Shown here in pieces: positions 1 to 59,764 of a stretch of DNA of 59,764 nucleotides (the first letter of the stretch is position 1; each line of letters opens with the position of its first letter). The notes under the pieces were generated by a model. That model had not been told where the DNA came from and made no database searches. It was given only the letters and a program-made list of their open reading frames with translations. The position numbers were made by a program, and so were the translations under genes. Source of the DNA: a virus; IMG/VR virus record IMGVR_UViG_3300048597_000258, positions 1-59,764 of that record, one strand, 5' to 3'.

Positions 1-202
1 GGCACGCACACTCACGCGATCAGCGATGTGACGGGCTTGCAGGCGGCGATTGATGGCAAGGCCGCGCTGGTTCACACCCACGCCATCGCGGACGTCACGA
101 ACCTCCAGTCGTCTCTCAACGCGAAGGCGGATGCTTCTGCGGTCGTCGGGCGGCAGACGATCTATGTCCCCGCCGACAGCATGACGATCCGCACGTCGAA
201 CG
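1..202 (+). repeat. Left copy of the 202-bp terminal redundancy (equals 59563-59764)
   Basis: Bases 1-202 match 59563-59764 except position 75 (C) versus 59637 (T). The match runs exactly to the window end, and a gene is continuous across it, so it marks circular closure and is not a biological terminal repeat. Confidence 0.92.
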
Positions 203-663
203 GCCCCGCGCGTAACTCCGTCGAACTCACCACCAACAAGGTGATGATGTCTTCGCTCGACTTCGACACGTCGGCGCAGGAGTTCGCTCAGTTCTCGGTG
301 AAGATGCCGAAAAGCTGGAACGCGGGCACGGTGTTCTTCCGCGCGGTCTGGACCCACGGCGCGGCGTCCACGCCATTTGGCGTGGCGTGGCAGCTTCAGG
401 GCATGGCTCTCAGCGACAACAACGCCGGAGACACAGCCTACGGCACGGCGGTCGTGGTGACAGACACGGGCGGCACGGCGAACCAACTCTACATCTCGCC
501 GGAAAGCGGAGCCATTACCCTCGGCAACACCCCGGCGAAGGGCGATTGGTGCTCGTTTCAGGTCGCGCGTGTCCCGGCCAACGCCTCCGACACGCTGGCG
601 GTCGATGCGAAGCTCCTCGGCATCGAGCTTATCTATGTCACCGACGCAGCGACGGACGTGTGA
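1..663 (+). CDS. Tail fibre / collar-type protein, 3' part (joins 59194-59764)
   Basis: This is the downstream part of a gene that starts at 59194 and crosses the circular join. Position 1 is equivalent to 59563 and is in the same frame, so the whole protein is about 343 residues. The joined protein carries three copies of a repeat of the form H-x-H-x-I-x-D-V-x-x-L-Q-x-x-L-x-x-K, two of them in this part (around 7-60 and 70-132). Such repeats are typical of trimeric phage fibre shafts. The last 160 residues form a Gly/Thr-rich, probably beta-structured tip. It lies after the P2 I-like and DUF4815 baseplate genes, the place where P2 keeps its fibre gene H, so it is probably a receptor-binding or adaptor fibre. 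The exact receptor role is inferred. Confidence 0.8.
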   Translation, partial: GTHTHAISDVTGLQAAIDGKAALVHTHAIADVTNLQSSLNAKADASAVVGRQTIYVPADSMTIRTSNGPARNSVELTTNKVMMSSLDFDTSAQEFAQFSVKMPKSWNAGTVFFRAVWTHGAASTPFGVAWQLQGMALSDNNAGDTAYGTAVVVTDTGGTANQLYISPESGAITLGNTPAKGDWCSFQVARVPANASDTLAVDAKLLGIELIYVTDAATDV

Positions 664-672
664 GACGCGGAC

Positions 673-1353
673 ATGTTGAGGGTCAGTCAGCTAATAGGGT
701 TCGGCAGTAGTCGCTTGCCCCCGAAGGCCAAGGGAGCGGAATACGTTCATTACCAGCGGATCGCGTCTTCTCTCAGCACGTTTACATTTTCCGGGGTGCC
801 TCTCGGTCAACCGGACGCAAATCGGCGTATCGTTGTTGCTGTCGTCAATCGTGACAGCGGCGGGGGTGTTCCTCCGGCGCAGTCCTCCGTTACAATCGCC
901 GGGGTTGCTTGTACGTCTCTCGCGTCAATTCAGGACAGCGGCGGCGGGGGCGGCGATCCTAGGCTGCAAATCTGGATATCCAACACCACCGTACCCAACG
1001 GGTGGACTGGCGACATCACTGTCGTAACCGCGAACACAGAAACGGAATGCGCCGTCATTGTGTGGGCGGTCTATGGCCTCTCGTCCAGTACCCCGCACGA
1101 CACCATGACTGACAGCGGAGCGACTACCAACCTTACAGGTGTGATAGACCTTCCGGCAGGCGGCGTCATCATTGCAGCGGCGGCGATGATGGGTGGGACA
1201 CATACATGGTCCGGCCCAGCAACAAAGGTTGTTGAGATGGATAATAACTCAGGAGCCAGCGCCTCCAATCTGTCGGTACAGCTTAACGCTACCGTTGCTG
1301 TTAATGGTGGCGGAAATACCCAGAACGTCTTGGCCGCCGTGACGCTGACATAG
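673..1353 (+). CDS. Predicted virion protein, function unknown (226 aa)
   Basis: The ATG at 673 follows the fibre stop by nine bases. The product is Ser/Thr/Gly/Val-rich, has no signal peptide or membrane segment, and alternates hydrophobic and polar residues as beta-sandwich tail proteins do. A Gly-rich stretch lies near residue 90. I do not recognise a named family. Its position in the fibre cluster, directly after the fibre and before a DUF4376 protein, suggests a fibre tip, fibre-associated or decoration protein. That is inference from context only. Confidence 0.6.
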   Translation: MLRVSQLIGFGSSRLPPKAKGAEYVHYQRIASSLSTFTFSGVPLGQPDANRRIVVAVVNRDSGGGVPPAQSSVTIAGVACTSLASIQDSGGGGGDPRLQIWISNTTVPNGWTGDITVVTANTETECAVIVWAVYGLSSSTPHDTMTDSGATTNLTGVIDLPAGGVIIAAAAMMGGTHTWSGPATKVVEMDNNSGASASNLSVQLNATVAVNGGGNTQNVLAAVTLT

Positions 1354-1387
1354 TTGCTCTGCGGCCCGCAGCATGAGGAATTGGGAC

Positions 1388-1924
1388 ATGAAGGAATATG
1401 CACTCCTGATCGACGGCAGCTTCGCCTACACCCGGCACTTCGACGAGAAGCCGGAAGACATTCCTCACAAGGGTTTCACTTGGCACGAGGTCGTGCGCGA
1501 GAGCGGGGCCTCGGCCTTCACCGGGATCGAGAATGGCAAGTGGGTGATCCGCACCGCGCTGCCGACGCTCGCGGAGTTGCGCGAGCAGAAGCTTGCGTCC
1601 CTTGCCTCGCTGCGCTGGCAGAAGGAAATCGGCGGCACGACCTTCAACGGGATGCCGCTCGCCACCGACGCGGTGAGCCAGACCAAGTACATCGGCGCGG
1701 TTGTCGGCGCGCAGATCAACCCGGCTGGAACGATGAAGTGGAAGATGAACAATGGGCAGTTCATCACGCTGGACGCGACCTCAATCGTCGCCGTGGCGAT
1801 GGCGGTGCGCGCTCATGTGCAAGCGTGCTTCGACAACGAGGCGAGCCTTCGCCTTCTCATCGAAGCGGCAGAGACGGAAGCGGAGCTTGCTTCCGTCGAT
1901 CTTGATGATGGATGGCCCGCCTAA
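1388..1924 (+). CDS. DUF4376 tail-fibre-associated protein
   Basis: The product is about 178 residues and starts MKEYALLIDG. An upstream in-frame ATG at 1373 exists, but the GAGG at 1375-1378 is spaced nine bases from the ATG at 1388, so the later start is preferred. The C-terminal half has the DUF4376 pattern: a helix beginning LASLRWQKEIGG, then a core ending in an F-I-T-L-D block and a helical tail with LRLLIEAAET. DUF4376 domains are found in phage tail-fibre assembly or fibre-attached proteins. Its stop overlaps the next start (TAATG). A chaperone or accessory role for the neighbouring fibre is likely but not shown by the sequence. Confidence 0.7.
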   Translation: MKEYALLIDGSFAYTRHFDEKPEDIPHKGFTWHEVVRESGASAFTGIENGKWVIRTALPTLAELREQKLASLASLRWQKEIGGTTFNGMPLATDAVSQTKYIGAVVGAQINPAGTMKWKMNNGQFITLDATSIVAVAMAVRAHVQACFDNEASLRLLIEAAETEAELASVDLDDGWPA

Positions 1925-2295
1925 TGTCTTCCTTCACCGCGCCGCTCTTTCTCTCGCCGCGCGTCGATCACGATCAGCGGACGTGGATCACCTCACGCGC
2001 CTTCTCCTACGAAATCGGCCTCAAGGGATCGGGGCTTGTCGTGACTGTGCCGGAAGGCACGGACACGGACCTCGCAACGGTCCCGCGCCTTCTCTGGCCT
2101 CTCGTCCCGCCGCATGATCCGAAGTATGCGGCGGCGTTCGTTCTTCACGACTACCTGTGCCGCTGGCACGGGTTCTCTCGGATTGTTGCCGACGCGATCC
2201 TCTACGACGCCTTGCGCGTCCTTGGATGCTCGGCGGCGCGCGCCTGGGCGATCTATCTCGCCGTGAGCGCGTGGCGCATCGTGCGCCGCAAGTAA
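1924..2295 (+). CDS. DUF1353 family phage protein
   Basis: About 123 residues. The preferred start is the ATG at 1924, coupled by TAATG to the previous stop; an in-frame ATG at 1912 would add four residues. DUF1353 hallmarks are visible: T-D-L-A-T-V-P-R-L-L-W-P-L-V-P-P followed by A-A-F-V-L-H-D-Y-L, then a helix with D-A-I-L-Y-D-A-L. The family occurs in phages next to tail-fibre or lysis genes and has no established function. The conserved HDYL has led to speculation about enzymatic activity, but nothing here proves it. It closes the fibre cluster before the sheath. Confidence 0.75.
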   Translation: MSSFTAPLFLSPRVDHDQRTWITSRAFSYEIGLKGSGLVVTVPEGTDTDLATVPRLLWPLVPPHDPKYAAAFVLHDYLCRWHGFSRIVADAILYDALRVLGCSAARAWAIYLAVSAWRIVRRK

Positions 2296-2319
2296 TTCGT
2301 TTTTGATTGTTCACAGAAG

Positions 2320-2358
2320 TTCAAGCAACGGCGCGCTTCGTGCGCGCTTGAAAGGAGA
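2320..2358 (+). promoter_or_regulatory. Stem-loop abutting the ribosome binding site of the sheath gene
   Basis: TTCAAGC at 2320-2326 pairs perfectly with GCTTGAA at 2346-2352, and inside it GCGC at 2331-2334 can pair with GCGC at 2342-2345. The AAGGAG ribosome binding site at 2352-2357 begins at the foot of the stem, and the ATG follows at 2364. The hairpin lacks a U-tract, so it is more likely an mRNA stability or translation element for the highly expressed sheath gene than a terminator. Confidence 0.45.
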
Positions 2359-2363
2359 AAATA

Positions 2364-3845
2364 ATGTCTGACCCGACATTTGGCATTTCGATTGCGCGGA
2401 TCGACAACGAACCGCGTCCCGCCGTATGGAGCGATATGTCGGTCGTGGGCCTCATCGGCACCGCGCCTGCCGCCAATGCCGCCATCTTCCCGCTGAACAC
2501 TCCCGTCTTCATGTTCTCGGATGACGCCACGATGTTCGCGGCTCTCGGGGAAACCGGGACGCTCAAGGATGCTGTCGAGGGCCTGAACGATCAGTTGGGC
2601 GAATTTCAGGTGGCGGCGAAGGTCATCATCGTTCGCGTGACGGAAGGCGTGGACGATGATGCCACTATCACAAACATCGTTGGCAACTCGGCGAGCAAGA
2701 CGGGCGTCCACGCCTTTGTCGAGTCGGGTCCGGCGCTCGGCATAATCCCGCGACTCATCGCGGCTCCGGGCTACACGAAGCAGCACAAGACGGGCGTCAC
2801 CGCGCTCAACATCGCCAATGCTGGCAGCGGCTACACGAACGGCACCGCGCTCGCGCTCACCGCGACGGGCGGCGGCGGCACCGGGTTCGCTGGCACCGCG
2901 AAAGTTGTCGGTGGAGCCATCACCGAAGTGGTCATCACCAACCCCGGCAGCGGCTACACCTCCGCGCCGACGATCGTGCTGACCGCGCTCGGCGCTGGCA
3001 CCGGAGGCTCGGTCACCGCCACTGTCGGCGCGCTGGCGAACCCGGTCTGCGCGGAGCTTCCGTCCGTGCTGAACAAGCTCCTTGCCGTGGCCGTGGTGGA
3101 CGGCCCCGCCTCGACGCTCGCCGCCTACACGGCCTGGCGGGAGACGATGCAGAGCGAGCGCCTGATCCCGGTAGAGACTGCGGTGAAGGTGGGCGTGAGC
3201 GGCACGGTGCAGCCCGCGTCGCCGCGCATTCTCGGCATTGCCGTTCGCCGGGACCACCAGTACCAGGGGCGGCCCTTTCACTCCTGGGCCAACCAGCCCG
3301 TGCAGGGCATTGTCGGTCCTTCGCGCAACATCAACTTCTCGCTCACCGACGGGGCGACCGAGGGACAGGCGATCCTGTCGCAGAACGGCGGCGTGATCAT
3401 CCGTGGCGAAATGGGCGTCGAGACCGCCATAGCCTCGGGCGGCTTCGTCTTCGTTGGTACCGACACCTGCTCGGAAGACCCGCTCTGGCAGTTCTACAAC
3501 GTGGTTCGCGGCAGGGACTACATCCACCTCATGTTCCTCCGGACGCTTCGCTTCTATCTCGGCCGGTTCAACATCACCGGGCAGACCATCGAGGCGATCC
3601 GCAACACCATGGCGTTTGCGATGCGCGATCTCAAGGCGGATGGCGACATTCTCGGCTACCGGATCGCGTTCACGCGCGACCAGAACAGCCCGGAGCAGCT
3701 TCGCCTCGGCAAGTTCACCGTGAACTTCGCCGCCGAAGAACCGCCCGTCCTCCGCTATCTCGGCATCCAGTCTGCACGCTATCGTCCCGCGCTCGATGCG
3801 CTTCTCGACGATCTGCTGTCGCAGCTTGATGCGGTGACGGGCTAA
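2364..3845 (+). CDS. FI: Contractile tail sheath protein (P2 FI-like)
   Basis: The protein of 493 residues has the phage tail sheath pattern: an N-terminal segment running into V-G-L-I-G-T-A-P, and a C-terminal half with IRGEMGVETA, F-V-G-T-D-T, then a conserved C-terminal domain (R-G-R-D-Y-I-H-L to the end). A strong AAGGAG precedes the ATG. Residues about 145-225 form a Gly/Thr-rich insert with two G-S-G-Y-T repeats that P2 FI lacks; this looks like a surface-exposed domain. Sheath subunits contract to drive the tube through the envelope. The tube gene follows after an intervening homing endonuclease. Confidence 0.9.
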   Translation: MSDPTFGISIARIDNEPRPAVWSDMSVVGLIGTAPAANAAIFPLNTPVFMFSDDATMFAALGETGTLKDAVEGLNDQLGEFQVAAKVIIVRVTEGVDDDATITNIVGNSASKTGVHAFVESGPALGIIPRLIAAPGYTKQHKTGVTALNIANAGSGYTNGTALALTATGGGGTGFAGTAKVVGGAITEVVITNPGSGYTSAPTIVLTALGAGTGGSVTATVGALANPVCAELPSVLNKLLAVAVVDGPASTLAAYTAWRETMQSERLIPVETAVKVGVSGTVQPASPRILGIAVRRDHQYQGRPFHSWANQPVQGIVGPSRNINFSLTDGATEGQAILSQNGGVIIRGEMGVETAIASGGFVFVGTDTCSEDPLWQFYNVVRGRDYIHLMFLRTLRFYLGRFNITGQTIEAIRNTMAFAMRDLKADGDILGYRIAFTRDQNSPEQLRLGKFTVNFAAEEPPVLRYLGIQSARYRPALDALLDDLLSQLDAVTG

Positions 3846-3861
3846 CATCGAGGGCGTCGAA

Positions 3862-4590
3862 ATGGATAAAGCGTATGTCTACGCAGTCCGGGTCGATGGC
3901 ATTGTTCGCTACATTGGCAAAGGTACCGGACGAAGGCTCAACGCGCACATGAAGATTGTCCGCAGCATGGCTAGACGCCGTGCCGCGGGCGAAAGCGTGA
4001 TTGCCGTGAGCATGTTCTACGACAAGCTGTTTCGCGCCTATGTCGCGGGCAGCACCATTGATCACGAGATACTTTGCGACGGACTCTCCAATGCGGACGC
4101 CTATCGCACGGAAATCGAGGTCAAGAAGGGTTTTGAGGCGGCACAACTATGGAATGCTGGCAAGCCGTGGGACCGCGAGGACTATAGGGCGCGCCAGCGC
4201 ACCCGATGGGCCGATCCCGATGTGAAGGAGTACCATCGTCAAAAGGTAGTAGACGCACAGCGCCACCCGCAGCGCGTCGAAAGGAATAGCGCAAGGCTCA
4301 AGTCGGCCTGGGCCGATCCAGAGAAACGTGCGGCGCTGCATGTTGGTATAAAGAAATTTCGAGCAAGCGTCTTTGACAAGACGGTTCTTGGAAGTCTTTT
4401 GGCCTTTGTTCGCAACAACCCCGGCTTGAGCTTTACTGAAATCCGGAATGGATTTCAGGACCACAAGAAAGGTTCCGTCGCAAACTCTTTGAGGCGACTG
4501 CGTGATCGCGGTCTTGTGACCAAGGACGAAGGCAAGCACGGCGTTTACTATGCCTCAAACATCATCGAACTGAAAAGGATAGGCACATGA
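3862..4590 (+). CDS. GIY-YIG family homing endonuclease (free-standing)
   Basis: The 242-residue product opens with a GIY-YIG-like nuclease core: V-Y-A-V-R, then R-Y-I-G-K-G-T-G-R-R-L-N-A-H. The middle (about 115-165) has two W-A-D-P elements spaced like nuclease-associated DNA-binding (NUMOD-like) repeats. The C-terminus (about 170-235) looks like a winged helix: S-F-T-E-I, S-V-A-N-S-L-R-R-L-R-D-R-G-L-V. It lies between the sheath and tube genes, which are adjacent in P2. The coding DNA is less GC-rich than its neighbours, most clearly at 4330-4580. Its stop overlaps the tube start (ATGA). A role in spreading itself by cutting phages that lack it is inferred. Confidence 0.8.
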   Translation: MDKAYVYAVRVDGIVRYIGKGTGRRLNAHMKIVRSMARRRAAGESVIAVSMFYDKLFRAYVAGSTIDHEILCDGLSNADAYRTEIEVKKGFEAAQLWNAGKPWDREDYRARQRTRWADPDVKEYHRQKVVDAQRHPQRVERNSARLKSAWADPEKRAALHVGIKKFRASVFDKTVLGSLLAFVRNNPGLSFTEIRNGFQDHKKGSVANSLRRLRDRGLVTKDEGKHGVYYASNIIELKRIGT

Positions 4591-5129
4591 CCAATACAGT
4601 ATATGTCATGGAGGCAGCAAATTTGTTTTGTGGCGATCACGACCCGACGGCCTCCAAGCACCTCACGCTTTCGGAACTCAAGCTGCCGCCGCTCCAGGCG
4701 ATCTATGCCGATCACCACGGTGGCGGCGCCCGCGTGGCAATCGAGGTGGAGGTCGGCGTCCAGAAGCTCGAGCCGACCTTCAAGCTTGGCGGCTTCGATC
4801 CCGCCCTGTTGGCCCAGTTCGGCCTCGGCTCGCGGTACAAGAATGTTTACACCGCATATGGCGTGATCCGCGACAAGCGGACGGGCCGCGCCACCGAGGC
4901 GAAGGCGATCATCGAGGCGCGTCTCGGCAAGATCGAGGCCGATGCCTTCACCCGCGGCGAGATGCTCGGCCATGAGTACGCGCTGAACGAAGTCACCCAC
5001 TACGAGCTTTGGTTTGACGGCAAGCCCAAGATCGTGTGGGACTTCTTCGAGAACACCTGGCAGGTCGACGGCGTGGACGAGAACGCCGACGAAAACCGCA
5101 TCCTTCGCGTTCCCGCGACGGGCGCCTGA
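4587..5129 (+). CDS. FII: Tail tube protein (P2 FII-like)
   Basis: The 180-residue product fits the contractile-tail tube family: H-L-T-L-S-E-L-K-L-P-P near the N-terminus, V-A-I-E-V-E-V-G-V-Q-K-L-E, K-L-G-G-F-D-P, and a C-terminal V-D-G-V-D-E-N-A-D-E-N. It overlaps the endonuclease stop by four bases. The first 15 codons are relatively AT-rich, like the end of the inserted upstream gene. The tube forms the inner conduit of the tail and is surrounded by the sheath encoded just upstream. Confidence 0.9.
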   Translation: MTNTVYVMEAANLFCGDHDPTASKHLTLSELKLPPLQAIYADHHGGGARVAIEVEVGVQKLEPTFKLGGFDPALLAQFGLGSRYKNVYTAYGVIRDKRTGRATEAKAIIEARLGKIEADAFTRGEMLGHEYALNEVTHYELWFDGKPKIVWDFFENTWQVDGVDENADENRILRVPATGA

Positions 5130-5152
5130 TCCAGAACCGCCAGGGGTTGACC

Positions 5153-5416
5153 ATGAAGCATTCTCTCAAGACGCCGATCAAGATGGCTGACGGCTCCACG
5201 ATCAAGGACGTGGAAGTCAGCACCGTGAAGGTTAAGCATCTTCGGGTCGCGGAGGCGGCCCGGAACGATGGCGGTGAATTCGCTGCAGGCATCGCCCTTC
5301 TCGCGGCCGTGACGGGGCTTTCCGTCGAGGCCGTCGAGGAAATGGATGCGATGGACTTCACCGCGTTGCAGGAGAAGCTCGCGGGTTTTTTGCCACAGCC
5401 CACGCGGGCGGAATGA
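5153..5416 (+). CDS. E: Tail assembly chaperone E, zero-frame product
   Basis: An 87-residue acidic/helical protein in the P2 E position between tube and tape measure. The chosen start is the ATG at 5153; the frame is open further upstream but that part overlaps the tube gene. Tail assembly chaperones coat the tape-measure protein during tube polymerisation. Near the 3' end the frame runs GGT TTT TTG, which contains the heptamer T TTT TTG used for programmed -1 frameshifting in P2. This entry is the short, unshifted form. Confidence 0.8.
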   Translation: MKHSLKTPIKMADGSTIKDVEVSTVKVKHLRVAEAARNDGGEFAAGIALLAAVTGLSVEAVEEMDAMDFTALQEKLAGFLPQPTRAE

Positions 5417-5544
5417 CATCGATGGTCGCGGACGTCGCGCACATGCTGCACACGCCCGTGACCGAACTTCTCGAAATGGATCTGCGCGACTTCATGGAAT
5501 GGCACCATGAAGCCGCGCGAATCGCAAAGGTTCGGGGCTTCTGA
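5153..5544 (+). CDS. E': Tail assembly chaperone E-E' fusion made by -1 frameshift
   Basis: After 80 zero-frame codons, a -1 slip on T TTT TTG (5386-5392) continues from 5392 for 50 more residues and stops at 5542-5544, whose last base is the first base of the tape-measure ATG. The extension contains M-V-A-D-V-A-H-M-L-H and L-L-E-M-D-L-R-D-F-M-E-W-H-H-E-A-A, which fits the P2 GpE/E' family (short, with a conserved E-M-x-L-x-x-L-x-x-W-x-x-x-A core). The total is about 130 residues. The extension has no good start of its own, which supports expression only by frameshift. The shift rate cannot be read from the sequence. Confidence 0.8.
5386..5392 (+). promoter_or_regulatory. Slippery heptamer TTTTTTG for -1 frameshifting
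   Basis: In the E frame the heptamer is split T|TTT|TTG, a canonical X-XXY-YYZ slip site identical to the one used between P2 genes E and E'. Both reading frames downstream give family-consistent ends. Confidence 0.8.
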
Positions 5545-7907
5545 TGGCTGAACAGGTTTCGTCCCTCATCGTTCGCCTGATCGATCAGGTCACAGGCCCC
5601 GCGCGGTCTGTCGCTACCGCGCTCTCCCGCATAGGCAAGTCGGTACAGGGTGCACGCGGAAGCGTCACCTTCGCTGACCGCCTCGACGCTGCGATGGCGA
5701 GGAACACGCGGCGGATCGATACCTATCGTGGGCAGATGGTGGACGCCATCGCGACCGTGTATGCGCTTGGAAGGGCAATCGGTGCTCCCGTCAATGCCTC
5801 CCGGAAGTTCGAGGCCGCCTTTGCTGACGTGAAGAAGGTGGTCGAGTTCCCGACGGAAGGGCCCTACTCCGCATCGGCGTTCCGCAAATCGCTCATCGAT
5901 CTGTCGCGTCGCGTGCCGCTGAGCGTCGAAGAACTGACGCAGATCGCGGCGGCCGGCGGACAGGCCGGCGTCGCTTTGGACGAGCTTGCAGGCTTCACGG
6001 AGAACGTAGCGCAAGTCGCGACCGCCTTCGAAATCAGCACGGAGGAGAGCGGCAAGGCTCTCGCCAATCTCAAGGCCGCGCTCAAGCTATCGAACCCGGA
6101 AGTGATGCTGCTCGCCGACCACATGAACGTGCTGGCGAACAACATGGCGACCAGCGAGCGGCAAGTCCTTGACGTGGTGAACCGCGTCGGCGCGCTCGGT
6201 GAAGTGGTCGGTGTGAAGGCGAAGGACGTCGCCGCCCTCGGCAGCGCAATGACCAGCGCTGGCGCCGATGCAGAAAGCGCCGGCACCGCCATCCGAAACC
6301 TGTTCCTCAATCTGGCGCAGGGGTCAGGAATGACGAAGGAGCAGGCCGGTGCGATGAAGCGCCTCGGCCTCGATGCAAAGAGCTTCCCGAAGCGGATGCA
6401 GGCCGAAGGCATGGTCGCGGTGGTCGATGTGCTTGAGCGCGTCGCGAAGCTTCCAAAGGATCAGCAGGCTTCGACCCTCACCGATCTCTTCGACAAGCGC
6501 GCTGTTGATGCCATTGGCCCGCTGCTGAACAACCTCGATCTGCTGCGGCAGGCGCTTGGCCTGGTGGCCGATGACACGGCGAACGCCGGCGCATCGCAAC
6601 GCGAGTTCGAGAAGCGAATCGACAACTTCGATGCCAAAATGAAGATGTTCGGCAACACGATGAATGCCATGAACATCGCGCTTGGCGATGCTCTGATTCC
6701 CGCCCTCACGACCATCCTTGAAAAGCTGACGCCGATCATCACGGCAATCGGTTCCTGGGCGGAGAAGAACCCGCAGCTTGCGGCAAGCATCGTCGGGGTC
6801 ACCGCCGGACTTCTCGCGCTGAACGCCGCCCTGATCGCGTTCAAGTACGTCGGCGCTCTTGGCTTCGGTGGCCTCCTGTCGATGACGAAGGGCGTCACGA
6901 CATTCGCGACCGGAGTTCACAAGGCGGCGGCGGGACAGATCGCGTTGAGCAAGGCGCTCGCGGGCATGAGCGGCGCGAACATGACCACCTTCACGACGAT
7001 GGGAGCGGGGCTGCGCGGCATGGCGCAAGCTGTTCCCGGCCTGTCCGGTCTGGCGACGGCGATGACTTCCATCGGCGCTGCGCTCGCGACGATCTCCGCG
7101 CCAGTGTGGCTCGGCATCGCTGCGGCCGTTGCGCTCGTCGCCGCGGCGGCATACTCGCTGTGGTATTATTGGGACCGCATTTCGTCGTTCGTCGGCGGCT
7201 TCGCAAGCACGCTGATGACGGAGCTTCAGCCGGCATTCGCGGCACTTGAGCCTGTGATGGAACCCATCGCGGGCCTAGCGCGCGCCATCGGAAGCGGTTA
7301 CGAGTGGGCCTCGCAGAAGATCTCCGACTTCATGGGCTGGCTTTCTTCCGTCTTCGAACAGGAGACGCTCACCGACGGACAGAAGGAAGCCTATCGGAAG
7401 TCCGGTTCCGATCTCGCGGAAGCAATGATCACTGCCATCAAGACAGCGTTCAATGAATTGCTCGCGTGGTTCTCCGAATTGCCGTCCCGCATCGTCGCGG
7501 CCATCGGGAGCATCGATCTCTCGGGGATTCTTAAGTGGCCCTCGATGCCTTCGTGGCTCGGCGGTGGTGGCGGGGGCGGCCAGCCATCCGGCGTTAAGGC
7601 GGCGCCGGGAGACGCCGCCGCCATGAGTGACTCAATCGACGGCAGAGCGCGCGGAGGTCCCGTCACCCGCGGCAAGTCCTATCTGGTCGGTGAGCACCGT
7701 CCCGAAATCTTCACGCCGTCGCAGAACGGCTACATCGGCCAGGTCGGTAAGGGCGGCGGCGGAACGACGATTTCGCCGACTTTCAACATCTCCATTAGCG
7801 GCAATGCGGATGCGTCGACCGTCGAGAACATCAGGCGCGTGCTGCGTGACGAGGTCCGCCAGGCGTTCCGCGGGGTCTATGCCGATGCCGGATTGAGGTT
7901 CACCTGA
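5544..7907 (+). CDS. T: Tail tape measure protein (P2 T-like, TP901 core)
   Basis: A 787-residue protein coupled to the E' stop by TGATG. Residues about 90-300 match the TP901-type tape-measure core (A-F-A-D-V-K-K-V, then the L-T-Q-I-A-A-A-G-G-Q motif and a helical stretch). Two long hydrophobic segments lie at about 410-450 and 505-545 and could insert into the host membrane during DNA entry. A Gly-rich linker near 670-680 and a C-terminal alpha/beta tail (S-P-T-F-N-I-S-I) follow. At about 1.5 angstrom per residue, such a protein would set a tail of roughly 110-120 nm; that length is an estimate from family knowledge. Confidence 0.9.
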   Translation: MAEQVSSLIVRLIDQVTGPARSVATALSRIGKSVQGARGSVTFADRLDAAMARNTRRIDTYRGQMVDAIATVYALGRAIGAPVNASRKFEAAFADVKKVVEFPTEGPYSASAFRKSLIDLSRRVPLSVEELTQIAAAGGQAGVALDELAGFTENVAQVATAFEISTEESGKALANLKAALKLSNPEVMLLADHMNVLANNMATSERQVLDVVNRVGALGEVVGVKAKDVAALGSAMTSAGADAESAGTAIRNLFLNLAQGSGMTKEQAGAMKRLGLDAKSFPKRMQAEGMVAVVDVLERVAKLPKDQQASTLTDLFDKRAVDAIGPLLNNLDLLRQALGLVADDTANAGASQREFEKRIDNFDAKMKMFGNTMNAMNIALGDALIPALTTILEKLTPIITAIGSWAEKNPQLAASIVGVTAGLLALNAALIAFKYVGALGFGGLLSMTKGVTTFATGVHKAAAGQIALSKALAGMSGANMTTFTTMGAGLRGMAQAVPGLSGLATAMTSIGAALATISAPVWLGIAAAVALVAAAAYSLWYYWDRISSFVGGFASTLMTELQPAFAALEPVMEPIAGLARAIGSGYEWASQKISDFMGWLSSVFEQETLTDGQKEAYRKSGSDLAEAMITAIKTAFNELLAWFSELPSRIVAAIGSIDLSGILKWPSMPSWLGGGGGGGQPSGVKAAPGDAAAMSDSIDGRARGGPVTRGKSYLVGEHRPEIFTPSQNGYIGQVGKGGGGTTISPTFNISISGNADASTVENIRRVLRDEVRQAFRGVYADAGLRFT

Positions 7908-8380
7908 TGCTGATGAAGCTTGGCCCGGTGGCATTCCAGGTGTGGCCGTTCAACGCGACGGGCATGTCACACACGCACGAGACCTCCTTCGCGGAGAAGC
8001 CGGTGGTCGGGGCGCGCCCGCCGCTCGAGTGGGTCGGTGAGGGCCCAGAGACGTGGACCATTCAGGCGCGGCTGTTCCCGGCGAAGTTCGGCGGGATGGA
8101 GGACCTGCAGAAGCTCCAGCAGGCGAGGACGAGCGGCAAGCCGCAATATCTCGTTCGCGGCGATGGCAAGCCGATGGGGTGGGTGGCGATCGAGCGCGTG
8201 ACGGAGCGCTCCTCCTATCTTGATGCGAAAGGCGTCGGACAGATCATCGACGTGGACATCGAGGTCAAGCGGACCGGGAAGCCGTCGGATGGATCGTTCT
8301 TCTCGATCATGTCGGGAGGCCTTGGTGGCGGGGCGACTGGCTTCATTTCTACCGCCGTGAACAGCATCCTGCGGAGATAG
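7907..8380 (+). CDS. U: Tail protein U (P2 gpU-like)
   Basis: The 157-residue product starts in TGATG overlap with the tape measure. The N-terminus (L-G-P-V-A-F), followed by P-L-E-W-V-G-E-G-P-E-T-W and K-P-Q-Y-L-V-R-G-D-G, fits the P2 gpU family, a tail and baseplate component needed for tail completion. It is followed by X and D exactly as in P2. Confidence 0.85.
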   Translation: MLMKLGPVAFQVWPFNATGMSHTHETSFAEKPVVGARPPLEWVGEGPETWTIQARLFPAKFGGMEDLQKLQQARTSGKPQYLVRGDGKPMGWVAIERVTERSSYLDAKGVGQIIDVDIEVKRTGKPSDGSFFSIMSGGLGGGATGFISTAVNSILRR

Positions 8381-8384
8381 TGGC

Positions 8385-8606
8385 ATGGTCTATGAAAACG
8401 TGACGGTGACGGGAGAGCAGATCACGCTCTCGCTTATCGTCTGGAGGCGTTTCCATCGTCCAATGCCAGGGCTGGTGGAGCAGATCCTCGATATCAATCA
8501 GGAGCTTGCCGAACTGGGCTACTTCCTTCCGCTCGGCACGACCTTTCTGCTTCCCGTGCCGATCCCCCGCGGCGAGGCGATTCTTGATCCCATCAAGCTT
8601 TGGTGA
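8385..8606 (+). CDS. X: Tail protein X (P2 gpX-like, LysM-type)
   Basis: A 73-residue protein with the gpX pattern: V-T-G-E-Q-I-T-L-S-L-I-V-W-R-R-F, a central G-L-V-E-Q-I-L-D-I-N, and an end P-I-K-L-W. The family is a short LysM-like fold in contractile tails, thought to help join the tape measure and hub. It lies between U and D as in P2. Confidence 0.85.
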   Translation: MVYENVTVTGEQITLSLIVWRRFHRPMPGLVEQILDINQELAELGYFLPLGTTFLLPVPIPRGEAILDPIKLW

Positions 8607-8609
8607 GCC

Positions 8610-9605
8610 ATGACCAAGCGCGCCGTCTACATGGTGACGATCGCGGGGAGCGATGTCACCTCCGCGCTCAATCCGCATCTGATCTCGCTTAGGGTTTCCG
8701 ACAAGGTGGGAACGCACAGCGACACGGCGAGCATCGAGCTTGATGACACGGACGGCAGGGTTGTCCTGCCGCAGGATGGAGTCCCTGTCGTGATCATGCT
8801 CGGATGGGAGGGGGCCGGAGTGCGGCTGGTCTTCGCCGGCACGGTGGACGAAGTGCGCTCCAGCGGCTCTCGCTCGGGCCGCACGATCACTGTCACCGCG
8901 AAGGGCATCGACACCAAGTCGAAGGCGAAGGAGCCGCAGCAGCGGCACTTCGACAGGAAGACCGTCAAGGACGTGCTGACCGAGGCGGGAAAGACCGCCG
9001 GCATCACGTCCGTGGAGGTCGATCCCGGCCTCGCGGACATCGAGCGCGAGTATGTCGAGATGCGGGATGAGAGCTTCATCCACCTCGGCGAGCGCCTGGC
9101 GCGGGAGATCGGCGGGAACTTCCGCGTGCAGGGCAAGACGGCAACGCTGTCGAAGCGCATGGGCGGCTACACGTCCTTCGTGATGGCGCGCTGGGGCGAG
9201 AACCTCCACTCATGGGACATCACTCCCGCGCTCGGCCGCCCTGCATTCAAGAAGACCCGCGCCCGCTGGTACGACCGCAAGGAGGCGAAGTGGAAGGAGC
9301 AGGAGGTCGAGGTCCAGCTTGAGGCCGAGGCCGAGAGCGTGGCCCGCTTCCCGGAGCCGAACGAAGCGCAGTCGAAGGACCGGGCGGGATCGGACAAGGC
9401 CACCAGCGAGCGCGACGTAGCCGAGGGGAGCGTCACCATCGAGGGGAACACCGGGGCGATTCCCGACGGGCTGTGCCTCCTTTCCGGGTGCCGCGCAGGG
9501 ATCGACGGGCCATACCGGATCGAGAGCGTAGACCACGAATATTCCCGCTCGGGTTTCACCACGCGCCTCGAGTTGAAGTCAGCAGGGGCGGGGGCGGGTT
9601 CCTAG
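8610..9605 (+). CDS. D: Tail hub / late control protein D (P2 gpD-like)
   Basis: A 331-residue protein of the phage GPD family (T4 gp27-like hub). Visible marks are D-K-V-G-T-H-S-D-T-A-S-I-E-L-D-D near residue 35, the V-R-S-S-G-S-R-S-G-R-T-I-T-V-T-A-K-G strand pair, and R-D-E-S-F-I-H-L-G-E-R-L-A-R near 145. The hub sits at the tube tip and binds the spike. Its traditional name comes from P2 genetics; a regulatory role is not implied here. Confidence 0.85.
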   Translation: MTKRAVYMVTIAGSDVTSALNPHLISLRVSDKVGTHSDTASIELDDTDGRVVLPQDGVPVVIMLGWEGAGVRLVFAGTVDEVRSSGSRSGRTITVTAKGIDTKSKAKEPQQRHFDRKTVKDVLTEAGKTAGITSVEVDPGLADIEREYVEMRDESFIHLGERLAREIGGNFRVQGKTATLSKRMGGYTSFVMARWGENLHSWDITPALGRPAFKKTRARWYDRKEAKWKEQEVEVQLEAEAESVARFPEPNEAQSKDRAGSDKATSERDVAEGSVTIEGNTGAIPDGLCLLSGCRAGIDGPYRIESVDHEYSRSGFTTRLELKSAGAGAGS

Positions 9606-9627
9606 CCAAACCAGAGGAGAACCGGTC

Positions 9628-10389
9628 ATGAAGATTGACCACAAGAGGCTCTTTGACGGCCTCCGCGCCAGCATGCACGGAGGCTCCCTGTCCGAGGCGC
9701 AGGTCGCCAGCTATGAGGCGATTCTCTATGCCGCCCGCACCCACGGCGTCACCGATCCCCGGCACCTGTCCTACATCTTCTCGACCACGCGCGGCGAAGT
9801 CGGCTCCGCCATGCAGCCCGTCCGTGAGGTCGGCAGGGGACAGGGCAAGCGCTATGGCGTTCCTGATCCCTCGACCGGGGAGGTCTACTTCGGGCGCGGC
9901 TTCGTGCAGATCACCTGGGCCGACAACTATCGGAAGCTCGGGAAGCGTCTCGGCCTCCCACTCTACGAGGAGCCGGACCTCGCGCTGAAGCCAGAGATCG
10001 CCGCGAAGATTCTGGTCATCGGAATGGTCGAAGGCATCTTCACCGGGAAGAAACTCTCCGACTACATCAATGACAAGGGCACCAACTATCGCGAGGCGCG
10101 GCGCATCATCAACATCATGGATCGCGCCGACGAGTTCGCGGAACTTGCGCGCCGCTATGAGGCGGTCATCCGCGCTGCGCTCATCACGGAGGGCAAGGGT
10201 GAGGTCAAGGACGTTTCGGCAACCGTCACGATCGCGAAGCCCGCGCCGAAGCCCGATCCCGCGCCTGCTCCCGAACCGCCGCCCGAGACGGAGGCGCAGC
10301 CGCACATGAGCGCGGCGCAAGTGATCGTCGGCGTGATCGCCGCCGCTGCCGCCGCAATCTTCGGCTGGATTTTCATGGGAGGCGAGTGA
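9628..10389 (+). CDS. Endolysin, GH19 chitinase-like muramidase with C-terminal membrane anchor
   Basis: The 253-residue protein has a GH19-type lysozyme domain (about 1-185): T-T-R-G-E-V-G with a likely catalytic Glu57, and Y-F-G-R-G-F-V-Q-I-T-W at 88-97, the signature of this fold. A Pro/Lys/Glu-rich linker (about 203-226) leads to a hydrophobic helix at 229-250 ending in a short tail. No N-terminal signal is present. GGAGA precedes the ATG. It probably cleaves peptidoglycan at lysis. The C-terminal anchor is unusual and suggests the enzyme is held at the inner membrane until the holins act. The next gene starts in TGATG overlap. Confidence 0.8.
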   Translation: MKIDHKRLFDGLRASMHGGSLSEAQVASYEAILYAARTHGVTDPRHLSYIFSTTRGEVGSAMQPVREVGRGQGKRYGVPDPSTGEVYFGRGFVQITWADNYRKLGKRLGLPLYEEPDLALKPEIAAKILVIGMVEGIFTGKKLSDYINDKGTNYREARRIINIMDRADEFAELARRYEAVIRAALITEGKGEVKDVSATVTIAKPAPKPDPAPAPEPPPETEAQPHMSAAQVIVGVIAAAAAAIFGWIFMGGE

Positions 10390-10601
10390 TGGGCGACTAC
10401 ATCAAGGAGCGCAGCAAGGCATTCGCGGCCGGCCTTGCAGCCGCCATCACCATCGCCATCATCAAGCACGCCGAGAAGACCTTCGGCTTCAACATCGATG
10501 ACGGCATGGAAATCACGATCTCCGCCGCAGTCGGCGGCTTCATCAATGGCGTGATCGTCTATTGGGCGCCCGCGAACAAGCCGATGGAGACGAAGTCGTG
10601 A
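10389..10601 (+). CDS. Small membrane protein, holin candidate (about 70 aa)
   Basis: The ATG at 10389 overlaps the endolysin stop (TGATG); a GTG at 10386 is a possible alternative. Two hydrophobic stretches are visible, A-A-G-L-A-A-A-I-T-I-A-I-I around 13-26 and A-A-V-G-G-F-I-N-G-V-I-V-Y-W around 45-60. Size, position and topology fit a class II holin or a lysis accessory protein. No family-defining motif was seen, and which of the three membrane proteins here is the holin is unknown. Confidence 0.65.
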   Translation: MGDYIKERSKAFAAGLAAAITIAIIKHAEKTFGFNIDDGMEITISAAVGGFINGVIVYWAPANKPMETKS

Positions 10602-10759
10602 TCGCCCTCGCGATGCTGGTCGGCGGCGTCGCCATCGCCGTGTGGGGGCACATCCTCATGGACAGGGCCTCTGGCGAGGCCAAGGCTGATGGCCTGCTCC
10701 TCCTGGCTGTCGGTTTCGTCCTCGCCGTCTGCGGCCTCGTCGGGGGGATGGTGACGTGA
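10598..10759 (+). CDS. Small two-TM membrane protein (53 aa)
   Basis: The GTG at 10598 overlaps the previous stop (GTGA). The product is almost entirely two hydrophobic helices (A-L-A-M-L-V-G-G-V-A-I-A-V-W-G and L-L-L-L-A-V-G-F-V-L-A-V-C-G-L-V-G-G-M) joined by a charged loop. It lies between two other membrane proteins in the lysis cassette. It may be a second holin, an antiholin or a pinholin-like protein. Confidence 0.6.
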   Translation: MIALAMLVGGVAIAVWGHILMDRASGEAKADGLLLLAVGFVLAVCGLVGGMVT

Positions 10760-11175
10760 TCGGCGCCATCCTCAACGTCCTGACGGGCAAGGTGCTCGAC
10801 AAGGTGACCGGCGTCTTCGAACTCTACCTGAAGAAGCAGATTTCCGAGGCGGAGTTCAGATCGCGGGTGGAGATCGCCGTTCAGGAAACGGTCAGGGAAA
10901 CCGAGAAGGCATGGACCGAAGTGGCGGCGAAGCAGTACGCGGAGTTCCAGCAGACGGTGCGCCAGTCACCTGTCATCGCCCGCGCCTTCGCGGCGGTCAT
11001 CGTCACTCAGCTTTTCGTCCTGCTCTGGTACCAGTGGGGCGCGTCGGCGTTCCTTCTGGTAACCGGGACCGCCTGGCCCTCCGCGGGCGCCACGGTTGAC
11101 TGGGCCTACGCCATTCTCGCGCTCTGCCTCGGCGGCGGCGCGTTCGTGTTCCGAGGGAGCAGCGCACCGAAATGA
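10756..11175 (+). CDS. Holin-like membrane protein (3TM holin type)
   Basis: The GTG at 10756 overlaps the previous stop (GTGA). The 139-residue protein has an amphipathic or helical N-terminus with a charged coiled region (about 30-70), then hydrophobic segments around 78-95, 97-105 and 113-130. This arrangement resembles holin-like proteins of gene-transfer agents and alphaproteobacterial phages. It is the third membrane protein after the endolysin and completes the lysis cassette; its stop overlaps the next ATG. Confidence 0.6.
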   Translation: MIGAILNVLTGKVLDKVTGVFELYLKKQISEAEFRSRVEIAVQETVRETEKAWTEVAAKQYAEFQQTVRQSPVIARAFAAVIVTQLFVLLWYQWGASAFLLVTGTAWPSAGATVDWAYAILALCLGGGAFVFRGSSAPK

Positions 11176-11519
11176 CGACAGAGGTCCAAGCAGGCCCGGC
11201 CATCGTGGCCGGGTACAACTGGTCACTTCGGATTGTGGCCGACACCGCGGCATTTCCCTCCGGCGTGGCGATCACCGGTCACGTGCGGCGAAAGATTGCC
11301 GATGCAGCGCCCCTGGTGACGCTCTCGACCGCAGCCGGGCAGATCGTGCGCGTCGATGACTTCCGCATCGACATCACCATTCCCGGCGTGGCTTCAAGGG
11401 AATGGGCGCCCGGTGACGTGGTGATGGACTTCGTCCGCACCGATGTCGATCCAGACGCCTATCTCGGCTTCCGGCTGACCGTTCCCGTCACGATCCCCGT
11501 TACGCGCGGACTTCCCTGA
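11172..11519 (+). CDS. Predicted virion protein (115 aa), beta-rich
   Basis: It overlaps the membrane protein upstream by four bases. There is no signal peptide or membrane segment. Short hydrophobic strands alternate with turns (W-S-L-R-I-V-A-D-T, V-A-I-T-G-H-V-R-R-K-I, F-R-I-D-I-T-I-P, L-T-V-P-V-T-I-P-V-T), similar in outline to N-terminal domains of baseplate upper or fibre-attachment proteins. I do not recognise a named family. It begins a second fibre-like region that continues to 15655. Confidence 0.55.
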   Translation: MTTEVQAGPAIVAGYNWSLRIVADTAAFPSGVAITGHVRRKIADAAPLVTLSTAAGQIVRVDDFRIDITIPGVASREWAPGDVVMDFVRTDVDPDAYLGFRLTVPVTIPVTRGLP

Positions 11520-12007
11520 TGCAGGAGATCTCTGTCACGACACAGACCGTTCCCATCGAGGTGGCGGTCAGGTCCAGCGCGCCCATCGCGCTCTCGCTTG
11601 CCTCGCCTCGGGCGGAGATCGCGCTCGTCGCCTCGCCGGGTCCTCGTGGCGCCCAGGGCGACCAGGGTCCCGATCCTTGGCTCGAGCCGGTCCAGTTCAT
11701 CACGGCGAGCGGCGCGCTCATCATCGACTACTCCCTCGGCAAGCATGTCCGGCTGACGCTTGCCGGGGACGTGACCTCGTTCGCGGTGACGGGCTGGCCG
11801 GCAGCGAACAGGATCGCGCGGCTCACTCTTGAGATTTTGAATGAAGGCGACTTCGGCATTCTCGCGTGGCCGAACGGAACCATCTGGCAATCCGGCTCCG
11901 TGCCGGAAATCACGCGGAGCGCGGGTGCGCGCGACCGCATCATCCTTTCCACCACCGATGCAGGCGCGACCGTTTACGGCGACCCAATCGGCTTCGACTA
12001 CCGCTAA
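11519..12007 (+). CDS. Predicted fibre-like virion protein with short collagen-like motif
   Basis: A 162-residue protein coupled to the previous gene by TGATG. Residues 40-52 (P-G-P-R-G-A-Q-G-D-Q-G-P-D) form a short collagen-like Gly-X-Y stretch, common where phage fibres trimerise. After it comes a beta-rich domain (L-T-L-A-G-D-V-T-S-F-A-V-T-G-W near 80-95). The position fits an accessory fibre or a fibre base. The attachment partner is unknown. Confidence 0.6.
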   Translation: MQEISVTTQTVPIEVAVRSSAPIALSLASPRAEIALVASPGPRGAQGDQGPDPWLEPVQFITASGALIIDYSLGKHVRLTLAGDVTSFAVTGWPAANRIARLTLEILNEGDFGILAWPNGTIWQSGSVPEITRSAGARDRIILSTTDAGATVYGDPIGFDYR

Positions 12008-12026
12008 CCTTTAAGGAGCAAGAGCT

Positions 12027-12416
12027 ATGACAGCCCTTTCCAACTACGCCGAAAGTCAGGTCATCAAGTGGCTTATGACCGCCGCCGCCGTCTCCCGCCC
12101 CACCGCATGGTTCGTGGCGCTGCACACCGCCGATCCCGGCGAAGATGGCAGCGTGGGCGAACTCTCCGGCAACGGCTATGCGCGCCAGTCCGCAACCTTC
12201 ACCGAGGACACCAACGGCCTCGTGGACAACGATGCCGACATCACCTTCGGCCCGAATACCGGAGTGAACTGGGGCGACGTCACGCATGTCTCCGTCTGGA
12301 CGGCGGTGTCGAGCGGGCAGTGCCTTTACAAAGGCGCGCTTTCCTCGCCCGTCACGATCAACGTGAACGACAGCCTGCGCTTCGCCGCTGGTCAGCTCGA
12401 CTGTTCAATCGACTGA
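12027..12416 (+). CDS. Phage tail fibre protein, Gp80-like
   Basis: A 129-residue protein with a good AAGGAG ribosome site. It resembles the small phage tail-fibre family whose members share an S-x-Y-x-E-x-x-x-x-x-W-L-x-T start, a W-F-V-A-L-H-T-A-D-P strand, a G-N-G-Y-A-R-Q motif, and G-D-V-T-H-V-S-V-W in the second half; all four are visible. The family is known from structural operons, and its precise place in the virion is not settled. A terminator follows at 12441. Confidence 0.65.
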   Translation: MTALSNYAESQVIKWLMTAAAVSRPTAWFVALHTADPGEDGSVGELSGNGYARQSATFTEDTNGLVDNDADITFGPNTGVNWGDVTHVSVWTAVSSGQCLYKGALSSPVTINVNDSLRFAAGQLDCSID

Positions 12417-12440
12417 CGAGCAGCCGATCCAGCCAACAGT

Positions 12441-12468
12441 GACCCGCGCTTCATGCGCGGGTCTTTTC
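12441..12468 (+). terminator. Intrinsic terminator inside the late region
   Basis: GACCCGCGC at 12441-12449 pairs with GCGCGGGTC at 12455-12463 (nine pairs, five-base loop TTCAT) and is followed by TTTTCT. It stands between two rightward virion genes, so it probably reduces rather than ends expression of the distal fibre genes, or separates two transcription units. Confidence 0.75.
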
Positions 12469-12484
12469 TGCAACGGGAGCCACC

Positions 12485-13324
12485 ATGACGATCTCCACAC
12501 GCGACGGCCTCATCAATGGGCTGGCGAACAATTCCAGCCGCCTTGTGATCGACAAGGCATCAATCGCCAACGCCGCCGCTGGTCAGTTCCATTCGCTGTG
12601 GCGTGCGACCGGACAGCCGGGGCAGGGTGCCATTCCCGGCGCTGCCGCCGTGTGCGCGCATGGTCTTCTCGGCTCGTTCAACTTCACGCAGCAGACCGCG
12701 CCCGCGACCAGTTACATCGCCTATCTCGAAGCGGTCTGCTCCAACGCGCAGCAGGTGCTTGAGCTTCACGACCGCCTCATGCACATGGGCGGCCTTGTCG
12801 GCAACGTCGCCACGGCGCAGACCGTCAACGTGGACATCTCCGCGAACCTCGCCACCAACAATCTCGCGGCGCGCATCGGTGATGCCAACTATTCGGACGT
12901 TCAGTGGTGGCTCGAATGGTACACCGACACCGGATCGACCGCCGTCACGGCCACGGTGAACGTCACTTACAACGATGGATCGAGCGGCAACCTCACGGGC
13001 ATCTCGCTCGCGGCCACGCGCCGCGCGTCCTTCATGGTGCCGCTCAATGGCCTGATCCCGGCAGCGGATAGCGGCAAGTTCATCCGTGACGTGAACACCG
13101 TCACGCTCTCGGCCACGACCGGAACGGCTGGCAATTTCGGCGTCACCGCGACGAGGCCGCGCGCATCCCTCGGATGCCCGGTCGCGAACTTCAAGTGGTC
13201 CGCCAATTGGGCCGACCTTCCGATTTCGGAACTCCCGAACGATAGCTGCCTGTTCCTCATCGCTCAGGTTTCCACGACCTCGACCGGAACGGTGCGCGGC
13301 AGCGGCAAGATCGCGCACGGCTGA
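12485..13324 (+). CDS. Predicted virion protein (279 aa)
   Basis: Starts after GGGAG at a suitable distance. The sequence is rich in Ala, Asn, Thr and Gly with many predicted beta strands and no membrane segment. It begins M-T-I-S-T-R-D-G-L-I-N-G-L-A-N and ends in a strand-rich block with C-L-F-L-I-A-Q-V-S. I recognise the general type (large, abundant-looking phage structural protein in the fibre region) but no named family. It probably belongs to the same appendage as the 774-residue repeat protein that starts seven bases downstream. Confidence 0.55.
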   Translation: MTISTRDGLINGLANNSSRLVIDKASIANAAAGQFHSLWRATGQPGQGAIPGAAAVCAHGLLGSFNFTQQTAPATSYIAYLEAVCSNAQQVLELHDRLMHMGGLVGNVATAQTVNVDISANLATNNLAARIGDANYSDVQWWLEWYTDTGSTAVTATVNVTYNDGSSGNLTGISLAATRRASFMVPLNGLIPAADSGKFIRDVNTVTLSATTGTAGNFGVTATRPRASLGCPVANFKWSANWADLPISELPNDSCLFLIAQVSTTSTGTVRGSGKIAHG

Positions 13325-13330
13325 CCCGAC

Positions 13331-15655
13331 ATGGACAGGGTGTCGGGGATCGACAAGCCGCTCTCGCTCAACGGCGCGTCGGATGCTTGGGACGATGAAC
13401 TCGCGGGGAAGATACTCCTCGCAGACTATTTCCCCGTCGAGCCGGGCGCATCGCTTGTCGCGAGCGCCACCATCAATGCCGTGGCAGAGCGGATCGAGCC
13501 GTATCCTGCGACGGCGAACCTTCGGGCCACCGCGTCGATCAGCGCCGCCACCCTCACCACGCGCGGCGTCACCGCGAGCCTTGTCACCCCGGCGCGCATC
13601 ACTGCCAATGGTGAAGGCTGGCGCGTCGGTGCTGCGGCACTCGCGGCTTCTGGCAAGATCACGGCGCTCGCCCGCAAGGTCGGCCATCTGGCGCAAGGCT
13701 GGACGCATGTCCTGTGGCCGCATGAGACGTGGAGCAAGACCGCTTCGCCATCGACCACATGGGACGCGGACGCTTCGCTCGTCGGTGCGGCTGGCATTTC
13801 GGCAACGGGACGGCGCATCGGAAATCGCGCTGCGGCGCTTGTTGCCAGCGCAGCGCTCGGTGCATCGGCGCTCGCGACCCGTCCGCGTGCGGCGATCCTC
13901 GGCGGCACTGGCGCGCTTCTCTCGACAGGCCAACGCATCGGCAATCGCTCGGCGGCGCTCGCCGCTTCCGCATCCATCGCGGCGGCGGGGCGTGCATGGC
14001 GCGCCCGCTCGGCGCTGCTCGCATCTTCGGCCTCGCTCGCAGCCATCGCGGGTGCATCGCGGCCACGAGGCGCAGTGATCTCGGCTTCGGCAGCGCTTGT
14101 CGCCGTCGCATCTGCCGCCCGCGTCCGTTCGGCGGCACTCGCTGCATCGTCTGCCATCGAGGCCACGGCCACGAGGTCCCGGCACAGGTCGGCCGCACTC
14201 ATCGCCAGCGCAGGCCGCATCAATTGGGTTGGAAATTCCGCCTTCGCTGGCGCGGTCGCCGGAACTCCCGGCACGATGCCGACCGGATGGGCGAGCAGCA
14301 CGGTCGCCGGGATCACACGACAGGTTGTCGGGTCTGGCGTCGATGGCGGCTATTCCTACCTCGACGTTCGCTGGTTCGGCACCAACACATCGGGATCGAT
14401 TGGTTATCCGACGATCTTCCCGTCGCAGCCATTGCTTGCGAACGGCGCGCTGCCGACGAAGGCGGGCGATGTTGTGAGTGGCGGCGCTCTGGCGAAGATG
14501 GTCGGCGGAACCACGGACGGCATCACGAATGTTCGCCTCGATCTCGGCGAGCATCTGGACAATGGCTCGCGGCAAGCCGGAACGATTGCGCTCTTTTGGG
14601 ACGGATCGCAGGACATCACGAACTGGCGCGAGGCGTCGGCTTCGAGGACATGCACAAGCGGAACGGCAGTCGCGGCCCGCCTCACCGTCGGCCTTCAAGT
14701 CGCAGCCGGGGCGACCATCGACATCACGCTTCGCTTCGCGTGGCCCTCGACGGAGCGCGGCACCTATCAGGGCTTGTTCCCGGCAACGCTTGCCGATCAC
14801 ACGGCAGTCATGTTCGGCTATGCCGCAGCATTCCGAAACGTGGCAGCGTCGCTGGTCGCCAGCGCATCGGTGTCCGCTCCTGCAGCCCGGACGCGATCCG
14901 CGAGCGCTGCGCTTTCTGCATCGTCCGCCATCGCCGCGAAGCCTTCGGGACAATTCCAAGCATCGGCTCATCTTGCCGCAGCCGGATCAAGCCTGAGTGT
15001 CGGCGGCGGGCTTCGCCTGCGCACGGCGATCATGTCTGCATCGGCATCGCTTGCGGCAACGGCGTCGGTCCCGCGCGCGCGATCCGCGCAGCTTTCGTCT
15101 TCCGCATCGCTCAGTGCAAGCGGACGGCGCATCGCGAGCAGGGCTGCGATCCTGCAGGCAGGCGCAAGCCTCGCCGCTTCGGCGCGCGGCCTGTTCTCGC
15201 GATCCGCCTTGCTCGCCTCCACGTCAACCATCGCGGCGACGGCTGCAAGGGCACGGCATCGTGCAGCCATCCTGCCTGCGGCATCGGCCATCGTGGCGAG
15301 GGCGGGTGCGATCAGGCCCCGCGCGGCGCTCCTTGCGGCATCCGGCACGATTGCGGCCACCGCCACAGCCCTTCGCCCTGCTTCGGCGCTCCTTGCTGGT
15401 GGCGCTGGCGTGGCCGCACAGGCCCGGCGCGAGGCATCGCGCAGCGCGGTCCTTGCCGCGACCAGTGCCGCGGCAGCGGATGCAATGCGGGACAGGGCGC
15501 GCGGGGCGGCCCTCGTCGCCGTCGCAGGGCTCATCACGGAGGCCAAGGCGGATCGAACCACCTCCGCACACCTTGAGGCGCATTCCACCGTCATGGCGCG
15601 GGCAAGGAGGCGCTCGCGGGCCTTCGCATCGAACGCACTCAACCTCGGAATCTAG
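13331..15655 (+). CDS. Large tail fibre with 20-residue Ala/Ser/Arg repeats and an internal binding-like domain
   Basis: A 774-residue protein. Residues about 39-296 and 503-764 are built of imperfect 20-residue units of the form S-A-A-L-x-A-S-A-S-I-x-A-x-A-x-R-x-R, roughly 12 before and 13 after a central domain. Between the halves (about 297-502) lies a beta-sandwich-like domain opening N-S-A-F-A-G-A-V-A-G and P-T-G-W, reminiscent of carbohydrate-binding modules fused to phage fibres. A short insert at 121-146 has G-W-T-H-V-L-W-P-H-E-T-W. The short hydrophobic/Arg repeat suggests a trimeric beta shaft, though this is inferred. It is probably a receptor-binding fibre. Confidence 0.65.
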   Translation: MDRVSGIDKPLSLNGASDAWDDELAGKILLADYFPVEPGASLVASATINAVAERIEPYPATANLRATASISAATLTTRGVTASLVTPARITANGEGWRVGAAALAASGKITALARKVGHLAQGWTHVLWPHETWSKTASPSTTWDADASLVGAAGISATGRRIGNRAAALVASAALGASALATRPRAAILGGTGALLSTGQRIGNRSAALAASASIAAAGRAWRARSALLASSASLAAIAGASRPRGAVISASAALVAVASAARVRSAALAASSAIEATATRSRHRSAALIASAGRINWVGNSAFAGAVAGTPGTMPTGWASSTVAGITRQVVGSGVDGGYSYLDVRWFGTNTSGSIGYPTIFPSQPLLANGALPTKAGDVVSGGALAKMVGGTTDGITNVRLDLGEHLDNGSRQAGTIALFWDGSQDITNWREASASRTCTSGTAVAARLTVGLQVAAGATIDITLRFAWPSTERGTYQGLFPATLADHTAVMFGYAAAFRNVAASLVASASVSAPAARTRSASAALSASSAIAAKPSGQFQASAHLAAAGSSLSVGGGLRLRTAIMSASASLAATASVPRARSAQLSSSASLSASGRRIASRAAILQAGASLAASARGLFSRSALLASTSTIAATAARARHRAAILPAASAIVARAGAIRPRAALLAASGTIAATATALRPASALLAGGAGVAAQARREASRSAVLAATSAAAADAMRDRARGAALVAVAGLITEAKADRTTSAHLEAHSTVMARARRRSRAFASNALNLGI
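13445..14218 (+). repeat. N-terminal block of 60-bp (20-codon) coding repeats
   Basis: About twelve imperfect 60-bp units encode the Ala/Ser/Arg repeat; the best preserved run in register is from residue 147 to 296 (13769-14218), with a new unit exactly every 20 residues. One unit is broken by a 26-residue insert. Confidence 0.7.
14837..15622 (+). repeat. C-terminal block of 60-bp (20-codon) coding repeats
   Basis: About thirteen more units of the same 20-residue repeat follow the central domain, with the same S-A-x-L start and terminal Arg pair. The DNA copies have diverged, so the periodicity is clearer in the protein than in the bases. Confidence 0.7.
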
Positions 15656-15665
15656 GGAGGAACCA

Positions 15666-15953
15666 ATGGCCGAAAACGGCAATGGCAGTAATGTGACCAA
15701 GCTTGAGAGCCGCTGGATCGCATTCATCACGGCCATCGCGCTCCTCTTTGGTGGATGGTGGCTGCAGAACCAGTACGACACCGTGCTTCGCTTGCAGCAG
15801 CAGCAGACCGATTTCATGCGGCACGTCGATGATAAGTATGTGCAGAAGGACTACCTCGAAACAGTCACGAGCCGCCTTGAGCGCATCGAGGACAAGATTG
15901 ATGACCTCCGCGACACTGACCAGCGGAGAGTACCCACCAGCGTAGGGCGGTGA
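15666..15953 (+). CDS. Membrane-anchored coiled-coil protein (95 aa)
   Basis: Strong AGGGAGGAA ribosome site. One hydrophobic helix at about 17-34 (W-I-A-F-I-T-A-I-A-L-L-F-G-G-W-W-L) is preceded by a short polar N-terminus and followed by a heptad-rich helix (L-E-T-V-T-S-R-L-E-R-I-E-D-K-I). The layout, short inside tail, one TM, long coiled-coil outside, is like an inner-membrane spanin, but no outer-membrane spanin partner with a lipobox is evident. It is the first of three membrane/secreted genes before the late terminator. Confidence 0.65.
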   Translation: MAENGNGSNVTKLESRWIAFITAIALLFGGWWLQNQYDTVLRLQQQQTDFMRHVDDKYVQKDYLETVTSRLERIEDKIDDLRDTDQRRVPTSVGR

Positions 15954-15956
15954 TCC

Positions 15957-16244
15957 ATGCCGCCCGCCGTTCACAATCTCCTGTCATCCGCGATACCGCT
16001 TCCGGTCGTTGTGGTGCTGGTGCTTCATGCGTCGGCACTCACATGGTTCGTCGCGAGCAGCTTCCAGAGGCTCGATGCACGCGTGTCGGCCCTTGAACTT
16101 GCCGACAAGCCGATGATGAACCACGAGGCGCGCATCATCGTCCTGGAGCAGCGGGATGCTCGCGTCTTCGACGAATTGACCGAAATCAAGATGATGCTCC
16201 GTGAACGGAAGTCATCGCTCGATTTGCCGAACGCAAAACCATAG
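15957..16244 (+). CDS. Second membrane-anchored coiled-coil protein (95 aa)
   Basis: Begins three bases after the previous stop. A hydrophobic helix (P-L-P-V-V-V-V-L-V-L-H) lies at about 12-33, then heptad-like segments (R-L-D-A-R-V-S-A-L-E-L, V-F-D-E-L-T-E-I-K-M-M-L). Same length and architecture as the upstream protein, so the two may be partners or divergent duplicates. Function unknown; lysis or superinfection exclusion are both possible. Confidence 0.65.
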   Translation: MPPAVHNLLSSAIPLPVVVVLVLHASALTWFVASSFQRLDARVSALELADKPMMNHEARIIVLEQRDARVFDELTEIKMMLRERKSSLDLPNAKP

Positions 16245-16258
16245 GAAAGGAGAACGCC

Positions 16259-16699
16259 GTGCTTCGCCAGCTTTCCTTGCTTGTCCTGATCTTCGCCGCC
16301 TTCATCCTGACCCTGATCGTCGCCGTCATCGGAGAGGCGCACGCGCACCAGCCGATCCGTTCAAACTCAGTCGTGATCTTTCCTGATCCATACGAAGGTA
16401 AGCGCGACCCTCAGACGGGCCTCCTGTGTTGCGGCGGCGAGGACTGCGAAGTCTTGAAGGTGGAACCCGGTGTTCTGACGCCCGGTGATGACGGGATCAG
16501 GCTTCGCCTCACCGAAGCGCAAGCCCGCAAGATCAACCCGAACCGCATAGGCGACGTTGACACGGTGATCCCGTTCAATCGCATTCAGCCGACGCCGCCA
16601 GAATGGAGCGGCGAGTTTCGCGTCTGTATCCCCTCGCGCCATGAGCCAAACGTGAGGCCGAGAGATTTCTTCTGCTTCTGGGCACCACCCGACACCTGA
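16259..16699 (+). CDS. Secreted Cys-rich protein of unknown function (146 aa)
   Basis: GTG start preceded by AAAGGAGA. Residues 1-29 are a clear Sec signal with a hydrophobic core (L-V-L-I-F-A-A-F-I-L-T-L-I-V-A-V-I) and an A-H-A cleavage region. The mature part has L-L-C-C-G-G-E-D-C near 55-65 and further Cys near the C-terminus (F-R-V-C-I-P, F-F-C-F-W-A-P-P), suggesting disulphides in the periplasm. A similar Cys pattern is seen in small secreted proteins of Alphaproteobacteria; the family has no known role. It is the last gene before the terminator and may be a moron. Confidence 0.7.
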   Translation: MLRQLSLLVLIFAAFILTLIVAVIGEAHAHQPIRSNSVVIFPDPYEGKRDPQTGLLCCGGEDCEVLKVEPGVLTPGDDGIRLRLTEAQARKINPNRIGDVDTVIPFNRIQPTPPEWSGEFRVCIPSRHEPNVRPRDFFCFWAPPDT

Positions 16700-16744
16700 C
16701 GATCTCCCTGCGGCAGCGGCTGGGACCGCAGGTCGAGCGCAAAG

Positions 16745-16783
16745 AGGCCCGCGCACCGAGTAACATCGGTGGCGGGCCTTTTT
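16745..16783 (+). terminator. Strong intrinsic terminator ending the late operon
   Basis: AGGCCCGC at 16745-16752 pairs with GCGGGCCT at 16772-16779, continued inward by CACCGA/TCGGTG, followed by a run of five T. It separates the late genes from the restriction-modification pair. Confidence 0.9.
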
Positions 16784-16869
16784 GTCGTTCTTGGGGGAGC
16801 GTCTTGCCCCAGCAGCCCTTCTGGTTCAGAAATACCGGCGATCAGAACCCGATTCCAGGAGGCAACGCG

Positions 16870-17859
16870 ATGCGCAAGAGACCGGCCCTGAAGCTGGTTC
16901 ACGGTTCGGCTCAAGGCGATCATGGCCGTTCAGATCCTTCGTCGCCGGCCGAAATGCCAGCCGCCCCCCAGGAAGGCGGCGAGCGGGTTCTGGCGCGCAT
17001 GCTCGAGGAAGGCGTGATGGAAGGGGATTCGCTGGCCATTCTTCCGCTCCTTCCTCGCGAAAGCGTCGATCTTTTCTTCATGTCCCCACCGTACGCCGAT
17101 GCCAGGGCCTACAGCCGCATTCACCCGGATCGCTATGTCGAATGGTTCCTGCCGTTCGCGCGCGCCATGTTCGATGCGGCGAAGCCGACCGGCAGTCTGA
17201 TCATCAACATCAAGAACCGCGTGGCAAACCGGGGACCCCTCAAGGGTCAGCGGCATCCGTATGTCTACCAGCTTGTGCTCGCCCTGCAGAACATGGGCTG
17301 GCGGTGGGTGGAGACTTACATCTGGGCGAAGCCCAACGCCGTGCCCGGCAGGTTCGGGCCGCGGACAAAGGACAGCTTCGAGTACGTCTATCATTTCGCC
17401 CGCGGCAACAAGCCGTTCTTTGACCTGAGTGCCGTCCGGGTTCCGTACAAGGCGGACGCCTCCGAGATCGATCGCAGGAAGAAGGACACCCTCGGCCGGC
17501 GCAGCACGGAAGCGGGGTTCGGGCGTGACCGGACAAAAACCTATCTTCTGGGGGGGGCCGACCCCGGCAACGTCGTTTCGGTGGCCCAGACCTACAACCA
17601 GCACAAGGGAGTGGCGCACACTGCCGCCATGCCGGAGGGCCTGGCCCAGTTCTTCATCCTGGCAGCGAGTCCTGCCGGGGGCGTCGTAATCGATCCATTT
17701 GCGGGTGGGGCTACCACCGTCGTCGTGGGCCGCCGCCTCGGGCGGAGAGCAGCCGGCATCGAGTTGCACGAGGCATTCGCAAAGGAAGGGCGCCGCCGTA
17801 TTGCGGCCGGCCTCGCCGCCGACACCCCTGGACGGCTGATCGGCGCCATGAAGGGCTGA
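16870..17859 (+). CDS. DNA methyltransferase, beta class (SPPY), of a restriction-modification pair
   Basis: 329 residues from the ATG at 16870, which has AGGAGG at a seven-base spacing; a TTG at 16804 is less likely. The catalytic motif S-P-P-Y is at 72-75 and the AdoMet motif D-P-F-A-G-G-A-T-T at 275-283, so the motif order is catalytic before AdoMet-binding (beta class). SPPY is more often found in N4-cytosine than in N6-adenine enzymes, but the modified base is not certain. Four bases downstream is a PD-ExK nuclease, so it probably protects the sites that the partner cuts. A target recognition region lies between the motifs. Confidence 0.85.
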   Translation: MRKRPALKLVHGSAQGDHGRSDPSSPAEMPAAPQEGGERVLARMLEEGVMEGDSLAILPLLPRESVDLFFMSPPYADARAYSRIHPDRYVEWFLPFARAMFDAAKPTGSLIINIKNRVANRGPLKGQRHPYVYQLVLALQNMGWRWVETYIWAKPNAVPGRFGPRTKDSFEYVYHFARGNKPFFDLSAVRVPYKADASEIDRRKKDTLGRRSTEAGFGRDRTKTYLLGGADPGNVVSVAQTYNQHKGVAHTAAMPEGLAQFFILAASPAGGVVIDPFAGGATTVVVGRRLGRRAAGIELHEAFAKEGRRRIAAGLAADTPGRLIGAMKG

Positions 17860-17862
17860 CCG

Positions 17863-19005
17863 GTGACCGTGGCGGCAACCATTCAGTCGATCCTCGACGC
17901 GGGGACCTGGGCGCAGCGCATTCAGCAGATCCGGCTGGTCCCCCAGCGCCATGGCACGGAGGATCATGGCGCGATCTATGCGGCAGTTGCGCGCGAGCTT
18001 TACATGCCGCATCTCGCTCCGGATTTCGCCTACATTCACGAGGCTCCCTTCTATGAGACCCCGCACTTCTTTGCGGCCTACGACGAAGCGTTCCGGCTGA
18101 CGGAGGGGTTCACCCTTGTTTCAGAGGACCGGCTCGAGGCGGCGCTGATCCAGTGTCCGTGTGTCCTGCTGGTCTTCCGCACGCTGCTCGGGCTGACAAA
18201 GGATGAATTCGCTCACTCCACTTTGCTGGCCGGTGGTCCTGACAATCTGGCTCCGCTCACCGCTTCGCAGGTCGACACGATGGAGAGGAGCGCGGTCCAC
18301 GCCCAGCGGTCTGGCACGGTCGCCGCGCTCGCCAAGGCCGAGGCGCAGGCAAAGGTCGCGGCGAAGACCATCAGCATGGCGATGGGCGGCGAATTGTTCG
18401 GCGATGCCCCGCCCGGTCTCAAGAGCAAGCAGCGCAAGCCCGACACACAGGGCGGCTGGGACAGCGTCAGTTTCTATGCCGCTAATGGCGTGCCGTTACG
18501 CGTCTTCCTGCATCAGCGGCACTATGGCGGAGCCTTCCGCCAGGTACTCGATGCCACGTCCACGAAGAGGGGCGATCTCATCGAGGATGCCGTCGAGGCG
18601 CTGTTCGGTGCCTACGGCATATCCTTCATTCGCACTGGCAGCCACAATCAGGCTGATGTGGCGCGCCGCTTCGAGGTGCATGTGACCCCGGCGCCTGATT
18701 TCGTGGTCTTCGACCCGGCCGACGACAGCCTGAAAGCCATGCTCGAGTGCAAGGGCACCAACAACGGGGGTACTGCCCGGGACAAGGCGCTCCGGTTTGG
18801 GCGTCTCCGGGCCGAATCGGTAAGGCTTGGCGGCATTCCACTCATGGCGGTGCTGGGAGGGATCGGCTGGGCGCGGATCAATGATGCGCTCGGACCTGTC
18901 GTTCGGGACACCGACGGGCGGGTGTTCACGCTGTCCACGCTTTCCTCCATGCTGGAGGTCGCGCCGTTCCCCGGCCTCATCACCATCCATCCTGAATCCG
19001 CCTGA
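17863..19005 (+). CDS. Predicted type II restriction endonuclease, PD-(D/E)XK fold
   Basis: GTG start at 17863, three bases after the methylase stop. In the 380-residue product a PD-ExK core is visible at the C-terminus: G-D-L-I-E-D-A-V-E-A-L-F (helix Glu241), P-D-F-V-V-F-D (Asp279), and A-M-L-E-C-K-G-T-N-N (Glu295, Lys297). The first 230 residues are mostly helical and match no family I know. Adjacent to a beta-class methylase, it is most simply the cognate nuclease. The recognition site cannot be derived. It converges on the integrase with only 14 bases between the two stops. Confidence 0.7.
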   Translation: MTVAATIQSILDAGTWAQRIQQIRLVPQRHGTEDHGAIYAAVARELYMPHLAPDFAYIHEAPFYETPHFFAAYDEAFRLTEGFTLVSEDRLEAALIQCPCVLLVFRTLLGLTKDEFAHSTLLAGGPDNLAPLTASQVDTMERSAVHAQRSGTVAALAKAEAQAKVAAKTISMAMGGELFGDAPPGLKSKQRKPDTQGGWDSVSFYAANGVPLRVFLHQRHYGGAFRQVLDATSTKRGDLIEDAVEALFGAYGISFIRTGSHNQADVARRFEVHVTPAPDFVVFDPADDSLKAMLECKGTNNGGTARDKALRFGRLRAESVRLGGIPLMAVLGGIGWARINDALGPVVRDTDGRVFTLSTLSSMLEVAPFPGLITIHPESA

Positions 19006-19019
19006 GAATGGGCGTTCCG

Positions 19020-20621
19020 TCATGCCACCAGCCGAAGGATCGGGATGGCCAGTTCGGCGTCCATAGACCGCTGCGGGCTCCCGCAACGCACTATAGACCA
19101 TGACTCGGGGCCCCTTGCGAAAGCAAGAAGGGCCCCGAGGGTTGAATCGGCCTCGATAAGTATTTGATTTCCTTGTCTCCGAGCGCCGACCCTCGAAATG
19201 AGGCTCCGCACAAGCTCACGCGCGCGGACCCCTTCGGTGCTTGCTCTGCCGAGCAACTTCTCGACTTCACCAAGCTGTCGTCTGTAACGTGCGGGTGCAT
19301 CGGTCGGCGCCGGGACCACATTCACTTCCGCCGGCACCTCGATTCTTTCCCGCTCTGCCTCGAGGCCCCTGATGCGCGACATGACAGCCGCGCTGCTCTT
19401 GCCCTCCTCGATCGCCGCCATCAGGTTGGCGATCTTGCGGTCAATCTCCCCCCTCCGCCGCTGGACGTTCTCGGCCTCACGCGCCCGCTCCGCCATCCGG
19501 CGCTCCACGCTTTCCCGGAGGTGCCGGGTGTATTCCTCGACGAGGACCTCGTCGTCCATGGCCGTCCGGAGCGCCTCGAGGATCCAGCCTTCCAGCCTGC
19601 CCATGTGCACGCCGCGATTGTTCCCGCAGGACCCCGCGTTCATCTGCGCCGTGCACCGGAAGTAGCCGTTGGCGAGCGCCATGGGGCTGCCGCACTCCTC
19701 GCAGCGCACCAGGCCCGACAGAAGCGTCTTGGGGCGGCGTAGCTGGTGCGGGGGATAGTTCCTTGCCGCGTCCACCCGGCGGGCCTGTACGGCCTCCCAC
19801 AGGGCCGTGTCGACGATCTGCAGCCCCGGCACATCCTGGCTGATCCAGACCTCCCTGGGGTTTGGCCGCGCGATGCGCCTTCCCGTCTCCGGGTCCTTGA
19901 TGAAACGCTGACGGTTGAAGACGGGCCTCCCGACATAGATCGGGTTTACCAGAAGGCCGTTGAGGCGGCTGACCGTGCCGACGAGCGTCGACACCCGCCA
20001 CTCCTTGCCACGCGGCGCCTGCACGCCTTCCCGGTTCAGCGCGGCGCATATCGCCCGCGGGGCCACGCCGGCGGCATAGTCCCCATAAATCCTCCTGATC
20101 ACCTCGGCCTCGCCTTCGTCTATGACGCGGAGGCCCCGCTTCTCCCCGGCGCCGACCCGGTAGCCGTAGCAGTTCCCGCCGGGGATCCTGCCATCCCGTG
20201 CGACCGCGAGGTTGCCGCGCCTGGTCTTGTCGGAGAGTTGCTTGAGGAACATCTCGCCCATCAGGCCCTTCAGGCCAGTGTGAAGCTGGGTGATCCGGCC
20301 ATCCGCGATCGTCCAGAGTTCGACGCTGTCCCTCTCGGTGAGCGAGTAGAGCCGCGCCGAGGCCTCGAGGTTGCGGTTGTAGCGGTCGAGGTCTTCGGCC
20401 ATCACCGCGTCGAAGGTGCCGAGCTTCATGGCGGTGAGCATGGCCAGATACTGCGGCCGCTGCGCCTCATGGGCGCCGGAGACGGACTCGTCGGCGTAGC
20501 GCTTGACGATCACCCCTCCCAGGGCGGCGATCCGCGCCTCGCACTCCCTGATCTGGTCAGCGCACGATTTGGGGTTTTGCCGGTCGCTGCTGTGGCGCGC
20601 GTAGATTGCCCATCTGAGCAT
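19020..20621 (-). CDS. int: Large serine recombinase (phage integrase)
   Basis: 533 residues from the ATG at 20621, which has GGAG six bases upstream; an upstream TTG at 20636 is not needed. Resolvase domain: Y-A-R-H-S-S-D-R-Q with catalytic Ser11, then D-L-D-R-Y-N-R-N. A recombinase domain follows (Y-G-Y-R-V, L-N-R-E-G-V). The zinc ribbon has C-E-E-C and two further Cys, then a coiled coil of about 60 residues. It is the last gene of the leftward early operon and would integrate and, with a directionality factor, excise the phage. No second integrase is present. The last codons overlap a strong hairpin. Confidence 0.92.
   Translation of the reverse strand: MLRWAIYARHSSDRQNPKSCADQIRECEARIAALGGVIVKRYADESVSGAHEAQRPQYLAMLTAMKLGTFDAVMAEDLDRYNRNLEASARLYSLTERDSVELWTIADGRITQLHTGLKGLMGEMFLKQLSDKTRRGNLAVARDGRIPGGNCYGYRVGAGEKRGLRVIDEGEAEVIRRIYGDYAAGVAPRAICAALNREGVQAPRGKEWRVSTLVGTVSRLNGLLVNPIYVGRPVFNRQRFIKDPETGRRIARPNPREVWISQDVPGLQIVDTALWEAVQARRVDAARNYPPHQLRRPKTLLSGLVRCEECGSPMALANGYFRCTAQMNAGSCGNNRGVHMGRLEGWILEALRTAMDDEVLVEEYTRHLRESVERRMAERAREAENVQRRRGEIDRKIANLMAAIEEGKSSAAVMSRIRGLEAERERIEVPAEVNVVPAPTDAPARYRRQLGEVEKLLGRASTEGVRARELVRSLISRVGARRQGNQILIEADSTLGALLAFARGPESWSIVRCGSPQRSMDAELAIPILRLVA
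19104..19139. other. Strong GAAA-capped hairpin in the integrase 3' end
   Basis: CTCGGGGCCC (19104-19113) pairs with GGGCCCCGAG (19130-19139), and inside it CTTGC pairs with GCAAG around a GAAA loop, with two unpaired A. There is no T-tract on either strand. It lies where the rightward restriction gene and the leftward integrase gene converge, so it could protect or terminate transcripts or be linked to recombination. Confidence 0.55.
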
Positions 20622-20754
20622 CAAGATCTCCAACAATTCGTTCCGCCTCTGCCTCGGCCATCAGGCGCGCAAGGGCCAGCAAGGCCGAGCGGGCCGGGGA
20701 GGGTAGTCCTGAAAGCCTCGGAATGGCAACTCGCGGGACAGGCGGGCGGGACAT
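20557..20754 (-). CDS. Small hypothetical protein overlapping the integrase start (65 aa)
   Basis: The ATG at 20754 is four bases downstream of the preceding stop, and the frame overlaps the integrase start by 65 bases. The product is helical with an Arg/Pro-rich N-terminus and a central A-L-L-A-L-A-R-L-M-A-E-A-E-A-E-R-I. No motif was recognised. Position directly before the integrase makes a directionality factor conceivable, but if the frame is not real this stretch could instead hold attP. Confidence 0.45.
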   Translation of the reverse strand: MSRPPVPRVAIPRLSGLPSPARSALLALARLMAEAEAERIVGDLDAQMGNLRAPQQRPAKPQIVR

Positions 20755-20758
20755 GGGG

Positions 20759-20974
20759 CTAGTTGAACTCCTCGATCCGCAGCCGCACGACCTTGAACCC
20801 GCCGGCGAACTTGCCGAACACGTCCTCGATCACCTCATCGGGCCAGCCGTTGAAGACCACGACGCCGTTGAAGCCCAGCCAGTTCACCTGGGCGGCTCGC
20901 TCGGTCGGTGAAACCGTTCGGACGTCGATCTGCCCGGTCGCCACGTTCTTCACGCCGTAGCCGCTGGCGCTCAT
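20759..20974 (-). CDS. Conserved phage hypothetical protein (71 aa)
   Basis: The ATG at 20974 overlaps the upstream stop (ATGA), which decides the start. The product has T-G-Q-I-D-V-R-T-V-S-P-T-E-R-A-A-Q and a later V-V-V-F-N-G-W-P-D. No membrane segment. I recognise no family. Confidence 0.6.
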   Translation of the reverse strand: MSASGYGVKNVATGQIDVRTVSPTERAAQVNWLGFNGVVVFNGWPDEVIEDVFGKFAGGFKVVRLRIEEFN

Positions 20975-21573
20975 GGCACCACCCGCGTGAAGCTGATGGC
21001 CGTCACCCACGGGTTCTCGTCCCATGCGCCGGGGCCGTGGATGCTATCCCACAAGTCGGCAAACTTGCCTTTGTATGCAAGCGTCTGATCGCCGAAGAAG
21101 TCGCAGCCTTCGGCCTCTGCCTCCTCCTCGCTGATGTCCTGCAGCCGCTGCACGCGCACCGCCTTGACCTCGAGGGTGATCCGGCTCGCCCAGCGCGGCA
21201 TGTGGATCGAGGGTCGCCAACCCCAAGTCTTGCCGCTTTGCGCGCAATCGGCGGCGTAGCGCAGATATTCGGGATTGTTGGGCGACGGCGGCGCTACAAT
21301 CCGAGAAGCCCAGCCCCACGTCTCCCGCACCCACAAAATGTCGCCCACGGTGTAGCGCGTATGCACGATGCACTCGCGCGTAGCCCCGCCGCCAACCGCC
21401 GTTGCGCTGAACCGTGCGCCTCCATCCTCCCAAATGCGGTCGAGAGATACCGTGCCCTTGAAATAGCCGTCATAGAACGGCTGCGGCTTGATGATCCTTC
21501 GGGTTTGGCTTTTCCTCCCTTCGAGGATGGCGCGCACCATCGGGGCGGAGAAAATGATCGGTCGCTCGTTCAT
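20971..21573 (-). CDS. ASCH-like phage protein (about 200 aa)
   Basis: The ATG at 21573 is in ATGA overlap with the upstream stop. The product shows the features of a widespread phage family: I-I-F-S-A-P-M-V-R-A-I-L-E-G-R-K-S-Q-T-R-R, G-D-I-L-W-V-R-E-T-W, a P-S-I-H-M-P-R-W-A-S-R-I block, and a C-terminal W-D-E-N-P-W-V. The first and second motifs are those of ASCH domains, which are PUA-related and proposed to bind RNA. The role in phages is unproven. Confidence 0.75.
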   Translation of the reverse strand: MNERPIIFSAPMVRAILEGRKSQTRRIIKPQPFYDGYFKGTVSLDRIWEDGGARFSATAVGGGATRECIVHTRYTVGDILWVRETWGWASRIVAPPSPNNPEYLRYAADCAQSGKTWGWRPSIHMPRWASRITLEVKAVRVQRLQDISEEEAEAEGCDFFGDQTLAYKGKFADLWDSIHGPGAWDENPWVTAISFTRVVP

Positions 21574-21797
21574 GTCCCGACCTCCATCGCGTCTTTCGCG
21601 GCCATCTTCCTGATGCACTTCGGGCAAGTCGGGGCTTCCTTGTCCCACTCTCCCCATCCAGCGCTCTTGCCTTTCGGAGCCTTGCCGCAGAGGGCCTTGC
21701 CGTTGGACCAGTCGACCGCGTGAATATGGCCAGACAGATCGGAACCGCTGCGGCAGCGACCCGCCATCGTGCGAAACTTGATCACCGTGTCGCTCAT
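21570..21797 (-). CDS. Small zinc-ribbon-like protein (75 aa)
   Basis: The ATG at 21797 overlaps the upstream stop. Cys residues at about 15, 37, 58 and 61 with H-I-H near 24-26 (L-C-G-K-A and T-C-P-K-C-I) suggest a zinc-binding fold. It follows a two-TM gene and precedes the ASCH-like gene in the leftward operon. Function unknown. Confidence 0.6.
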   Translation of the reverse strand: MSDTVIKFRTMAGRCRSGSDLSGHIHAVDWSNGKALCGKAPKGKSAGWGEWDKEAPTCPKCIRKMAAKDAMEVGT

Positions 21798-22003
21798 GTC
21801 AGCACCGCCCAGATCAGCCACGCAGCGAGGATCACCGTAAGGCCTCGCAGCATGAACACGAGCCAGATCATCGGATCCATGTTGAACAGGCTGCCTCGGT
21901 TCTCTCTGGTCGCGCGGCGGCCGTCCCACACCGTCCAGATCACCACGGCGATCGTGACCGTGAGCGGCAGCATCCACCAGCCGATGGAAATCATGATGTT
22001 CAC
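21794..22003 (-). CDS. Small two-TM membrane protein (69 aa)
   Basis: The GTG at 22003 overlaps the preceding stop (GTGA) and has a GGGGG stretch seven bases upstream; an ATG at 21994 is the alternative. Hydrophobic helices lie at about 5-24 and 45-67, separated by a basic loop (D-G-R-R-A-T-R-E-N-R). It is an early-expressed membrane protein; superinfection exclusion or host takeover are possible. Confidence 0.6.
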   Translation of the reverse strand: MNIMISIGWWMLPLTVTIAVVIWTVWDGRRATRENRGSLFNMDPMIWLVFMLRGLTVILAAWLIWAVLT

Positions 22004-22179
22004 AGCAGCACCCCCTGGCTGGCAAATCGGGCGGCGAGCGCTTTGTCGACCTGTCGCTCAAGGTCCTTCGACGCATCCAGGGCGGCGCGGTCGTTACCGC
22101 CCTCGCGCCTCACGGCGAAGAAGTGCCGCTGCGCCTTCCGCATGCGGAGCACAAGCTCAAGGATCTGCTCATCGGTCAT
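22000..22179 (-). CDS. Short helical protein (59 aa)
   Basis: A 60-codon frame from the ATG at 22179 to TGA at 22000, overlapping both neighbours by four bases (ATGA and GTGA). It fills an otherwise empty gap in the operon, which is good support for a real gene. It begins M-T-D-E-Q-I-L-E-L-V-L-R-M-R-K-A-Q and is mostly charged helix. Function unknown. Confidence 0.65.
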   Translation of the reverse strand: MTDEQILELVLRMRKAQRHFFAVRREGGNDRAALDASKDLERQVDKALAARFASQGVLL

Positions 22180-22787
22180 GCGGGTTCCCCTTTGTTCTCG
22201 GTTTCACGGTCTGTTCGGGGCAACTCCTTTCCGGAATCCGGAAACAACTTTCCCCGCCGGAGGGCGGCGGCGAGGCGGCACCCGTCGTTGTGCACGCCCT
22301 TCTCCCGCTCTGCATCGCAGAAGGGGCAGGCTGCAACAAAACCGCCCGGCAGCGCATCGGTGAGACCGCCCCATTCGACTTCCCGCAAAGCGGTGCGCAG
22401 GCCTTCGATCTCCGCCGCCTGCTCACCGATCTTGGTCCGGTATTCCTCGCGCGCGGCGGCGTAGACGTCATACTGGCCGCTGACGAGCCGATTAATCTCA
22501 GCCCGGAGCGCATCGCGATCGTCGTTCACCGCCCTGCTTTCAAACTGATCGCCGTGAGCGATGAGATCACGGGCGATGCTTGCCAGGTGCGGCTCTGCCT
22601 CTTCTTGGGCCACCATGTCGAGGAGGTCCACACGGCAGGCTGGGCAGAGGGGGTGCGCATGAACAATGTGGTGCAATGCACCCTTGAACACATAGGCACC
22701 CTTCGGGTGGACCCTGTCGTTGACCGAGAACGCCACGTCGATGAGGCGGCCTATGCCGCGCCGGGGCTGTGGTTCGCCTGTCTTCAT
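22176..22787 (-). CDS. Phage protein with two Cys knuckles and a coiled coil (203 aa)
   Basis: The ATG at 22787 has a perfect AGGAGG a few bases upstream, which fixes the start well inside a longer frame. It has L-C-P-A-C-R-V near residue 47 and A-C-P-F-C-D-A near 157, flanking a long helix (about 95-145). The two CxxC pairs could form one zinc site with the helix as a hairpin. No named family was recognised. Confidence 0.65.
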   Translation of the reverse strand: MKTGEPQPRRGIGRLIDVAFSVNDRVHPKGAYVFKGALHHIVHAHPLCPACRVDLLDMVAQEEAEPHLASIARDLIAHGDQFESRAVNDDRDALRAEINRLVSGQYDVYAAAREEYRTKIGEQAAEIEGLRTALREVEWGGLTDALPGGFVAACPFCDAEREKGVHNDGCRLAAALRRGKLFPDSGKELPRTDRETENKGEPA

Positions 22788-22804
22788 TCGCTCCTCCTGG
22801 CGTT

Positions 22805-23206
22805 TCAGAAAGCCATCTTGTCGGTCAGTGAGCCACCGGCGCCGACATGAGCATCGCAGACCGCCTTGGCGCGTTCCGGGGTCATCGGCAGGTCGTCGAC
22901 GCCGTCCAAGAAGCTCTTCGGGTTGGCAAGTAGATCGGCATAGGTCGGCGCGCACTTGCTGCACAGCACGCCGCCCTCGTCAGCATAGTAGCGCTTGTCA
23001 GCGTCAAAAATCGGCTCGCTGCAACTCTCGCACTCGAGCACGTCTACATCGCCAACAAGCTCGACCATCTGGTTGATGACGTCGTAATGAGGCTGCATCG
23101 CCTCCCTGTAGGCTTGCCGCTGGGGTTCAGCAGCGGCGTAGGCATCTGCAGCGCGGGCCTTGAGCGCCTTGAACTGTGCGCGGGTTTCTTCGCTGATGTG
23201 TGTCAT
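22805..23206 (-). CDS. Zinc-ribbon protein (133 aa)
   Basis: The ATG at 23206 is in ATGA overlap with the J-domain gene. A helical N-terminus is followed by a clear zinc ribbon: C-E-S-C at about 59-62 and C-S-K-C at about 82-85. The C-terminus is acidic and helical. The layout recalls small phage proteins that touch RNA polymerase or nucleic acid, but there is no direct evidence. Confidence 0.65.
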   Translation of the reverse strand: MTHISEETRAQFKALKARAADAYAAAEPQRQAYREAMQPHYDVINQMVELVGDVDVLECESCSEPIFDADKRYYADEGGVLCSKCAPTYADLLANPKSFLDGVDDLPMTPERAKAVCDAHVGAGGSLTDKMAF

Positions 23207-23823
23207 AGTCCCAGCGCCTCCTTGCGCGCCTGATTGAGTTCTGCCATCGCCTCGTCCGATCCACCGGCATCCGGGTGCCTTGTCTTCGCGAGTTCCCTGA
23301 ACCGCGCCTCGATAGCCGCACGGCCATTCCGCTTCGGGTCGAGGTTCATCACCTCCCACCATGGCCGCTTCGTCCGCACTCCGGGCTGCGGAGGCAGCGC
23401 GGTGAAGCCTGCGAACATTTCGCTGACCGTCGCCACGCCATGGCGCTCGATCGCTCTCGTCGCTTCGATGTGAGCCGCGATCGCCGCGATGTTGTCCTCG
23501 ACGTTCCGGTAGGTATCGCAAGGCATGGCCCGCGACTTTCCGGCCAGGTGGAAGTAGACGCACACGCCGGGATCGTCAGGCTTGCGCTGACCGGAGCGAG
23601 GCAGGCCGTCCTGCCGGATCTCGAGGTTGGAACTGATCACCACCCCCCGCGCGCCGATGCGATTAGCTTCAGCCATGAGCCGCGCCACCGCCTCGCTGAC
23701 GGTGAGTGAGCGCTTGGCATTGGTGCGCCAGTCCGTCTTGTGGAAACGCCCGTCCTTGCGCTTGAACGATGCCAGGCGCGGGCGCCCCTGCGGCCACTGG
23801 AGCGGATAGGCCTGTGCCGTCAT
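23203..23823 (-). CDS. J-domain (DnaJ-like) phage protein
   Basis: The ATG at 23823 overlaps the upstream stop. The last 55 of 206 residues form a J domain: W-W-E-V-M-N-L-D, a helix with E-A-R-F-R-E-L-A-K-T-R, the H-P-D motif, and a final helix M-A-E-L-N-Q-A-R-K-E-A. The N-terminal 140 residues have no clear relation to DnaJ and include D-D-P-G-V-C-V-Y-F and K-S-R-A-M-P-C-D. It probably recruits host DnaK. The substrate-binding part is unknown. Confidence 0.8.
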   Translation of the reverse strand: MTAQAYPLQWPQGRPRLASFKRKDGRFHKTDWRTNAKRSLTVSEAVARLMAEANRIGARGVVISSNLEIRQDGLPRSGQRKPDDPGVCVYFHLAGKSRAMPCDTYRNVEDNIAAIAAHIEATRAIERHGVATVSEMFAGFTALPPQPGVRTKRPWWEVMNLDPKRNGRAAIEARFRELAKTRHPDAGGSDEAMAELNQARKEALGL

Positions 23824-23951
23824 TGCTTCTTCTCCACATTGACATAGCCAGCGAACGGGCCGCCGCACATGCATCGCCCGGTGCGCGGGTCGCGCCAGCA
23901 CTTCTCGCAGCATGGGCACTTGGCCGGCTCGGTGAATGGACCGCGGCTCAT
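23820..23951 (-). CDS. Very small Cys-rich protein (43 aa)
   Basis: The ATG at 23951 and the TGA at 23820 overlap both neighbours (ATGA at each end). Six Cys are arranged as C-P-C-C-E-K-C and C-M-C, consistent with a zinc-binding knuckle. Function unknown. Confidence 0.6.
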   Translation of the reverse strand: MSRGPFTEPAKCPCCEKCWRDPRTGRCMCGGPFAGYVNVEKKQ

Positions 23952-24244
23952 GACGCGCACCTGTAGCGGCGCTTGCCGTTCTTCTTCTTCTTCAGCCAGA
24001 TCACCTTCCCGCCGTTGCAGCGGCTGGTCTTCTTCGCTGCGGGCTTGGCAGGAGGCGTATAGACGCTGTTGCCAGCGCCGAGGATGCGATTGGGTTCTTG
24101 GGCGATCTTGAACGGGTTGCCCACCGGCTCCCGCACGACAATTGCGCAGGGGACCTGATGGGCGACCGTGGCGCGAGGCTGCTGCTCGAGGGGCGATGCG
24201 CAGGCAGCGCCGGCGAGGATCACAATGGCGATCACCTGGCTCAT
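23948..24244 (-). CDS. Small exported basic protein (98 aa)
   Basis: The ATG at 24244 is in TGATG overlap with the upstream stop. An N-terminal signal (V-I-A-I-V-I-L-A-G-A-A-C-A-S) is visible; its Cys could be lipidated, although the residue at -3 (Gly) is poor for a lipobox. The C-terminus is very basic (W-L-K-K-K-K-N-G-K-R-R-Y). An exported early protein is unusual and could act in the envelope. Confidence 0.6.
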   Translation of the reverse strand: MSQVIAIVILAGAACASPLEQQPRATVAHQVPCAIVVREPVGNPFKIAQEPNRILGAGNSVYTPPAKPAAKKTSRCNGGKVIWLKKKKNGKRRYRCAS

Positions 24245-24576
24245 CAGCACTCCCCACCACGCTCAAGGGGCGCCCTGAACCTCATCACCGGGTGCACGAA
24301 CTGATAGACACCCGGGACCTTGCCGATCACCTCGGCCACCCAGCCGCGGTCCACAAGCTCCATTACGCAGAAGTGGACGGCGGAAGCGGTCATGCCAACC
24401 GACGTGGCCGTGCCCCGGAAGTCGACGGTGAACTTATGGCCGTGGGGCCTGTTCTCCACCAGCCAGTGATAGACCCTCGCCTGCCTGGGCGTCATGCTGT
24501 AGCGCTTGCGGCCGTCGAGGGGCTGGCCGAGCGGGAAGGCGGGGATCGTGCTGTCTGCGAGGATGACGGCCGTCAT
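24244..24576 (-). CDS. Winged-helix DNA-binding protein (110 aa)
   Basis: The ATG at 24576 overlaps the upstream stop. After a 30-residue N-terminus comes a winged helix: M-T-P-R-Q-A-R-V-Y-H-W-L-V-E-N, then F-T-V-D-F-R-G-T-A-T-S-V-G-M-T-A and a recognition-type helix, with a beta wing at P-G-V-Y-Q-F-V. The fold resembles LexA or MarR DNA-binding domains. It may regulate the phage or host; no operator is evident. Confidence 0.65.
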   Translation of the reverse strand: MTAVILADSTIPAFPLGQPLDGRKRYSMTPRQARVYHWLVENRPHGHKFTVDFRGTATSVGMTASAVHFCVMELVDRGWVAEVIGKVPGVYQFVHPVMRFRAPLERGGEC

Positions 24577-24851
24577 GCTGCGTCCTCCGCCTCTGGGGGC
24601 TCCACGACCTGCGTGTACGTGAAGCGCGGGCCGGGGCCGAGACGGTCCCGTGCATTCTCCATCGCAGGGTGCGGCTGCGGCGCGGCTGTTGCCGGGCACA
24701 GTTCAAGAAGGACGACCTCAATGCCCTCTGCGCCAGCGCGCTTGAAGACTTCAATGAGATCTTCCGCATCCGCCCTCGTCTCAAACGCGCGGATATCTGT
24801 AGGAACCGTGCCGTAGCGGCCCATCTTCCTGACGAGGTAGATCGTCTTCAT
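24573..24851 (-). CDS. Hypothetical early protein (92 aa)
   Basis: The ATG at 24851 and the stop at 24573 overlap their neighbours by four bases. An alpha/beta N-terminus (K-T-I-Y-L-V-R-K-M-G; F-E-T-R-A-D-A-E-D-L-I-E-V-F-K-R-A-G) suggests a small ferredoxin-like fold. The C-terminus is Pro-rich. No family was recognised. Confidence 0.6.
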   Translation of the reverse strand: MKTIYLVRKMGRYGTVPTDIRAFETRADAEDLIEVFKRAGAEGIEVVLLELCPATAAPQPHPAMENARDRLGPGPRFTYTQVVEPPEAEDAA

Positions 24852-25267
24852 GCGTCACCGCCTGAGCCGGCACCCAGCTTCTCCGCCTTGCTCTCTTCAA
24901 GAGATTGATGCAGCAGTCCGGAAATCTTTTTGCTAATGGCGCTGCCTTCGTCCTCGCCCATGCGCCATGAGAACGTCCACCGCGCATGGGGATCGGTCCA
25001 TTGCAGCATGTGGGTGATGGGCTTCTCGTCGTCGCATTCATACGGCGGACGCGAGATGCCGAGCCAGGGCGAGTCCTTGATCTGCCGGTCATCGGCGGAA
25101 AGGGACAGGTTCTCGAACTCACCGTTTCCCATGATTTCGATCATCAGACCATGATCGTGATCGACGGCCTGCGCGAGGCACCACTGTCCCTCGAACCAGA
25201 TCCAGCCGGCGTCACCGGGGTCAACATCGCTGACCTTGGTGTGGATCGGCGTCAGGGATGTGCTCAT
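24848..25267 (-). CDS. Hypothetical early protein (139 aa)
   Basis: Starts at the ATG at 25267 overlapping the upstream stop. It has W-I-W-F-E-G-Q-W-C-L-A-Q-A, an acidic centre and W-T-F-S-W-R-M-G-E near 100. No membrane segment or zinc site. Function unknown; co-transcribed with the recombination genes. Confidence 0.6.
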   Translation of the reverse strand: MSTSLTPIHTKVSDVDPGDAGWIWFEGQWCLAQAVDHDHGLMIEIMGNGEFENLSLSADDRQIKDSPWLGISRPPYECDDEKPITHMLQWTDPHARWTFSWRMGEDEGSAISKKISGLLHQSLEESKAEKLGAGSGGDA

Positions 25268-25602
25268 ACCTCACCCCCTGCAGCCTGGCCCACCAGCTTC
25301 GGCTTGCGCTTCGGCTCTGGCTCTGCCGGTTGCTCGACCGCTTCTGCAGCCTGGTCGATCATTTCCGGCTGCGGACCGGGAACGCCGAGAACGGTGGCGA
25401 TCGCCCGCTGGCGCTCATCGAGGGTGTTGACGACCGCCGTTTCGATGTCATCGAGGCAGTTCATCACTACCTTGACCGCTTGGCGGGCGGCGTCGATGCT
25501 CTGCAGAACGACACGCTTGCCGTCAGTGCCGAACTGCATTTCCTTGCTGAACCTGTTGCGTATTTCGACCACTGCCAGGTCGAGGGTGTGAAGTGTAGTC
25601 AT
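25264..25602 (-). CDS. Hypothetical early protein next to Bet (112 aa)
   Basis: The ATG at 25602 lies 32 bases after the Bet stop. The N-terminal 75 residues are helical (V-L-Q-S-I-D-A-A-R-Q-A-V-K-V-V-M), and the end is a Pro/Glu/Lys-rich tail. No family was recognised. Its place between Bet and a coupled block suggests a link to recombination or regulation, but this is inference. Confidence 0.55.
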   Translation of the reverse strand: MTTLHTLDLAVVEIRNRFSKEMQFGTDGKRVVLQSIDAARQAVKVVMNCLDDIETAVVNTLDERQRAIATVLGVPGPQPEMIDQAAEAVEQPAEPEPKRKPKLVGQAAGGEV

Positions 25603-25634
25603 TCAATCATTCCTTCTGCTGACGTTCCGAAAAT

Positions 25635-26501
25635 TCACTTCTTGGCCGCAGCCAGTTCCTCGTCGCGCGCGCGCCAGCCGGCCTGCCAGGCTGAGGCGAA
25701 CGCCTCCATGCTGGGATCGCGGAACTCGGGCGGCACGGCCTTGAGCGCTTTGCCTTTGTCGCGGGCTTCAACGCCAAGCTGATAGGCATCGGCGGGCGAC
25801 GGATCGCCGGCCTCGCCTTCCTGCACTTCGCCCGTCTCCGGGTCGTGCGTCTCTGCCTGCTGTGTCTCGGCCGGCGCAGTCTCTGTTGCCGGGCTTGCCG
25901 AGGCCGCAAAATCTGACATCTGCGGGCGCGGTGGGGTGATGTCCCTCATGGAGGCAATGCGATCAGCCTCATCCTCGTCCATGACGCCGCTGAAACCGAA
26001 GGCGTAGCGCGCTGCCTGGATCAGTGCCTTGTGGCGGAGCATGCGGTGCTTCATCTTCCAGGGGTCGGTGGGCCGGATGCACTCGGACAGAAACTCCTCG
26101 ACCTCGACCGGATGCTTGCGATCCTTCCGGTACATGATGCACTTGCATGAGACCGGATCGCCCTTCGCATCGTTCGTCCACTCGAAGGTGTAGCCATCAA
26201 GCTGAGGGTGCTGATTGATGAGGCTCACCCAGCCATCGATCGAGACGACGGGCTGGATCCCGCCGCCCTTCTTCGGGAAGGCGTGGATCTCCTTGAGGAT
26301 GGGGTTCAGATTGTATTCCTTCGCCACCATCATGAAGGCTGCGAATTCCTCGTTCGTGGCGCTGGACGGCATTGCGGTCTTGCGCACCGTCGTGGCGAAG
26401 GTCTGCGGATCCATGTGGTAGCGGGTTGCCATGACCTCGAGCAGCGACGACTTGCGCGGCGGCTGGAGGGTCTGGACCTGCTTCTCGGCGACTTGATTCA
26501 T
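25635..26501 (-). CDS. bet: Phage recombination protein Bet (single-strand annealing)
   Basis: 288 residues, AGGAGC ribosome site. The first 200 residues match the lambda Red beta/Bet family: T-N-E-E-F-A-A-F-M-M-V-A-K-E-Y-N-L-N-P, K-E-I-H-A-F-P, V-V-S-I-D-G-W, and W-K-M-K-H-R-M-L-R-H-K-A-L-I-Q-A-A-R-Y-A-F-G. These mediate annealing of single strands in phage recombination. No lambda-type exonuclease is visible nearby. The C-terminal 45 residues (A-Y-Q-L-G-V-E-A-R to W-Q-A-G-W-R-A) resemble an Rmf/CrpP fold. Confidence 0.9.
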   Translation of the reverse strand: MNQVAEKQVQTLQPPRKSSLLEVMATRYHMDPQTFATTVRKTAMPSSATNEEFAAFMMVAKEYNLNPILKEIHAFPKKGGGIQPVVSIDGWVSLINQHPQLDGYTFEWTNDAKGDPVSCKCIMYRKDRKHPVEVEEFLSECIRPTDPWKMKHRMLRHKALIQAARYAFGFSGVMDEDEADRIASMRDITPPRPQMSDFAASASPATETAPAETQQAETHDPETGEVQEGEAGDPSPADAYQLGVEARDKGKALKAVPPEFRDPSMEAFASAWQAGWRARDEELAAAKK

Positions 26502-26528
26502 TCTGGTGCTTGCTCCTGTGTGGTGGCT

Positions 26529-27686
26529 CTATCGGACCTGACTGACGGTCTCGTGTTCGATGCGGGCGCCGCGCATGACGCGGTTTTCTTCGGCTTGTGC
26601 GTTCATCCATCGCCACAAGGCGGTCTGGAGCGCATCCCCGTGGATGAAGGGCCAGAGGGCTTCCTTGTCGAGGAGGTTGCGGTCCAGGACCTCGCAGACC
26701 CACTGGCGGGAAAGCGTCGACACCGCGCCGTGAAGCGAGCGGGTCCGGGCGAGGTCGGCCTCGGGGCCCTCGATCTTCGCGGCGATTTTGTCGGCGGCCT
26801 TCTCCTCGCGCACCGCCTCCTTGAGATTGGCCTGCGCCTCGCGGTCGGCGGCCTTGGCCCTGCGCTCGGCCTCCAGACGCTCCGCCTCGAGGCGGTCAGC
26901 CTCCCGTTTCGCGGCGATGGCCTTGTCGCGCGCCAGCCTGAGGCGCACCTCGGCGGCGTCCACTTCGGCGCGGGCGTTGATGAGCAAACCCTCGAATTCG
27001 GCCTTCTTGGCTGCCTTGACGTCCTCCGCGATGGGGTCGCCGTTCTTCGCGCGGATCGCGACCTCAGCAGCGTAGGCCAGCATGTCCGCCTTCACCTGGG
27101 CGTGGGTGGCCTTTGCGGATGTGAGAGCGGCGGCAGCCGTCTCCTGCTCCGAGGTTGCGGCAGCGCGCGACTCATCCGCCTCCTGCTTCAGGCGTGCGGC
27201 TTCCTGTGCTGCCGCCGCCGATGCCGTCTTGGCGTTCTCGGCCGCCTGCGCCAGCCGCAATGCTTCCGCAGCCGCGGCGCGCCGGCGCTCCTCCTCCTCG
27301 GCCAGCCGCCGCTTTTCCTCGTCTGCCTTGCGCTGCAGATAGGACTTCGACTTTTCGTTCAGCGCCACCCGGGCCTTCTCCAGCGGCTCGATCGTGGTCT
27401 TGAAGAAACCCCGGATCGCCTTGACCTTCTCTTCGAAGGGGGCTTTCAGCGCATCGCACGCACGGTCGAGCTTCAGTTCCAGCGCCCGCGTCTTCTTGAT
27501 CAGTTCAGCGGCCTTCGTCTGGGTGAGGTCGTCATCGATGCGGTCCGGCGCGCTGTGGTAGGCGGCGAGCAACTCGGCCTTCAGGTCGAGGTCCTCCTTG
27601 TGCGCGTCGGCAAGTTCGTCCGCCAGGGTGACGGGCGGCGAATTGTGGCCCATCATGGTAGCGGCCTCTGCGGTAAAGGCATTCAT
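26529..27686 (-). CDS. Long coiled-coil protein upstream of Bet (385 aa)
   Basis: The preferred ATG at 27686 has AGGAG at an eight-base spacing; the ATG at 27692 is too close to it. Residues about 60-310 are almost pure charged helix with long Ala/Glu/Arg heptads. The ends are ordered: an N-terminal helix with A-D-E-L-A-D-A-H-K-E-D and a C-terminal block with Q-W-V-C-E-V-L-D-R and L-W-P-F-I-H. Similar coiled-coil proteins with such C-termini lie beside phage recombinase genes, sometimes assumed to be recombination partners. The function is not established. Confidence 0.75.
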   Translation of the reverse strand: MNAFTAEAATMMGHNSPPVTLADELADAHKEDLDLKAELLAAYHSAPDRIDDDLTQTKAAELIKKTRALELKLDRACDALKAPFEEKVKAIRGFFKTTIEPLEKARVALNEKSKSYLQRKADEEKRRLAEEEERRRAAAAEALRLAQAAENAKTASAAAAQEAARLKQEADESRAAATSEQETAAAALTSAKATHAQVKADMLAYAAEVAIRAKNGDPIAEDVKAAKKAEFEGLLINARAEVDAAEVRLRLARDKAIAAKREADRLEAERLEAERRAKAADREAQANLKEAVREEKAADKIAAKIEGPEADLARTRSLHGAVSTLSRQWVCEVLDRNLLDKEALWPFIHGDALQTALWRWMNAQAEENRVMRGARIEHETVSQVR

Positions 27687-27702
27687 CAGCATATCTCCTG
27701 TT

Positions 27703-28101
27703 TCAGAACGTGGGGGTCGGAACCGCCATCCAGTCCACGCGCTGGTGCGGATTGGCCATGGGCTCGGCTGGGGCGTGGCGGCGTGACCAATCGCCGGCGG
27801 CCTGGAGGTAGAGGAATTCCTGTTCGGTGATCGGATTGCCGCAGAGCCACGACCACGCTTCCTCGGGGTCGGCGTAACTGCCGTTCACCTCGCATTGCAG
27901 CACCTCGTCGCTCAGCAGTTCGCCGCTCCCGGGATCGATCTCCTGCGCCATCCATATGCGCGCGGGCACAAACACGCCGCCCTTCACGAGCTTGCGCTTG
28001 AACCAGCCGCAGTGAACGGTGTCATCGATCGGAGGCTCTAGGCCGGCAAGCGCATCGGCGTGCCAGCGATAGAGGACATGGCGCGGGGTGGGCGTCCTCA
28101 C
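27703..28101 (-). CDS. Hypothetical early protein (132 aa)
   Basis: The GTG at 28101 is in GTGA overlap with the upstream stop, which selects it over longer forms. The sequence contains H-V-L-Y-R-W-H-A-D-A-L, W-F-K-R-K-L-V-K-G-G-V-F-V-P-A and E-E-A-W-S-W-L-C. I know similar phage proteins but no function. Confidence 0.6.
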   Translation of the reverse strand: MRTPTPRHVLYRWHADALAGLEPPIDDTVHCGWFKRKLVKGGVFVPARIWMAQEIDPGSGELLSDEVLQCEVNGSYADPEEAWSWLCGNPITEQEFLYLQAAGDWSRRHAPAEPMANPHQRVDWMAVPTPTF

Positions 28102-28484
28102 AGCGTCACCGCCGCCATGAAGCACACGTAAAGCCCGCCGACGCACATCCAGAGGATCAGGTAGAGCAGGTCATCAAGGTCCTGCTCTTCCATCCAGTCG
28201 GCCCCCGGCGGGGATCTGCCGGGAGCCTTCTGGACAGGGGTATGTGTGTTTGGACTAGGCAGCCGGGGACCGCCCGGCGCGGAATCCGGCGTCCTGCCGG
28301 AATAAGAGACCGCCTCGCGAGTGGCCTGAGAATGGGAGGACCCAGGGTGGTTGTGCTGCGAGGCGGTGCGCGAAAAGACGTCGCGCGCGAGTTCGTTGTT
28401 GCGGCCCACCGCGATGATGCGGTGGGGCGGCAGGGTTGAAAGGCGGCCGCGGGGTGGGAAGGGGATGATTGTGCCGTGCTTCAT
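28098..28484 (-). CDS. Tail-anchored small membrane protein (128 aa)
   Basis: The ATG at 28484 overlaps the upstream stop (TGATG). About 100 polar, Pro/Ser-rich residues are followed by an acidic stretch and a hydrophobic C-terminal helix (L-I-L-W-M-C-V-G-G-L-Y-V-C-F-M-A-A-V). Function unknown. Confidence 0.55.
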   Translation of the reverse strand: MKHGTIIPFPPRGRLSTLPPHRIIAVGRNNELARDVFSRTASQHNHPGSSHSQATREAVSYSGRTPDSAPGGPRLPSPNTHTPVQKAPGRSPPGADWMEEQDLDDLLYLILWMCVGGLYVCFMAAVTL

Positions 28485-28714
28485 CACGCCCCCGCCCATG
28501 CCATCGTGCCCACGCGGGCAAGGTTCTTGATGTTGACCTGAGAAGGCTCCCTGTCGAAATCCCACTGCACATTCGCCAGCATGAACCCGGGGGTAAGTTC
28601 ATAGATGCTGCGGATCACGCCGCGCCTGAACGGCGCCGTGCCCGTGTACTGACCCGTGCTGCGCAGGAATGCAGCGCTGTAGCCCACGCGGTCGCCGACG
28701 GTGAGGTTGCTCAT
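28484..28714 (-). CDS. Small beta-rich early protein (76 aa)
   Basis: Starts with ATG at 28714 overlapping the upstream stop. The sequence V-G-D-R-V-G-Y-S-A-A-F-L-R-S-T and R-G-V-I-R-S-I-Y has the look of a small SH3/Tudor-like barrel seen in phage early proteins. Function unknown. Confidence 0.6.
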   Translation of the reverse strand: MSNLTVGDRVGYSAAFLRSTGQYTGTAPFRRGVIRSIYELTPGFMLANVQWDFDREPSQVNIKNLARVGTMAWAGA

Positions 28715-28968
28715 GTCCAGCCCTCCGCCTTGGCGATGGCGGCGCGGCCCGCATCATTGATCCGCAACGAGCCGCTGCTCCGATCAGCAAGACCACGGCG
28801 TTCAATGGCCAGACCAACGCCGTCGGCCACGCAGGCTTTCAATCCGGGGATCGGGTAGATGTTGCCGCGAGGCCGCTTCGCAGCGCGCTCAAGCGCCTCA
28901 AGCTGTGTATTGGTGATTGAAGGCGCGCATTCGCTGAATGCCGAAGGCCGCGGCGTGTGCTTGCTCAT
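28711..28968 (-). CDS. Small early protein, possible winged helix (85 aa)
   Basis: The ATG at 28968 and the stop at 28711 overlap neighbours by four bases. T-N-T-Q-L-E-A-L-E-R-A-A-K-R followed by V-G-L-A-I-E-R-R-G-L-A and L-R-I-N-D-A-G-R-A-A fits a compact winged helix (T-x-x-G-R motif at the end of the wing). DNA binding is likely but unproven. Confidence 0.6.
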   Translation of the reverse strand: MSKHTPRPSAFSECAPSITNTQLEALERAAKRPRGNIYPIPGLKACVADGVGLAIERRGLADRSSGSLRINDAGRAAIAKAEGWT

Positions 28969-29180
28969 GCCTGCACCGCCATGTTCGAGTTCACTTCCTC
29001 GACGCGCCTCTCGAGCCAGCGCCGGGCTTCACTCTCCGTGGCGAAGTGCGGCGCATCCGTCTCCACCAAGCTGGCTCCCCAGATCTTGCGGCGGTCGGTG
29101 TAGACGCTCACCGTGAAGCCGTAGCGGTCCTGCCAGATGTAGAAGCAGCCCGGGGTCAGCAGCGGGGTGGCGGCGCTCAT
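28965..29180 (-). CDS. Small hypothetical early protein (71 aa)
   Basis: The ATG at 29180 lies one base after the upstream stop. It has F-Y-I-W-Q-D-R-Y-G-F-T-V-S-V-Y and a C-terminal helix E-A-R-R-W-L-E-R-R-V-E-E-V, an alpha/beta pattern without a known family. Confidence 0.6.
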   Translation of the reverse strand: MSAATPLLTPGCFYIWQDRYGFTVSVYTDRRKIWGASLVETDAPHFATESEARRWLERRVEEVNSNMAVQA

Positions 29181-29181
29181 G

Positions 29182-29325
29182 TCAGAGCACCAGCAGGATG
29201 TAGGCGACCGCCGCGAGGCTGATCAGCGCTGCAAGGCAGCCCAGATCGTCAGCCAGGGTCCCTGGGGTGGTGTGGAGCGCCTTCGCCAGGGATTTGGCGC
29301 GGGTCCGAAGGTATGCGCGGTGCAT
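29182..29325 (-). CDS. First gene of the leftward operon: 47-aa single-TM protein
   Basis: ATG at 29325 with GGGAGG four bases upstream; the stop is one base before the next start. A basic N-terminus (M-H-R-A-Y-L-R-T-R-A-K) is followed by one hydrophobic helix (L-A-A-L-I-S-L-A-A-V-A-Y-I-L-L-V-L). It is the first reading frame after the leftward promoter, so it should be the earliest protein made. Function unknown. Confidence 0.65.
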   Translation of the reverse strand: MHRAYLRTRAKSLAKALHTTPGTLADDLGCLAALISLAAVAYILLVL

Positions 29326-29349
29326 GATGCCTCCCTTAAGATGGGAGGA

Positions 29350-29378
29350 GCATTAAAGTCATGCTTTAGGCATGTCAA
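29350..29378 (-). promoter_or_regulatory. Leftward early promoter PL
   Basis: On the minus strand, a perfect TTGACA (29378-29373) and TAATGC (29355-29350) are separated by 17 bases. The first early gene starts about 18 bases after the expected transcript start. Two repressor-type operators overlap the -35 and the spacer. Confidence 0.75.
29354..29368. promoter_or_regulatory. Operator OL-a (TAAAG-TCATG-CTTTA)
   Basis: A 15-bp inverted repeat with perfect five-base arms, placed between the -35 and -10 of the leftward promoter. The same arms recur at the rightward promoter. Confidence 0.75.
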
Positions 29379-29389
29379 GTCTTACTTTA
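29375..29389. promoter_or_regulatory. Operator OL-b (TCAAG-TCTTA-CTTTA)
   Basis: A weaker copy of the 15-bp operator with its centre 21 bp from OL-a, two helical turns, which favours cooperative binding. It overlaps the -35 of the leftward promoter. Confidence 0.65.
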
Positions 29390-29449
29390 TTTTCGCGTAT
29401 CACGGTTGGGCGCCGCAGACAGCGAAACCTTGGCAGTGGTGCATTCACA

Positions 29450-29479
29450 TTGACAGGCGGGAATTCCTCAGTTTGTAAT
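29450..29479 (+). promoter_or_regulatory. Promoter of the moron pair
   Basis: TTGACA at 29450-29455 and TGTAAT at 29474-29479, 18-bp spacing, about 30 bases before the ATG at 29509. It carries no copy of the phage TAAAG operator, so it should stay on in a lysogen. Confidence 0.7.
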
Positions 29480-29483
29480 TCCC
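29459..29483. promoter_or_regulatory. Inverted repeat GGGAATT-N11-AATTCCC over the moron promoter
   Basis: Two perfect seven-base arms (29459-29465 and 29477-29483) overlap the spacer and the -10 of the moron promoter, a typical repressor site. A second repeat, CTCAGT (29467-29472) with ACTGAG (29487-29492), is interleaved. The binding protein is unknown. Confidence 0.55.
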
Positions 29484-29508
29484 TTTACTGAGCGGGAGAT
29501 CCGAAAAC

Positions 29509-29862
29509 ATGCAGAGGGCGGGTGGTATTGTTGCTTTGATCGCTGGAATTTTTGGAGTTCTGGCTGCAGGTATGACGCTGTTCATCGGTGGTGTAGGCGG
29601 CGCCTTGGAGGCGGAGTCGGCCGGTACGGTCGTCATGCTGGGGTGGGGCGGGGTTGCGTTCTCGTTCCTCACAATTGTACTGGCTGCCGTCGCTATGGGG
29701 GCGAACAGCCGTTGGCCCGGAGTTCTGTTAATCCTTTGCGCAATTGCCGGGGCCATTCTGGGTGGCACGCTCGTCGCGGTGTTCATGGCGCTCGCCCTGA
29801 TCGGAGGTATCTTGGCAATGCTAGGCAGACGAGCGCCTTCAGATAGAGCGGTCAAGCAATGA
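29509..29862 (+). CDS. Four-TM membrane protein of the moron pair (117 aa)
   Basis: Four hydrophobic segments at about 5-30, 40-64, 69-85 and 88-105 with short loops; the general layout resembles DUF4064-like small membrane proteins. GGGAG precedes the start. Base composition is clearly less GC-rich than the flanks, consistent with separate acquisition. It is transcribed against the repressor gene and against the leftward operon, from its own promoter, and is coupled to a secreted-protein gene by ATGA. Candidate lysogenic conversion or exclusion gene. Confidence 0.65.
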   Translation: MQRAGGIVALIAGIFGVLAAGMTLFIGGVGGALEAESAGTVVMLGWGGVAFSFLTIVLAAVAMGANSRWPGVLLILCAIAGAILGGTLVAVFMALALIGGILAMLGRRAPSDRAVKQ

Positions 29863-30194
29863 AAACAGATCGCCAGCTTTCCTTCGCCGTTGCGATGATG
29901 CTTGGTTTCAGCGTTCAATCTGCCATGGCCGATTCCTTGAAAGCAATGAAGACTGCAACTAACCTGGGCAGCGTCCTCGCCGCCGAGGATGCTTGCGGCC
30001 TTACATATGATCAAGAAGCAATTTCAGCTTTTATTGAGAAGCACGTCGATGCCGACGATATGGATTTTCCTTCGACGCTGAAGCTGATGACGGAAGGCTC
30101 CAAATTCCAACTGACAGAGATGAGCAAGTCGGAACTCACTGCCTACTGCACCCAAGTCAAGAGGCTTGCGAAAACCTACGGCTTCACTCGGTAG
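29859..30194 (+). CDS. Small secreted protein of the moron pair (111 aa)
   Basis: ATGA overlap with the membrane protein gene. The N-terminus (M-K-T-D-R-Q-L-S-F-A-V-A-M-M-L-G) is a Sec signal with a likely cut after S-A-M-A. The mature part has two Cys (D-A-C-G-L and A-Y-C-T-Q) and the phrase Y-D-Q-E-A-I-S-A-F-I-E-K. Similar small periplasmic proteins occur in Hyphomicrobiales; no function is known to me. Confidence 0.65.
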   Translation: MKTDRQLSFAVAMMLGFSVQSAMADSLKAMKTATNLGSVLAAEDACGLTYDQEAISAFIEKHVDADDMDFPSTLKLMTEGSKFQLTEMSKSELTAYCTQVKRLAKTYGFTR

Positions 30195-30241
30195 TTGTTT
30201 CTAAGACTTCCGGCATCAATCATTGAATGTCATGAAGGCAT

Positions 30242-31027
30242 TCACATCCGAGACACTCGGCCCGACACCCGTCCAATGATCCGAATATCGTCCAGCCTCA
30301 GGGTATAAGGCTCGTGGCGGGGGTTGTCGGAGATGATCCGGACCTCCGCCGGCTCCGACCTGCGGATCAGTTGCAGGCGCTTTACCATCGGGCCGTCTCC
30401 CTCCTCGATCACGTAGATGCCGTCGGGCGTCGGCCGGGAGTGGCTGGTGTCGACGATGACCCGGTCGCCGGTCTCAAGGGTTGGGGACATGCTGTCGCCC
30501 ACCACCTCGAGCACCATGATGCCACCGGGCTGCACGTGCAGTTCGTGCCGCAGGAAAGCGCTCGGAAAAACCCAGTCCGAAATCACCCGGTGTCCGACGT
30601 AGGTCTCTCCCCGTTGCAGCGTGACGATCTCGTGGTCGCCAACCTGGCCCGATCCGGCGCCCGCCCTCGCATCAACTTCAGGCACCGCTCCCGGTACGCC
30701 GCTCTTGTAGTTCTCAAGGCTGCTCTTGCCGTTGTTCTCGCGCTGCTCGCGACCAGGCAGGCCGGCGGCTATTTCCTCAGAGGAGACGTGCTCGAGTTCA
30801 CCGGTCACGAGCCATGAAAGCGGACAGTCAAGAATTGCAGCAAGCTTCGTGAGGTTTGGCAGGGTTGGAGTATCTTCGCCTCGTTCCCACTGAGAGACCG
30901 CTTGTGGAGAAACACCTATGCGATCAGCGACCTCGCGCTGATTGTATTCCGTGAATTCCTTTCTCGCGAACTGCAGTCGCTTAGCCAAAGTCAGGTTATC
31001 CGGAAGCTTTTGCATTCTCAGCACCAT
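30242..31027 (-). CDS. Phage repressor, HTH plus S24 (LexA/CI-like) autoprotease
   Basis: 261 residues. An XRE helix-turn-helix is at about 15-75 (R-E-V-A-D-R-I-G-V-S-P-Q-A-V-S-Q-W-E-R-G). After a flexible linker comes an S24 peptidase domain: likely cleavage at Ala122-Gly123, catalytic Ser179 in G-D-S-M-S-P-T-L and Lys216 in V-K-R-L-Q. This is the lysogeny repressor, inactivated by RecA-stimulated self-cleavage after DNA damage. An alternative ATG at 31015 exists; the first ATG (31027) overlaps an operator-like repeat. Confidence 0.9.
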   Translation of the reverse strand: MVLRMQKLPDNLTLAKRLQFARKEFTEYNQREVADRIGVSPQAVSQWERGEDTPTLPNLTKLAAILDCPLSWLVTGELEHVSSEEIAAGLPGREQRENNGKSSLENYKSGVPGAVPEVDARAGAGSGQVGDHEIVTLQRGETYVGHRVISDWVFPSAFLRHELHVQPGGIMVLEVVGDSMSPTLETGDRVIVDTSHSRPTPDGIYVIEEGDGPMVKRLQLIRRSEPAEVRIISDNPRHEPYTLRLDDIRIIGRVSGRVSRM

Positions 31028-31041
31028 AAAGCCCCGCTTTC
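31027..31041. promoter_or_regulatory. Operator OR-a (TAAAG-CCCCG-CTTTC) at the repressor start
   Basis: Matches the 15-bp operator at nine of ten arm positions and forms a perfect AAAGC-CCC-GCTTT palindrome. It covers the repressor start codon, so binding here could autoregulate the repressor. Confidence 0.6.
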
Positions 31042-31061
31042 GATAGTCACCAAAGCTGTAC

Positions 31062-31090
31062 TTGCGTCTTTTTTAAAGTCGTGCTTTATT
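31062..31090 (+). promoter_or_regulatory. Rightward early promoter PR
   Basis: TTGCGT (31062-31067), 17-bp spacer, TTTATT (31085-31090). The predicted transcript start is about 31097, only one or two bases before the Cro-like ATG at 31099, implying a leaderless or nearly leaderless mRNA. Confidence 0.6.
31074..31088. promoter_or_regulatory. Operator OR-b (TAAAG-TCGTG-CTTTA) in PR
   Basis: A perfect five-base-arm copy of the operator that differs from OL-a at one base. It covers the spacer and -10 of the rightward promoter. Confidence 0.75.
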
Positions 31091-31098
31091 TCCGCGTC

Positions 31099-31299
31099 AT
31101 GGATAAAGCTCTTGAGAACGCAATCCGGACGGCAGGCTCTTCCAAGGCCCTTGCTGAAAAGCTTGGGGTTACCGCTCAAGCCATCTCCCAGTGGACACGG
31201 GTGCCAGCCCTTCGCGTCCTCGACGTGGAGCGTGCGACAGGCGTCTCCCGACACGATCTCCGTCCCGATTTGTACCCCCGAGAAGGGGAAGCAGCATGA
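31099..31299 (+). CDS. cro: Cro-like HTH protein (66 aa)
   Basis: First gene of the rightward operon, divergent from the repressor. A helix-turn-helix is visible: S-K-A-L-A-E-K-L-G-V-T-A-Q-A-I-S-Q-W, followed by V-L-D-V-E-R-A-T-G-V. The size and YdaS/Cro-like pattern fit a lytic-side repressor. The stop overlaps the next start (ATGA). Confidence 0.85.
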   Translation: MDKALENAIRTAGSSKALAEKLGVTAQAISQWTRVPALRVLDVERATGVSRHDLRPDLYPREGEAA

Positions 31300-32006
31300 A
31301 CCACTTGGCGGTGATGCCCAGGGAGACGCTGCCGCAGTTGATCGACAAGGCAACTGCCGCGCTCGATGCGGCGCGCACCAGCGCGGAAGTGCTGGAAGCC
31401 CGCGAAATGGCGCGGCTCGCCTATGACGCCGCGAAGAGCGCCGCACGCATCGCCAAGGCGAAGCAAGCTCATGACACGCTGATGGTCGAGGTGCATCGCT
31501 CTCAGGCTCATGCGCTTGCCATTCGTGCGCGTGCCGAGATGCGGCTCGCGGAGGAATACGACGCCGCGCAGGAGCGGGGCGAGGTGGCGAGCGGATCGGT
31601 TAGGACCGACATCGTTGCGAGCCACAACGATGTTCGCCCTGCTACCGCCGCCGACCTCGGCCTGCGCCGCGATGAGATCCACGAGGCCCGCAAGCTCCGC
31701 GATGCCGAGGCGGCCGAACCCGGCATCGTCGCGCGCACCATCAACGATATGGTGGAGCAGGGCGAAGAGCCGACAAGCGCCGCTCTGCGCCGCAAGATCA
31801 CCGAGCGCACACCGCCTCCAAAGCGCGAAATCGACCGCAGAGCGCTGTGGCTCTGGGGGCGGCTGCAGGACTTCGAGCGGGACGGTGTGATCGCGGCCGG
31901 GGCGCAGTTTCTCGCTAGCGAAATGACACCGGCCATGCGGCAGGACGTGCGCCGCCTCACACCGAAGGTGACTGAATTCCTGGCCGAACTGGAGCGCTTC
32001 GCATGA
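31296..32006 (+). CDS. Early protein with helical N-terminus and HTH-like centre (236 aa)
   Basis: The ATG at 31296 overlaps the Cro stop, chosen over the longer frame. Residues 1-90 are Ala/Arg-rich helix (A-R-E-M-A-R-L-A-Y-D-A-A-K-S-A-A-R). Residues about 115-160 (T-A-A-D-L-G-L-R-R-D-E-I-H-E-A-R-K-L-R) resemble an HTH. Comparable proteins occur in early operons of alphaproteobacterial phages. A regulatory role is plausible. Confidence 0.6.
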   Translation: MNHLAVMPRETLPQLIDKATAALDAARTSAEVLEAREMARLAYDAAKSAARIAKAKQAHDTLMVEVHRSQAHALAIRARAEMRLAEEYDAAQERGEVASGSVRTDIVASHNDVRPATAADLGLRRDEIHEARKLRDAEAAEPGIVARTINDMVEQGEEPTSAALRRKITERTPPPKREIDRRALWLWGRLQDFERDGVIAAGAQFLASEMTPAMRQDVRRLTPKVTEFLAELERFA

Positions 32007-32455
32007 ACGAGCATGGCCGCATCATCGAAGAGATCAGCCGCCAGTACGATCAATGGAGCCATGCCGTTATCGTGTCTCCGTCGGCTCTGGCCCATGGCGT
32101 CTACACCTCCATAGCGAGCGGCGCCGAAAGTGACGCCTGCAACTATCTCAGCCTTGAGCACCTCAAGCACATGTGTCGCGATTTCCTCCGCAGACGGAAG
32201 GATGCGGACGGTGAAGAGAACGAAGCGCACGGCGCGCAGGGCGAGTTCGACCTTGGCATCAGGTTCAGCGGAAAGCTTCAGGATCGCTATCCGATTCCCC
32301 GCAAGTCGGGAGAGGAGCCGGCTTACAAGCTTCGCCATCACCTCACTCCTGAGGAACGCCTCTGGAACGTGAACCAGCTTCGCAAGTCTGCGCAGGCTCG
32401 CCTTGAGCATGCGGACGCTCTGCAGGCGGAGGGAAGTGAGCGTGAAGCAGCATGA
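32003..32455 (+). CDS. Hypothetical early protein (150 aa)
   Basis: ATGA overlap with the upstream gene. Two helical parts (N-Y-L-S-L-E-H-L-K-H-M-C-R-D-F-L; V-N-Q-L-R-K-S-A-Q-A-R-L-E-H-A) flank a loop with Y-P-I-P-R-K-S-G-E-E-P. No family was recognised. The small ORF starting at 32451 (11 codons) is probably chance. Confidence 0.55.
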   Translation: MNEHGRIIEEISRQYDQWSHAVIVSPSALAHGVYTSIASGAESDACNYLSLEHLKHMCRDFLRRRKDADGEENEAHGAQGEFDLGIRFSGKLQDRYPIPRKSGEEPAYKLRHHLTPEERLWNVNQLRKSAQARLEHADALQAEGSEREAA

Positions 32456-32497
32456 GTTTTCGCAACAACAAGAGACCGAAGGGGTGAGTGAGTAGCA

Positions 32498-32520
32498 GCC
32501 CATGAGCAGGGAGCATGGGC
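32498..32520. promoter_or_regulatory. Inverted repeat GCCCATG-N9-CATGGGC
   Basis: Perfect seven-base arms in the 83-base gap before the next gene, ending 18 bases before its ATG. No T-tract. Could be an operator or an mRNA hairpin that holds the translation start region. Confidence 0.45.
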
Positions 32521-32538
32521 CATCAGGAGTCATTGGCG

Positions 32539-32937
32539 ATGAACACGAAGTGCGGATTTTCGAATGACGCCACCAGCGGCGTCGAGCGCGCAACGGAACT
32601 GGTGAAGGCGTTTTTCCAGGCGAGCAGAGGACGACACGAGAATGACGACCAGACAGTCAGGGACATCGCACAGCGGGCGCGGATCAGCCCCGCAGAGGTC
32701 CGAAAGTTCCTCCAGCCCTCTCGCAGACCAAAGGATGTCTCCCTCGGCGTCTGGTCCCGCCTCGCAGGGGCATACAGCCGATATCTCCGCCAGCAACTCC
32801 ACGCTCTCGAGATGGAGATCGCGCGCCTCGAGGGCATGGACCCTGATGACCGCGCCCTTCGCGATCTGCTCGATGATGCAGAAAGTCTCGTCCGAAAGAT
32901 CAAGGCGGCAACAGCCGTCGAAGAGCCGCAAGGATGA
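32539..32937 (+). CDS. HTH and coiled-coil early protein (132 aa)
   Basis: The ATG at 32539 has CAGGAG nine bases upstream and is preferred to the one at 32515. An HTH-like stretch (T-V-R-D-I-A-Q-R-A-R-I-S-P-A-E-V-R-K-F-L) is followed by a coiled coil (L-R-Q-Q-L-H-A-L-E-M-E-I-A-R-L-E). By position it could serve a CII-like regulatory role; there is no direct evidence. Confidence 0.6.
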   Translation: MNTKCGFSNDATSGVERATELVKAFFQASRGRHENDDQTVRDIAQRARISPAEVRKFLQPSRRPKDVSLGVWSRLAGAYSRYLRQQLHALEMEIARLEGMDPDDRALRDLLDDAESLVRKIKAATAVEEPQG

Positions 32938-33002
32938 GCAGGAGCCGCTGAGTTCCGATGCGCCCTTTCTTTAATCAACCAGCCAGCAGAAAGGCAACCT
33001 GA

Positions 33003-33608
33003 ATGGACGTGCTATCGAAACCAAGGACCGGCAGCCGCCGGAGAGTGCATCAGGACACGGCGCCGAGGGAGATAAGACCGGACGCAGGTTCCAACGGCGT
33101 CGACGCGGAGACTTTCCTCGTCTGGCTCGGCAAGATCGAGCAGGAGAAGGCGCTGGTCGAAAAGGCGCGCAAGCGCTACGGCAAGATCTGGAAGCTCGCG
33201 CTCAATGCAGGCATCTGCCGCAAGGACCTCGAGATGGTCATGCGGTTCGCCGACCAGGATCCCGATGCCGTCCTTCGGACGCTGAGCAACATCAAGCAGT
33301 ACGCCCAATGGATGGACGTGCCGATCGGCACCCAGCTTTCCATCTTCGAGATTCCGAGCAGCAGCATTCTCTCGAATGCCGAGCTTGGTGAGCGCGCGTA
33401 TCGTGCGGGCTACGTCGCCGGCATCACCGGCAAGAACCCGGATACCGAAGCCTATCCCGCTGACAACGAGCATCATCAGCGCCACATGGAAGGGTGGCAC
33501 GCCGGCCAGAAGATCCTGCTCGACCGCATCCAGCCGATCAACATCGCGCTGGACAGCGAGGGCAAGGCAGAACAGGCCGAGGAAGATGGCGAAGAGGAGG
33601 CCGCCTGA
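33003..33608 (+). CDS. Rmf/CrpP-like domain protein with helical N-terminus (201 aa)
   Basis: The middle (about 38-115) is helical and Lys/Glu-rich, loosely resembling GapR/DUF2312 proteins, and ends M-D-V-P-I-G-T-Q-L-S-I-F-E. The C-terminal part (about 125-175) has R-A-Y-R-A-G-Y-V-A-G-I-T-G-K-N-P then H-M-E-G-W-H-A-G-Q, the pattern of ribosome modulation factor and CrpP proteins. Whether it binds ribosomes is unknown. The stop overlaps the next start (TGATG). Confidence 0.6.
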   Translation: MDVLSKPRTGSRRRVHQDTAPREIRPDAGSNGVDAETFLVWLGKIEQEKALVEKARKRYGKIWKLALNAGICRKDLEMVMRFADQDPDAVLRTLSNIKQYAQWMDVPIGTQLSIFEIPSSSILSNAELGERAYRAGYVAGITGKNPDTEAYPADNEHHQRHMEGWHAGQKILLDRIQPINIALDSEGKAEQAEEDGEEEAA

Positions 33609-34168
33609 TGGGCTTCGTCTGGACCGACGATCATGTGGGCGAGATGAGGAGGCTCCTCAAGGATGGCCTCTCTTGCACCCAGGTCGGGGCGCGCCTCGGC
33701 TGCTCGCGCAACGCGGTGATCGGCAAGGTGCACCGCATCGAGAAGGCCACGGGGGAAAGCTGGTTCCGGGCGAAGGGGACGAGGCATGGACCTCAGGTCC
33801 GTGTACCTGGCGCTGAGCCGCGCAAGAGGCCTGCGCGCGCTGAGACACCGCGGCTTGTGCTGGTTTCCCCCCCGAGTGAGCCAAAACCGCCACCGCCATC
33901 TCCGCGCCGTGCACAGCCGCTGCCCGGCGCCATCACTCTCAAGGGCGAAAAGCCCGTCGCGCCCGGAACGGAGTGCGGCATCCTGCAGGCGAGCGGGTGC
34001 CGCTGGGCCGTCGGCCACGATCACACGGTGATCGGTCACCACATCTTCTGCAACGCCGAAGTCGCGGAGGGGCAGCGCTACTGCGAGGTTCACCGCAAGA
34101 AGAATGTCAGCGCGATCACGAAGGCTGCCGTTCTTGTCAGGCGCAAGGCGGAGAGGCGGTTCGCGTGA
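33608..34168 (+). CDS. gcrA: GcrA family transcriptional regulator
   Basis: 186 residues, start fixed by TGATG overlap. The N-terminus (W-T-D-D-H-V, L-K-D-G-L-S-C-T-Q-V-G-A-R-L-G-C-S-R-N-A-V-I-G-K-V-H-R) is the GcrA DNA-binding helix set. The C-terminus keeps the sigma-interacting pattern G-C-R-W-A-V-G-H then F-C-N and Y-C-E-V-H. GcrA is an alphaproteobacterial cell-cycle regulator that works with sigma-70 at GAnTC-methylated promoters. A phage copy could redirect host or phage transcription. It lies just before two DNA methylase genes. Confidence 0.88.
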   Translation: MGFVWTDDHVGEMRRLLKDGLSCTQVGARLGCSRNAVIGKVHRIEKATGESWFRAKGTRHGPQVRVPGAEPRKRPARAETPRLVLVSPPSEPKPPPPSPRRAQPLPGAITLKGEKPVAPGTECGILQASGCRWAVGHDHTVIGHHIFCNAEVAEGQRYCEVHRKKNVSAITKAAVLVRRKAERRFA

Positions 34169-34434
34169 TCGTGATGCTCACCACCTCGATGCAGAACCGC
34201 AACGGCGCGCTGGTCTGGTTCACGCTGGACATTCCCGCGTGCCACGATCTGGACGAGGTGTTCGAAGCGCTCCGTACCGATTCCGTGCTGCGCGGCGAGA
34301 GGATCGACACCGCCGTGACCTCCGGGGCGCGCCGGGTCACGCGCCGCACGCCCTGCATCATTGCCCTCTCCGCGATCTGCCTCATCACGCCGATGACGGT
34401 CGAGGTCCTCTCCGAAACGGGGGAGGCGCTGTGA
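34165..34434 (+). CDS. Hypothetical early protein between GcrA and C5-methylase (89 aa)
   Basis: The GTG at 34165 overlaps the GcrA stop; an ATG at 34174 is possible. The product is alpha/beta (G-A-L-V-W-F-T-L-D-I-P, I-I-A-L-S-A-I-C-L-I-T-P-M-T-V). No family was recognised. Its stop overlaps the methylase GTG. Confidence 0.55.
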   Translation: MIVMLTTSMQNRNGALVWFTLDIPACHDLDEVFEALRTDSVLRGERIDTAVTSGARRVTRRTPCIIALSAICLITPMTVEVLSETGEAL

Positions 34435-36086
34435 AATACCTCTCCGTGTGTTCAGGGATCGAGGCCGCCACGGTGGCGTGGCATGGCCTGGGCTGGGCCC
34501 CGCTCGCCTTCAGCGAGATCGAGCCATTCGCCCGGGCGGTGCTCGCCCATCATTATCCCCACGTGCCGCTGCATGGCGACTTCACGCTGCTGCGCGATCA
34601 GCCGTGGATCGTGGATGCCGACATCCTCGTCGGCGGAACACCATGTCAGGCCTTCTCTGTCGCGGGCCTGCGCAACTCGCTCGCGGACGAGCGGGGCAAC
34701 CTTTCCCTGGAATTTGTGAGGCTGGCAGATGCAATTGACGATCTTCGATTCGCCGGAAGGGGGGGCAGGCCGCCCTGTATCGTCGTCTGGGAGAATGTCC
34801 CCGGCGTCCTCTCGGTGCGCGACAACGCATTCGGGTGTGTCCTCGCGGCCCTGGCGGGAGACGCGGCCCCCTACGATCCGCCTCGGGGGAAATGGACAAA
34901 CGCGGGTGTGGTTGATGGACCCGCGCGAACAGTCGCGTGGCGGATCCTCGATGCCCAATATTTCGGACTGGCCCAACGACGCCGTCGTGTGTTCGTTGTC
35001 GCAAGTGCTCGAGAGGGGTTCGATCCCGCGGCGGTTCTTCTTGAGTTCGAAGGCCTGCGCCGGGATACTCCGCCGCGCCGCGAAACGGGGAAAGACGCTG
35101 CCGCCGGCGCTCGATTCGGCACTTCGGTCAGTAGCGGCAGCGGATGGTGGTCCGACAGCGGCGGCCTAGGGGCCACGCTCCGCGCGCAGGACAGCGTCAC
35201 CAAGGCCGACACCCTGGTGCATGGCCGCAGCAGGGAGCGCAGCCACTGGGACGGGATGGAAAATCCCCACCCGACCCTGAACCAGTCCTTCAACACCGGC
35301 GCTATCGGTTACAGCAACCAGGAACTGTTCAGCCAGCGCGGGGCAGGGCTCGTGGGCGAAGCCTCGACAGGTGATGTCTCCCATTGCCTCAACGCCGGCG
35401 GCATGGGCCGCCTCGATTACGAGACCGAGACGCTCGTCACCCATGCGCTGCGCGGTGAAGGCTTCGATGCGTCGGAGGACGGCACGGGCAGAGGCACGCC
35501 GCTGGTGCCGGTCGCTTTCTCCTCCAAGGATCATGGCGCCGACGCCAGCGAGGATCTGTCACCGACGCTTCGCGCCATGCCGCACCACGGCAGCCATGCA
35601 AATGGCGGCGGACAGATGGCGGTCGCCATCCCGATCAGCGAGGTTGGCAAGCGGACCGGGCCTTCTTCGAACGATGACCCGCGTGCCGGGATCGGCATCG
35701 GCGAGGACGGCGATCCCATGTTTACGCTCCAGGCCGGAGCAAGGCACGGCGTCGCGGCCTATGCCTTCCAGCCCCGCATTGCCCGCAATGGAAGGGGCGA
35801 CATGGGCGAGGTGGTGAACGCCCTCAACGCCCAATCCGGTGAGACGGGGAAGGGGGATGCCGCGCCCTGCGTCGCAGCCGGCATGGCGGTCAGAAGACTG
35901 ACCCCCGTCGAGGCGGAGAGGCTCCAGGGTTTTTCCGACAATTACACTGCCATCCCTTGGCGAGGGAAACCATCCAGCGATTGCCCCGACGGGCCACGCT
36001 ACAAGGCCCTCGGCAATTCCATGGCGGTCAACGTGATGCGCTGGATCGGTGAACGCATCGCCAGCGAAGTTGGAGGCGGGGCATGA
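34431..36086 (+). CDS. C5-cytosine DNA methyltransferase with a very large recognition region
   Basis: GTG start at 34431 in overlap with the previous stop, with GGGAGG upstream. 551 residues. AdoMet motif L-S-V-C-S-G-I-E-A-A; catalytic G-G-T-P-C-Q (Cys72); E-N-V-P-G (121-125); Q-R-R-R-R-V-F (182-188); final motif G-N-S-M near the C-terminus. Between about 200 and 500 is an expanded region with repeated phrases such as L-R-A, D-G-T-G-R-G-T-P-L-V and T-L-Q-A, as in multi-specific phage C5 enzymes. No matching nuclease is next to it, so it is probably an orphan protecting phage DNA from host restriction. Confidence 0.9.
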   Translation: MKYLSVCSGIEAATVAWHGLGWAPLAFSEIEPFARAVLAHHYPHVPLHGDFTLLRDQPWIVDADILVGGTPCQAFSVAGLRNSLADERGNLSLEFVRLADAIDDLRFAGRGGRPPCIVVWENVPGVLSVRDNAFGCVLAALAGDAAPYDPPRGKWTNAGVVDGPARTVAWRILDAQYFGLAQRRRRVFVVASAREGFDPAAVLLEFEGLRRDTPPRRETGKDAAAGARFGTSVSSGSGWWSDSGGLGATLRAQDSVTKADTLVHGRSRERSHWDGMENPHPTLNQSFNTGAIGYSNQELFSQRGAGLVGEASTGDVSHCLNAGGMGRLDYETETLVTHALRGEGFDASEDGTGRGTPLVPVAFSSKDHGADASEDLSPTLRAMPHHGSHANGGGQMAVAIPISEVGKRTGPSSNDDPRAGIGIGEDGDPMFTLQAGARHGVAAYAFQPRIARNGRGDMGEVVNALNAQSGETGKGDAAPCVAAGMAVRRLTPVEAERLQGFSDNYTAIPWRGKPSSDCPDGPRYKALGNSMAVNVMRWIGERIASEVGGGA

Positions 36087-36715
36087 GCGACCAGATCGCC
36101 GCGCCTGCCTCTCCCCTTGGAGGCCCTCTCCGCAAGCGGGAAAGCTCGTTGTGGGCGCGCGAGGAACACGACTTCTACGTCGAGCCGGAATGGGTGTCGG
36201 CGCGTCTCTTCGAAGAGGAGCGCTTCGACGGCAGCATCCACGATCCGGCATGCGGCAGCGGGAACATCGTGAAGAGCGCCCTCGCCGCCGGGCACGATGC
36301 CACTGGCTCCGACATCGTGGCGCGCAGCGCTTACTGCGAGAGGGAGCAGAACTGGCTCGAGGCCGACGAACTGTTCCCCTTCAGCAACATCGTCTCGAAC
36401 CCTCCCTTCAAGCTCTGCGATGACCGCAAGAGCGGCACCTACCCGTTCGTGGAGAAGTGCCTGGAAATGTCGCTGCGCAAGGTGGCGCTGCTCCTGCCGT
36501 CGAACTGGATACAGGGCGACAAACGCTCGCGCTGGCTGGCGACGTTGCCGCTTCGCAGGGTCTGGTTCATCAGCCCGCGTCCCTCGATGCCGCCGGGCCA
36601 GGTGATCGCCGCCGGCCGGAAGCCCGGGAACGGCACCACCGACTATTGCTGGTTGATCTTCTGCCACGGCTACGACGGCGCGCCCGAAGTCCGCTGGTTG
36701 CGGAGGACGAAATGA
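36083..36715 (+). CDS. N6-adenine DNA methyltransferase-like protein
   Basis: ATGA overlap with the C5 enzyme. 210 residues with H-D-P-A-C-G-S-G (AdoMet, 53-60) and S-N-P-P-F (catalytic, 105-109), the gamma-type order. No large recognition domain is seen, so specificity may be simple or need a partner. A second early methylase next to the C5 enzyme supports a protection role. No cognate nuclease is nearby. Confidence 0.8.
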   Translation: MSDQIAAPASPLGGPLRKRESSLWAREEHDFYVEPEWVSARLFEEERFDGSIHDPACGSGNIVKSALAAGHDATGSDIVARSAYCEREQNWLEADELFPFSNIVSNPPFKLCDDRKSGTYPFVEKCLEMSLRKVALLLPSNWIQGDKRSRWLATLPLRRVWFISPRPSMPPGQVIAAGRKPGNGTTDYCWLIFCHGYDGAPEVRWLRRTK

Positions 36716-37140
36716 CCCGGCCGTCAGCCACCGATGTCCTGCGGCAGGAGATTGCCAGGCGGCGCGAAGAGATCGCCGTGCTGGAGAAGGCGCTTGGCGT
36801 TCTCGAGGCCGACAGCAGCCCGCTGCAATTGCCTGCTCCATCCCGTGAGCCGGGTTCCTCTGGTGCGGCTTACGAGGCAGGCGGCACCGGCATCTTCAGC
36901 GTGAACGGCCACGACCTCAGGCTGGGTGCCAAGATGTTCGCCGTCCTTGAGGCCATCAATGAGGCGGAGGATTGCTGCCCCCTGGAGACGCTGCTGCCGC
37001 TCGCCGGCGGTAACAAGGTCTATCTCCATCAGTACACATCTGCGCTGAACAAGAAGCTTCGCCCGGCCGGTGCGGAGATCGTGTTCTTCAAGGGAGAGGG
37101 GTGGCGGCTGCAGAACATCGAAGGGGAGGAAGGGCGATGA
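36712..37140 (+). CDS. Coiled coil plus OmpR-like winged helix protein (142 aa)
   Basis: ATGA overlap. An N-terminal coiled coil (D-V-L-R-Q-E-I-A-R-R-R-E-E-I-A-V-L-E-K) is followed by a winged helix whose end (Y-L-H-Q-Y-T-S-A-L-N-K-K-L, I-V-F-F-K-G-E-G-W-R-L) matches the OmpR/PhoB effector domain pattern. There is no receiver domain. Candidate phage transcription regulator. Confidence 0.6.
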   Translation: MTRPSATDVLRQEIARRREEIAVLEKALGVLEADSSPLQLPAPSREPGSSGAAYEAGGTGIFSVNGHDLRLGAKMFAVLEAINEAEDCCPLETLLPLAGGNKVYLHQYTSALNKKLRPAGAEIVFFKGEGWRLQNIEGEEGR

Positions 37141-37349
37141 AGGGCCTCCCCGCGATGGACGTCCCGTTCTTCGAGCGCGATCCGCACTCCTGCAAGCGCT
37201 GCACCCACAGCTTCTATTCGGCCAGCGACCGGGACCTCCGGTACCTCCGTTGCGGCCGGTCTGAGTACGGGCAGCAGTGCCGCTACGAGCGGCATGAAAC
37301 GGGCCACTGCGGCCCTGCGGCGATACACTGGAAGGAGCGGGCGGTATGA
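37137..37349 (+). CDS. Small Cys-rich zinc-binding-like protein (70 aa)
   Basis: ATGA overlap. Cys at C-K-R-C, then R-C-G-R and Q-C-R-Y, and a final H-C-G, consistent with one or two zinc sites. Function unknown; it precedes the RuvC-like gene by a further overlap. Confidence 0.6.
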   Translation: MKGLPAMDVPFFERDPHSCKRCTHSFYSASDRDLRYLRCGRSEYGQQCRYERHETGHCGPAAIHWKERAV

Positions 37350-37945
37350 CCGATCTCGTCGTCCTCGCCCTCGACGTCGCGCTGCGCCGGACCGGCTGGG
37401 CCGTCGGCTCGCCGGGGATGAGCCGGCCATTCTGGGGCATCTATGAAACCGCGGGCGACTGGAGCGGCCAGGAAGGTGCGCGGCTCCACGACTGGCGGCA
37501 GTTCCTCGATGCGCAGATCGAGAAGCACGCGGTGACCTGCATCGCGATGGAACTCCCTTTCATCGATGCGCGGGCCTTCAACTTTGATGGCACCACGGCG
37601 GTGCTGCAAATGCAGGGGATGGCTCTGGAGATCGCGCACGCACGGAGGATCCGCGCCACCGGCGTGGCGATCGCCTCGTGGCGATCCCATTGGATCGGTC
37701 AGGGTGTGGCGCCGAAGCACCTGGAGCAGAAGGAGCGGAAGCCCTGGCTCAAGGAACAGGCGATGAGGCGCGCGGCGGACCGCGGCTGGTACACCGAGCA
37801 CCACGACGAGGCCGAGGCGCTGGGAATCATGGACTACGCGCTCGCCTGCCTGTCGCCAGACTACGACCACAAGGTGGGACCGCTGGTGCGCCGCACCGAA
37901 CTTCGGGCGGAGATCGCCCGCTTCCGCGGGGAGGCACCGCGATGA
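37346..37945 (+). CDS. RuvC-like Holliday junction resolvase
   Basis: ATGA overlap. 199 residues with the RuvC acidic set: Asp10 in L-A-L-D-V-A-L, Glu69 in I-A-M-E-L-P-F, and H-H-D-E-A-E-A (154) with D163 in I-M-D-Y-A-L. It would resolve branched recombination or replication intermediates before packaging. It sits just upstream of the replicative helicase. Confidence 0.8.
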   Translation: MTDLVVLALDVALRRTGWAVGSPGMSRPFWGIYETAGDWSGQEGARLHDWRQFLDAQIEKHAVTCIAMELPFIDARAFNFDGTTAVLQMQGMALEIAHARRIRATGVAIASWRSHWIGQGVAPKHLEQKERKPWLKEQAMRRAADRGWYTEHHDEAEALGIMDYALACLSPDYDHKVGPLVRRTELRAEIARFRGEAPR

Positions 37946-37961
37946 GGAAGGTGAGGCCGAC

Positions 37962-39395
37962 ATGAATGCACCCTATGCCCACAGCGCCAAGGACCCGGTG
38001 CAGGATGAGCGGTTTATGACCGAGGTGGAATTGCTGGGCGCGCTGCTCTCGCAGCAGACATCGGCAGGGTACCAGTCCGCCCGCGCAATTGTCGGCCCGG
38101 AGCACTTCTCCGACAACTTCAACGCCCGGCTCTTCGATCGGCTTGGGCAGGGCTCCGGGCAAGGGCTGCAGGGGTTCCCGCTCGTTGCGTGGCTGATAAG
38201 CTCCTTCCGCGACGACGCCACCCTCAAGGATGCCAACTGGTCCGCCTCCGCCATGGTGGCCCGCTACGTCGCCATGGCGTGCCCCGCCATCGGGATCGAG
38301 GGGTGGGCGCGGCAGATACGCCATGACCGGCTCAAGGTGGACCTCGGCAACGCAGTCGAGGTGGGAGACACGGAGGCGGCGGAGGCCATTGCCGCCGAGA
38401 TGGAGCGCCTGTCGAAAGCGCACCTCACCAAGGATGAGGGGGTCAAGTCCATCGGGCAGGCGGCGAACGATGTGCTGGAGAGCCTGTCCCGGGCTTATGC
38501 CGACGGTGGTGCGGTCAAGGATTATGCCTTCCCCGGCAGCCATGAACTGAGCCGGGTAATTGGCGGCTGGCGGCGGGGACGGTTCTATGTGATCGCCGGC
38601 AGGCCCGGGATGGGCAAGACCACCACTTGCCTTAGCTGGCTGCTGCGAACCGCGAGCAGTGGCCACGGCGTCATGTTCTTCTCGTTGGAGATGAGCAGGG
38701 ACGAACTGACCGAGATAGCTCTCTGCGATCTCGCCTGGTCTCGCAACCAGCGCATCGAGTACAGGGAGATCAGCGCCACGGCCACCACCCGGCCGGGCTT
38801 CGAAGATCGCTTCCGGGCCATCTCCGAAGCATCCCGGCGCTTCAACTCCATGCCATTCACGATCAGCGACCGCGGCGGCCAGACCATAACCGACATCCGC
38901 AGCGCAGCAATGCAATATGCGCAGCGACTCACCGCACAGGGAAAGCGGCTGGAGGTCATCTGCATCGATCACCTGAATCTTATTCGGGCTTCCGACCGCT
39001 ACCAAGGTAGCAAGACGGCGGAAACCGAAGAAGTCTCTGCGGCCCTGAAGCAACTGGCAAAGGAACTGCAATGCGCAGTCGTTTGCCTTTGCCAACTCAA
39101 CAGGGCGGTGGAGGGGCGCGAGGAAAAGCGCCCGAACCTGTCTGACCTTCGCTGGAGCGGGGCCATTGAACAGGACGCCGACGTTGTCATGTTCGTTTAC
39201 CGGGAAGCCTATTACCTGGAACGGTCAAAGCATGACGACCTGGCCAAGGAGAACGACCGGCTCTCGCGTCTCGAGCGCACGAGGACCAAGCTGGAAGTCA
39301 CGTTCGGGAAGCACCGCGGAGGCCCGTGCCCGGTGCTTGAGTTCTACGCCGACATGGGGTGCGGAGTGGTCCGCGACATGGAGGCCCAAGGATGA
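37962..39395 (+). CDS. DnaB-like replicative helicase
   Basis: 477 residues. N-terminal DnaB domain (E-V-E-L-L-G-A-L-L; I-V-G-P-E-H-F), linker helices, then a RecA-like core with Walker A G-R-P-G-M-G-K-T-T (213-221), V-M-F-F-S-L-E-M-S, Walker B V-I-C-I-D-H, and Q-L-N-R-A-V-E near 370 followed by L-R-W-S-G-A-I-E-Q-D-A-D. It would be loaded at the phage origin by the DUF1376 protein encoded next, with host primase supplied by the cell. ATGA overlap with the next gene. Confidence 0.92.
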   Translation: MNAPYAHSAKDPVQDERFMTEVELLGALLSQQTSAGYQSARAIVGPEHFSDNFNARLFDRLGQGSGQGLQGFPLVAWLISSFRDDATLKDANWSASAMVARYVAMACPAIGIEGWARQIRHDRLKVDLGNAVEVGDTEAAEAIAAEMERLSKAHLTKDEGVKSIGQAANDVLESLSRAYADGGAVKDYAFPGSHELSRVIGGWRRGRFYVIAGRPGMGKTTTCLSWLLRTASSGHGVMFFSLEMSRDELTEIALCDLAWSRNQRIEYREISATATTRPGFEDRFRAISEASRRFNSMPFTISDRGGQTITDIRSAAMQYAQRLTAQGKRLEVICIDHLNLIRASDRYQGSKTAETEEVSAALKQLAKELQCAVVCLCQLNRAVEGREEKRPNLSDLRWSGAIEQDADVVMFVYREAYYLERSKHDDLAKENDRLSRLERTRTKLEVTFGKHRGGPCPVLEFYADMGCGVVRDMEAQG

Positions 39396-40144
39396 ATTTT
39401 TTCAAATTTCATCTCGGGGATTACTACAAGAAGGCCAGCCATCTTTCGATGCTGGAGGATGGCGCCTATCGTCGCCTGATCGACGCGGTCTACTTGCGGG
39501 AGGGACCGCTGCCGGCAGACAGGGAACAGATTTTCCGGCTCGTGAAGGCATTCACGAAACTGGAAAAAGACGCGGTTCTTTCGGTACTTGGCGAGTTCTT
39601 CACCCTCACCGATGCGGGCTATACTAACGCTAGGTGCGAGCAGGAACTGGCCCGGGTCAGGGACAAATCCGAGAAGGCTTCGCAAAGCGCAAGCACCCGA
39701 TGGGGCAATGCGAACGCACCGCCAGACGCAATGCGAACGCATAGCGAAGGCAATGCTAGCCATAAGCCAGTAGCCAAGAGTAGTAGTACCGCGCGCGCGC
39801 GAAGTCCGGCAACAGGCCAGCATCGCGCCATGGCCCTCGACCTGCTCGACCGGGGGAAAGCCGACCTGTCGCCCTGGGAGCGCAACTTCCTCGAGGACCT
39901 ATGCGGCAAATCCACGATCACCCCCAAGATCGAGGAACGCCTTGCGGAGATCGGCCGCAAGATCGGCTTCAACGCCGATGAACTCATGGCCACCTGGAAG
40001 AAACGCCTCGATGTCGCGAGGAAGCTCAGCCAGTGGGACGTGAAATGGGGGCCGATGCCAGGCAAACTCGGCTGCCTCGTTCCGGAGCAACTCATCCAGC
40101 CCGGCGACGGCGATGGCTGGACCGAGTGGAGGGCCGCCTCGTGA
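39392..40144 (+). CDS. DUF1376-type replication initiator or helicase loader
   Basis: The ATG at 39392 overlaps the helicase stop. The first 90 of 250 residues match DUF1376: F-H-L-G-D-Y-Y-K-K-A-S-H-L, Y-R-R-L-I-D-A-V-Y, and F-F-T-L-T-D-A-G-Y. The centre (about 97-145) is a low-complexity linker whose DNA holds direct repeats, as in lambda O. The C-terminus is helical (W-K-K-R-L-D-V-A-R-K). Together with the helicase gene this is the replication module. Confidence 0.8.
   Translation: MNFFKFHLGDYYKKASHLSMLEDGAYRRLIDAVYLREGPLPADREQIFRLVKAFTKLEKDAVLSVLGEFFTLTDAGYTNARCEQELARVRDKSEKASQSASTRWGNANAPPDAMRTHSEGNASHKPVAKSSSTARARSPATGQHRAMALDLLDRGKADLSPWERNFLEDLCGKSTITPKIEERLAEIGRKIGFNADELMATWKKRLDVARKLSQWDVKWGPMPGKLGCLVPEQLIQPGDGDGWTEWRAAS
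39682..39763. repeat. Iteron array, candidate replication origin
   Basis: GCAATGCGAACGCA occurs perfectly at 39705-39718 and 39728-39741. A copy matching 11 of 14 is at 39682-39695, and a partial copy beginning GCAATGC is at 39750. The spacing is 23, 23 and 22 bp, so all lie on one face of the helix. The array is inside the linker of the DUF1376 gene, as lambda iterons lie in gene O. Confidence 0.65.
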
Positions 40145-40314
40145 AGCACATCAGCGAACCCATCGCCGCTGTGCTCCGCGACCTCGCAAGCCGCGTCGAG
40201 CGCAACGTGCCCCAGCACCGCGACCCGCACGCGTTTCACGCCGAGAAGTCCGAGATCGCATCCGAACTGCGGCGCCTCGCCAGCGCGGCGGAAGCCAGCC
40301 TTGTGGGGCAGTGA
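40141..40314 (+). CDS. Small helical protein (57 aa)
   Basis: The GTG at 40141 overlaps the replication gene stop (GTGA). Mostly helix (I-A-A-V-L-R-D-L-A-S-R-V-E-R; K-S-E-I-A-S-E-L-R-R-L-A-S-A-A). Function unknown. Confidence 0.6.
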   Translation: MKHISEPIAAVLRDLASRVERNVPQHRDPHAFHAEKSEIASELRRLASAAEASLVGQ

Positions 40315-40970
40315 ATCGAGCCATGCCGCGCATCAGCCGCAGAAGGGCAAGAAAGACCGCCCGCAAGTCCTCCGCCGTTCCGGGCTACGATGACCGCTTC
40401 GAGATCGGCGTGCGGACCGTCGAGGATCCCTACGACCCCGGCAACACGATCTCCGTGCCGGCCAACATCCGGCATGACCCGCTCATGCGCATGGCCGCCC
40501 GCCAGGAGATCGACACCGCCCAGATGAAGGCCGGCGAAGCCCTGCGTGAATGCCACGAAGCCGCATCGACCCACGGCCTGAAGGCGATCGATCCAAGCCT
40601 CGTCGTGGTTGACGGCGGCAGGACACACCCGGGCGTCTCCGACATCGCCATCCGCGCCGCCCGCCGCCTCCGCGAGGCCGAAGCCCTTCTCGGCTGGCAG
40701 ACCTACCGCATCGTGGTCTCGGTGGTCTGCGAAGGCATCCACGGCTCGATGATCGCCCAGCAGACCTCCGCCACCGTGAACCGCAAGATCGTCCAGCACC
40801 AGGTCCGCGCCGCCCTCGAGCAACTGGCCATCCTCTGGGGCTTCGCCTCCGACCCGCGCCGCGTTCGCCAGCGCGCCTCGATGGTCGGCCTCCTGCAGGA
40901 ACGCGCGCGCTGGATCCACGACGAGAAGGACCTCATCATCCGCTACCGCGATGACAGCGGCGAAACCTGA
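40311..40970 (+). CDS. DUF6456 family protein (219 aa)
   Basis: The GTG at 40311 overlaps the upstream stop; the ATG at 40323 is an alternative. A basic N-terminus (R-R-R-A-R-K-T-A-R-K) is followed by the DUF6456 pattern: A-G-E-A-L-R-E, P-S-L-V-V-V-D-G-G, A-A-R-R-L-R-E-A-E-A-L-L-G, and L-E-Q-L-A-I-L-W-G-F. The family is common in Alphaproteobacteria and their phages and has no defined activity. Last gene of the rightward early operon. Confidence 0.7.
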   Translation: MNRAMPRISRRRARKTARKSSAVPGYDDRFEIGVRTVEDPYDPGNTISVPANIRHDPLMRMAARQEIDTAQMKAGEALRECHEAASTHGLKAIDPSLVVVDGGRTHPGVSDIAIRAARRLREAEALLGWQTYRIVVSVVCEGIHGSMIAQQTSATVNRKIVQHQVRAALEQLAILWGFASDPRRVRQRASMVGLLQERARWIHDEKDLIIRYRDDSGET

Positions 40971-41091
40971 ACCGAAAAATGCTCTTGCCACGGACCCGTG
41001 AATCACATACGGATCGGCAGTCTCCCAAATTGCGCCATGAAACCGACGGTCAGCCCTCTGGCCGCCTCTGCCATTTTCCGGAGCGCCCTTC

Positions 41092-41637
41092 ATGCCACGC
41101 GTCGTCATCGCGGAAGCGGACAACGTCCGCATCAAGTTCGAAGCCACCGTCCAGCGCGTCGGATCGGGGCTGGCCAAGAAGGTCTTCTCCCGTGCGATGA
41201 ACTCCGAGGGCCGCAAGACCTTCACGCAGGTCAAGAAAGCACTCGTCCAGCAGACCTCGCTCAAGCCAGGCGTGGTCAACGCCAACACCCGGTTCTGGAA
41301 TTCGTCGCCGGCCAACCTCGAAACCCGCATCGACGGACGCCGCGAGTACTTCGGCCTGTCCTACTTCAAGCCCAAGCAGGGAGCCAAGGGCACCAGCGCA
41401 TTCGTGTGGGGCAAGAGCCAGTTCTTTCCCCACGCCTTCGTCGTCGCCTCCCTCAGCAACAACGTCTTCGTCCGCACCAGCCGAAAGCGTCTGCCCATCG
41501 AGAAGATGTTCGGCCCATCGGTCCACAAGGAACTGATGCAGGACAAGGCCCTCGCGGCCTGGGGGCGGGGCAACCAGGGCATCTCGGACGAGGCGATGCG
41601 CCTCCTCGGCCTCGTGATGTCGGGCGAGATGACGTAG
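41092..41637 (+). CDS. Minor tail protein Z-like (tail completion)
   Basis: 181 residues resembling lambda gpZ: an N-terminal helix with A-M-N-S-E-G-R-K, then I-D-G-R-R-E-Y-F, F-V-W-G-K-S-Q-F-F-P-H-A-F, V-F-V-R-T-S-R-K-R-L-P-I-E and G-P-S-V. gpZ-type proteins finish the tail and join it to the head. The gene is more than 10 kb away from the other tail genes, after the replication module, which is unusual. Confidence 0.6.
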   Translation: MPRVVIAEADNVRIKFEATVQRVGSGLAKKVFSRAMNSEGRKTFTQVKKALVQQTSLKPGVVNANTRFWNSSPANLETRIDGRREYFGLSYFKPKQGAKGTSAFVWGKSQFFPHAFVVASLSNNVFVRTSRKRLPIEKMFGPSVHKELMQDKALAAWGRGNQGISDEAMRLLGLVMSGEMT

Positions 41638-41934
41638 GTCAGGACAACGCCGAACCGCACGCAGGGCCACACACGGGCACGCAGGGCGGCAAGGCATGGC
41701 ATGCCCGGCCACCAAGCCCAAGGCCACCGCTGCCCACCTGTGGGGCACGGTGGGCCAACGAGGCACCCCCCCCTCCCCCCGGGGTTCACGGGTCCCTTTT
41801 GGGCCACCCGGAGGTTGCGGGGCCGCCGCCTCGCGATGTTTGCGGATTTTCTATTTTTTCAAATTCCCGTTGCGTTGCGCACGGGGTGGCTGCCGCCGCC
41901 CCTTCTCCGGCCCGGGAAAGCCAAGGACTGGCCG
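41638..41934. other. 297-base stretch without a clear gene
   Basis: Contains C- and G-runs (41767-41783), a block with inverted GGCATGCC-like content near 41696, and an AT-richer island (41837-41872, TTTGCGGATTTTCTATTTTT) before the methylase. No ribosome site or convincing frame was found, although an open frame of the methylase extends through it. It may hold the promoter of the methylase or of the downstream late genes; I cannot place one with confidence. Confidence 0.35.
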
Positions 41935-43251
41935 ATGGACAAGCCCGCCGTTCCCGCCGATCTGTGGCCCGCCACGAAGATCGAGATGCGGCCGGTGACC
42001 GACCTCGTCCCTTTCGTCCGGAACGCCCGGACCCACCCGCCGGAACAGGTCGCGCAGATCGCCTCTTCCATGCGGCGCTTCGGTTTCACCATGCCGATGC
42101 TGGTCGCAGAGGACGGGACGATCATCGCCGGCCACGGGAGGCTGCTCGCCGCGCAGCAACTGGGGCTGCCCGAGGTCCCCGTGATGGTGGCGCACGGCTG
42201 GTCGGACGAGGACCGGCGGCTCTACACACTCGCGGACAATCGCCTGGCCGAGACCAGCGAGTGGGACCCGGAAATGCTGCGGCTGGAGATCGAGGAGTTG
42301 CGGATCGAGGCCGGCGAGGATGCGCTGGCGGAGATCGGTTTCTCCAGCGATGAGATTGCGGAACTGCTGCCCGGCCTCCTGGGCGATTCCGGCGCGGGCC
42401 TCACCGACCCCGATGACGTTCCGGAGCCTCCGGTGGTGCCGGTGTCGCGCGCCGGGGATGTCTGGGCGCTGGGCGATCATCGGCTGATCTGCGGCGACAG
42501 CACCAAGGCTGAGACCTACGAGGCTCTGCTGGCGGGCGATGGCGTGGACATGGTCTTTACGGACCCGCCATACAACGTCAACTACGCGAACACGCCGAAG
42601 GACAAGATGCGAGGCAAGAACCGCGCGATCATGAACGACAACCTTGGTGAGGGGTTCTACCAGTTTCTGCTCGATGCCTTCACGCCGATGGTACGTTCCT
42701 CGCGTGGCGCGATCTACATCGCCATGTCCTCAAGTGAATTGGACACGCTGCAGGCGGCCTTCCGCAAGGCGGGCGGCAAGTGGTCGACGTTCATCATCTG
42801 GGCGAAGAACACCTTCACCCTTGGCAGGGCGGATTACCAACGGCAGTACGAACCGATCCTTTACGGCTGGAAGGACGGTGCCAAACACTACTGGTGCGGC
42901 GCCCGCGATCAGGGCGATGTCTGGCAGATCGCAAAGCCCCGGGCCAACGACCTCCACCCGACCATGAAGCCGGTTGAACTGGTTGAGCGGGCCATCAACA
43001 ACTCCAGCCGGCCGGGTGAGACGGTCATGGATCCGTTCGGCGGGTCCGGCACCACACTGATCGCCGCCGAGAGGACGGGACGGCAGGCGCGGCTAATCGA
43101 ACTCGACCCGAAGTACGTCGATGTGATCGTGCGCCGCTGGCAGGAATTCACGGGCCGTGAGGCGGTGTTGGAAGCGTCCGGCGAGACCTTTGCTGAAACG
43201 AAAGCGGCCCGCCGCGCGGACGGGCCGTCTCAGGATTCGGTCGCGGCCTGA
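41935..43251 (+). CDS. ParB-domain plus DNA methyltransferase fusion
   Basis: 438 residues from the ATG at 41935 (AAGGA eight bases upstream), chosen over earlier starts in the same frame. Residues 14-110 are a ParB-like nuclease domain (P-F-V-R-N-A-R-T-H, I-I-A-G-H-G-R). Residues about 178-420 are a methyltransferase with D-P-P-Y (210-213) before D-P-F-G-G-S-G-T-T, i.e. beta class, probably N6-adenine. ParB-methylase fusions are common in phages of Proteobacteria and are usually orphans. The stop abuts the DUF3489 stop with no gap. Confidence 0.88.
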   Translation: MDKPAVPADLWPATKIEMRPVTDLVPFVRNARTHPPEQVAQIASSMRRFGFTMPMLVAEDGTIIAGHGRLLAAQQLGLPEVPVMVAHGWSDEDRRLYTLADNRLAETSEWDPEMLRLEIEELRIEAGEDALAEIGFSSDEIAELLPGLLGDSGAGLTDPDDVPEPPVVPVSRAGDVWALGDHRLICGDSTKAETYEALLAGDGVDMVFTDPPYNVNYANTPKDKMRGKNRAIMNDNLGEGFYQFLLDAFTPMVRSSRGAIYIAMSSSELDTLQAAFRKAGGKWSTFIIWAKNTFTLGRADYQRQYEPILYGWKDGAKHYWCGARDQGDVWQIAKPRANDLHPTMKPVELVERAINNSSRPGETVMDPFGGSGTTLIAAERTGRQARLIELDPKYVDVIVRRWQEFTGREAVLEASGETFAETKAARRADGPSQDSVAA

Positions 43252-43842
43252 TCAGGCGGCGATCTTGTAGACCCGGCCCCTGCCGTCGACCTTGTCGGAG
43301 GCGATGGTGAGGCCCAGCTTCTTCTTCAGCGCGCCCGCCATCGCGCCCCTGATCGTGTGCTTCTGCCATCCGGTGGCTGCGGCGATCTCGTCAAGGGTGG
43401 CCCCCTCGGGCTGGCGCAGCATGTCGATCATCGCGGATTGCTTCGTGCCCTCGCGGTGCGGCTTGGCCTCGCGCGGCGCGGCGGCGGCCGCTGGCGGGGC
43501 CTTGGCCTTGACCGCGACGGTCGGTGACTTCCCGGCCTTCTCAGGCTGTGTGGCCTTCTGTGCCGCGCGCTGGGGCCTGTCCGGCTCAACCCCGATGGCC
43601 TCGAGGCCGTCATCGGTGACGATCAGGGTGACGCCATGGCCGTCTCCGGTGTCGCGCCAGACTGGATCGCCCAGCTTGCGGTTGGCCTCGACCTCTTCGA
43701 GGAGGCCCTTCTGGATGAGGGGGTTGATCACCTTCTGCGCCGCGCCGCCCTTGATGCTCTTGGGCAGGGGCAGGGCGAGGCGGTCGGTCCGCTGCGATGC
43801 CTTGCTGAGGATGACGCGCTGGGTGTCGGTGAGTTTCGTCAT
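43252..43842 (-). CDS. DUF3489 protein (196 aa)
   Basis: The N-terminus resembles an HTH (L-T-D-T-Q-R-V-I-L-S-K-A-S-Q-R). A Pro/Ala/Lys-rich linker is followed by the DUF3489 domain (K-Q-S-A-M-I-D-M-L, G-A-T-L-D-E-I-A-A-A-T-G-W-Q-K-H-T-I-R-G), a winged helix found on plasmids and phages of Alphaproteobacteria. Probably DNA-binding. Leftward, with two small genes upstream. Confidence 0.8.
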   Translation of the reverse strand: MTKLTDTQRVILSKASQRTDRLALPLPKSIKGGAAQKVINPLIQKGLLEEVEANRKLGDPVWRDTGDGHGVTLIVTDDGLEAIGVEPDRPQRAAQKATQPEKAGKSPTVAVKAKAPPAAAAAPREAKPHREGTKQSAMIDMLRQPEGATLDEIAAATGWQKHTIRGAMAGALKKKLGLTIASDKVDGRGRVYKIAA

Positions 43843-43898
43843 GGTCTTGCTCCCTCGGAGTTGCGGAACGGCGTGACTGCCGTTTCCTACGACCCCAA

Positions 43899-43918
43899 GC
43901 CCCGCAATCGCGCGGGGC
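43899..43918 (-). other. GC-rich hairpin between two leftward genes
   Basis: GCCCCGC (43899-43905) pairs with GCGGGGC (43912-43918) around a six-base loop. There is no T-tract on the minus strand. Possibly an attenuator or processing site before DUF3489. Confidence 0.4.
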
Positions 43919-43934
43919 CGAGGAGCGGGGCGGC

Positions 43935-44099
43935 CTATCTGACGAGCGCCGAGGCTGCGACCTCGCGGGCCATCCCGATGCTGGGCAGGATGCGCGGGTC
44001 TCCGCTCTGGGTCACTCCGTAGAGGAAGAACTCACCACCGATCTGGAAGCACTCGACGGTGCGCCCGAAGATCCCGATGCCGTAGTTGAAGATCGGCAT
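43935..44099 (-). CDS. Small hypothetical protein (54 aa)
   Basis: The ATG at 44099 is two bases after the upstream stop. Beta-rich (I-F-N-Y-G-I-G-I-F-G-R-T-V-E-C-F, F-F-L-Y-G-V). No family was recognised; it travels with DUF3489 here. Confidence 0.55.
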   Translation of the reverse strand: MPIFNYGIGIFGRTVECFQIGGEFFLYGVTQSGDPRILPSIGMAREVAASALVR

Positions 44100-44100
44100 G

Positions 44101-44247
44101 TTAGCGGCTCCTGCGGCTGTTCTGGTGGGCTGCCATCTTGCGGGAGGCGTAAGCATCCGCCTGAGTTTCGGACATTCCGCAGCCGAGGGCGTCCCAGAAG
44201 GCTGTCTCGTAAATGGCGGCAAGGTCAGGCTTGTTGTTCTTGGTCAT
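44101..44247 (-). CDS. Very small protein (48 aa)
   Basis: ATG at 44247 with AAAGGAG six to eight bases upstream, stop TAA at 44101, one base before the next start. Helical (A-A-I-Y-E-T-A-F-W-D-A-L; Q-A-D-A-Y-A-S-R-K). First gene of the short leftward group before the terminase. Confidence 0.6.
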   Translation of the reverse strand: MTKNNKPDLAAIYETAFWDALGCGMSETQADAYASRKMAAHQNSRRSR

Positions 44248-44360
44248 CAGCGTCTCCTTTCCTGCGGCGGGGGTGCCGCTCTGGGTGACCGCATAAGCGC
44301 TCTACTCCGCTGCAAAGACAAGCGAGAAGACGAGCAATTTCGCTGCTTTCCGGAGGCAGG

Positions 44361-44576
44361 ATGGGCCAATCCCGGCGAATGTCAGCGGTAGAGGCGATTG
44401 TCAGCACGGCGATCGGCTACATCGTCGCAGTGGTGACTCAGATGGCGGTCTTCCCGGTCTTCGGGCTTCAGGTCGGCATCATCGAAAATCTGGGCATAGG
44501 ACTCGCCTTCACGGTGGTCTCCGTCATCAGAAGCTACCTCGTGCGCCGGCTGTTCGAGCGCCTTCACCGGGGATAA
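44361..44576 (+). CDS. DUF7220 family small membrane protein (71 aa)
   Basis: CGGAGG precedes the ATG. Two hydrophobic helices: I-G-Y-I-V-A-V-V-T-Q-M-A-V-F-P-V-F-G and I-G-L-A-F-T-V-V-S-V-I. The sequence with E-A-I-V-S-T, F-P-V-F-G-L-Q-V and a C-terminal R-R-L-F-E matches DUF7220 proteins that lie next to phage terminases. Function unknown. Confidence 0.75.
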   Translation: MGQSRRMSAVEAIVSTAIGYIVAVVTQMAVFPVFGLQVGIIENLGIGLAFTVVSVIRSYLVRRLFERLHRG

Positions 44577-44580
44577 TCGC

Positions 44581-45081
44581 GTGGCCGAAGAGGAGAAGCC
44601 GAAAGGCCAGACCATCACCGTCGCCCAGGCGGCAACGCTGCTCAACCGCAGCGTCTCCTGGGTGAACCTTCTCGTCAGCAAGGGCTACATCACCAAGGAC
44701 GGCCGCAACAATTACCCGGTCGTGGCCGTGGTCCGCGGCGCGCTGGCCTACTACGACGATCTGCTCGAGAAGACCAACAAGGCTGCGGCCGCGAGCCGGG
44801 CCACCGACGCGCGCACCAGGGAAATCGAACTCCGGATTGCCGAGCGGCGGCGCACCCTGATCCCGCTCGACGATGCCAAGGCGGTTGTCGGCGAAATGGC
44901 CGCGATGGTGAGGGCGGAATTCACGGGCCTGCCGGCGAAGTTCACCCGCGACCTGGGCGAGCGCCGCCGACTTGAACAGGAAATTGATGGATCCTTCGAA
45001 CGCATCGCCGCAGCAGCCCGAACAGCGGGCGATGCTCTGGCAACTGGCAGCCTCGATATGGCAGCCGAGCCAGAAGCGTGA
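44581..45081 (+). CDS. Terminase small subunit (Nu1-like)
   Basis: GTG start four bases after the DUF7220 stop. 166 residues: an N-terminal winged helix (V-A-Q-A-A-T-L-L-N-R-S-V-S-W-V-N-L-L) as in lambda Nu1, a linker, then a helical part for binding the large subunit (E-L-R-I-A-E-R-R-R). It selects phage DNA for packaging; cos would be expected nearby but was not identified. Confidence 0.85.
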   Translation: MAEEEKPKGQTITVAQAATLLNRSVSWVNLLVSKGYITKDGRNNYPVVAVVRGALAYYDDLLEKTNKAAAASRATDARTREIELRIAERRRTLIPLDDAKAVVGEMAAMVRAEFTGLPAKFTRDLGERRRLEQEIDGSFERIAAAARTAGDALATGSLDMAAEPEA

Positions 45082-47047
45082 CCCCGCCGAGTGGGCGGCG
45101 GAACACCGGGTCTATCCGGAGACCGCAGGCGTACCCGGCCCGCGCGACCCATGGTTGACGCCGTACATGGTGCCGTGGTCGGCGGCGGTTCACAAGGGCG
45201 ACTACCGCAGGGTGGTCGCGGTGACCTCTGCCCAGAGCGGCAAAACGGATTCCATGCTGGACGTGATCGGCGCGCGGCTCGACCAGCGCCCGGCGCCGAT
45301 CATCTACGTAGGCCCCACGAAGGAATTCCTGACCGACCAGTTCGAGCCGCGCCTGATGGCGCTTCTCGACGAGGCGCAGACCCTCAAGGACAAGGTCATC
45401 CGCGGTCGCCGGATGAAGAAGACCCTGAAGTGGGTGGCCGGCGTCAGGGTGCGCCTCGCCCACGCGGGATCCTCCTCGGCGCTGAAGTCGGACCCGGCTG
45501 CGCTGGCGCTGGTCGACGAATTCGACGAGATGGCCGCGAACGTGAGGGGGCAGGGCGATGTCCTGGGCCTCATCGAGGCGCGCGGCATCACCTATGCGGA
45601 TTTCGTCACCGCCATCACTTCAACGCCGTCGCAGGGCATGGTGGAAACACACTACGATCCCGAGAGCGGGCTGGAGTTCTGGGCGGACGGGGACCCCGAC
45701 GACATCGCCAGCCCGATCTGGAAGCTGTGGCAGTCGGGCACGAGGCACCACTGGGCGTGGCCCTGCCTGCACTGTGGCGAGTACTTCATCCCGAGGCTCA
45801 AGCATCTTCGCTGGCCGAAGCACGCGACACCGGCGATGGCGCGGCGCGAGAGCTTCATCGCGTGCCCTCACTGCGGCGGCGTGCTGACGGACCACGAGCA
45901 CAAGACCGCGATGAACGCGAAAGGCGTCTATGTCGCGCCGGGCCAGACCGTCGGCAAGGACGGCACGGTCCATGGCGATCCGCCTGACAGCACCACCTTC
46001 TCGGTCTGGGTGTCGGGACTGGCATCGCCCTTCGTCTCATGGGGCCAGCGCGCGGAAACCTATCTCACCGCGCTGGTCTCCACCGACCCCTCGCAAATCC
46101 AGACGGCGGTGAATGCGAACTTCGGTGAGCTTTACTCGCTGTCGGGCGGCGGGGACGTGCCGGAGTGGCAGGAGATCATGCAGCGCCGGCTGCCCTACAA
46201 GCGGGGCGAGGTGCCGGACGACGTGGTCCGCGTGGTGATGGGCGTCGACGTCCAGCGGCTGTCGCTGTTCTACGTCATCCGCGGCTTCGGCGCGCGCGGC
46301 ACGTCCTGGCTGCTGGATTACGGCCAGCTATACGGCCACACCGACGATGAACAGGTCTGGACCGATCTGGCCGACCTGATGACCACACCCATCGGCGGCC
46401 TGCACGTCGAGAAGGTGTTCATCGACTCCGGATTCCGGCCGAACAAGCCTGACGCCGGCGATGAGCACAAGGTCTATGAATTCGCCCGCCGCTATTCGTG
46501 GCTGGTGACCCCGACGAAAGGCAAGGACGTCCAGAACCCGCCCTACCGTGTGTCGAAGATCGAGGTGAAGCCGAGCGGCAAGAAGCTGGTCTATTCCATC
46601 AACCTTGCCTGGCTCTCGACCGACTTCTTCAAGTCGCTGCTCGTCTCGCGCATCAGGACGCCTCTGGAAACGGCGGGCGGCTTCTTCGTGCCAGACGACA
46701 TCGACGAGGATTACTGCCGGCAGATCGTGAGCGAGGTTCGCATCGTGAACCGCGCCACCGGAAAGCCGGAGTGGGTTCGCCGCAGCCGGGCCAACCATCT
46801 TCTCGACTGCGAGGCCTTGTGCGCCGCCGCCGCCTATACGCTCAACGTGCAGCGGATCCCGGAGATCGACAGGCCCGGCTCCGAAGCGCCCTTGCCGGAT
46901 GACGATGCGCCCGTCCGGCAAGCGCCCGTCCGGCAAGCACAGCAGGCTGGCAGCAGCGAGCAGGATCATCAGACCCCGCCCCCGCCGCCGGCGCACCGGA
47001 GCCTCCGCTCCCGGTTCGCCAGCATCTCAACACAGTTCAACAGGTGA
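44987..47047 (+). CDS. Terminase large subunit (lambda GpA-like)
   Basis: 686 residues from the ATG at 44987 (AGGA upstream; TTG at 44972 is an alternative). GpA features: V-A-V-T-S-A-Q-S-G-K-T (ATPase, about 80-90), two zinc-like C-L-H-C and C-P-H-C pairs, V-D-E-F-D-E, and a nuclease region with G-V-D-V-Q-R-L and D-C-E-A-L-C-A. The start overlaps the small subunit gene by 95 bases. The C-terminus has a 15-bp tandem duplication (46905-46934). GpA-type enzymes usually cut at cos sites. Confidence 0.93.
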   Translation: MDPSNASPQQPEQRAMLWQLAASIWQPSQKRDPAEWAAEHRVYPETAGVPGPRDPWLTPYMVPWSAAVHKGDYRRVVAVTSAQSGKTDSMLDVIGARLDQRPAPIIYVGPTKEFLTDQFEPRLMALLDEAQTLKDKVIRGRRMKKTLKWVAGVRVRLAHAGSSSALKSDPAALALVDEFDEMAANVRGQGDVLGLIEARGITYADFVTAITSTPSQGMVETHYDPESGLEFWADGDPDDIASPIWKLWQSGTRHHWAWPCLHCGEYFIPRLKHLRWPKHATPAMARRESFIACPHCGGVLTDHEHKTAMNAKGVYVAPGQTVGKDGTVHGDPPDSTTFSVWVSGLASPFVSWGQRAETYLTALVSTDPSQIQTAVNANFGELYSLSGGGDVPEWQEIMQRRLPYKRGEVPDDVVRVVMGVDVQRLSLFYVIRGFGARGTSWLLDYGQLYGHTDDEQVWTDLADLMTTPIGGLHVEKVFIDSGFRPNKPDAGDEHKVYEFARRYSWLVTPTKGKDVQNPPYRVSKIEVKPSGKKLVYSINLAWLSTDFFKSLLVSRIRTPLETAGGFFVPDDIDEDYCRQIVSEVRIVNRATGKPEWVRRSRANHLLDCEALCAAAAYTLNVQRIPEIDRPGSEAPLPDDDAPVRQAPVRQAQQAGSSEQDHQTPPPPPAHRSLRSRFASISTQFNR

Positions 47048-47054
47048 TCCTCGA

Positions 47055-48677
47055 ATGGGCGTGATGGACATGCTGCGCGGCCTCATCTCTGCCCCCGTGA
47101 AGACCGCGCCGCCGTTTGCGCCGCGCAGCGAGTACATGCGCGGCGGACGCGGCATCGTGTTCACCGGCTGGCGGCCGGCGCTCCGCGAGCCGGCGGACGA
47201 TGTGGGATCGGCATGGGACGCCGCCGCGGCGCGCGCGATCGACACCATCCAGAACTCCGGCTGGATCGCCGGCGCGATCGACCAGGCCGTCGCCAACACG
47301 GTGGGCAACGGCCTCCGCCTGAAGGTGGCGCCTGAGTCCGAGCAGCTTGGCATGACGGATGAAGAGGCGCAGGAGTGGGCGCGCACCGTCGAGCAGCGCT
47401 TCGGCCTCTGGGCCAACGACAAGGTCGAGTGCGACATCGAGGGCCGCCGCACCTTCGGCCAGATGCAGGCCGCAGTCCTGCGCAGCTACTTCGCCACGGG
47501 AGAGGCCTTTGCGGAACTGCCGTGGAAGAAGCGGCGGAACTACGGGACGAAGGTCCGTCTCGTGCCCTCGCACCGCGTGCCCGTCACCAACGATCCCCTG
47601 CGCCGCATCCAGCACGGCGTCCGTACGGACCCCGACGGCTTCCCCGTCGGCTACCTCGCCAGGCGCAAGGATCCTCTGCTCGGAGATGTCGAATGGCTTG
47701 TGCCGGCCTTCGATGCGAAGTGGCGGCCGCGCATCGTGCACTGCTTCGATGGCCTGCCGGGACAATTCCGGGGCATCACGCCGCTGGTTCCCGCCCTCCG
47801 GGTGGCACGCCAGTTCGACCAGCTTGCCGACGCAACGCTCACCGCCTCGATCATCCAGACGGTGTTCGCGGCCACCATCACCTCGGAAGTCCCCACCGAG
47901 GACCAGCTTGCGGGCCTCATTACACCCCAGGAGCAGGCGGCGATGGCGAGGCAGGGCCAGAGCACCTGGGACGGGTGGTTCGACGCCCAATCGGGCTGGT
48001 ACGACAACGCCACGATCAACGTGGGCATCAACGGCCGGATCGCGCATCTCTTCCCCGGCCAGAAGATGGAGTTCCTTTCGGCGAAGCATCCATCGACCGA
48101 ATACAAGGACTTCTCGCTCCACCTTCTCCGCGAGATCGCGCGCTGTCTCGGCCTCACCTATGAGAGCGCTACCGGCGACTACGAGGGAGCGACCTATTCC
48201 TCCGTCCGCATGGCCACGGGCGAGGTCTTCCAGATCACGCTCTACCGCCGCGCCTTCATCGTCGCCCCCTTCTGCCAAGCGGCATACGAGGCGTGGCTCG
48301 AGGAAGAGATCGAGGCCGGGATGATCCCTTTCCCGGGCGGCATCGACGGGTTCTATGCCAACCGGTCCGCTGCTTGCCGGGCCTTCTGGCGCGGGACGCC
48401 GAAGCCGCAGGCAGACGACGTGAAGACCGCGACCGCGCATCAGGTCTGGCGCACGATGGGCGTCATCACCGACGAGATGATCGCCAACGACCTCGGCGTG
48501 GATATCGAGGACGTCTACATGCAGCGCCAGCGCGAAGCCGAAATGCGGAAGCGCTACGGCCTCAAGGACGAGCAGGAGCGCCAGGCAACGCTGCAGCAGG
48601 CTCAGGTCGAAGCCATAGCCGAGGCCACTTCCGAATCGGATGGCCCGCAGAAGGACCCCGCGAATGCCGACAATTGA
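47055..48677 (+). CDS. Portal protein (lambda gpB-like)
   Basis: 540 residues from the ATG at 47055. Lambda-portal features: A-R-A-I-D-T-I-Q-N-S-G-W-I-A-G-A-I-D-Q-A near the N-terminus, F-A-T-G-E-A-F-A-E-L-P-W, I-Q-T-V-F-A-A-T-I, and A-T-G-D-Y-E-G-A-T-Y-S-S-V-R near 375. The ring at the unique vertex is the gate for DNA. Confidence 0.92.
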   Translation: MGVMDMLRGLISAPVKTAPPFAPRSEYMRGGRGIVFTGWRPALREPADDVGSAWDAAAARAIDTIQNSGWIAGAIDQAVANTVGNGLRLKVAPESEQLGMTDEEAQEWARTVEQRFGLWANDKVECDIEGRRTFGQMQAAVLRSYFATGEAFAELPWKKRRNYGTKVRLVPSHRVPVTNDPLRRIQHGVRTDPDGFPVGYLARRKDPLLGDVEWLVPAFDAKWRPRIVHCFDGLPGQFRGITPLVPALRVARQFDQLADATLTASIIQTVFAATITSEVPTEDQLAGLITPQEQAAMARQGQSTWDGWFDAQSGWYDNATINVGINGRIAHLFPGQKMEFLSAKHPSTEYKDFSLHLLREIARCLGLTYESATGDYEGATYSSVRMATGEVFQITLYRRAFIVAPFCQAAYEAWLEEEIEAGMIPFPGGIDGFYANRSAACRAFWRGTPKPQADDVKTATAHQVWRTMGVITDEMIANDLGVDIEDVYMQRQREAEMRKRYGLKDEQERQATLQQAQVEAIAEATSESDGPQKDPANADN

Positions 48678-48915
48678 TCCGGCCAACCCCTGCGCGGCGG
48701 CCACCGCCCTTCGCGAGGTCCTGCTCAAGGCGTTGGCCAATGGGCAGATGGAGGAGGTGGAATTCTCCGCCGGCAACGGCTCGCAGCGCCGGGTGCGCCG
48801 GAAGTTCGCGAGCCTTGACGAACTCCGCGCCGAGATCGCGCGCCTCGACGGCGAGTGCAAGGTCCTGACCACCGGCAAGCCGGCGCGCTACGGGCTTCGC
48901 GCGGGAGGTATCTGA
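48664..48915 (+). CDS. Head-tail joining protein gpW-like (83 aa)
   Basis: Overlaps the portal stop. Helical N-terminus (A-T-A-L-R-E-V-L-L-K-A-L-A-N-G), a beta hairpin (E-E-V-E-F, R-V-R-R-K-F) and a C-terminal helix (L-D-E-L-R-A-E-I-A-R-L), the fold order of lambda gpW. In lambda the gene is between A and B; here it lies after the portal gene. Confidence 0.75.
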   Translation: MPTIDPANPCAAATALREVLLKALANGQMEEVEFSAGNGSQRRVRRKFASLDELRAEIARLDGECKVLTTGKPARYGLRAGGI

Positions 48916-50186
48916 TGAACGACCTGTTCCACATCGCGCAACGGCTCTACAACGTGCCGCTGCTCATCGCACCCGAGAAAGCGCAGATCATCCTTCACGT
49001 CCTGGAGGGGCGGATCGGCAACAGCCTCGATCTCGCTCTCGACGAGAGCGTCGTCTCGCCGGAAATGAGCCGCTTCGTCGGCTCCCCGGTCCGCAGCGAC
49101 GGCGCCGCCCGCAAGTTCATGGTCGACCAGGGCGTGGCGGTGGTTCCGGTCATCGGCTCCCTCGTCAACCGCGGTGCATGGCTTGGCGCGAGGTCCGGGA
49201 TGACCTCCTACGAGGGTCTCACCGCCCAGTTGCGGGACGCCGTGGCCGACCCGGATGTGTCCTCGATCCTGCTCGACATCGACAGCCCCGGCGGCGAGGC
49301 CACCGGCATGTTCTCGCTCGCCGGCATGATCCAGGGCATCCGAGAGCATAAGCCCGTGGTCGCCGTGGTGAACGATGTGGCGGCATCCGCCGCTTACGGC
49401 CTCGCGAGCGCGGCTTCGCAGATCGTCGTGTCGCCCACCTCGCTGGCGGGAAGCATCGGCGTTGTCTACCTCCACGTCGACGAGAGCGCGAAGCTCGAGA
49501 AGGAAGGCGTGAAGCCGACCCTGATCTATGCCGGCGCGCGCAAGGTGGATGGCAGTCCCTACTCGCCGCTTTCCGAAGCGGCGCGCAGCGAAATCCAGTT
49601 CCGTGTCCATGGTTTCTATGATCGCTTCCTCTCCCTGGTGGAGCAGGGGCGCGGCGCGCGCTTCGGTGCGGATGCTGCGCGCTCGACGGAGGCACGCGTG
49701 CTTATGGGCGAGGAGGCAGTGGCGGCCGGTATGGCCGACCGCGTGGCGTCTTTCGACCAGATTTTGAGTGAACTTCAAGGATCTCCGCGAAAGCGGCAAC
49801 TCAACACAAGGAGAACTGTCACTATGACCAGTGATGCTGGCTCTCCCGCTGCCACGACCGCGGGAATCACCGAAGCTGAACGTGCTGCAATCCGTGCCGA
49901 AGGTGCGAGCGCCGAGTACGCGCGCATCATGGGCATTCTCAACTGCGAGGCCGCCACGGGCCGCGAGCGCACCGCCATCAGGCTGGCGGGTGAACGCGCC
50001 ATGTCGGCGGAGGGCGCGGCCGCGATCCTCGGCTCCCTCCCGGTTGCCGCGAGCATCGAAGCCCGCGCGGCGGCGATGCCGGAGATCGGTGCGACAAGCT
50101 CGCCTGCGAACCCCGAGGCCTCCGCCGAGATGGCGCGCAGCGGCTGGGACAAGGCCTTCGCCCGGACCCCGGCAAAGAAGCGCTAA
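48915..50186 (+). CDS. Capsid maturation protease (S49/lambda gpC-like) with scaffold domain
   Basis: TGATG overlap. 423 residues. The S49 domain (about 70-290) has L-L-D-I-D-S-P-G-G-E-A, D-V-A-A-S-A-A-Y-G-L-A (nucleophile Ser) and S-L-A-G-S-I-G-V-V. The C-terminal third (from about 304) is Ala/Glu-rich helix with its own start signal, matching the gpC/Nu3 arrangement. It cleaves scaffold and portal during head assembly. Confidence 0.9.
   Translation: MNDLFHIAQRLYNVPLLIAPEKAQIILHVLEGRIGNSLDLALDESVVSPEMSRFVGSPVRSDGAARKFMVDQGVAVVPVIGSLVNRGAWLGARSGMTSYEGLTAQLRDAVADPDVSSILLDIDSPGGEATGMFSLAGMIQGIREHKPVVAVVNDVAASAAYGLASAASQIVVSPTSLAGSIGVVYLHVDESAKLEKEGVKPTLIYAGARKVDGSPYSPLSEAARSEIQFRVHGFYDRFLSLVEQGRGARFGADAARSTEARVLMGEEAVAAGMADRVASFDQILSELQGSPRKRQLNTRRTVTMTSDAGSPAATTAGITEAERAAIRAEGASAEYARIMGILNCEAATGRERTAIRLAGERAMSAEGAAAILGSLPVAASIEARAAAMPEIGATSSPANPEASAEMARSGWDKAFARTPAKKR
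49824..50186 (+). CDS. Nested scaffold protein (Nu3-like)
   Basis: In-frame ATG at 49824 inside the protease gene, preceded by AAGGAG at 49808-49813 with ten bases between. It would give a 120-residue helical protein (M-T-S-D-A-G-S-P-A-A to the shared end). In lambda, Nu3 is made the same way from the end of gene C. Confidence 0.7.
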   Translation: MTSDAGSPAATTAGITEAERAAIRAEGASAEYARIMGILNCEAATGRERTAIRLAGERAMSAEGAAAILGSLPVAASIEARAAAMPEIGATSSPANPEASAEMARSGWDKAFARTPAKKR

Positions 50187-50206
50187 TCCAGTCCTCAACA
50201 ATCCAC

Positions 50207-50222
50207 GCGCCCCTTAGGGCGC
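50207..50222. other. Short hairpin GCGCCC-CTTA-GGGCGC between protease and decoration genes
   Basis: Perfect six-base stem with a four-base loop, no T-tract. Probably an mRNA stability or processing element ahead of the highly expressed capsid genes. Confidence 0.5.
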
Positions 50223-50241
50223 ATTCCAAGGAGCAAAGCTC

Positions 50242-50613
50242 ATGACGAAGTTCACCGAGGGCCGCCACCCGATCGAGGGCCTTCTTTCCGAGGGCGAATT
50301 CGCCTACTCGCGCGCCACCGTGACAGTGGTGTCGGGCGCCGGCAAGATCGTGCCTGGCACTGTGCTCGGCAAGATTACCGCCAGCGGCAAGTATACGCCT
50401 TCTCCCGACACGGGAGCGGACGGCTCGCAGACCGCCGTGGCCATCGCGCTTTACGACTGCGATGCGACCAGCGCCGACGCCCCCGTGGTCGTCGTGGTGC
50501 GCCACGCCCAGTGGAACGTGAATACCCTCACGTATCACTCCAGCGTCAACGACGGCGCCAAGCGCGCGGCCAAGGCCACGCAGCTTGCCGCTGCCGGCAT
50601 CATCGTCCGCTGA
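50242..50613 (+). CDS. Head decoration protein (lambda gpD-like)
   Basis: AAGGAG upstream. 123 residues with the gpD pattern: an N-terminal F-A-Y-S-R-A-T-V-T-V, I-V-P-G-T-V-L-G-K-I, T-A-V-A-I-A-L-Y-D-C-D-A, and a final T-Q-L-A-A-A-G-I-I-V-R. It trims the capsid at three-fold sites and stabilises it against DNA pressure. Confidence 0.85.
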   Translation: MTKFTEGRHPIEGLLSEGEFAYSRATVTVVSGAGKIVPGTVLGKITASGKYTPSPDTGADGSQTAVAIALYDCDATSADAPVVVVVRHAQWNVNTLTYHSSVNDGAKRAAKATQLAAAGIIVR

Positions 50614-50678
50614 TCCACCCCATCCCCTGAACCCCATAAGTCCGCTTCGCACGGGCTTCACTCAAGGAGGCAAGCGCT

Positions 50679-51710
50679 ATGCTTGACATCTTCAACAACG
50701 ACGCCTTCAGCGTCGTTCAGCTGACGGACTCGGTTGCGGACAAGGTGGTTCGCCCCGGCCGGCTCTCGTCCATGGGCCTGTTCGCCGAATCCTCGGTGAG
50801 CACCCTCAGCATCGCCATCGAACGGATTGGCGACACCATCCAGCTTGTCACGCCCTCGCAGCGTGGTTCGCAGGGTGAGACCCGCGACATGCCCAAGCGG
50901 TCGATTGAGAACCTCTCCATCCCCCACTTCCAGCGGGACTGGTCGGTGAACGCCGACGAGGTCCAGGGCATCCGGTCCTACGGGTCCGAGACCGTCCTCC
51001 AGACGGTGCAGGGGATCGTGGCCGAAAAGATGGCCATGAACCTGGCCGACCTCGACCTGACGGACGAGTATGCGCGCCTCGGCGCCATCCAGGGCGTCAT
51101 CACCTACAAGGGCGGCACGACCCTCGATCTGTTCTCCAAGTTCGGCGTCACCCAGGCCACCGAGGTGGACTTCGACCTCGACAACGCCACACCCGCCGGC
51201 GGCGTGCTGCGCAAGGCATGCGTGGGCATGATCCGCAACGCCCGCAAGGCGCTCGGCGCTGTGCCCTTCACCTATCTCCATGCCTTCTGCGGCGATACGT
51301 TCTTCGACCAGCTTCTGCAGCACAGCGAGGTTCGCGCCACCTACACGGGCTGGTCGGAGGCGGCGATCCTGCGTGACAGCTACGTCGGAAAAAACCGCGG
51401 CGAGAACCCGATGTTCGAGTTCGGCGGCATCATCTGGGAGAACTACGGCGCCATCGACGCCACGGGTGACGGCGCCCTCATGGGTATTTCTGCCGCACAG
51501 GCGAAGTTTGTCCCCATGGGCGTGACCGGCTTGTTCCGCACCTACTATGCGCCGGCGGACTACGTGGAGACCGTCAACACAATGGGCAAGGCGCGCTACG
51601 CCAAGCAGTGGCCGATGCCCAACGGAAAGGGTGTCAACGGCGAGGTGCAGACGAACTCGCTGCACATCTGCACCCGCCCGGGGGCACTGCTGCGCGCCCG
51701 CAACACCTGA
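50679..51710 (+). CDS. Major capsid protein (lambda gpE-like)
   Basis: AAGGAGG upstream. 343 residues, near the usual gpE length. It begins M-L-D-I-F-N-N-D-A-F-S, with P-H-F-Q-R-D, R-L-G-A-I-Q-G-V-I, F-C-G-D-T-F-F-D and Y-Y-A-P-A-D-Y. HK97-like fold by family. The capsid, decoration, protease and portal genes stand in lambda order. Confidence 0.93.
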   Translation: MLDIFNNDAFSVVQLTDSVADKVVRPGRLSSMGLFAESSVSTLSIAIERIGDTIQLVTPSQRGSQGETRDMPKRSIENLSIPHFQRDWSVNADEVQGIRSYGSETVLQTVQGIVAEKMAMNLADLDLTDEYARLGAIQGVITYKGGTTLDLFSKFGVTQATEVDFDLDNATPAGGVLRKACVGMIRNARKALGAVPFTYLHAFCGDTFFDQLLQHSEVRATYTGWSEAAILRDSYVGKNRGENPMFEFGGIIWENYGAIDATGDGALMGISAAQAKFVPMGVTGLFRTYYAPADYVETVNTMGKARYAKQWPMPNGKGVNGEVQTNSLHICTRPGALLRARNT

Positions 51711-51732
51711 TCCCGGTCAGGGAGAGCAAGCA

Positions 51733-52137
51733 ATGGGATCGTTATTCGACGACGCGGACGCGGACCTGTCCGGGGCCGTGATCGAGGCGTTTGGCGAGCC
51801 TGCGACCATCCGGCCGCGCCGCGGGGGCCAGTACGGCTCGCCCGGCGCGGATGCGGACCGCCTCCCCGATCAGGTGGAGGTGATCTTCTCGGAATCGCCT
51901 GGCCTCGAGTGGCTTTCGGGATCCCGGCGCGGCTCCGACCTGCAGGGCGGGACACGCGTCAGCGTAGGCGACGCCGAGGTCTGGCTGAGCAAGGCCGGCG
52001 TTGACGGCCTGGGCTATACGCCCGCAAAGGGCGACACGGTTTCGCTCCGTGGCCGCCGCTTCGCCGTAGCCGCCGCCCCCATGATCTCCGACATGGGCGA
52101 CATGCGCCTTCTTCTCGCGCGCGAGGGTTCGGAATGA
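51733..52137 (+). CDS. Predicted head-tail connector protein (134 aa)
   Basis: Start M-G-S-L-F-D-D with GGGAGA upstream. A beta-rich second half (V-S-L-R-G-R-R-F-A-V-A-A-A-P) and an acidic N-terminus; the size and position, first after the capsid gene, suggest a stopper or FII-like connector. No named family was recognised. It overlaps the next gene by ATGA. Confidence 0.55.
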   Translation: MGSLFDDADADLSGAVIEAFGEPATIRPRRGGQYGSPGADADRLPDQVEVIFSESPGLEWLSGSRRGSDLQGGTRVSVGDAEVWLSKAGVDGLGYTPAKGDTVSLRGRRFAVAAAPMISDMGDMRLLLAREGSE

Positions 52138-52952
52138 GCATTGCGAGAACCGCCGTCCGTGTTGCGGCAGTGAAGGCGATCACCGGACGCACGCTGGCGG
52201 GCCCTCGTGTGGCCGACAGCGCCATCGAACCAATCGATGTGGCCGTGGGCGAGGTGCGGCTGCCGATCATCACCGTGACCACCGACGACGATGTCGTGGA
52301 TCCTCAGGGCCGCGATGTCTGGTCCGGCCGGCGCGACCTCGACCTCGTGATCGAGATGGCGGTGGCCACTGAGGTGAAGGACGGCGGCTTCACGATACCG
52401 CAGACGGACGCAGGCTTCGAATGGACCCTGGACATCATGGAGCACCAGATCGAGCGCGCGCTGTTCGATGAGGGAACGCCATGGGCCGCTGTCTTCATGA
52501 GGCTTGTGCCCCGAGTCCACAAGCGGGTTTCGAGGAGGGGGGCAAGTGTCGAGCGCGGCGTCCGATTCGCGGCCCGGCAACTTGTGCTGACCGTCGACAC
52601 CGTTTCCACCCCGGCGACGGGAGAGGAAATTGACCCGGACACCGCCTATGGCAGGCTTCTCGCCCTCATGGCCGAGGATCCGGAACTGGCGGAGTTCGGC
52701 GAGCTTCTCCGCGGGCTGATCGAGCAGCCGCACAGGCCCGGCTGGAAGCGCGCTGCCGAGGCCGTCGGCCTCACCCGCGAGAACGCAGAGGCCATCGGAA
52801 TCGCGCCCCTCGACCCCACGGAACAGGGCGAGCCGCCGATCCTCGAGCGCGCGGAGATCGATGGTGATCTCAACATTATCGAGACAATCCGTGGGCGGGG
52901 TGCGAGGCTGACTGGATCGTCCAGCATCACCGCCAATGGCGGCAAGGACTAG
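52134..52952 (+). CDS. Predicted head-tail or tail terminator protein (272 aa)
   Basis: Placed between the connector and the baseplate spike, where a tail terminator or completion protein is needed to bridge a lambda-type head to a P2-type tail. The first half is alpha/beta (A-A-V-K-A-I-T-G-R-T; L-V-I-E-M-A-V-A-T-E-V), the second half helical (L-A-L-M-A-E-D-P-E-L-A-E-F-G). No named family was recognised; the role is inferred from position. Confidence 0.5.
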   Translation: MSIARTAVRVAAVKAITGRTLAGPRVADSAIEPIDVAVGEVRLPIITVTTDDDVVDPQGRDVWSGRRDLDLVIEMAVATEVKDGGFTIPQTDAGFEWTLDIMEHQIERALFDEGTPWAAVFMRLVPRVHKRVSRRGASVERGVRFAARQLVLTVDTVSTPATGEEIDPDTAYGRLLALMAEDPELAEFGELLRGLIEQPHRPGWKRAAEAVGLTRENAEAIGIAPLDPTEQGEPPILERAEIDGDLNIIETIRGRGARLTGSSSITANGGKD

Positions 52953-52954
52953 CC

Positions 52955-53533
52955 ATGCATGAGCTTGTTGAACTGGCTTCCCGGGTGGCAGACCTGGAGC
53001 GCCGCTTCTCGGGCGTGGTGCGCCACGGCACCGTGGATGAGGTCGATCCGGGGAAACAGATCGTGCGGATCAAGTTCGGTGAGGACAAGGATGGCAAACC
53101 CTTCCTCTCGCCGTGGCTGCCTTATGCGCAGATCGCCGGGGCCTTGAAGGTACACACGCCGCCGACCAAGGGGCAGCAGATGTCCACGCTCTCGCCGTCT
53201 GGCGACTGGATGCAGGCGGTGGCGCTGCCGATGCACTGGTCGGATCAGAACCAAAGCCCAAGCAGCAACGGCGACGAGAACGTGCTGACCTATGGCAACG
53301 TCCGCGCCACCATCAAGGACGATCTCGTCCAGGTGATCGTCGGCGGCTGCACGCTGGAAGTGACCAGCGGCCATGTGAAAATCGAGATCGACGGCGTCAC
53401 GCATACCATCGACGGTAGCGGGATCACCACCAACGGCGGTCGCATCGAGCACGATGGAAAGAACATCGGCAAGGATCACAAGCACAAGGACGTCGAAAGC
53501 GGCCCGTCGCTCACTGGTCCGCCTGTCGCTTAG
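52955..53533 (+). CDS. V: Baseplate spike protein V (P2 gpV-like)
   Basis: 192 residues. An OB-fold N-terminus (G-V-V-R-H-G-T-V-D-E-V-D) and L-S-P-W-L-P-Y, then S-P-S-G-D-W, then a beta-helix of short strands to a tip with K-D-H-K-H-K-D-V. The H-x-H at the tip binds a metal ion in P2/phi92 spikes. It pierces the outer membrane. First gene of the P2-order tail block. Confidence 0.88.
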   Translation: MHELVELASRVADLERRFSGVVRHGTVDEVDPGKQIVRIKFGEDKDGKPFLSPWLPYAQIAGALKVHTPPTKGQQMSTLSPSGDWMQAVALPMHWSDQNQSPSSNGDENVLTYGNVRATIKDDLVQVIVGGCTLEVTSGHVKIEIDGVTHTIDGSGITTNGGRIEHDGKNIGKDHKHKDVESGPSLTGPPVA

Positions 53534-53544
53534 GAAGGAAGGCC

Positions 53545-53961
53545 ATGGTTCAGCTTGTCAGTCCGAGCGTCGGCCTCAATCGCTGGACGGGCGGAACCAT
53601 CGCCGATTGGGAGCATGTCCTTCAATCGCTGGAAGACATCTTCACCACGCGGTTCGGCGAGCGGATTATGCGCGAGTGGTACGGCTCGAACGTGTCGAAC
53701 CTGTTGGGCCGCAACATCACGCCGCGCGAAGTGACCGGTTACTTTCAGGAGGTCCTCGCGCCGATTGAGCAGTGGGAGCCGCGCTTTCGCGTGGTGCAGA
53801 TCGTCGCCTTGAAGGTGACGCGCGACGGGCAGTTTCACTTCTACATGGATGGCGAATATCGACCGCGCGCCGTCTTCGGGGACTTCACCGTGGATGGTGC
53901 GCGCCGCGTGTTCGGGACATCCGGCCGCAACGGCATCGCGCAACTGGAGCGCAGCGAATGA
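53545..53961 (+). CDS. W: Baseplate protein W (P2 gpW / T4 gp25-like)
   Basis: 138 residues: W-E-H-V-L-Q-S-L-E-D-I-F-T-T-R-F-G-E-R, and R-E-W-Y-G-S-N-V, typical of the gp25/gpW family with its lysozyme-like fold at the sheath base. It overlaps J by four bases. Confidence 0.85.
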   Translation: MVQLVSPSVGLNRWTGGTIADWEHVLQSLEDIFTTRFGERIMREWYGSNVSNLLGRNITPREVTGYFQEVLAPIEQWEPRFRVVQIVALKVTRDGQFHFYMDGEYRPRAVFGDFTVDGARRVFGTSGRNGIAQLERSE

Positions 53962-54815
53962 GCCACGACACGGCGCTTGACCTCTCAATGCTCGGAAAGC
54001 CAGAGGTCATCGAGAGCATCGACTATGAGGCCATCGTGACGCTCATGCGGAACGACCTCGTCGCGCGCTTCCCCGCGATCCTGGGCGTGGTGGATCTGGA
54101 GAGCGAGCCGGCCCGGAAGCTGATCGAAGTCTTCGCCTATCGCGAAATGCAGCTTCGCGCCCGCATCAACGATGCCGCCCGCGCGAACCTTCTCGCCTTC
54201 GCGATCAGGAACGACCTCGATCACCTCGCGGCCTTCTATGACGTCAACAGGCTGCCGGGCGAGGACGATGCGCGCCTCCGTACGCGCGTCATCCTCGCCA
54301 TCAGGGGCCGTTCGACAGGCGGCACCGAACCGCGTTATCGCTTCGTGGCGCTCTCCGCAGACGTGCGCGTTGCCGATGCCGTGGTCTGGCGAGAGGGAAC
54401 GACGCCGCTTGTCCGCTGCGCGATCTTTGCGACCGACAACAATGGCGTGCCGGATCCCGCGCTGCTGCAGGCGGTGCGTGAGCATCTGACCGCGTCGGAC
54501 GTCCGCATGGTGAATGACACGATCCTCGTCACCGCCGCCGTGCAGAAGGTGCAGAACATCGTGGCAAGCCTCACACTCCTGCCGAACACTTCGGAGAGCA
54601 TCCTCGCCGACATCGCGGCAGCGTTGCGCGCCGACTGGCTGGCCGAGCGCGGTCTCGGCTTCGACATGACCTTGTCCTGGCTGACGTCGAAGATGATGCG
54701 CTCAGGCGTCTACAAGGTTGCGATCACCACGCCGGGCGCGGATGTAATCGCGGCGTCCAGTGAGGCGATCTCGATCGGCACCGTCACCCTGACGGTCGCG
54801 GGCCGGAACTTCTGA
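53958..54815 (+). CDS. J: Baseplate J protein
   Basis: 285 residues, ATGA overlap. Visible family marks: L-I-E-V-F-A-Y-R-E-M-Q-L-R-A-R-I-N-D-A-A, L-D-H-L-A-A-F-Y-D-V, and R-V-A-D-A-V-V-W. J-type proteins form the baseplate wedge. Confidence 0.88.
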   Translation: MSHDTALDLSMLGKPEVIESIDYEAIVTLMRNDLVARFPAILGVVDLESEPARKLIEVFAYREMQLRARINDAARANLLAFAIRNDLDHLAAFYDVNRLPGEDDARLRTRVILAIRGRSTGGTEPRYRFVALSADVRVADAVVWREGTTPLVRCAIFATDNNGVPDPALLQAVREHLTASDVRMVNDTILVTAAVQKVQNIVASLTLLPNTSESILADIAAALRADWLAERGLGFDMTLSWLTSKMMRSGVYKVAITTPGADVIAASSEAISIGTVTLTVAGRNF

Positions 54816-55930
54816 TGAGCGATCATCTTCTCCCGCAGAATGCGACGGACCTCGAGCGCGCCTTCTCGCTGGCGTCGAATCCCGCGCCGCGGCTCGACAT
54901 GCCCGTCACCGCGATGCGGGCGATCAAGCTCATCGGCACGCCGCCCTCATGGCTGCCGTTCCTCGTCTACGAATATGGCCTCGGCGAACTCTCGCCGTAT
55001 GTGCCGAACCTCCATCAGTTGATCGCAGAGGGAATCGACTGGCAGCGCGTGCGGGGCTCGCCTGAGGCCATTGCGAAGGGGCTGGCATGGCTGGCCTACG
55101 CCGGGGTGCTGGAGGAGGCCCCCCTCCGCCGCGCCCGCTGGCACCTGTTCCAGCTTGAACTTGATCGGGTGCGCGACGAGGAGGAACCCGACCTGTTCCG
55201 CATCGAGGGCGTCACCCAGCTTTCGGTGCCGCTGCGTTCGCACTTCTGGCGCGGCTACAAGGTCTATGACGTTCGCGCCACGGAGTACGGCTGGACCCGC
55301 TGGGGCAACTCGCTGTGGTCGGACTATTCGGGGGCGCGCATCCGCGCGGGCGGGGCGAAGTGGAGCTTCGGCAGGCTCTACGAACTCGATCATGTGATGA
55401 CGCAGGCGCAGCTCACCGAGCTTGGCGTCTGGATCGCGCCTGTCACGACATCGCGCCCCTACAATTGGGATCATGTCGTTTGGCCTCATGTCAGATGGGG
55501 CGAGCCGACCGAGCAGGCGCGGCGGCACACGATCATCGATGATCTCAAGGCGATGCCAGCGTGGGCCACGTTCCTCGACGCGGGGAACAACGTCATCGGC
55601 CATCGTCGCGCCCGCGTTTGGCAATCGGTCATTCCCGCTGGAACGCAGGCCCCATATCGCCTCGGAACCACATCGCTGGGCCTCGCCGACGCCAATGCGA
55701 TGGGCCTCTATTTTGAAGCGATGACGGACTTCGGTGATGGCTTCGGCGCGACCGCCGCCAAGTGGCAGATCAGGCTCGGCGCCACGCTTGTGGATCCCGC
55801 CCGGCCGGGCCTGCTTTGGGCTGAACCCAACGAACTGACGGGCGGAATCGTGGCCGTCGAAAAGGCGGACACAATCGAATTTGGCCGAACCGTGCGCGAG
55901 CGTTGCCGCGCGCTTCTCCGTATCGTCTAG
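54815..55930 (+). CDS. I: Tail protein I-like baseplate protein, extended
   Basis: TGATG overlap with J. The N-terminal 200 residues follow tail protein I (I-K-L-I-G-T-P-P-S-W-L-P-F-L, A-E-G-I-D-W-Q-R-V-R-G-S-P, R-W-H-L-F-Q). P2 I has about 176 residues; here 371, so there is an extra C-terminal part of nearly 170. It contains N-W-D-H-V-V-W-P-H-V-R-W near 218-228, similar to a motif in the 774-residue fibre. The extra part may be the fibre attachment site. Confidence 0.8.
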   Translation: MSDHLLPQNATDLERAFSLASNPAPRLDMPVTAMRAIKLIGTPPSWLPFLVYEYGLGELSPYVPNLHQLIAEGIDWQRVRGSPEAIAKGLAWLAYAGVLEEAPLRRARWHLFQLELDRVRDEEEPDLFRIEGVTQLSVPLRSHFWRGYKVYDVRATEYGWTRWGNSLWSDYSGARIRAGGAKWSFGRLYELDHVMTQAQLTELGVWIAPVTTSRPYNWDHVVWPHVRWGEPTEQARRHTIIDDLKAMPAWATFLDAGNNVIGHRRARVWQSVIPAGTQAPYRLGTTSLGLADANAMGLYFEAMTDFGDGFGATAAKWQIRLGATLVDPARPGLLWAEPNELTGGIVAVEKADTIEFGRTVRERCRALLRIV

Positions 55931-55940
55931 GAGGTTTTGA

Positions 55941-58900
55941 ATGCCCGCTCCCTTCAATCATTCGTCTGGCGTCTCCGGAGCCTATGATCGCGCGCCCGAC
56001 AATCCGAACTGGAAGCGCGTCATCTTCCGCGAAGACAAGCTCGCACAGGCGGCGGAACTCAACGAGGCTCAGTCGATCATCGAAGGCCGGAACAAGCGCA
56101 CCAGCGATCTGGTGGCTATGGACGGCGACCGCATTTCCGGTTGCGGCATCCTTGTCGATCCGCTGACCGGAACCGTCGTGCTTGAACCCGGCACGATCTA
56201 CGTTCGCGGCGACGTGCGCCCGATTGCGGGCTATACGATGAACAGCGTTCCGATGGAGGGCAACGTCACCATCGGCGTGAGGCTGACGAAGACCGCCGTC
56301 ACCGAAGTTGAAGACCCTTCGCTGGTCGGTCTTCATCCTGGTACGGAAGCCGAAGGCGAGCCGGGAGCCGCGCGCGAGAGCGAAACCGTTGCATGGGGCC
56401 GCGACGGCGACGGCGGAACGGGCGACCTGTATTCCGTCTATCTGCTCAAGGACGGCGTGGTGGTCGACCAGACACCGCCGCCGCAGCTTTCGGGCATCAA
56501 CGCCGCGCTTGCGAGCTACGACCGCGACGCTCACGGCAACTATATCGTGGAAGGTTGCCGCGTCACAGCGATGGGCAAGGTCGGCGCGGATCAGGTCTTT
56601 TCGATCAGCGAAGGCGTCGCCAACATCTTCGGCTTCAAGCGTTCTCGCGACACCGCAATCATCCACCGTGAAGAAGAAACGTGGGACGTTGAGGAAATAC
56701 TTGCGGAGCTTCACACGTTCGCGGACGGCGGCAGCGGGACGGCGGTTATCCCCGTAAGCCATCCGCCCATCGCGACGCTCAACTCTGCCGTCATCACGAA
56801 GGAGACGACGCAGACGATCACGAAGGGAACGACGAACAGCACCGATGCGCTTCCGCATTCGTCGGTCACGTCGATTATCGAAGTGAAGCAGGGCGGCACG
56901 ACCTATGTTCCGACGACGGACTACACGCTCGTCAACGATACTGTGAACTGGTCGCCGGGTGGTGCGGAGCCTTCGACCGGATCGTCCTACACGGTCAAGT
57001 ATCGCTATCTGTCGGCGGTCACGCCCGACAGCGAGACGGCGAAGACTGTGACCCTCTCCGGTGGCGTCACTGGCACGACGGTCCTTCTCAACTACGATTG
57101 GAAGCTGCCGCGCATCGACCTCCTGTGTCTCAATCAGGAAGGCTTGCCCGCCTACATCAAGGGGCAGTCCATGCGCGTCGCGCCGCAGCCGCCCAATGCG
57201 CCGTTCACGCTCTTGCCGCTTGCGACCGTCAGCAATGACTTCATGGGCAAGCCTACGGTGAAGAACGTCGGCGTCCGTTCGTATCACTTCACGAAGATTG
57301 ATCGCATGTATCGCCGCATGGTGGACATGCTCGACCTTCTCGGCTTGGAGAGGCTGAAAAACGATATCGACAACCGCGAGCCTGTCGCGAAGAAGGGCGT
57401 GTTCGTTGATCCGCTCATTCACGACTTCTATCGCGACGCGGGCGAGCCGCAGGACGCGGCGGTCTTTCAAGGATCGATGCAGCTTCCCATCGATCCGACC
57501 TTCTTCTATCCGGCGCTCGCCGCGCCCGCGCTGCTCGACTACACGGGCGAGGTCATTGTCTCGCAGCCGCTTGTTACCGGGCAGATCAAGATCAATCCAT
57601 ATAACAGCTTCGAGCGCCTTCCCGCGTCGCTCAAGATCGAACCGCCTGTGGACTTCTGGGTGGACAATCCCGAGACGGCGATCAGCGAGAGCTTCGTCAC
57701 GCAGCAAGTCACGCAGACTGTCGAGCGGACGGTCGTCGGCACCAACGTCGGCGTCACGACCTCGACCACGCAGCGCGAGCAGATTTCCGTCGATGAAGAT
57801 TTCGTCGGAGAGACGGTTGGCCTGTCGCCGCTCATGCGGCAGATCACGATCCTGTTCACCATCGAAGGCTTCGCTCCCGGCGAGAACTTGAAGACCTTGG
57901 AGTTCGGCGGCATCAACGTGAAGCCGCCCGGAACGCAGACGGCGAGCGGCGCTGGCATCATTACGGGCAGCTTCCAAGTCCCGGCCAACATGCCGACAGG
58001 CCGCGTGATGATCTACGCCGAAGGCATGGGCCAATCGTGGGCGCAAGCCTTGTTCGTCTCGCAGGGATATCACGACGTCGAGAACGTGCAGCGCACGACG
58101 ACGCTGACGCGCGTCATCACGCGGACGATCACCACGACCGTTGCGCCGACACCGCCCGCGCCGACGCGCGTCGATCCGGTCGCACAGTCCTTCATGCTGG
58201 AAGAGGACAGGTTCCTTACTGGCATCAAGCTCAAGTTCGCGGCGTTTGGCGACAAGACCAAGGGCATCCTTGTCGAGCTTGTGAAGACGGAACACGGCTT
58301 CCCCACTGGCGAGAGCATCGCGCAGTCCTTCACCAGCATTCAGTCTGCGGCTCTCGGGCAGTGGGTCACGGTCACGTTCACGTCGCCCATCTTCGTCAAG
58401 GGCGGGATCGAATATGCCTTCATCGTCCGCACCGACGACAACGATCACGCGCTCGCGACCGCCGCCATCGGCGGCTTCGATCCGGTCGCGCAGGAGTTCG
58501 TCGGCGCGCAGCCGTACAGCGTCGGCATGTTGCTTTCGTCCTCGACCGCGACAGCCTGGACGGCGCACCAGAGGGAAGACCTCACGTTCGAACTCGTCGC
58601 GGCGAAGTTCTCGCCCACGACGAAGACGATCAGCTTCGGAACTTTCTCTCTGACCAGCGCGTCCGATCTCATGGTCCGCGCCGCGTCGATGCTGCCGTCC
58701 GACGCGACCACGCTCCTGTTTGAGATTGAGCGCGCGGGCGGCGACAAGAAGCTTCTCAGGCCGAATGTGAATTGGGAACTGACGGAGTTCGTCACGGAGA
58801 CGGTCACGCTTCGCGCGAAGCTCGTCGGCACGGAGAAGCTTTCGCCTGTTCTCTATCCGGGCCTCATCTTCGTGGCGGGCGAGATCGCGACCAGCGCGAT

Positions 58901-59183
58901 CTATGTCTCGCGTGCCTTCAAGATGGGAACGGCGATCCGCCTTTCGGCCTTCCTCAAGCTCTGGCTTCCGGCTGGATCGGACGTCACGGTCCACTTTGAC
59001 GAGGCCGATGATAGCTGGACCTCCGCGCCGATTGAGGAAACCGAAATCCTCGACTTCGGCTGGCTCGACCGCGAGTTCCGCCTTGATCCCGTCACCGCCG
59101 TACAGGGCCGCATCAGGGTCACGCTCTCGGGCGGTCCTGCGGCTCGCCCGTCCGTGCAAGACCTTCGCGCCGTTTCGATCTGA
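55941..59183 (+). CDS. DUF4815 baseplate or fibre-base protein (1080 aa)
   Basis: A perfect TAGGAGGT lies just before the ATG. The N-terminus (F-N-H-S-S-G-V-S-G-A-Y-D-R-A, V-I-F-R-E-D-K-L-A-Q-A-A-E-L-N-E-A-Q) is the DUF4815 pattern. The rest is long, Thr/Val-rich and strand-rich, with a coiled segment near 590-650 (Q-Q-V-T-Q-T-V-E-R-T-V-V). It lies where P2 has its fibre gene H and probably holds the fibre to the baseplate or is itself a host-contact protein. Confidence 0.8.
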   Translation: MPAPFNHSSGVSGAYDRAPDNPNWKRVIFREDKLAQAAELNEAQSIIEGRNKRTSDLVAMDGDRISGCGILVDPLTGTVVLEPGTIYVRGDVRPIAGYTMNSVPMEGNVTIGVRLTKTAVTEVEDPSLVGLHPGTEAEGEPGAARESETVAWGRDGDGGTGDLYSVYLLKDGVVVDQTPPPQLSGINAALASYDRDAHGNYIVEGCRVTAMGKVGADQVFSISEGVANIFGFKRSRDTAIIHREEETWDVEEILAELHTFADGGSGTAVIPVSHPPIATLNSAVITKETTQTITKGTTNSTDALPHSSVTSIIEVKQGGTTYVPTTDYTLVNDTVNWSPGGAEPSTGSSYTVKYRYLSAVTPDSETAKTVTLSGGVTGTTVLLNYDWKLPRIDLLCLNQEGLPAYIKGQSMRVAPQPPNAPFTLLPLATVSNDFMGKPTVKNVGVRSYHFTKIDRMYRRMVDMLDLLGLERLKNDIDNREPVAKKGVFVDPLIHDFYRDAGEPQDAAVFQGSMQLPIDPTFFYPALAAPALLDYTGEVIVSQPLVTGQIKINPYNSFERLPASLKIEPPVDFWVDNPETAISESFVTQQVTQTVERTVVGTNVGVTTSTTQREQISVDEDFVGETVGLSPLMRQITILFTIEGFAPGENLKTLEFGGINVKPPGTQTASGAGIITGSFQVPANMPTGRVMIYAEGMGQSWAQALFVSQGYHDVENVQRTTTLTRVITRTITTTVAPTPPAPTRVDPVAQSFMLEEDRFLTGIKLKFAAFGDKTKGILVELVKTEHGFPTGESIAQSFTSIQSAALGQWVTVTFTSPIFVKGGIEYAFIVRTDDNDHALATAAIGGFDPVAQEFVGAQPYSVGMLLSSSTATAWTAHQREDLTFELVAAKFSPTTKTISFGTFSLTSASDLMVRAASMLPSDATTLLFEIERAGGDKKLLRPNVNWELTEFVTETVTLRAKLVGTEKLSPVLYPGLIFVAGEIATSAIYVSRAFKMGTAIRLSAFLKLWLPAGSDVTVHFDEADDSWTSAPIEETEILDFGWLDREFRLDPVTAVQGRIRVTLSGGPAARPSVQDLRAVSI

Positions 59184-59193
59184 GGAGTAGGCC

Positions 59194-59764
59194 ATGCCCA
59201 CGCCGACCACGACAAACCGGGGCTATCAGAAGCCCGATCCGCTCAACTACCTTGACGAAGACGTGCTTCGCCTCGTCGCGGCGCTAGACGCCATCGACGT
59301 TGATGTGGCCTCGCTCTTTTCAAGCATGAGCGGCAAGGCGTCGGTGACGCACAGCCACGTCATCAACGATGTGACCGGGCTGCAAGCGGCGCTCGACGGC
59401 AAGCTTTCCACTTCGGCCACCTTCGCGCTCGACGCCTTGACCGATGTTGAGGTGGCGGCGGCGAACGACAATATGTTTCTTCGCAAGGTGGGCGGGGTCT
59501 GGATCGGCGTCTCGCTCGACGGTTCGATGATCGCCTCGGGAACGATCCCTGCCGCGCGCCTCGGCACGCACACTCACGCGATCAGCGATGTGACGGGCTT
59601 GCAGGCGGCGATTGATGGCAAGGCCGCGCTGGTTCATACCCACGCCATCGCGGACGTCACGAACCTCCAGTCGTCTCTCAACGCGAAGGCGGATGCTTCT
59701 GCGGTCGTCGGGCGGCAGACGATCTATGTCCCCGCCGACAGCATGACGATCCGCACGTCGAACG
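59194..59764 (+). CDS. Tail fibre / collar-type protein, 5' part (continues at 1-663)
   Basis: ATG at 59194 after GAGGAG. The first 190 of 343 residues are here; the frame runs off the end and continues in phase at position 203 of the same circular genome. It has the first of the H-x-H-x-I-x-D-V repeats near 52-69 and two more within the duplicated end. The N-terminus (N-Y-L-D-E-D-V-L-R-L) is a probable baseplate-binding part. Confidence 0.85.
   Translation, partial: MPTPTTTNRGYQKPDPLNYLDEDVLRLVAALDAIDVDVASLFSSMSGKASVTHSHVINDVTGLQAALDGKLSTSATFALDALTDVEVAAANDNMFLRKVGGVWIGVSLDGSMIASGTIPAARLGTHTHAISDVTGLQAAIDGKAALVHTHAIADVTNLQSSLNAKADASAVVGRQTIYVPADSMTIRTSN
59563..59764 (+). repeat. Right copy of the 202-bp terminal redundancy
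   Basis: See the left copy. The single T/C difference falls in the third base of a His codon context (CAC or CAT) and is silent. Confidence 0.92.

What the first reader, a model, noticed from the sequence alone, without database searches (positions are those of the whole stretch)
29450..30194. Two-gene moron with its own promoter and own inverted repeat inside the immunity region
A strong TTGACA-N18-TGTAAT promoter without the phage operator, overlapped by GGGAATT-N11-AATTCCC, drives a four-TM protein and a secreted protein coupled by ATGA. The DNA is less GC-rich than the flanks and transcribes against both early operons. This is the profile of a lysogen-expressed exclusion or host-fitness module, possibly under host control.
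Basis: partly seen in the sequence, partly recalled or inferred. Interest (0 to 1): 0.72.

Follow-up and report, generated by a model that had tools for sequence, protein, structure and literature searches.

The report
Phage-borne envelope gene pair beside repressor
A dormant virus of bacteria carries, next to its sleep-switch gene, two small genes for a membrane protein and an exported protein; relatives of the pair turn up in other viruses beside either the same switch or the tail-ruler gene, which suggests that they guard the infected cell's envelope against rival viruses.

Summary
A TTGACA-N18-TGTAAT promoter at 29450 ties with the leftward early promoter as the best sigma-70-like site in the whole window. 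It precedes a four-helix membrane protein (G1) and a signal-peptide protein (G2), overlapping by ATGA. No CI operator lies there. Two sub-claims fail: the inverted repeat is at chance level and absent from relatives, and the pair opposes only the left operon and cI, since the right operon runs the same way.

Relatives give the identity. The same G1-G2 pair, with the same 4-bp overlap, lies 17 bp behind a CI-like repressor in L052 (a cI-rexAB layout). In L001-L003 it lies antisense between tail-chaperone and tape-measure genes, the socket that holds the superinfection-exclusion gene gp15 in HK97. Half of 32 G2 clusters abut a tape-measure gene, all antisense. In two phages with 71-75% identical CI, the same cI-PL slot holds other small exported proteins. 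Both families are rare in host genomes.

Best reading: a mobile, lysogen-expressed envelope moron, most likely excluding superinfecting phages at DNA entry. Function is inferred, not shown. G1 (DUF4064-like) also pairs with other exported proteins, suggesting a shared membrane base with interchangeable partners.

The parts
29450..29479 (+). Promoter of the pair: TTGACA (29450-29455), 18 bp, TGTAAT (29474-29479)
   Evidence: One of the two top sigma-70-like sites of the window, 12.3 bits; no CI operator
29459..29483 (.). Inverted repeat GGGAATT-N11-AATTCCC overlapping the -10; probably chance
   Evidence: 0.18 such repeats expected per 60 bp; in none of the other loci
29509..29862 (+). G1: 117-aa four-helix membrane protein, phrog_6780, related to DUF4064
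29859..30194 (+). G2: 111-aa exported helical protein, phrog_27886, two invariant cysteines (C46, C97); ATGA overlap with G1
30242..31027 (-). CI-like repressor (HTH_3 + Peptidase_S24), convergent with the pair
29352..29378 (-). Leftward early promoter TTGACA-N15-TTTAAT, overlapped by the CI operator
29353..29368 (+). CI operator copy TTAAAGTCATGCTTTA (left)
31073..31088 (+). CI operator copy TTAAAGTCGTGCTTTA (right)
31081..31299 (+). Cro-like gene (YdaS/P22_Cro), first gene of the right operon; same direction as the pair
5544..7907 (+). The phage's own tape-measure gene; its upstream junction holds no moron here

Best explanation
The pair is a moron: a compact transcription unit inserted between the leftward early promoter and the 3' end of cI, expressed in the lysogen from its own promoter, which CI does not control. 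G1 is a four-helix inner-membrane protein and G2 a small helical protein exported to the periplasm, where its two conserved cysteines probably form a disulfide. I think G1 and G2 act together at the periplasmic face of the inner membrane and block DNA entry of superinfecting phages, most likely by interfering with the tape-measure protein or the injection channel it builds. Shown: gene structure, promoter match, lack of an operator, homologous pairs in other phages, the cI-operon and tape-measure-junction positions, rarity in hosts. Inferred: lysogen transcription, localisation, G1-G2 interaction, exclusion and its target.
For: Top-ranked promoter without operator. L052: CI-like repressor 3279-3983, then G1 at 4001 and G2 at 4354 on the same strand with the ATGA overlap kept and no promoter-like site in the last 120 bp. 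L033: G2 convergent with a CI-like repressor, overlapping its 3' end. L001-L003: the pair antisense between chaperone and tape measure. 16 of 32 G2 clusters abut the tape-measure gene, all antisense, on its 5' or its 3' side. HK97 gp15, annotated 'moron product', occupies the chaperone/tape-measure junction, and published work names gp15 and TP-J34 Ltp as exclusion proteins that block injection and whose effect is escaped through tape-measure (or tail tube and tape-measure) changes (PMC10883804; PMC3952083). The cI-PL slot in two phages with related CI holds other small proteins with export signals (L084 127 aa, convergent; L085 67 aa, 3 bp after cI). G1 occurs with other exported partners (L004, L008, L055) and in L058 is fused to a domain homologous to the L008 partner (E 3e-17).
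Against: No expression or phenotype data. Half of the G2 clusters are not beside a tape measure; several are between GemA and a Mor-like gene in Mu-like phages. G2 also occurs without G1 in most phages. No PADLOC match, no PDB or viral fold match for G2. DUF4064 has a non-phage role in S. aureus AuxB.
Confidence: 0.5

Rival explanations
1. Lysogenic conversion for host fitness: G1-G2 alters envelope stress, wall or membrane physiology of the lysogen and has nothing to do with other phages.
For: G1 is related to DUF4064; the DUF4064 protein AuxB of S. aureus is a four-TM protein that coordinates envelope processes through GpsB and PknB (PMC12505970). G1 and G2 homologs also occur on plasmids.
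Against: The repeated tape-measure and repressor sockets and the rarity in hosts fit phage-phage competition better. The window protein itself matches DUF4064 only below the curated cut-off.
Confidence: 0.3
2. Lytic-phase or virion function: G2 takes part in tail assembly or infection, which is why it sits by the tape-measure gene.
For: Half of the G2 clusters lie at the tape measure.
Against: The gene is always antisense to the late operon there, is exported, and lies in the repressor region in the window, L052 and L033.
Confidence: 0.07
3. Transcription from the pair's promoter mainly tunes cI by convergent transcription; the proteins are secondary.
For: The pair and cI are convergent with a 47-bp gap, and the terminator scan lists none between them.
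Against: Both proteins are conserved across phages where they are not convergent with cI.
Confidence: 0.05
4. A host regulator controls the pair through the 25-bp inverted repeat.
For: The repeat overlaps the -10.
Against: Chance-level repeat, not conserved; 9 viral contigs match TTGACA-N18-TGTAATTCCC, no more than chance would be expected to give for 16 fixed bases in so large a collection.
Confidence: 0.05

Closest known systems
HK97 gp15 superinfection-exclusion moron (Cumby et al. 2012, cited in PMC10883804)
   Same: Small phage-encoded envelope protein; its socket between tail chaperone and tape-measure gene is the one used by the G1-G2 pair in L001-L003 and by G2 in other phages.
   Different: gp15 is a 62-aa single protein matching YebO and phrog_5031, a different family from G1 and G2; it lies in the same direction as the late genes, G2 antisense.
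Ltp lipoprotein of phage TP-J34 (PMC3952083)
   Same: Exported protein encoded in the lysogeny module and transcribed in the prophage state; blocks DNA injection, target the tape-measure protein.
   Different: Lipid-anchored in a Gram-positive host; G2 has no lipobox, and no sequence or fold match to a solved structure was found.
lambda cI-rexA-rexB (own knowledge)
   Same: Two genes following the repressor and expressed in the lysogen; L052 has this layout with G1-G2.
   Different: No homology was tested here; RexA is cytoplasmic, G2 exported; in the window the pair is convergent with cI and has its own promoter.
AuxB / DUF4064 proteins (PMC12505970)
   Same: All 18 aligned G1 homologs touch the DUF4064 profile, best E 9.6e-18; four helices.
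   Different: AuxB has a long C-terminal tail and acts with PknB and GpsB; the window G1 scores under the curated cut-off.
Glo of Vibrio phage K139 (named in PMC3952083, PMC4870250)
   Same: Described as a soluble periplasmic exclusion/immunity protein of a temperate phage.
   Different: Sequence not compared here; no membrane partner described in what I read.

Membership tests
Moron (phage cargo gene with its own promoter, inserted between phage genes) | Own promoter outside the phage's repressor control | tested here: met
   (sequence match only; activity not measured)
Moron (phage cargo gene with its own promoter, inserted between phage genes) | Same cargo at different sites in different phages, or other content at the site in relatives | tested here: met
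   Pair at cI in the window and L052, at the tape measure in L001-L003; slot holds other genes in L084 and L085
Moron (phage cargo gene with its own promoter, inserted between phage genes) | Own terminator (usual, not strictly required) | tested here: inconclusive
   None found after G2 by the simple scan; L002 shows a GC-rich hairpin followed by T's downstream of its G2
Moron (phage cargo gene with its own promoter, inserted between phage genes) | Expressed from the prophage | not testable with these tools
   needs RNA from lysogens
Superinfection-exclusion protein acting at injection (gp15, Ltp, SieA type) | Envelope localisation | tested here: inconclusive
   Four hydrophobic helices in G1; G2 export inferred from the N-terminus of the family, its own signal segment is only weakly hydrophobic
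Superinfection-exclusion protein acting at injection (gp15, Ltp, SieA type) | Blocks DNA entry of superinfecting phage; escape through tape-measure or injection genes | not testable with these tools
   needs phage challenge; linkage to the tape measure is only suggestive
DUF4064 (PF13273) | Score above the curated cut-off | tested here: not met
   15.8 bits against 32.1; homologous relatives reach E 9.6e-18
Known anti-phage defence families (PADLOC) | Match to a PADLOC model | tested here: not met
   No match for G1 or G2 up to E 1
HK97 gp15 family (phrog_5031) | Sequence homology | tested here: not met
   G1 hits phrog_6780, G2 phrog_27886, gp15 phrog_5031

The most novel reading that the evidence does not exclude
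G1 is a general four-helix membrane base that temperate phages combine with interchangeable exported partners (G2, a lipoprotein in L004, anchored or secreted proteins in L008 and L055, a fusion in L058), making a modular exclusion system that shuttles between a repressor-side socket and a tape-measure-side socket across phages of unrelated build.
Probability: 0.3. Interest if true: 0.7.

Novelty: new variant of a known kind. Interest (0 to 1): 0.5.

Why it matters
Exclusion at DNA entry is known from a few enteric and Gram-positive phages. A widespread uncharacterised family at the matching sockets in phages of Alphaproteobacteria would extend it to another large group, and the pairing of one membrane protein with different exported proteins offers a direct test of whether the exported partner sets which phages are excluded. 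The cI-PL slot that holds different small exported proteins in related phages gives a simple rule for finding more.

Tried and rejected
(a) Host regulator through the inverted repeat: repeat at chance level, not conserved; a collection scan for the promoter plus right arm gave 9 matches, no more than chance would give. (b) Known fold or defence family: no PDB sequence match, no significant PDB or viral fold match for G2 and no significant PDB fold match for G1, no PADLOC match, no NCBIfam match. (c) Host core gene: a phrog_27886 search of 385 genomes of the class of the centre genome found only that centre genome, and a G1 search of 296 genomes of an order found one. (d) Close relatives of the whole region: blastn against annotated phages found only 94-bp matches in Synechococcus phages; a left-operon protein gave none. 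(e) Own promoters of relatives: only 10 of 37 score p<=0.1, so the strong promoter is special to the window rather than a family trait. (f) The 189-aa antisense ORF over G1 is unlikely to be a gene: the opposite frame is the conserved one. (g) The tree of G2 is poorly resolved, so the 8 socket changes counted on it are a rough figure.

Full report
WHAT IS THERE. The window is a phage record of 59,764 bases. A CI-like repressor (HTH_3 plus Peptidase_S24) runs leftward at 30242-31027 and a Cro-like gene starts the right operon at 31081. The CI operator is readable as TTAAAGTCRTGCTTTA, present exactly twice, at 29353 over the leftward promoter and at 31073 over the rightward start.

IS IT MORE THAN CHANCE. 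A sigma-70 weight matrix over both strands of the window gives only two sites at or above 10.5 bits: the leftward early promoter and this one, tied at 12.3. The matrix frequencies are from general knowledge of E. coli promoters, so the ranking is relative. The strict consensus scan does not list the site because its -10 has G at position 2. The inverted repeat is not remarkable: 175 exact 7-bp-arm repeats with spacer 3-20 occur in the window, 0.18 per 60 bp, and no other locus fetched by then has it.

THE PROTEINS. G1 is 117 aa with four hydrophobic segments and a confident four-helix model (pLDDT 88). It belongs to phrog_6780; all 18 aligned homologs touch DUF4064, the best at 9.6e-18, the window protein below the curated cut-off. 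DUF4064 belongs to the tetraspanin clan, and the S. aureus member AuxB was shown to have four TM helices with its C-terminus inside and to act on envelope processes (PMC12505970). G2 is 111 aa, phrog_27886, with an export signal judged from the family, two invariant cysteines in 33 aligned sequences and a confident helical model (pLDDT 89) that has no significant match among solved or viral structures.

RELATIVES AND SOCKETS. A profile of G2 found 39 viral loci and 6 genomic ones, G1 23 viral loci. Four kinds of position appear. First, beside cI: in the window, in L033 (G2 convergent with a CI-like repressor) and in L052, where G1 starts 17 bp after a CI-like repressor on the same strand and G2 follows with the ATGA overlap. 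L052 has no promoter-like site in the 120 bp before G1, as expected if it is read from the cI promoter. Second, between tail chaperone and tape measure, antisense: L001-L003 with the pair and several phages with G2 alone, including Paracoccus phage Pthi1. Third, at the 3' end of the tape measure in P2-like tails, G2 alone. Fourth, between GemA and a Mor-like gene of Mu-like phages. Sixteen of 32 clusters (80% identity) abut a tape measure. These clusters are not independent, but two different sides of the gene and several tail types are involved; the tree is too weak to count moves exactly.

The window's own tape measure (5544-7907) is homologous to that of L002 (E 6e-118), yet its chaperone/tape-measure junction is empty: the same cargo sits in the tail socket in one phage and in the immunity socket in the other.

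THE SLOT IN RELATED PHAGES. Two phages with 75% and 71% identical CI over the C-terminal 208 residues show no match to G1 or G2. In L084 the slot holds a 127-aa protein with a signal peptide, convergent with cI; in L085 a 67-aa protein with an N-terminal membrane segment starts 3 bp after cI. Three related immunity regions thus carry three different small exported or membrane proteins in the same place. Neither the L084 nor the L085 protein has a confident family match.

PARTNER EXCHANGE. G1 is followed by a lipoprotein-like protein in L004, an anchored protein on a Rhizobium plasmid (L008) and a different secreted protein in L055. In L058 G1 is fused to a domain homologous to the L008 partner (29% identity over 119 aa, E 3e-17). 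This supports, without proving, that G1 works together with whatever exported protein it is paired with.

INTERPRETATION. Position in the repressor operon or repressor slot points to expression in the lysogen. [quoted passage not shown] PMC3952083). G1 and G2 are not homologous to gp15 at the family level, so this is likeness of place and build, not membership. The main rival is an envelope-fitness function, encouraged by AuxB. No experiment bears on the choice, and confidence in exclusion is about one half.

VERDICT. The feature is real and is a moron in the accepted sense, apart from lacking a recognised terminator. Expression and function are untested. What goes beyond the ordinary is the recurrence of one pair in two sockets with known exclusion associations and the exchange of exported partners.

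Noticed in passing
L084:4685-5068(-), L085:4631-4834(+): The slot between cI and the leftward promoter holds different small exported or membrane proteins in phages with related CI; looks like a cargo slot.
   Followed up: partly
L058:3938-5482(+): G1 fused to a further membrane segment, an exported domain like the L008 partner, and TPR repeats.
   Followed up: partly
L017, L026, L027, L042, L043, L048, L049, L051: G2 homologs antisense beside GemA and a small Mor-like regulator gene of Mu-like phages.
   Followed up: partly
L075, L076: G2 homologs in Amaricoccus MAG contigs beside a class-III aminotransferase gene, apparently outside a phage.
   Followed up: no
L056, L059: G1 homologs in Firmicutes-like phages next to repressor/ImmA or integrase genes, in L056 after a lipoprotein gene.
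   Followed up: partly
L011:3998-4315: A G2 homolog on a Rhizobium plasmid is annotated 'signal recognition particle', which its sequence does not support.
   Followed up: no
L010 (CP079755.1): A Klebsiella plasmid record carries DUF4064 and DUF4352 genes that look like those of Bacillus prophage loci; possibly foreign sequence in the assembly.
   Followed up: no
window 19020-20636(-): N-terminus reads like a serine recombinase, a candidate integrase of this phage.
   Followed up: no
L083:1468-1920(-): A lone G1 homolog in a bacterial genome (order of the Paracoccus centre genome) between chromosomal genes such as a transaldolase-like gene.
   Followed up: no
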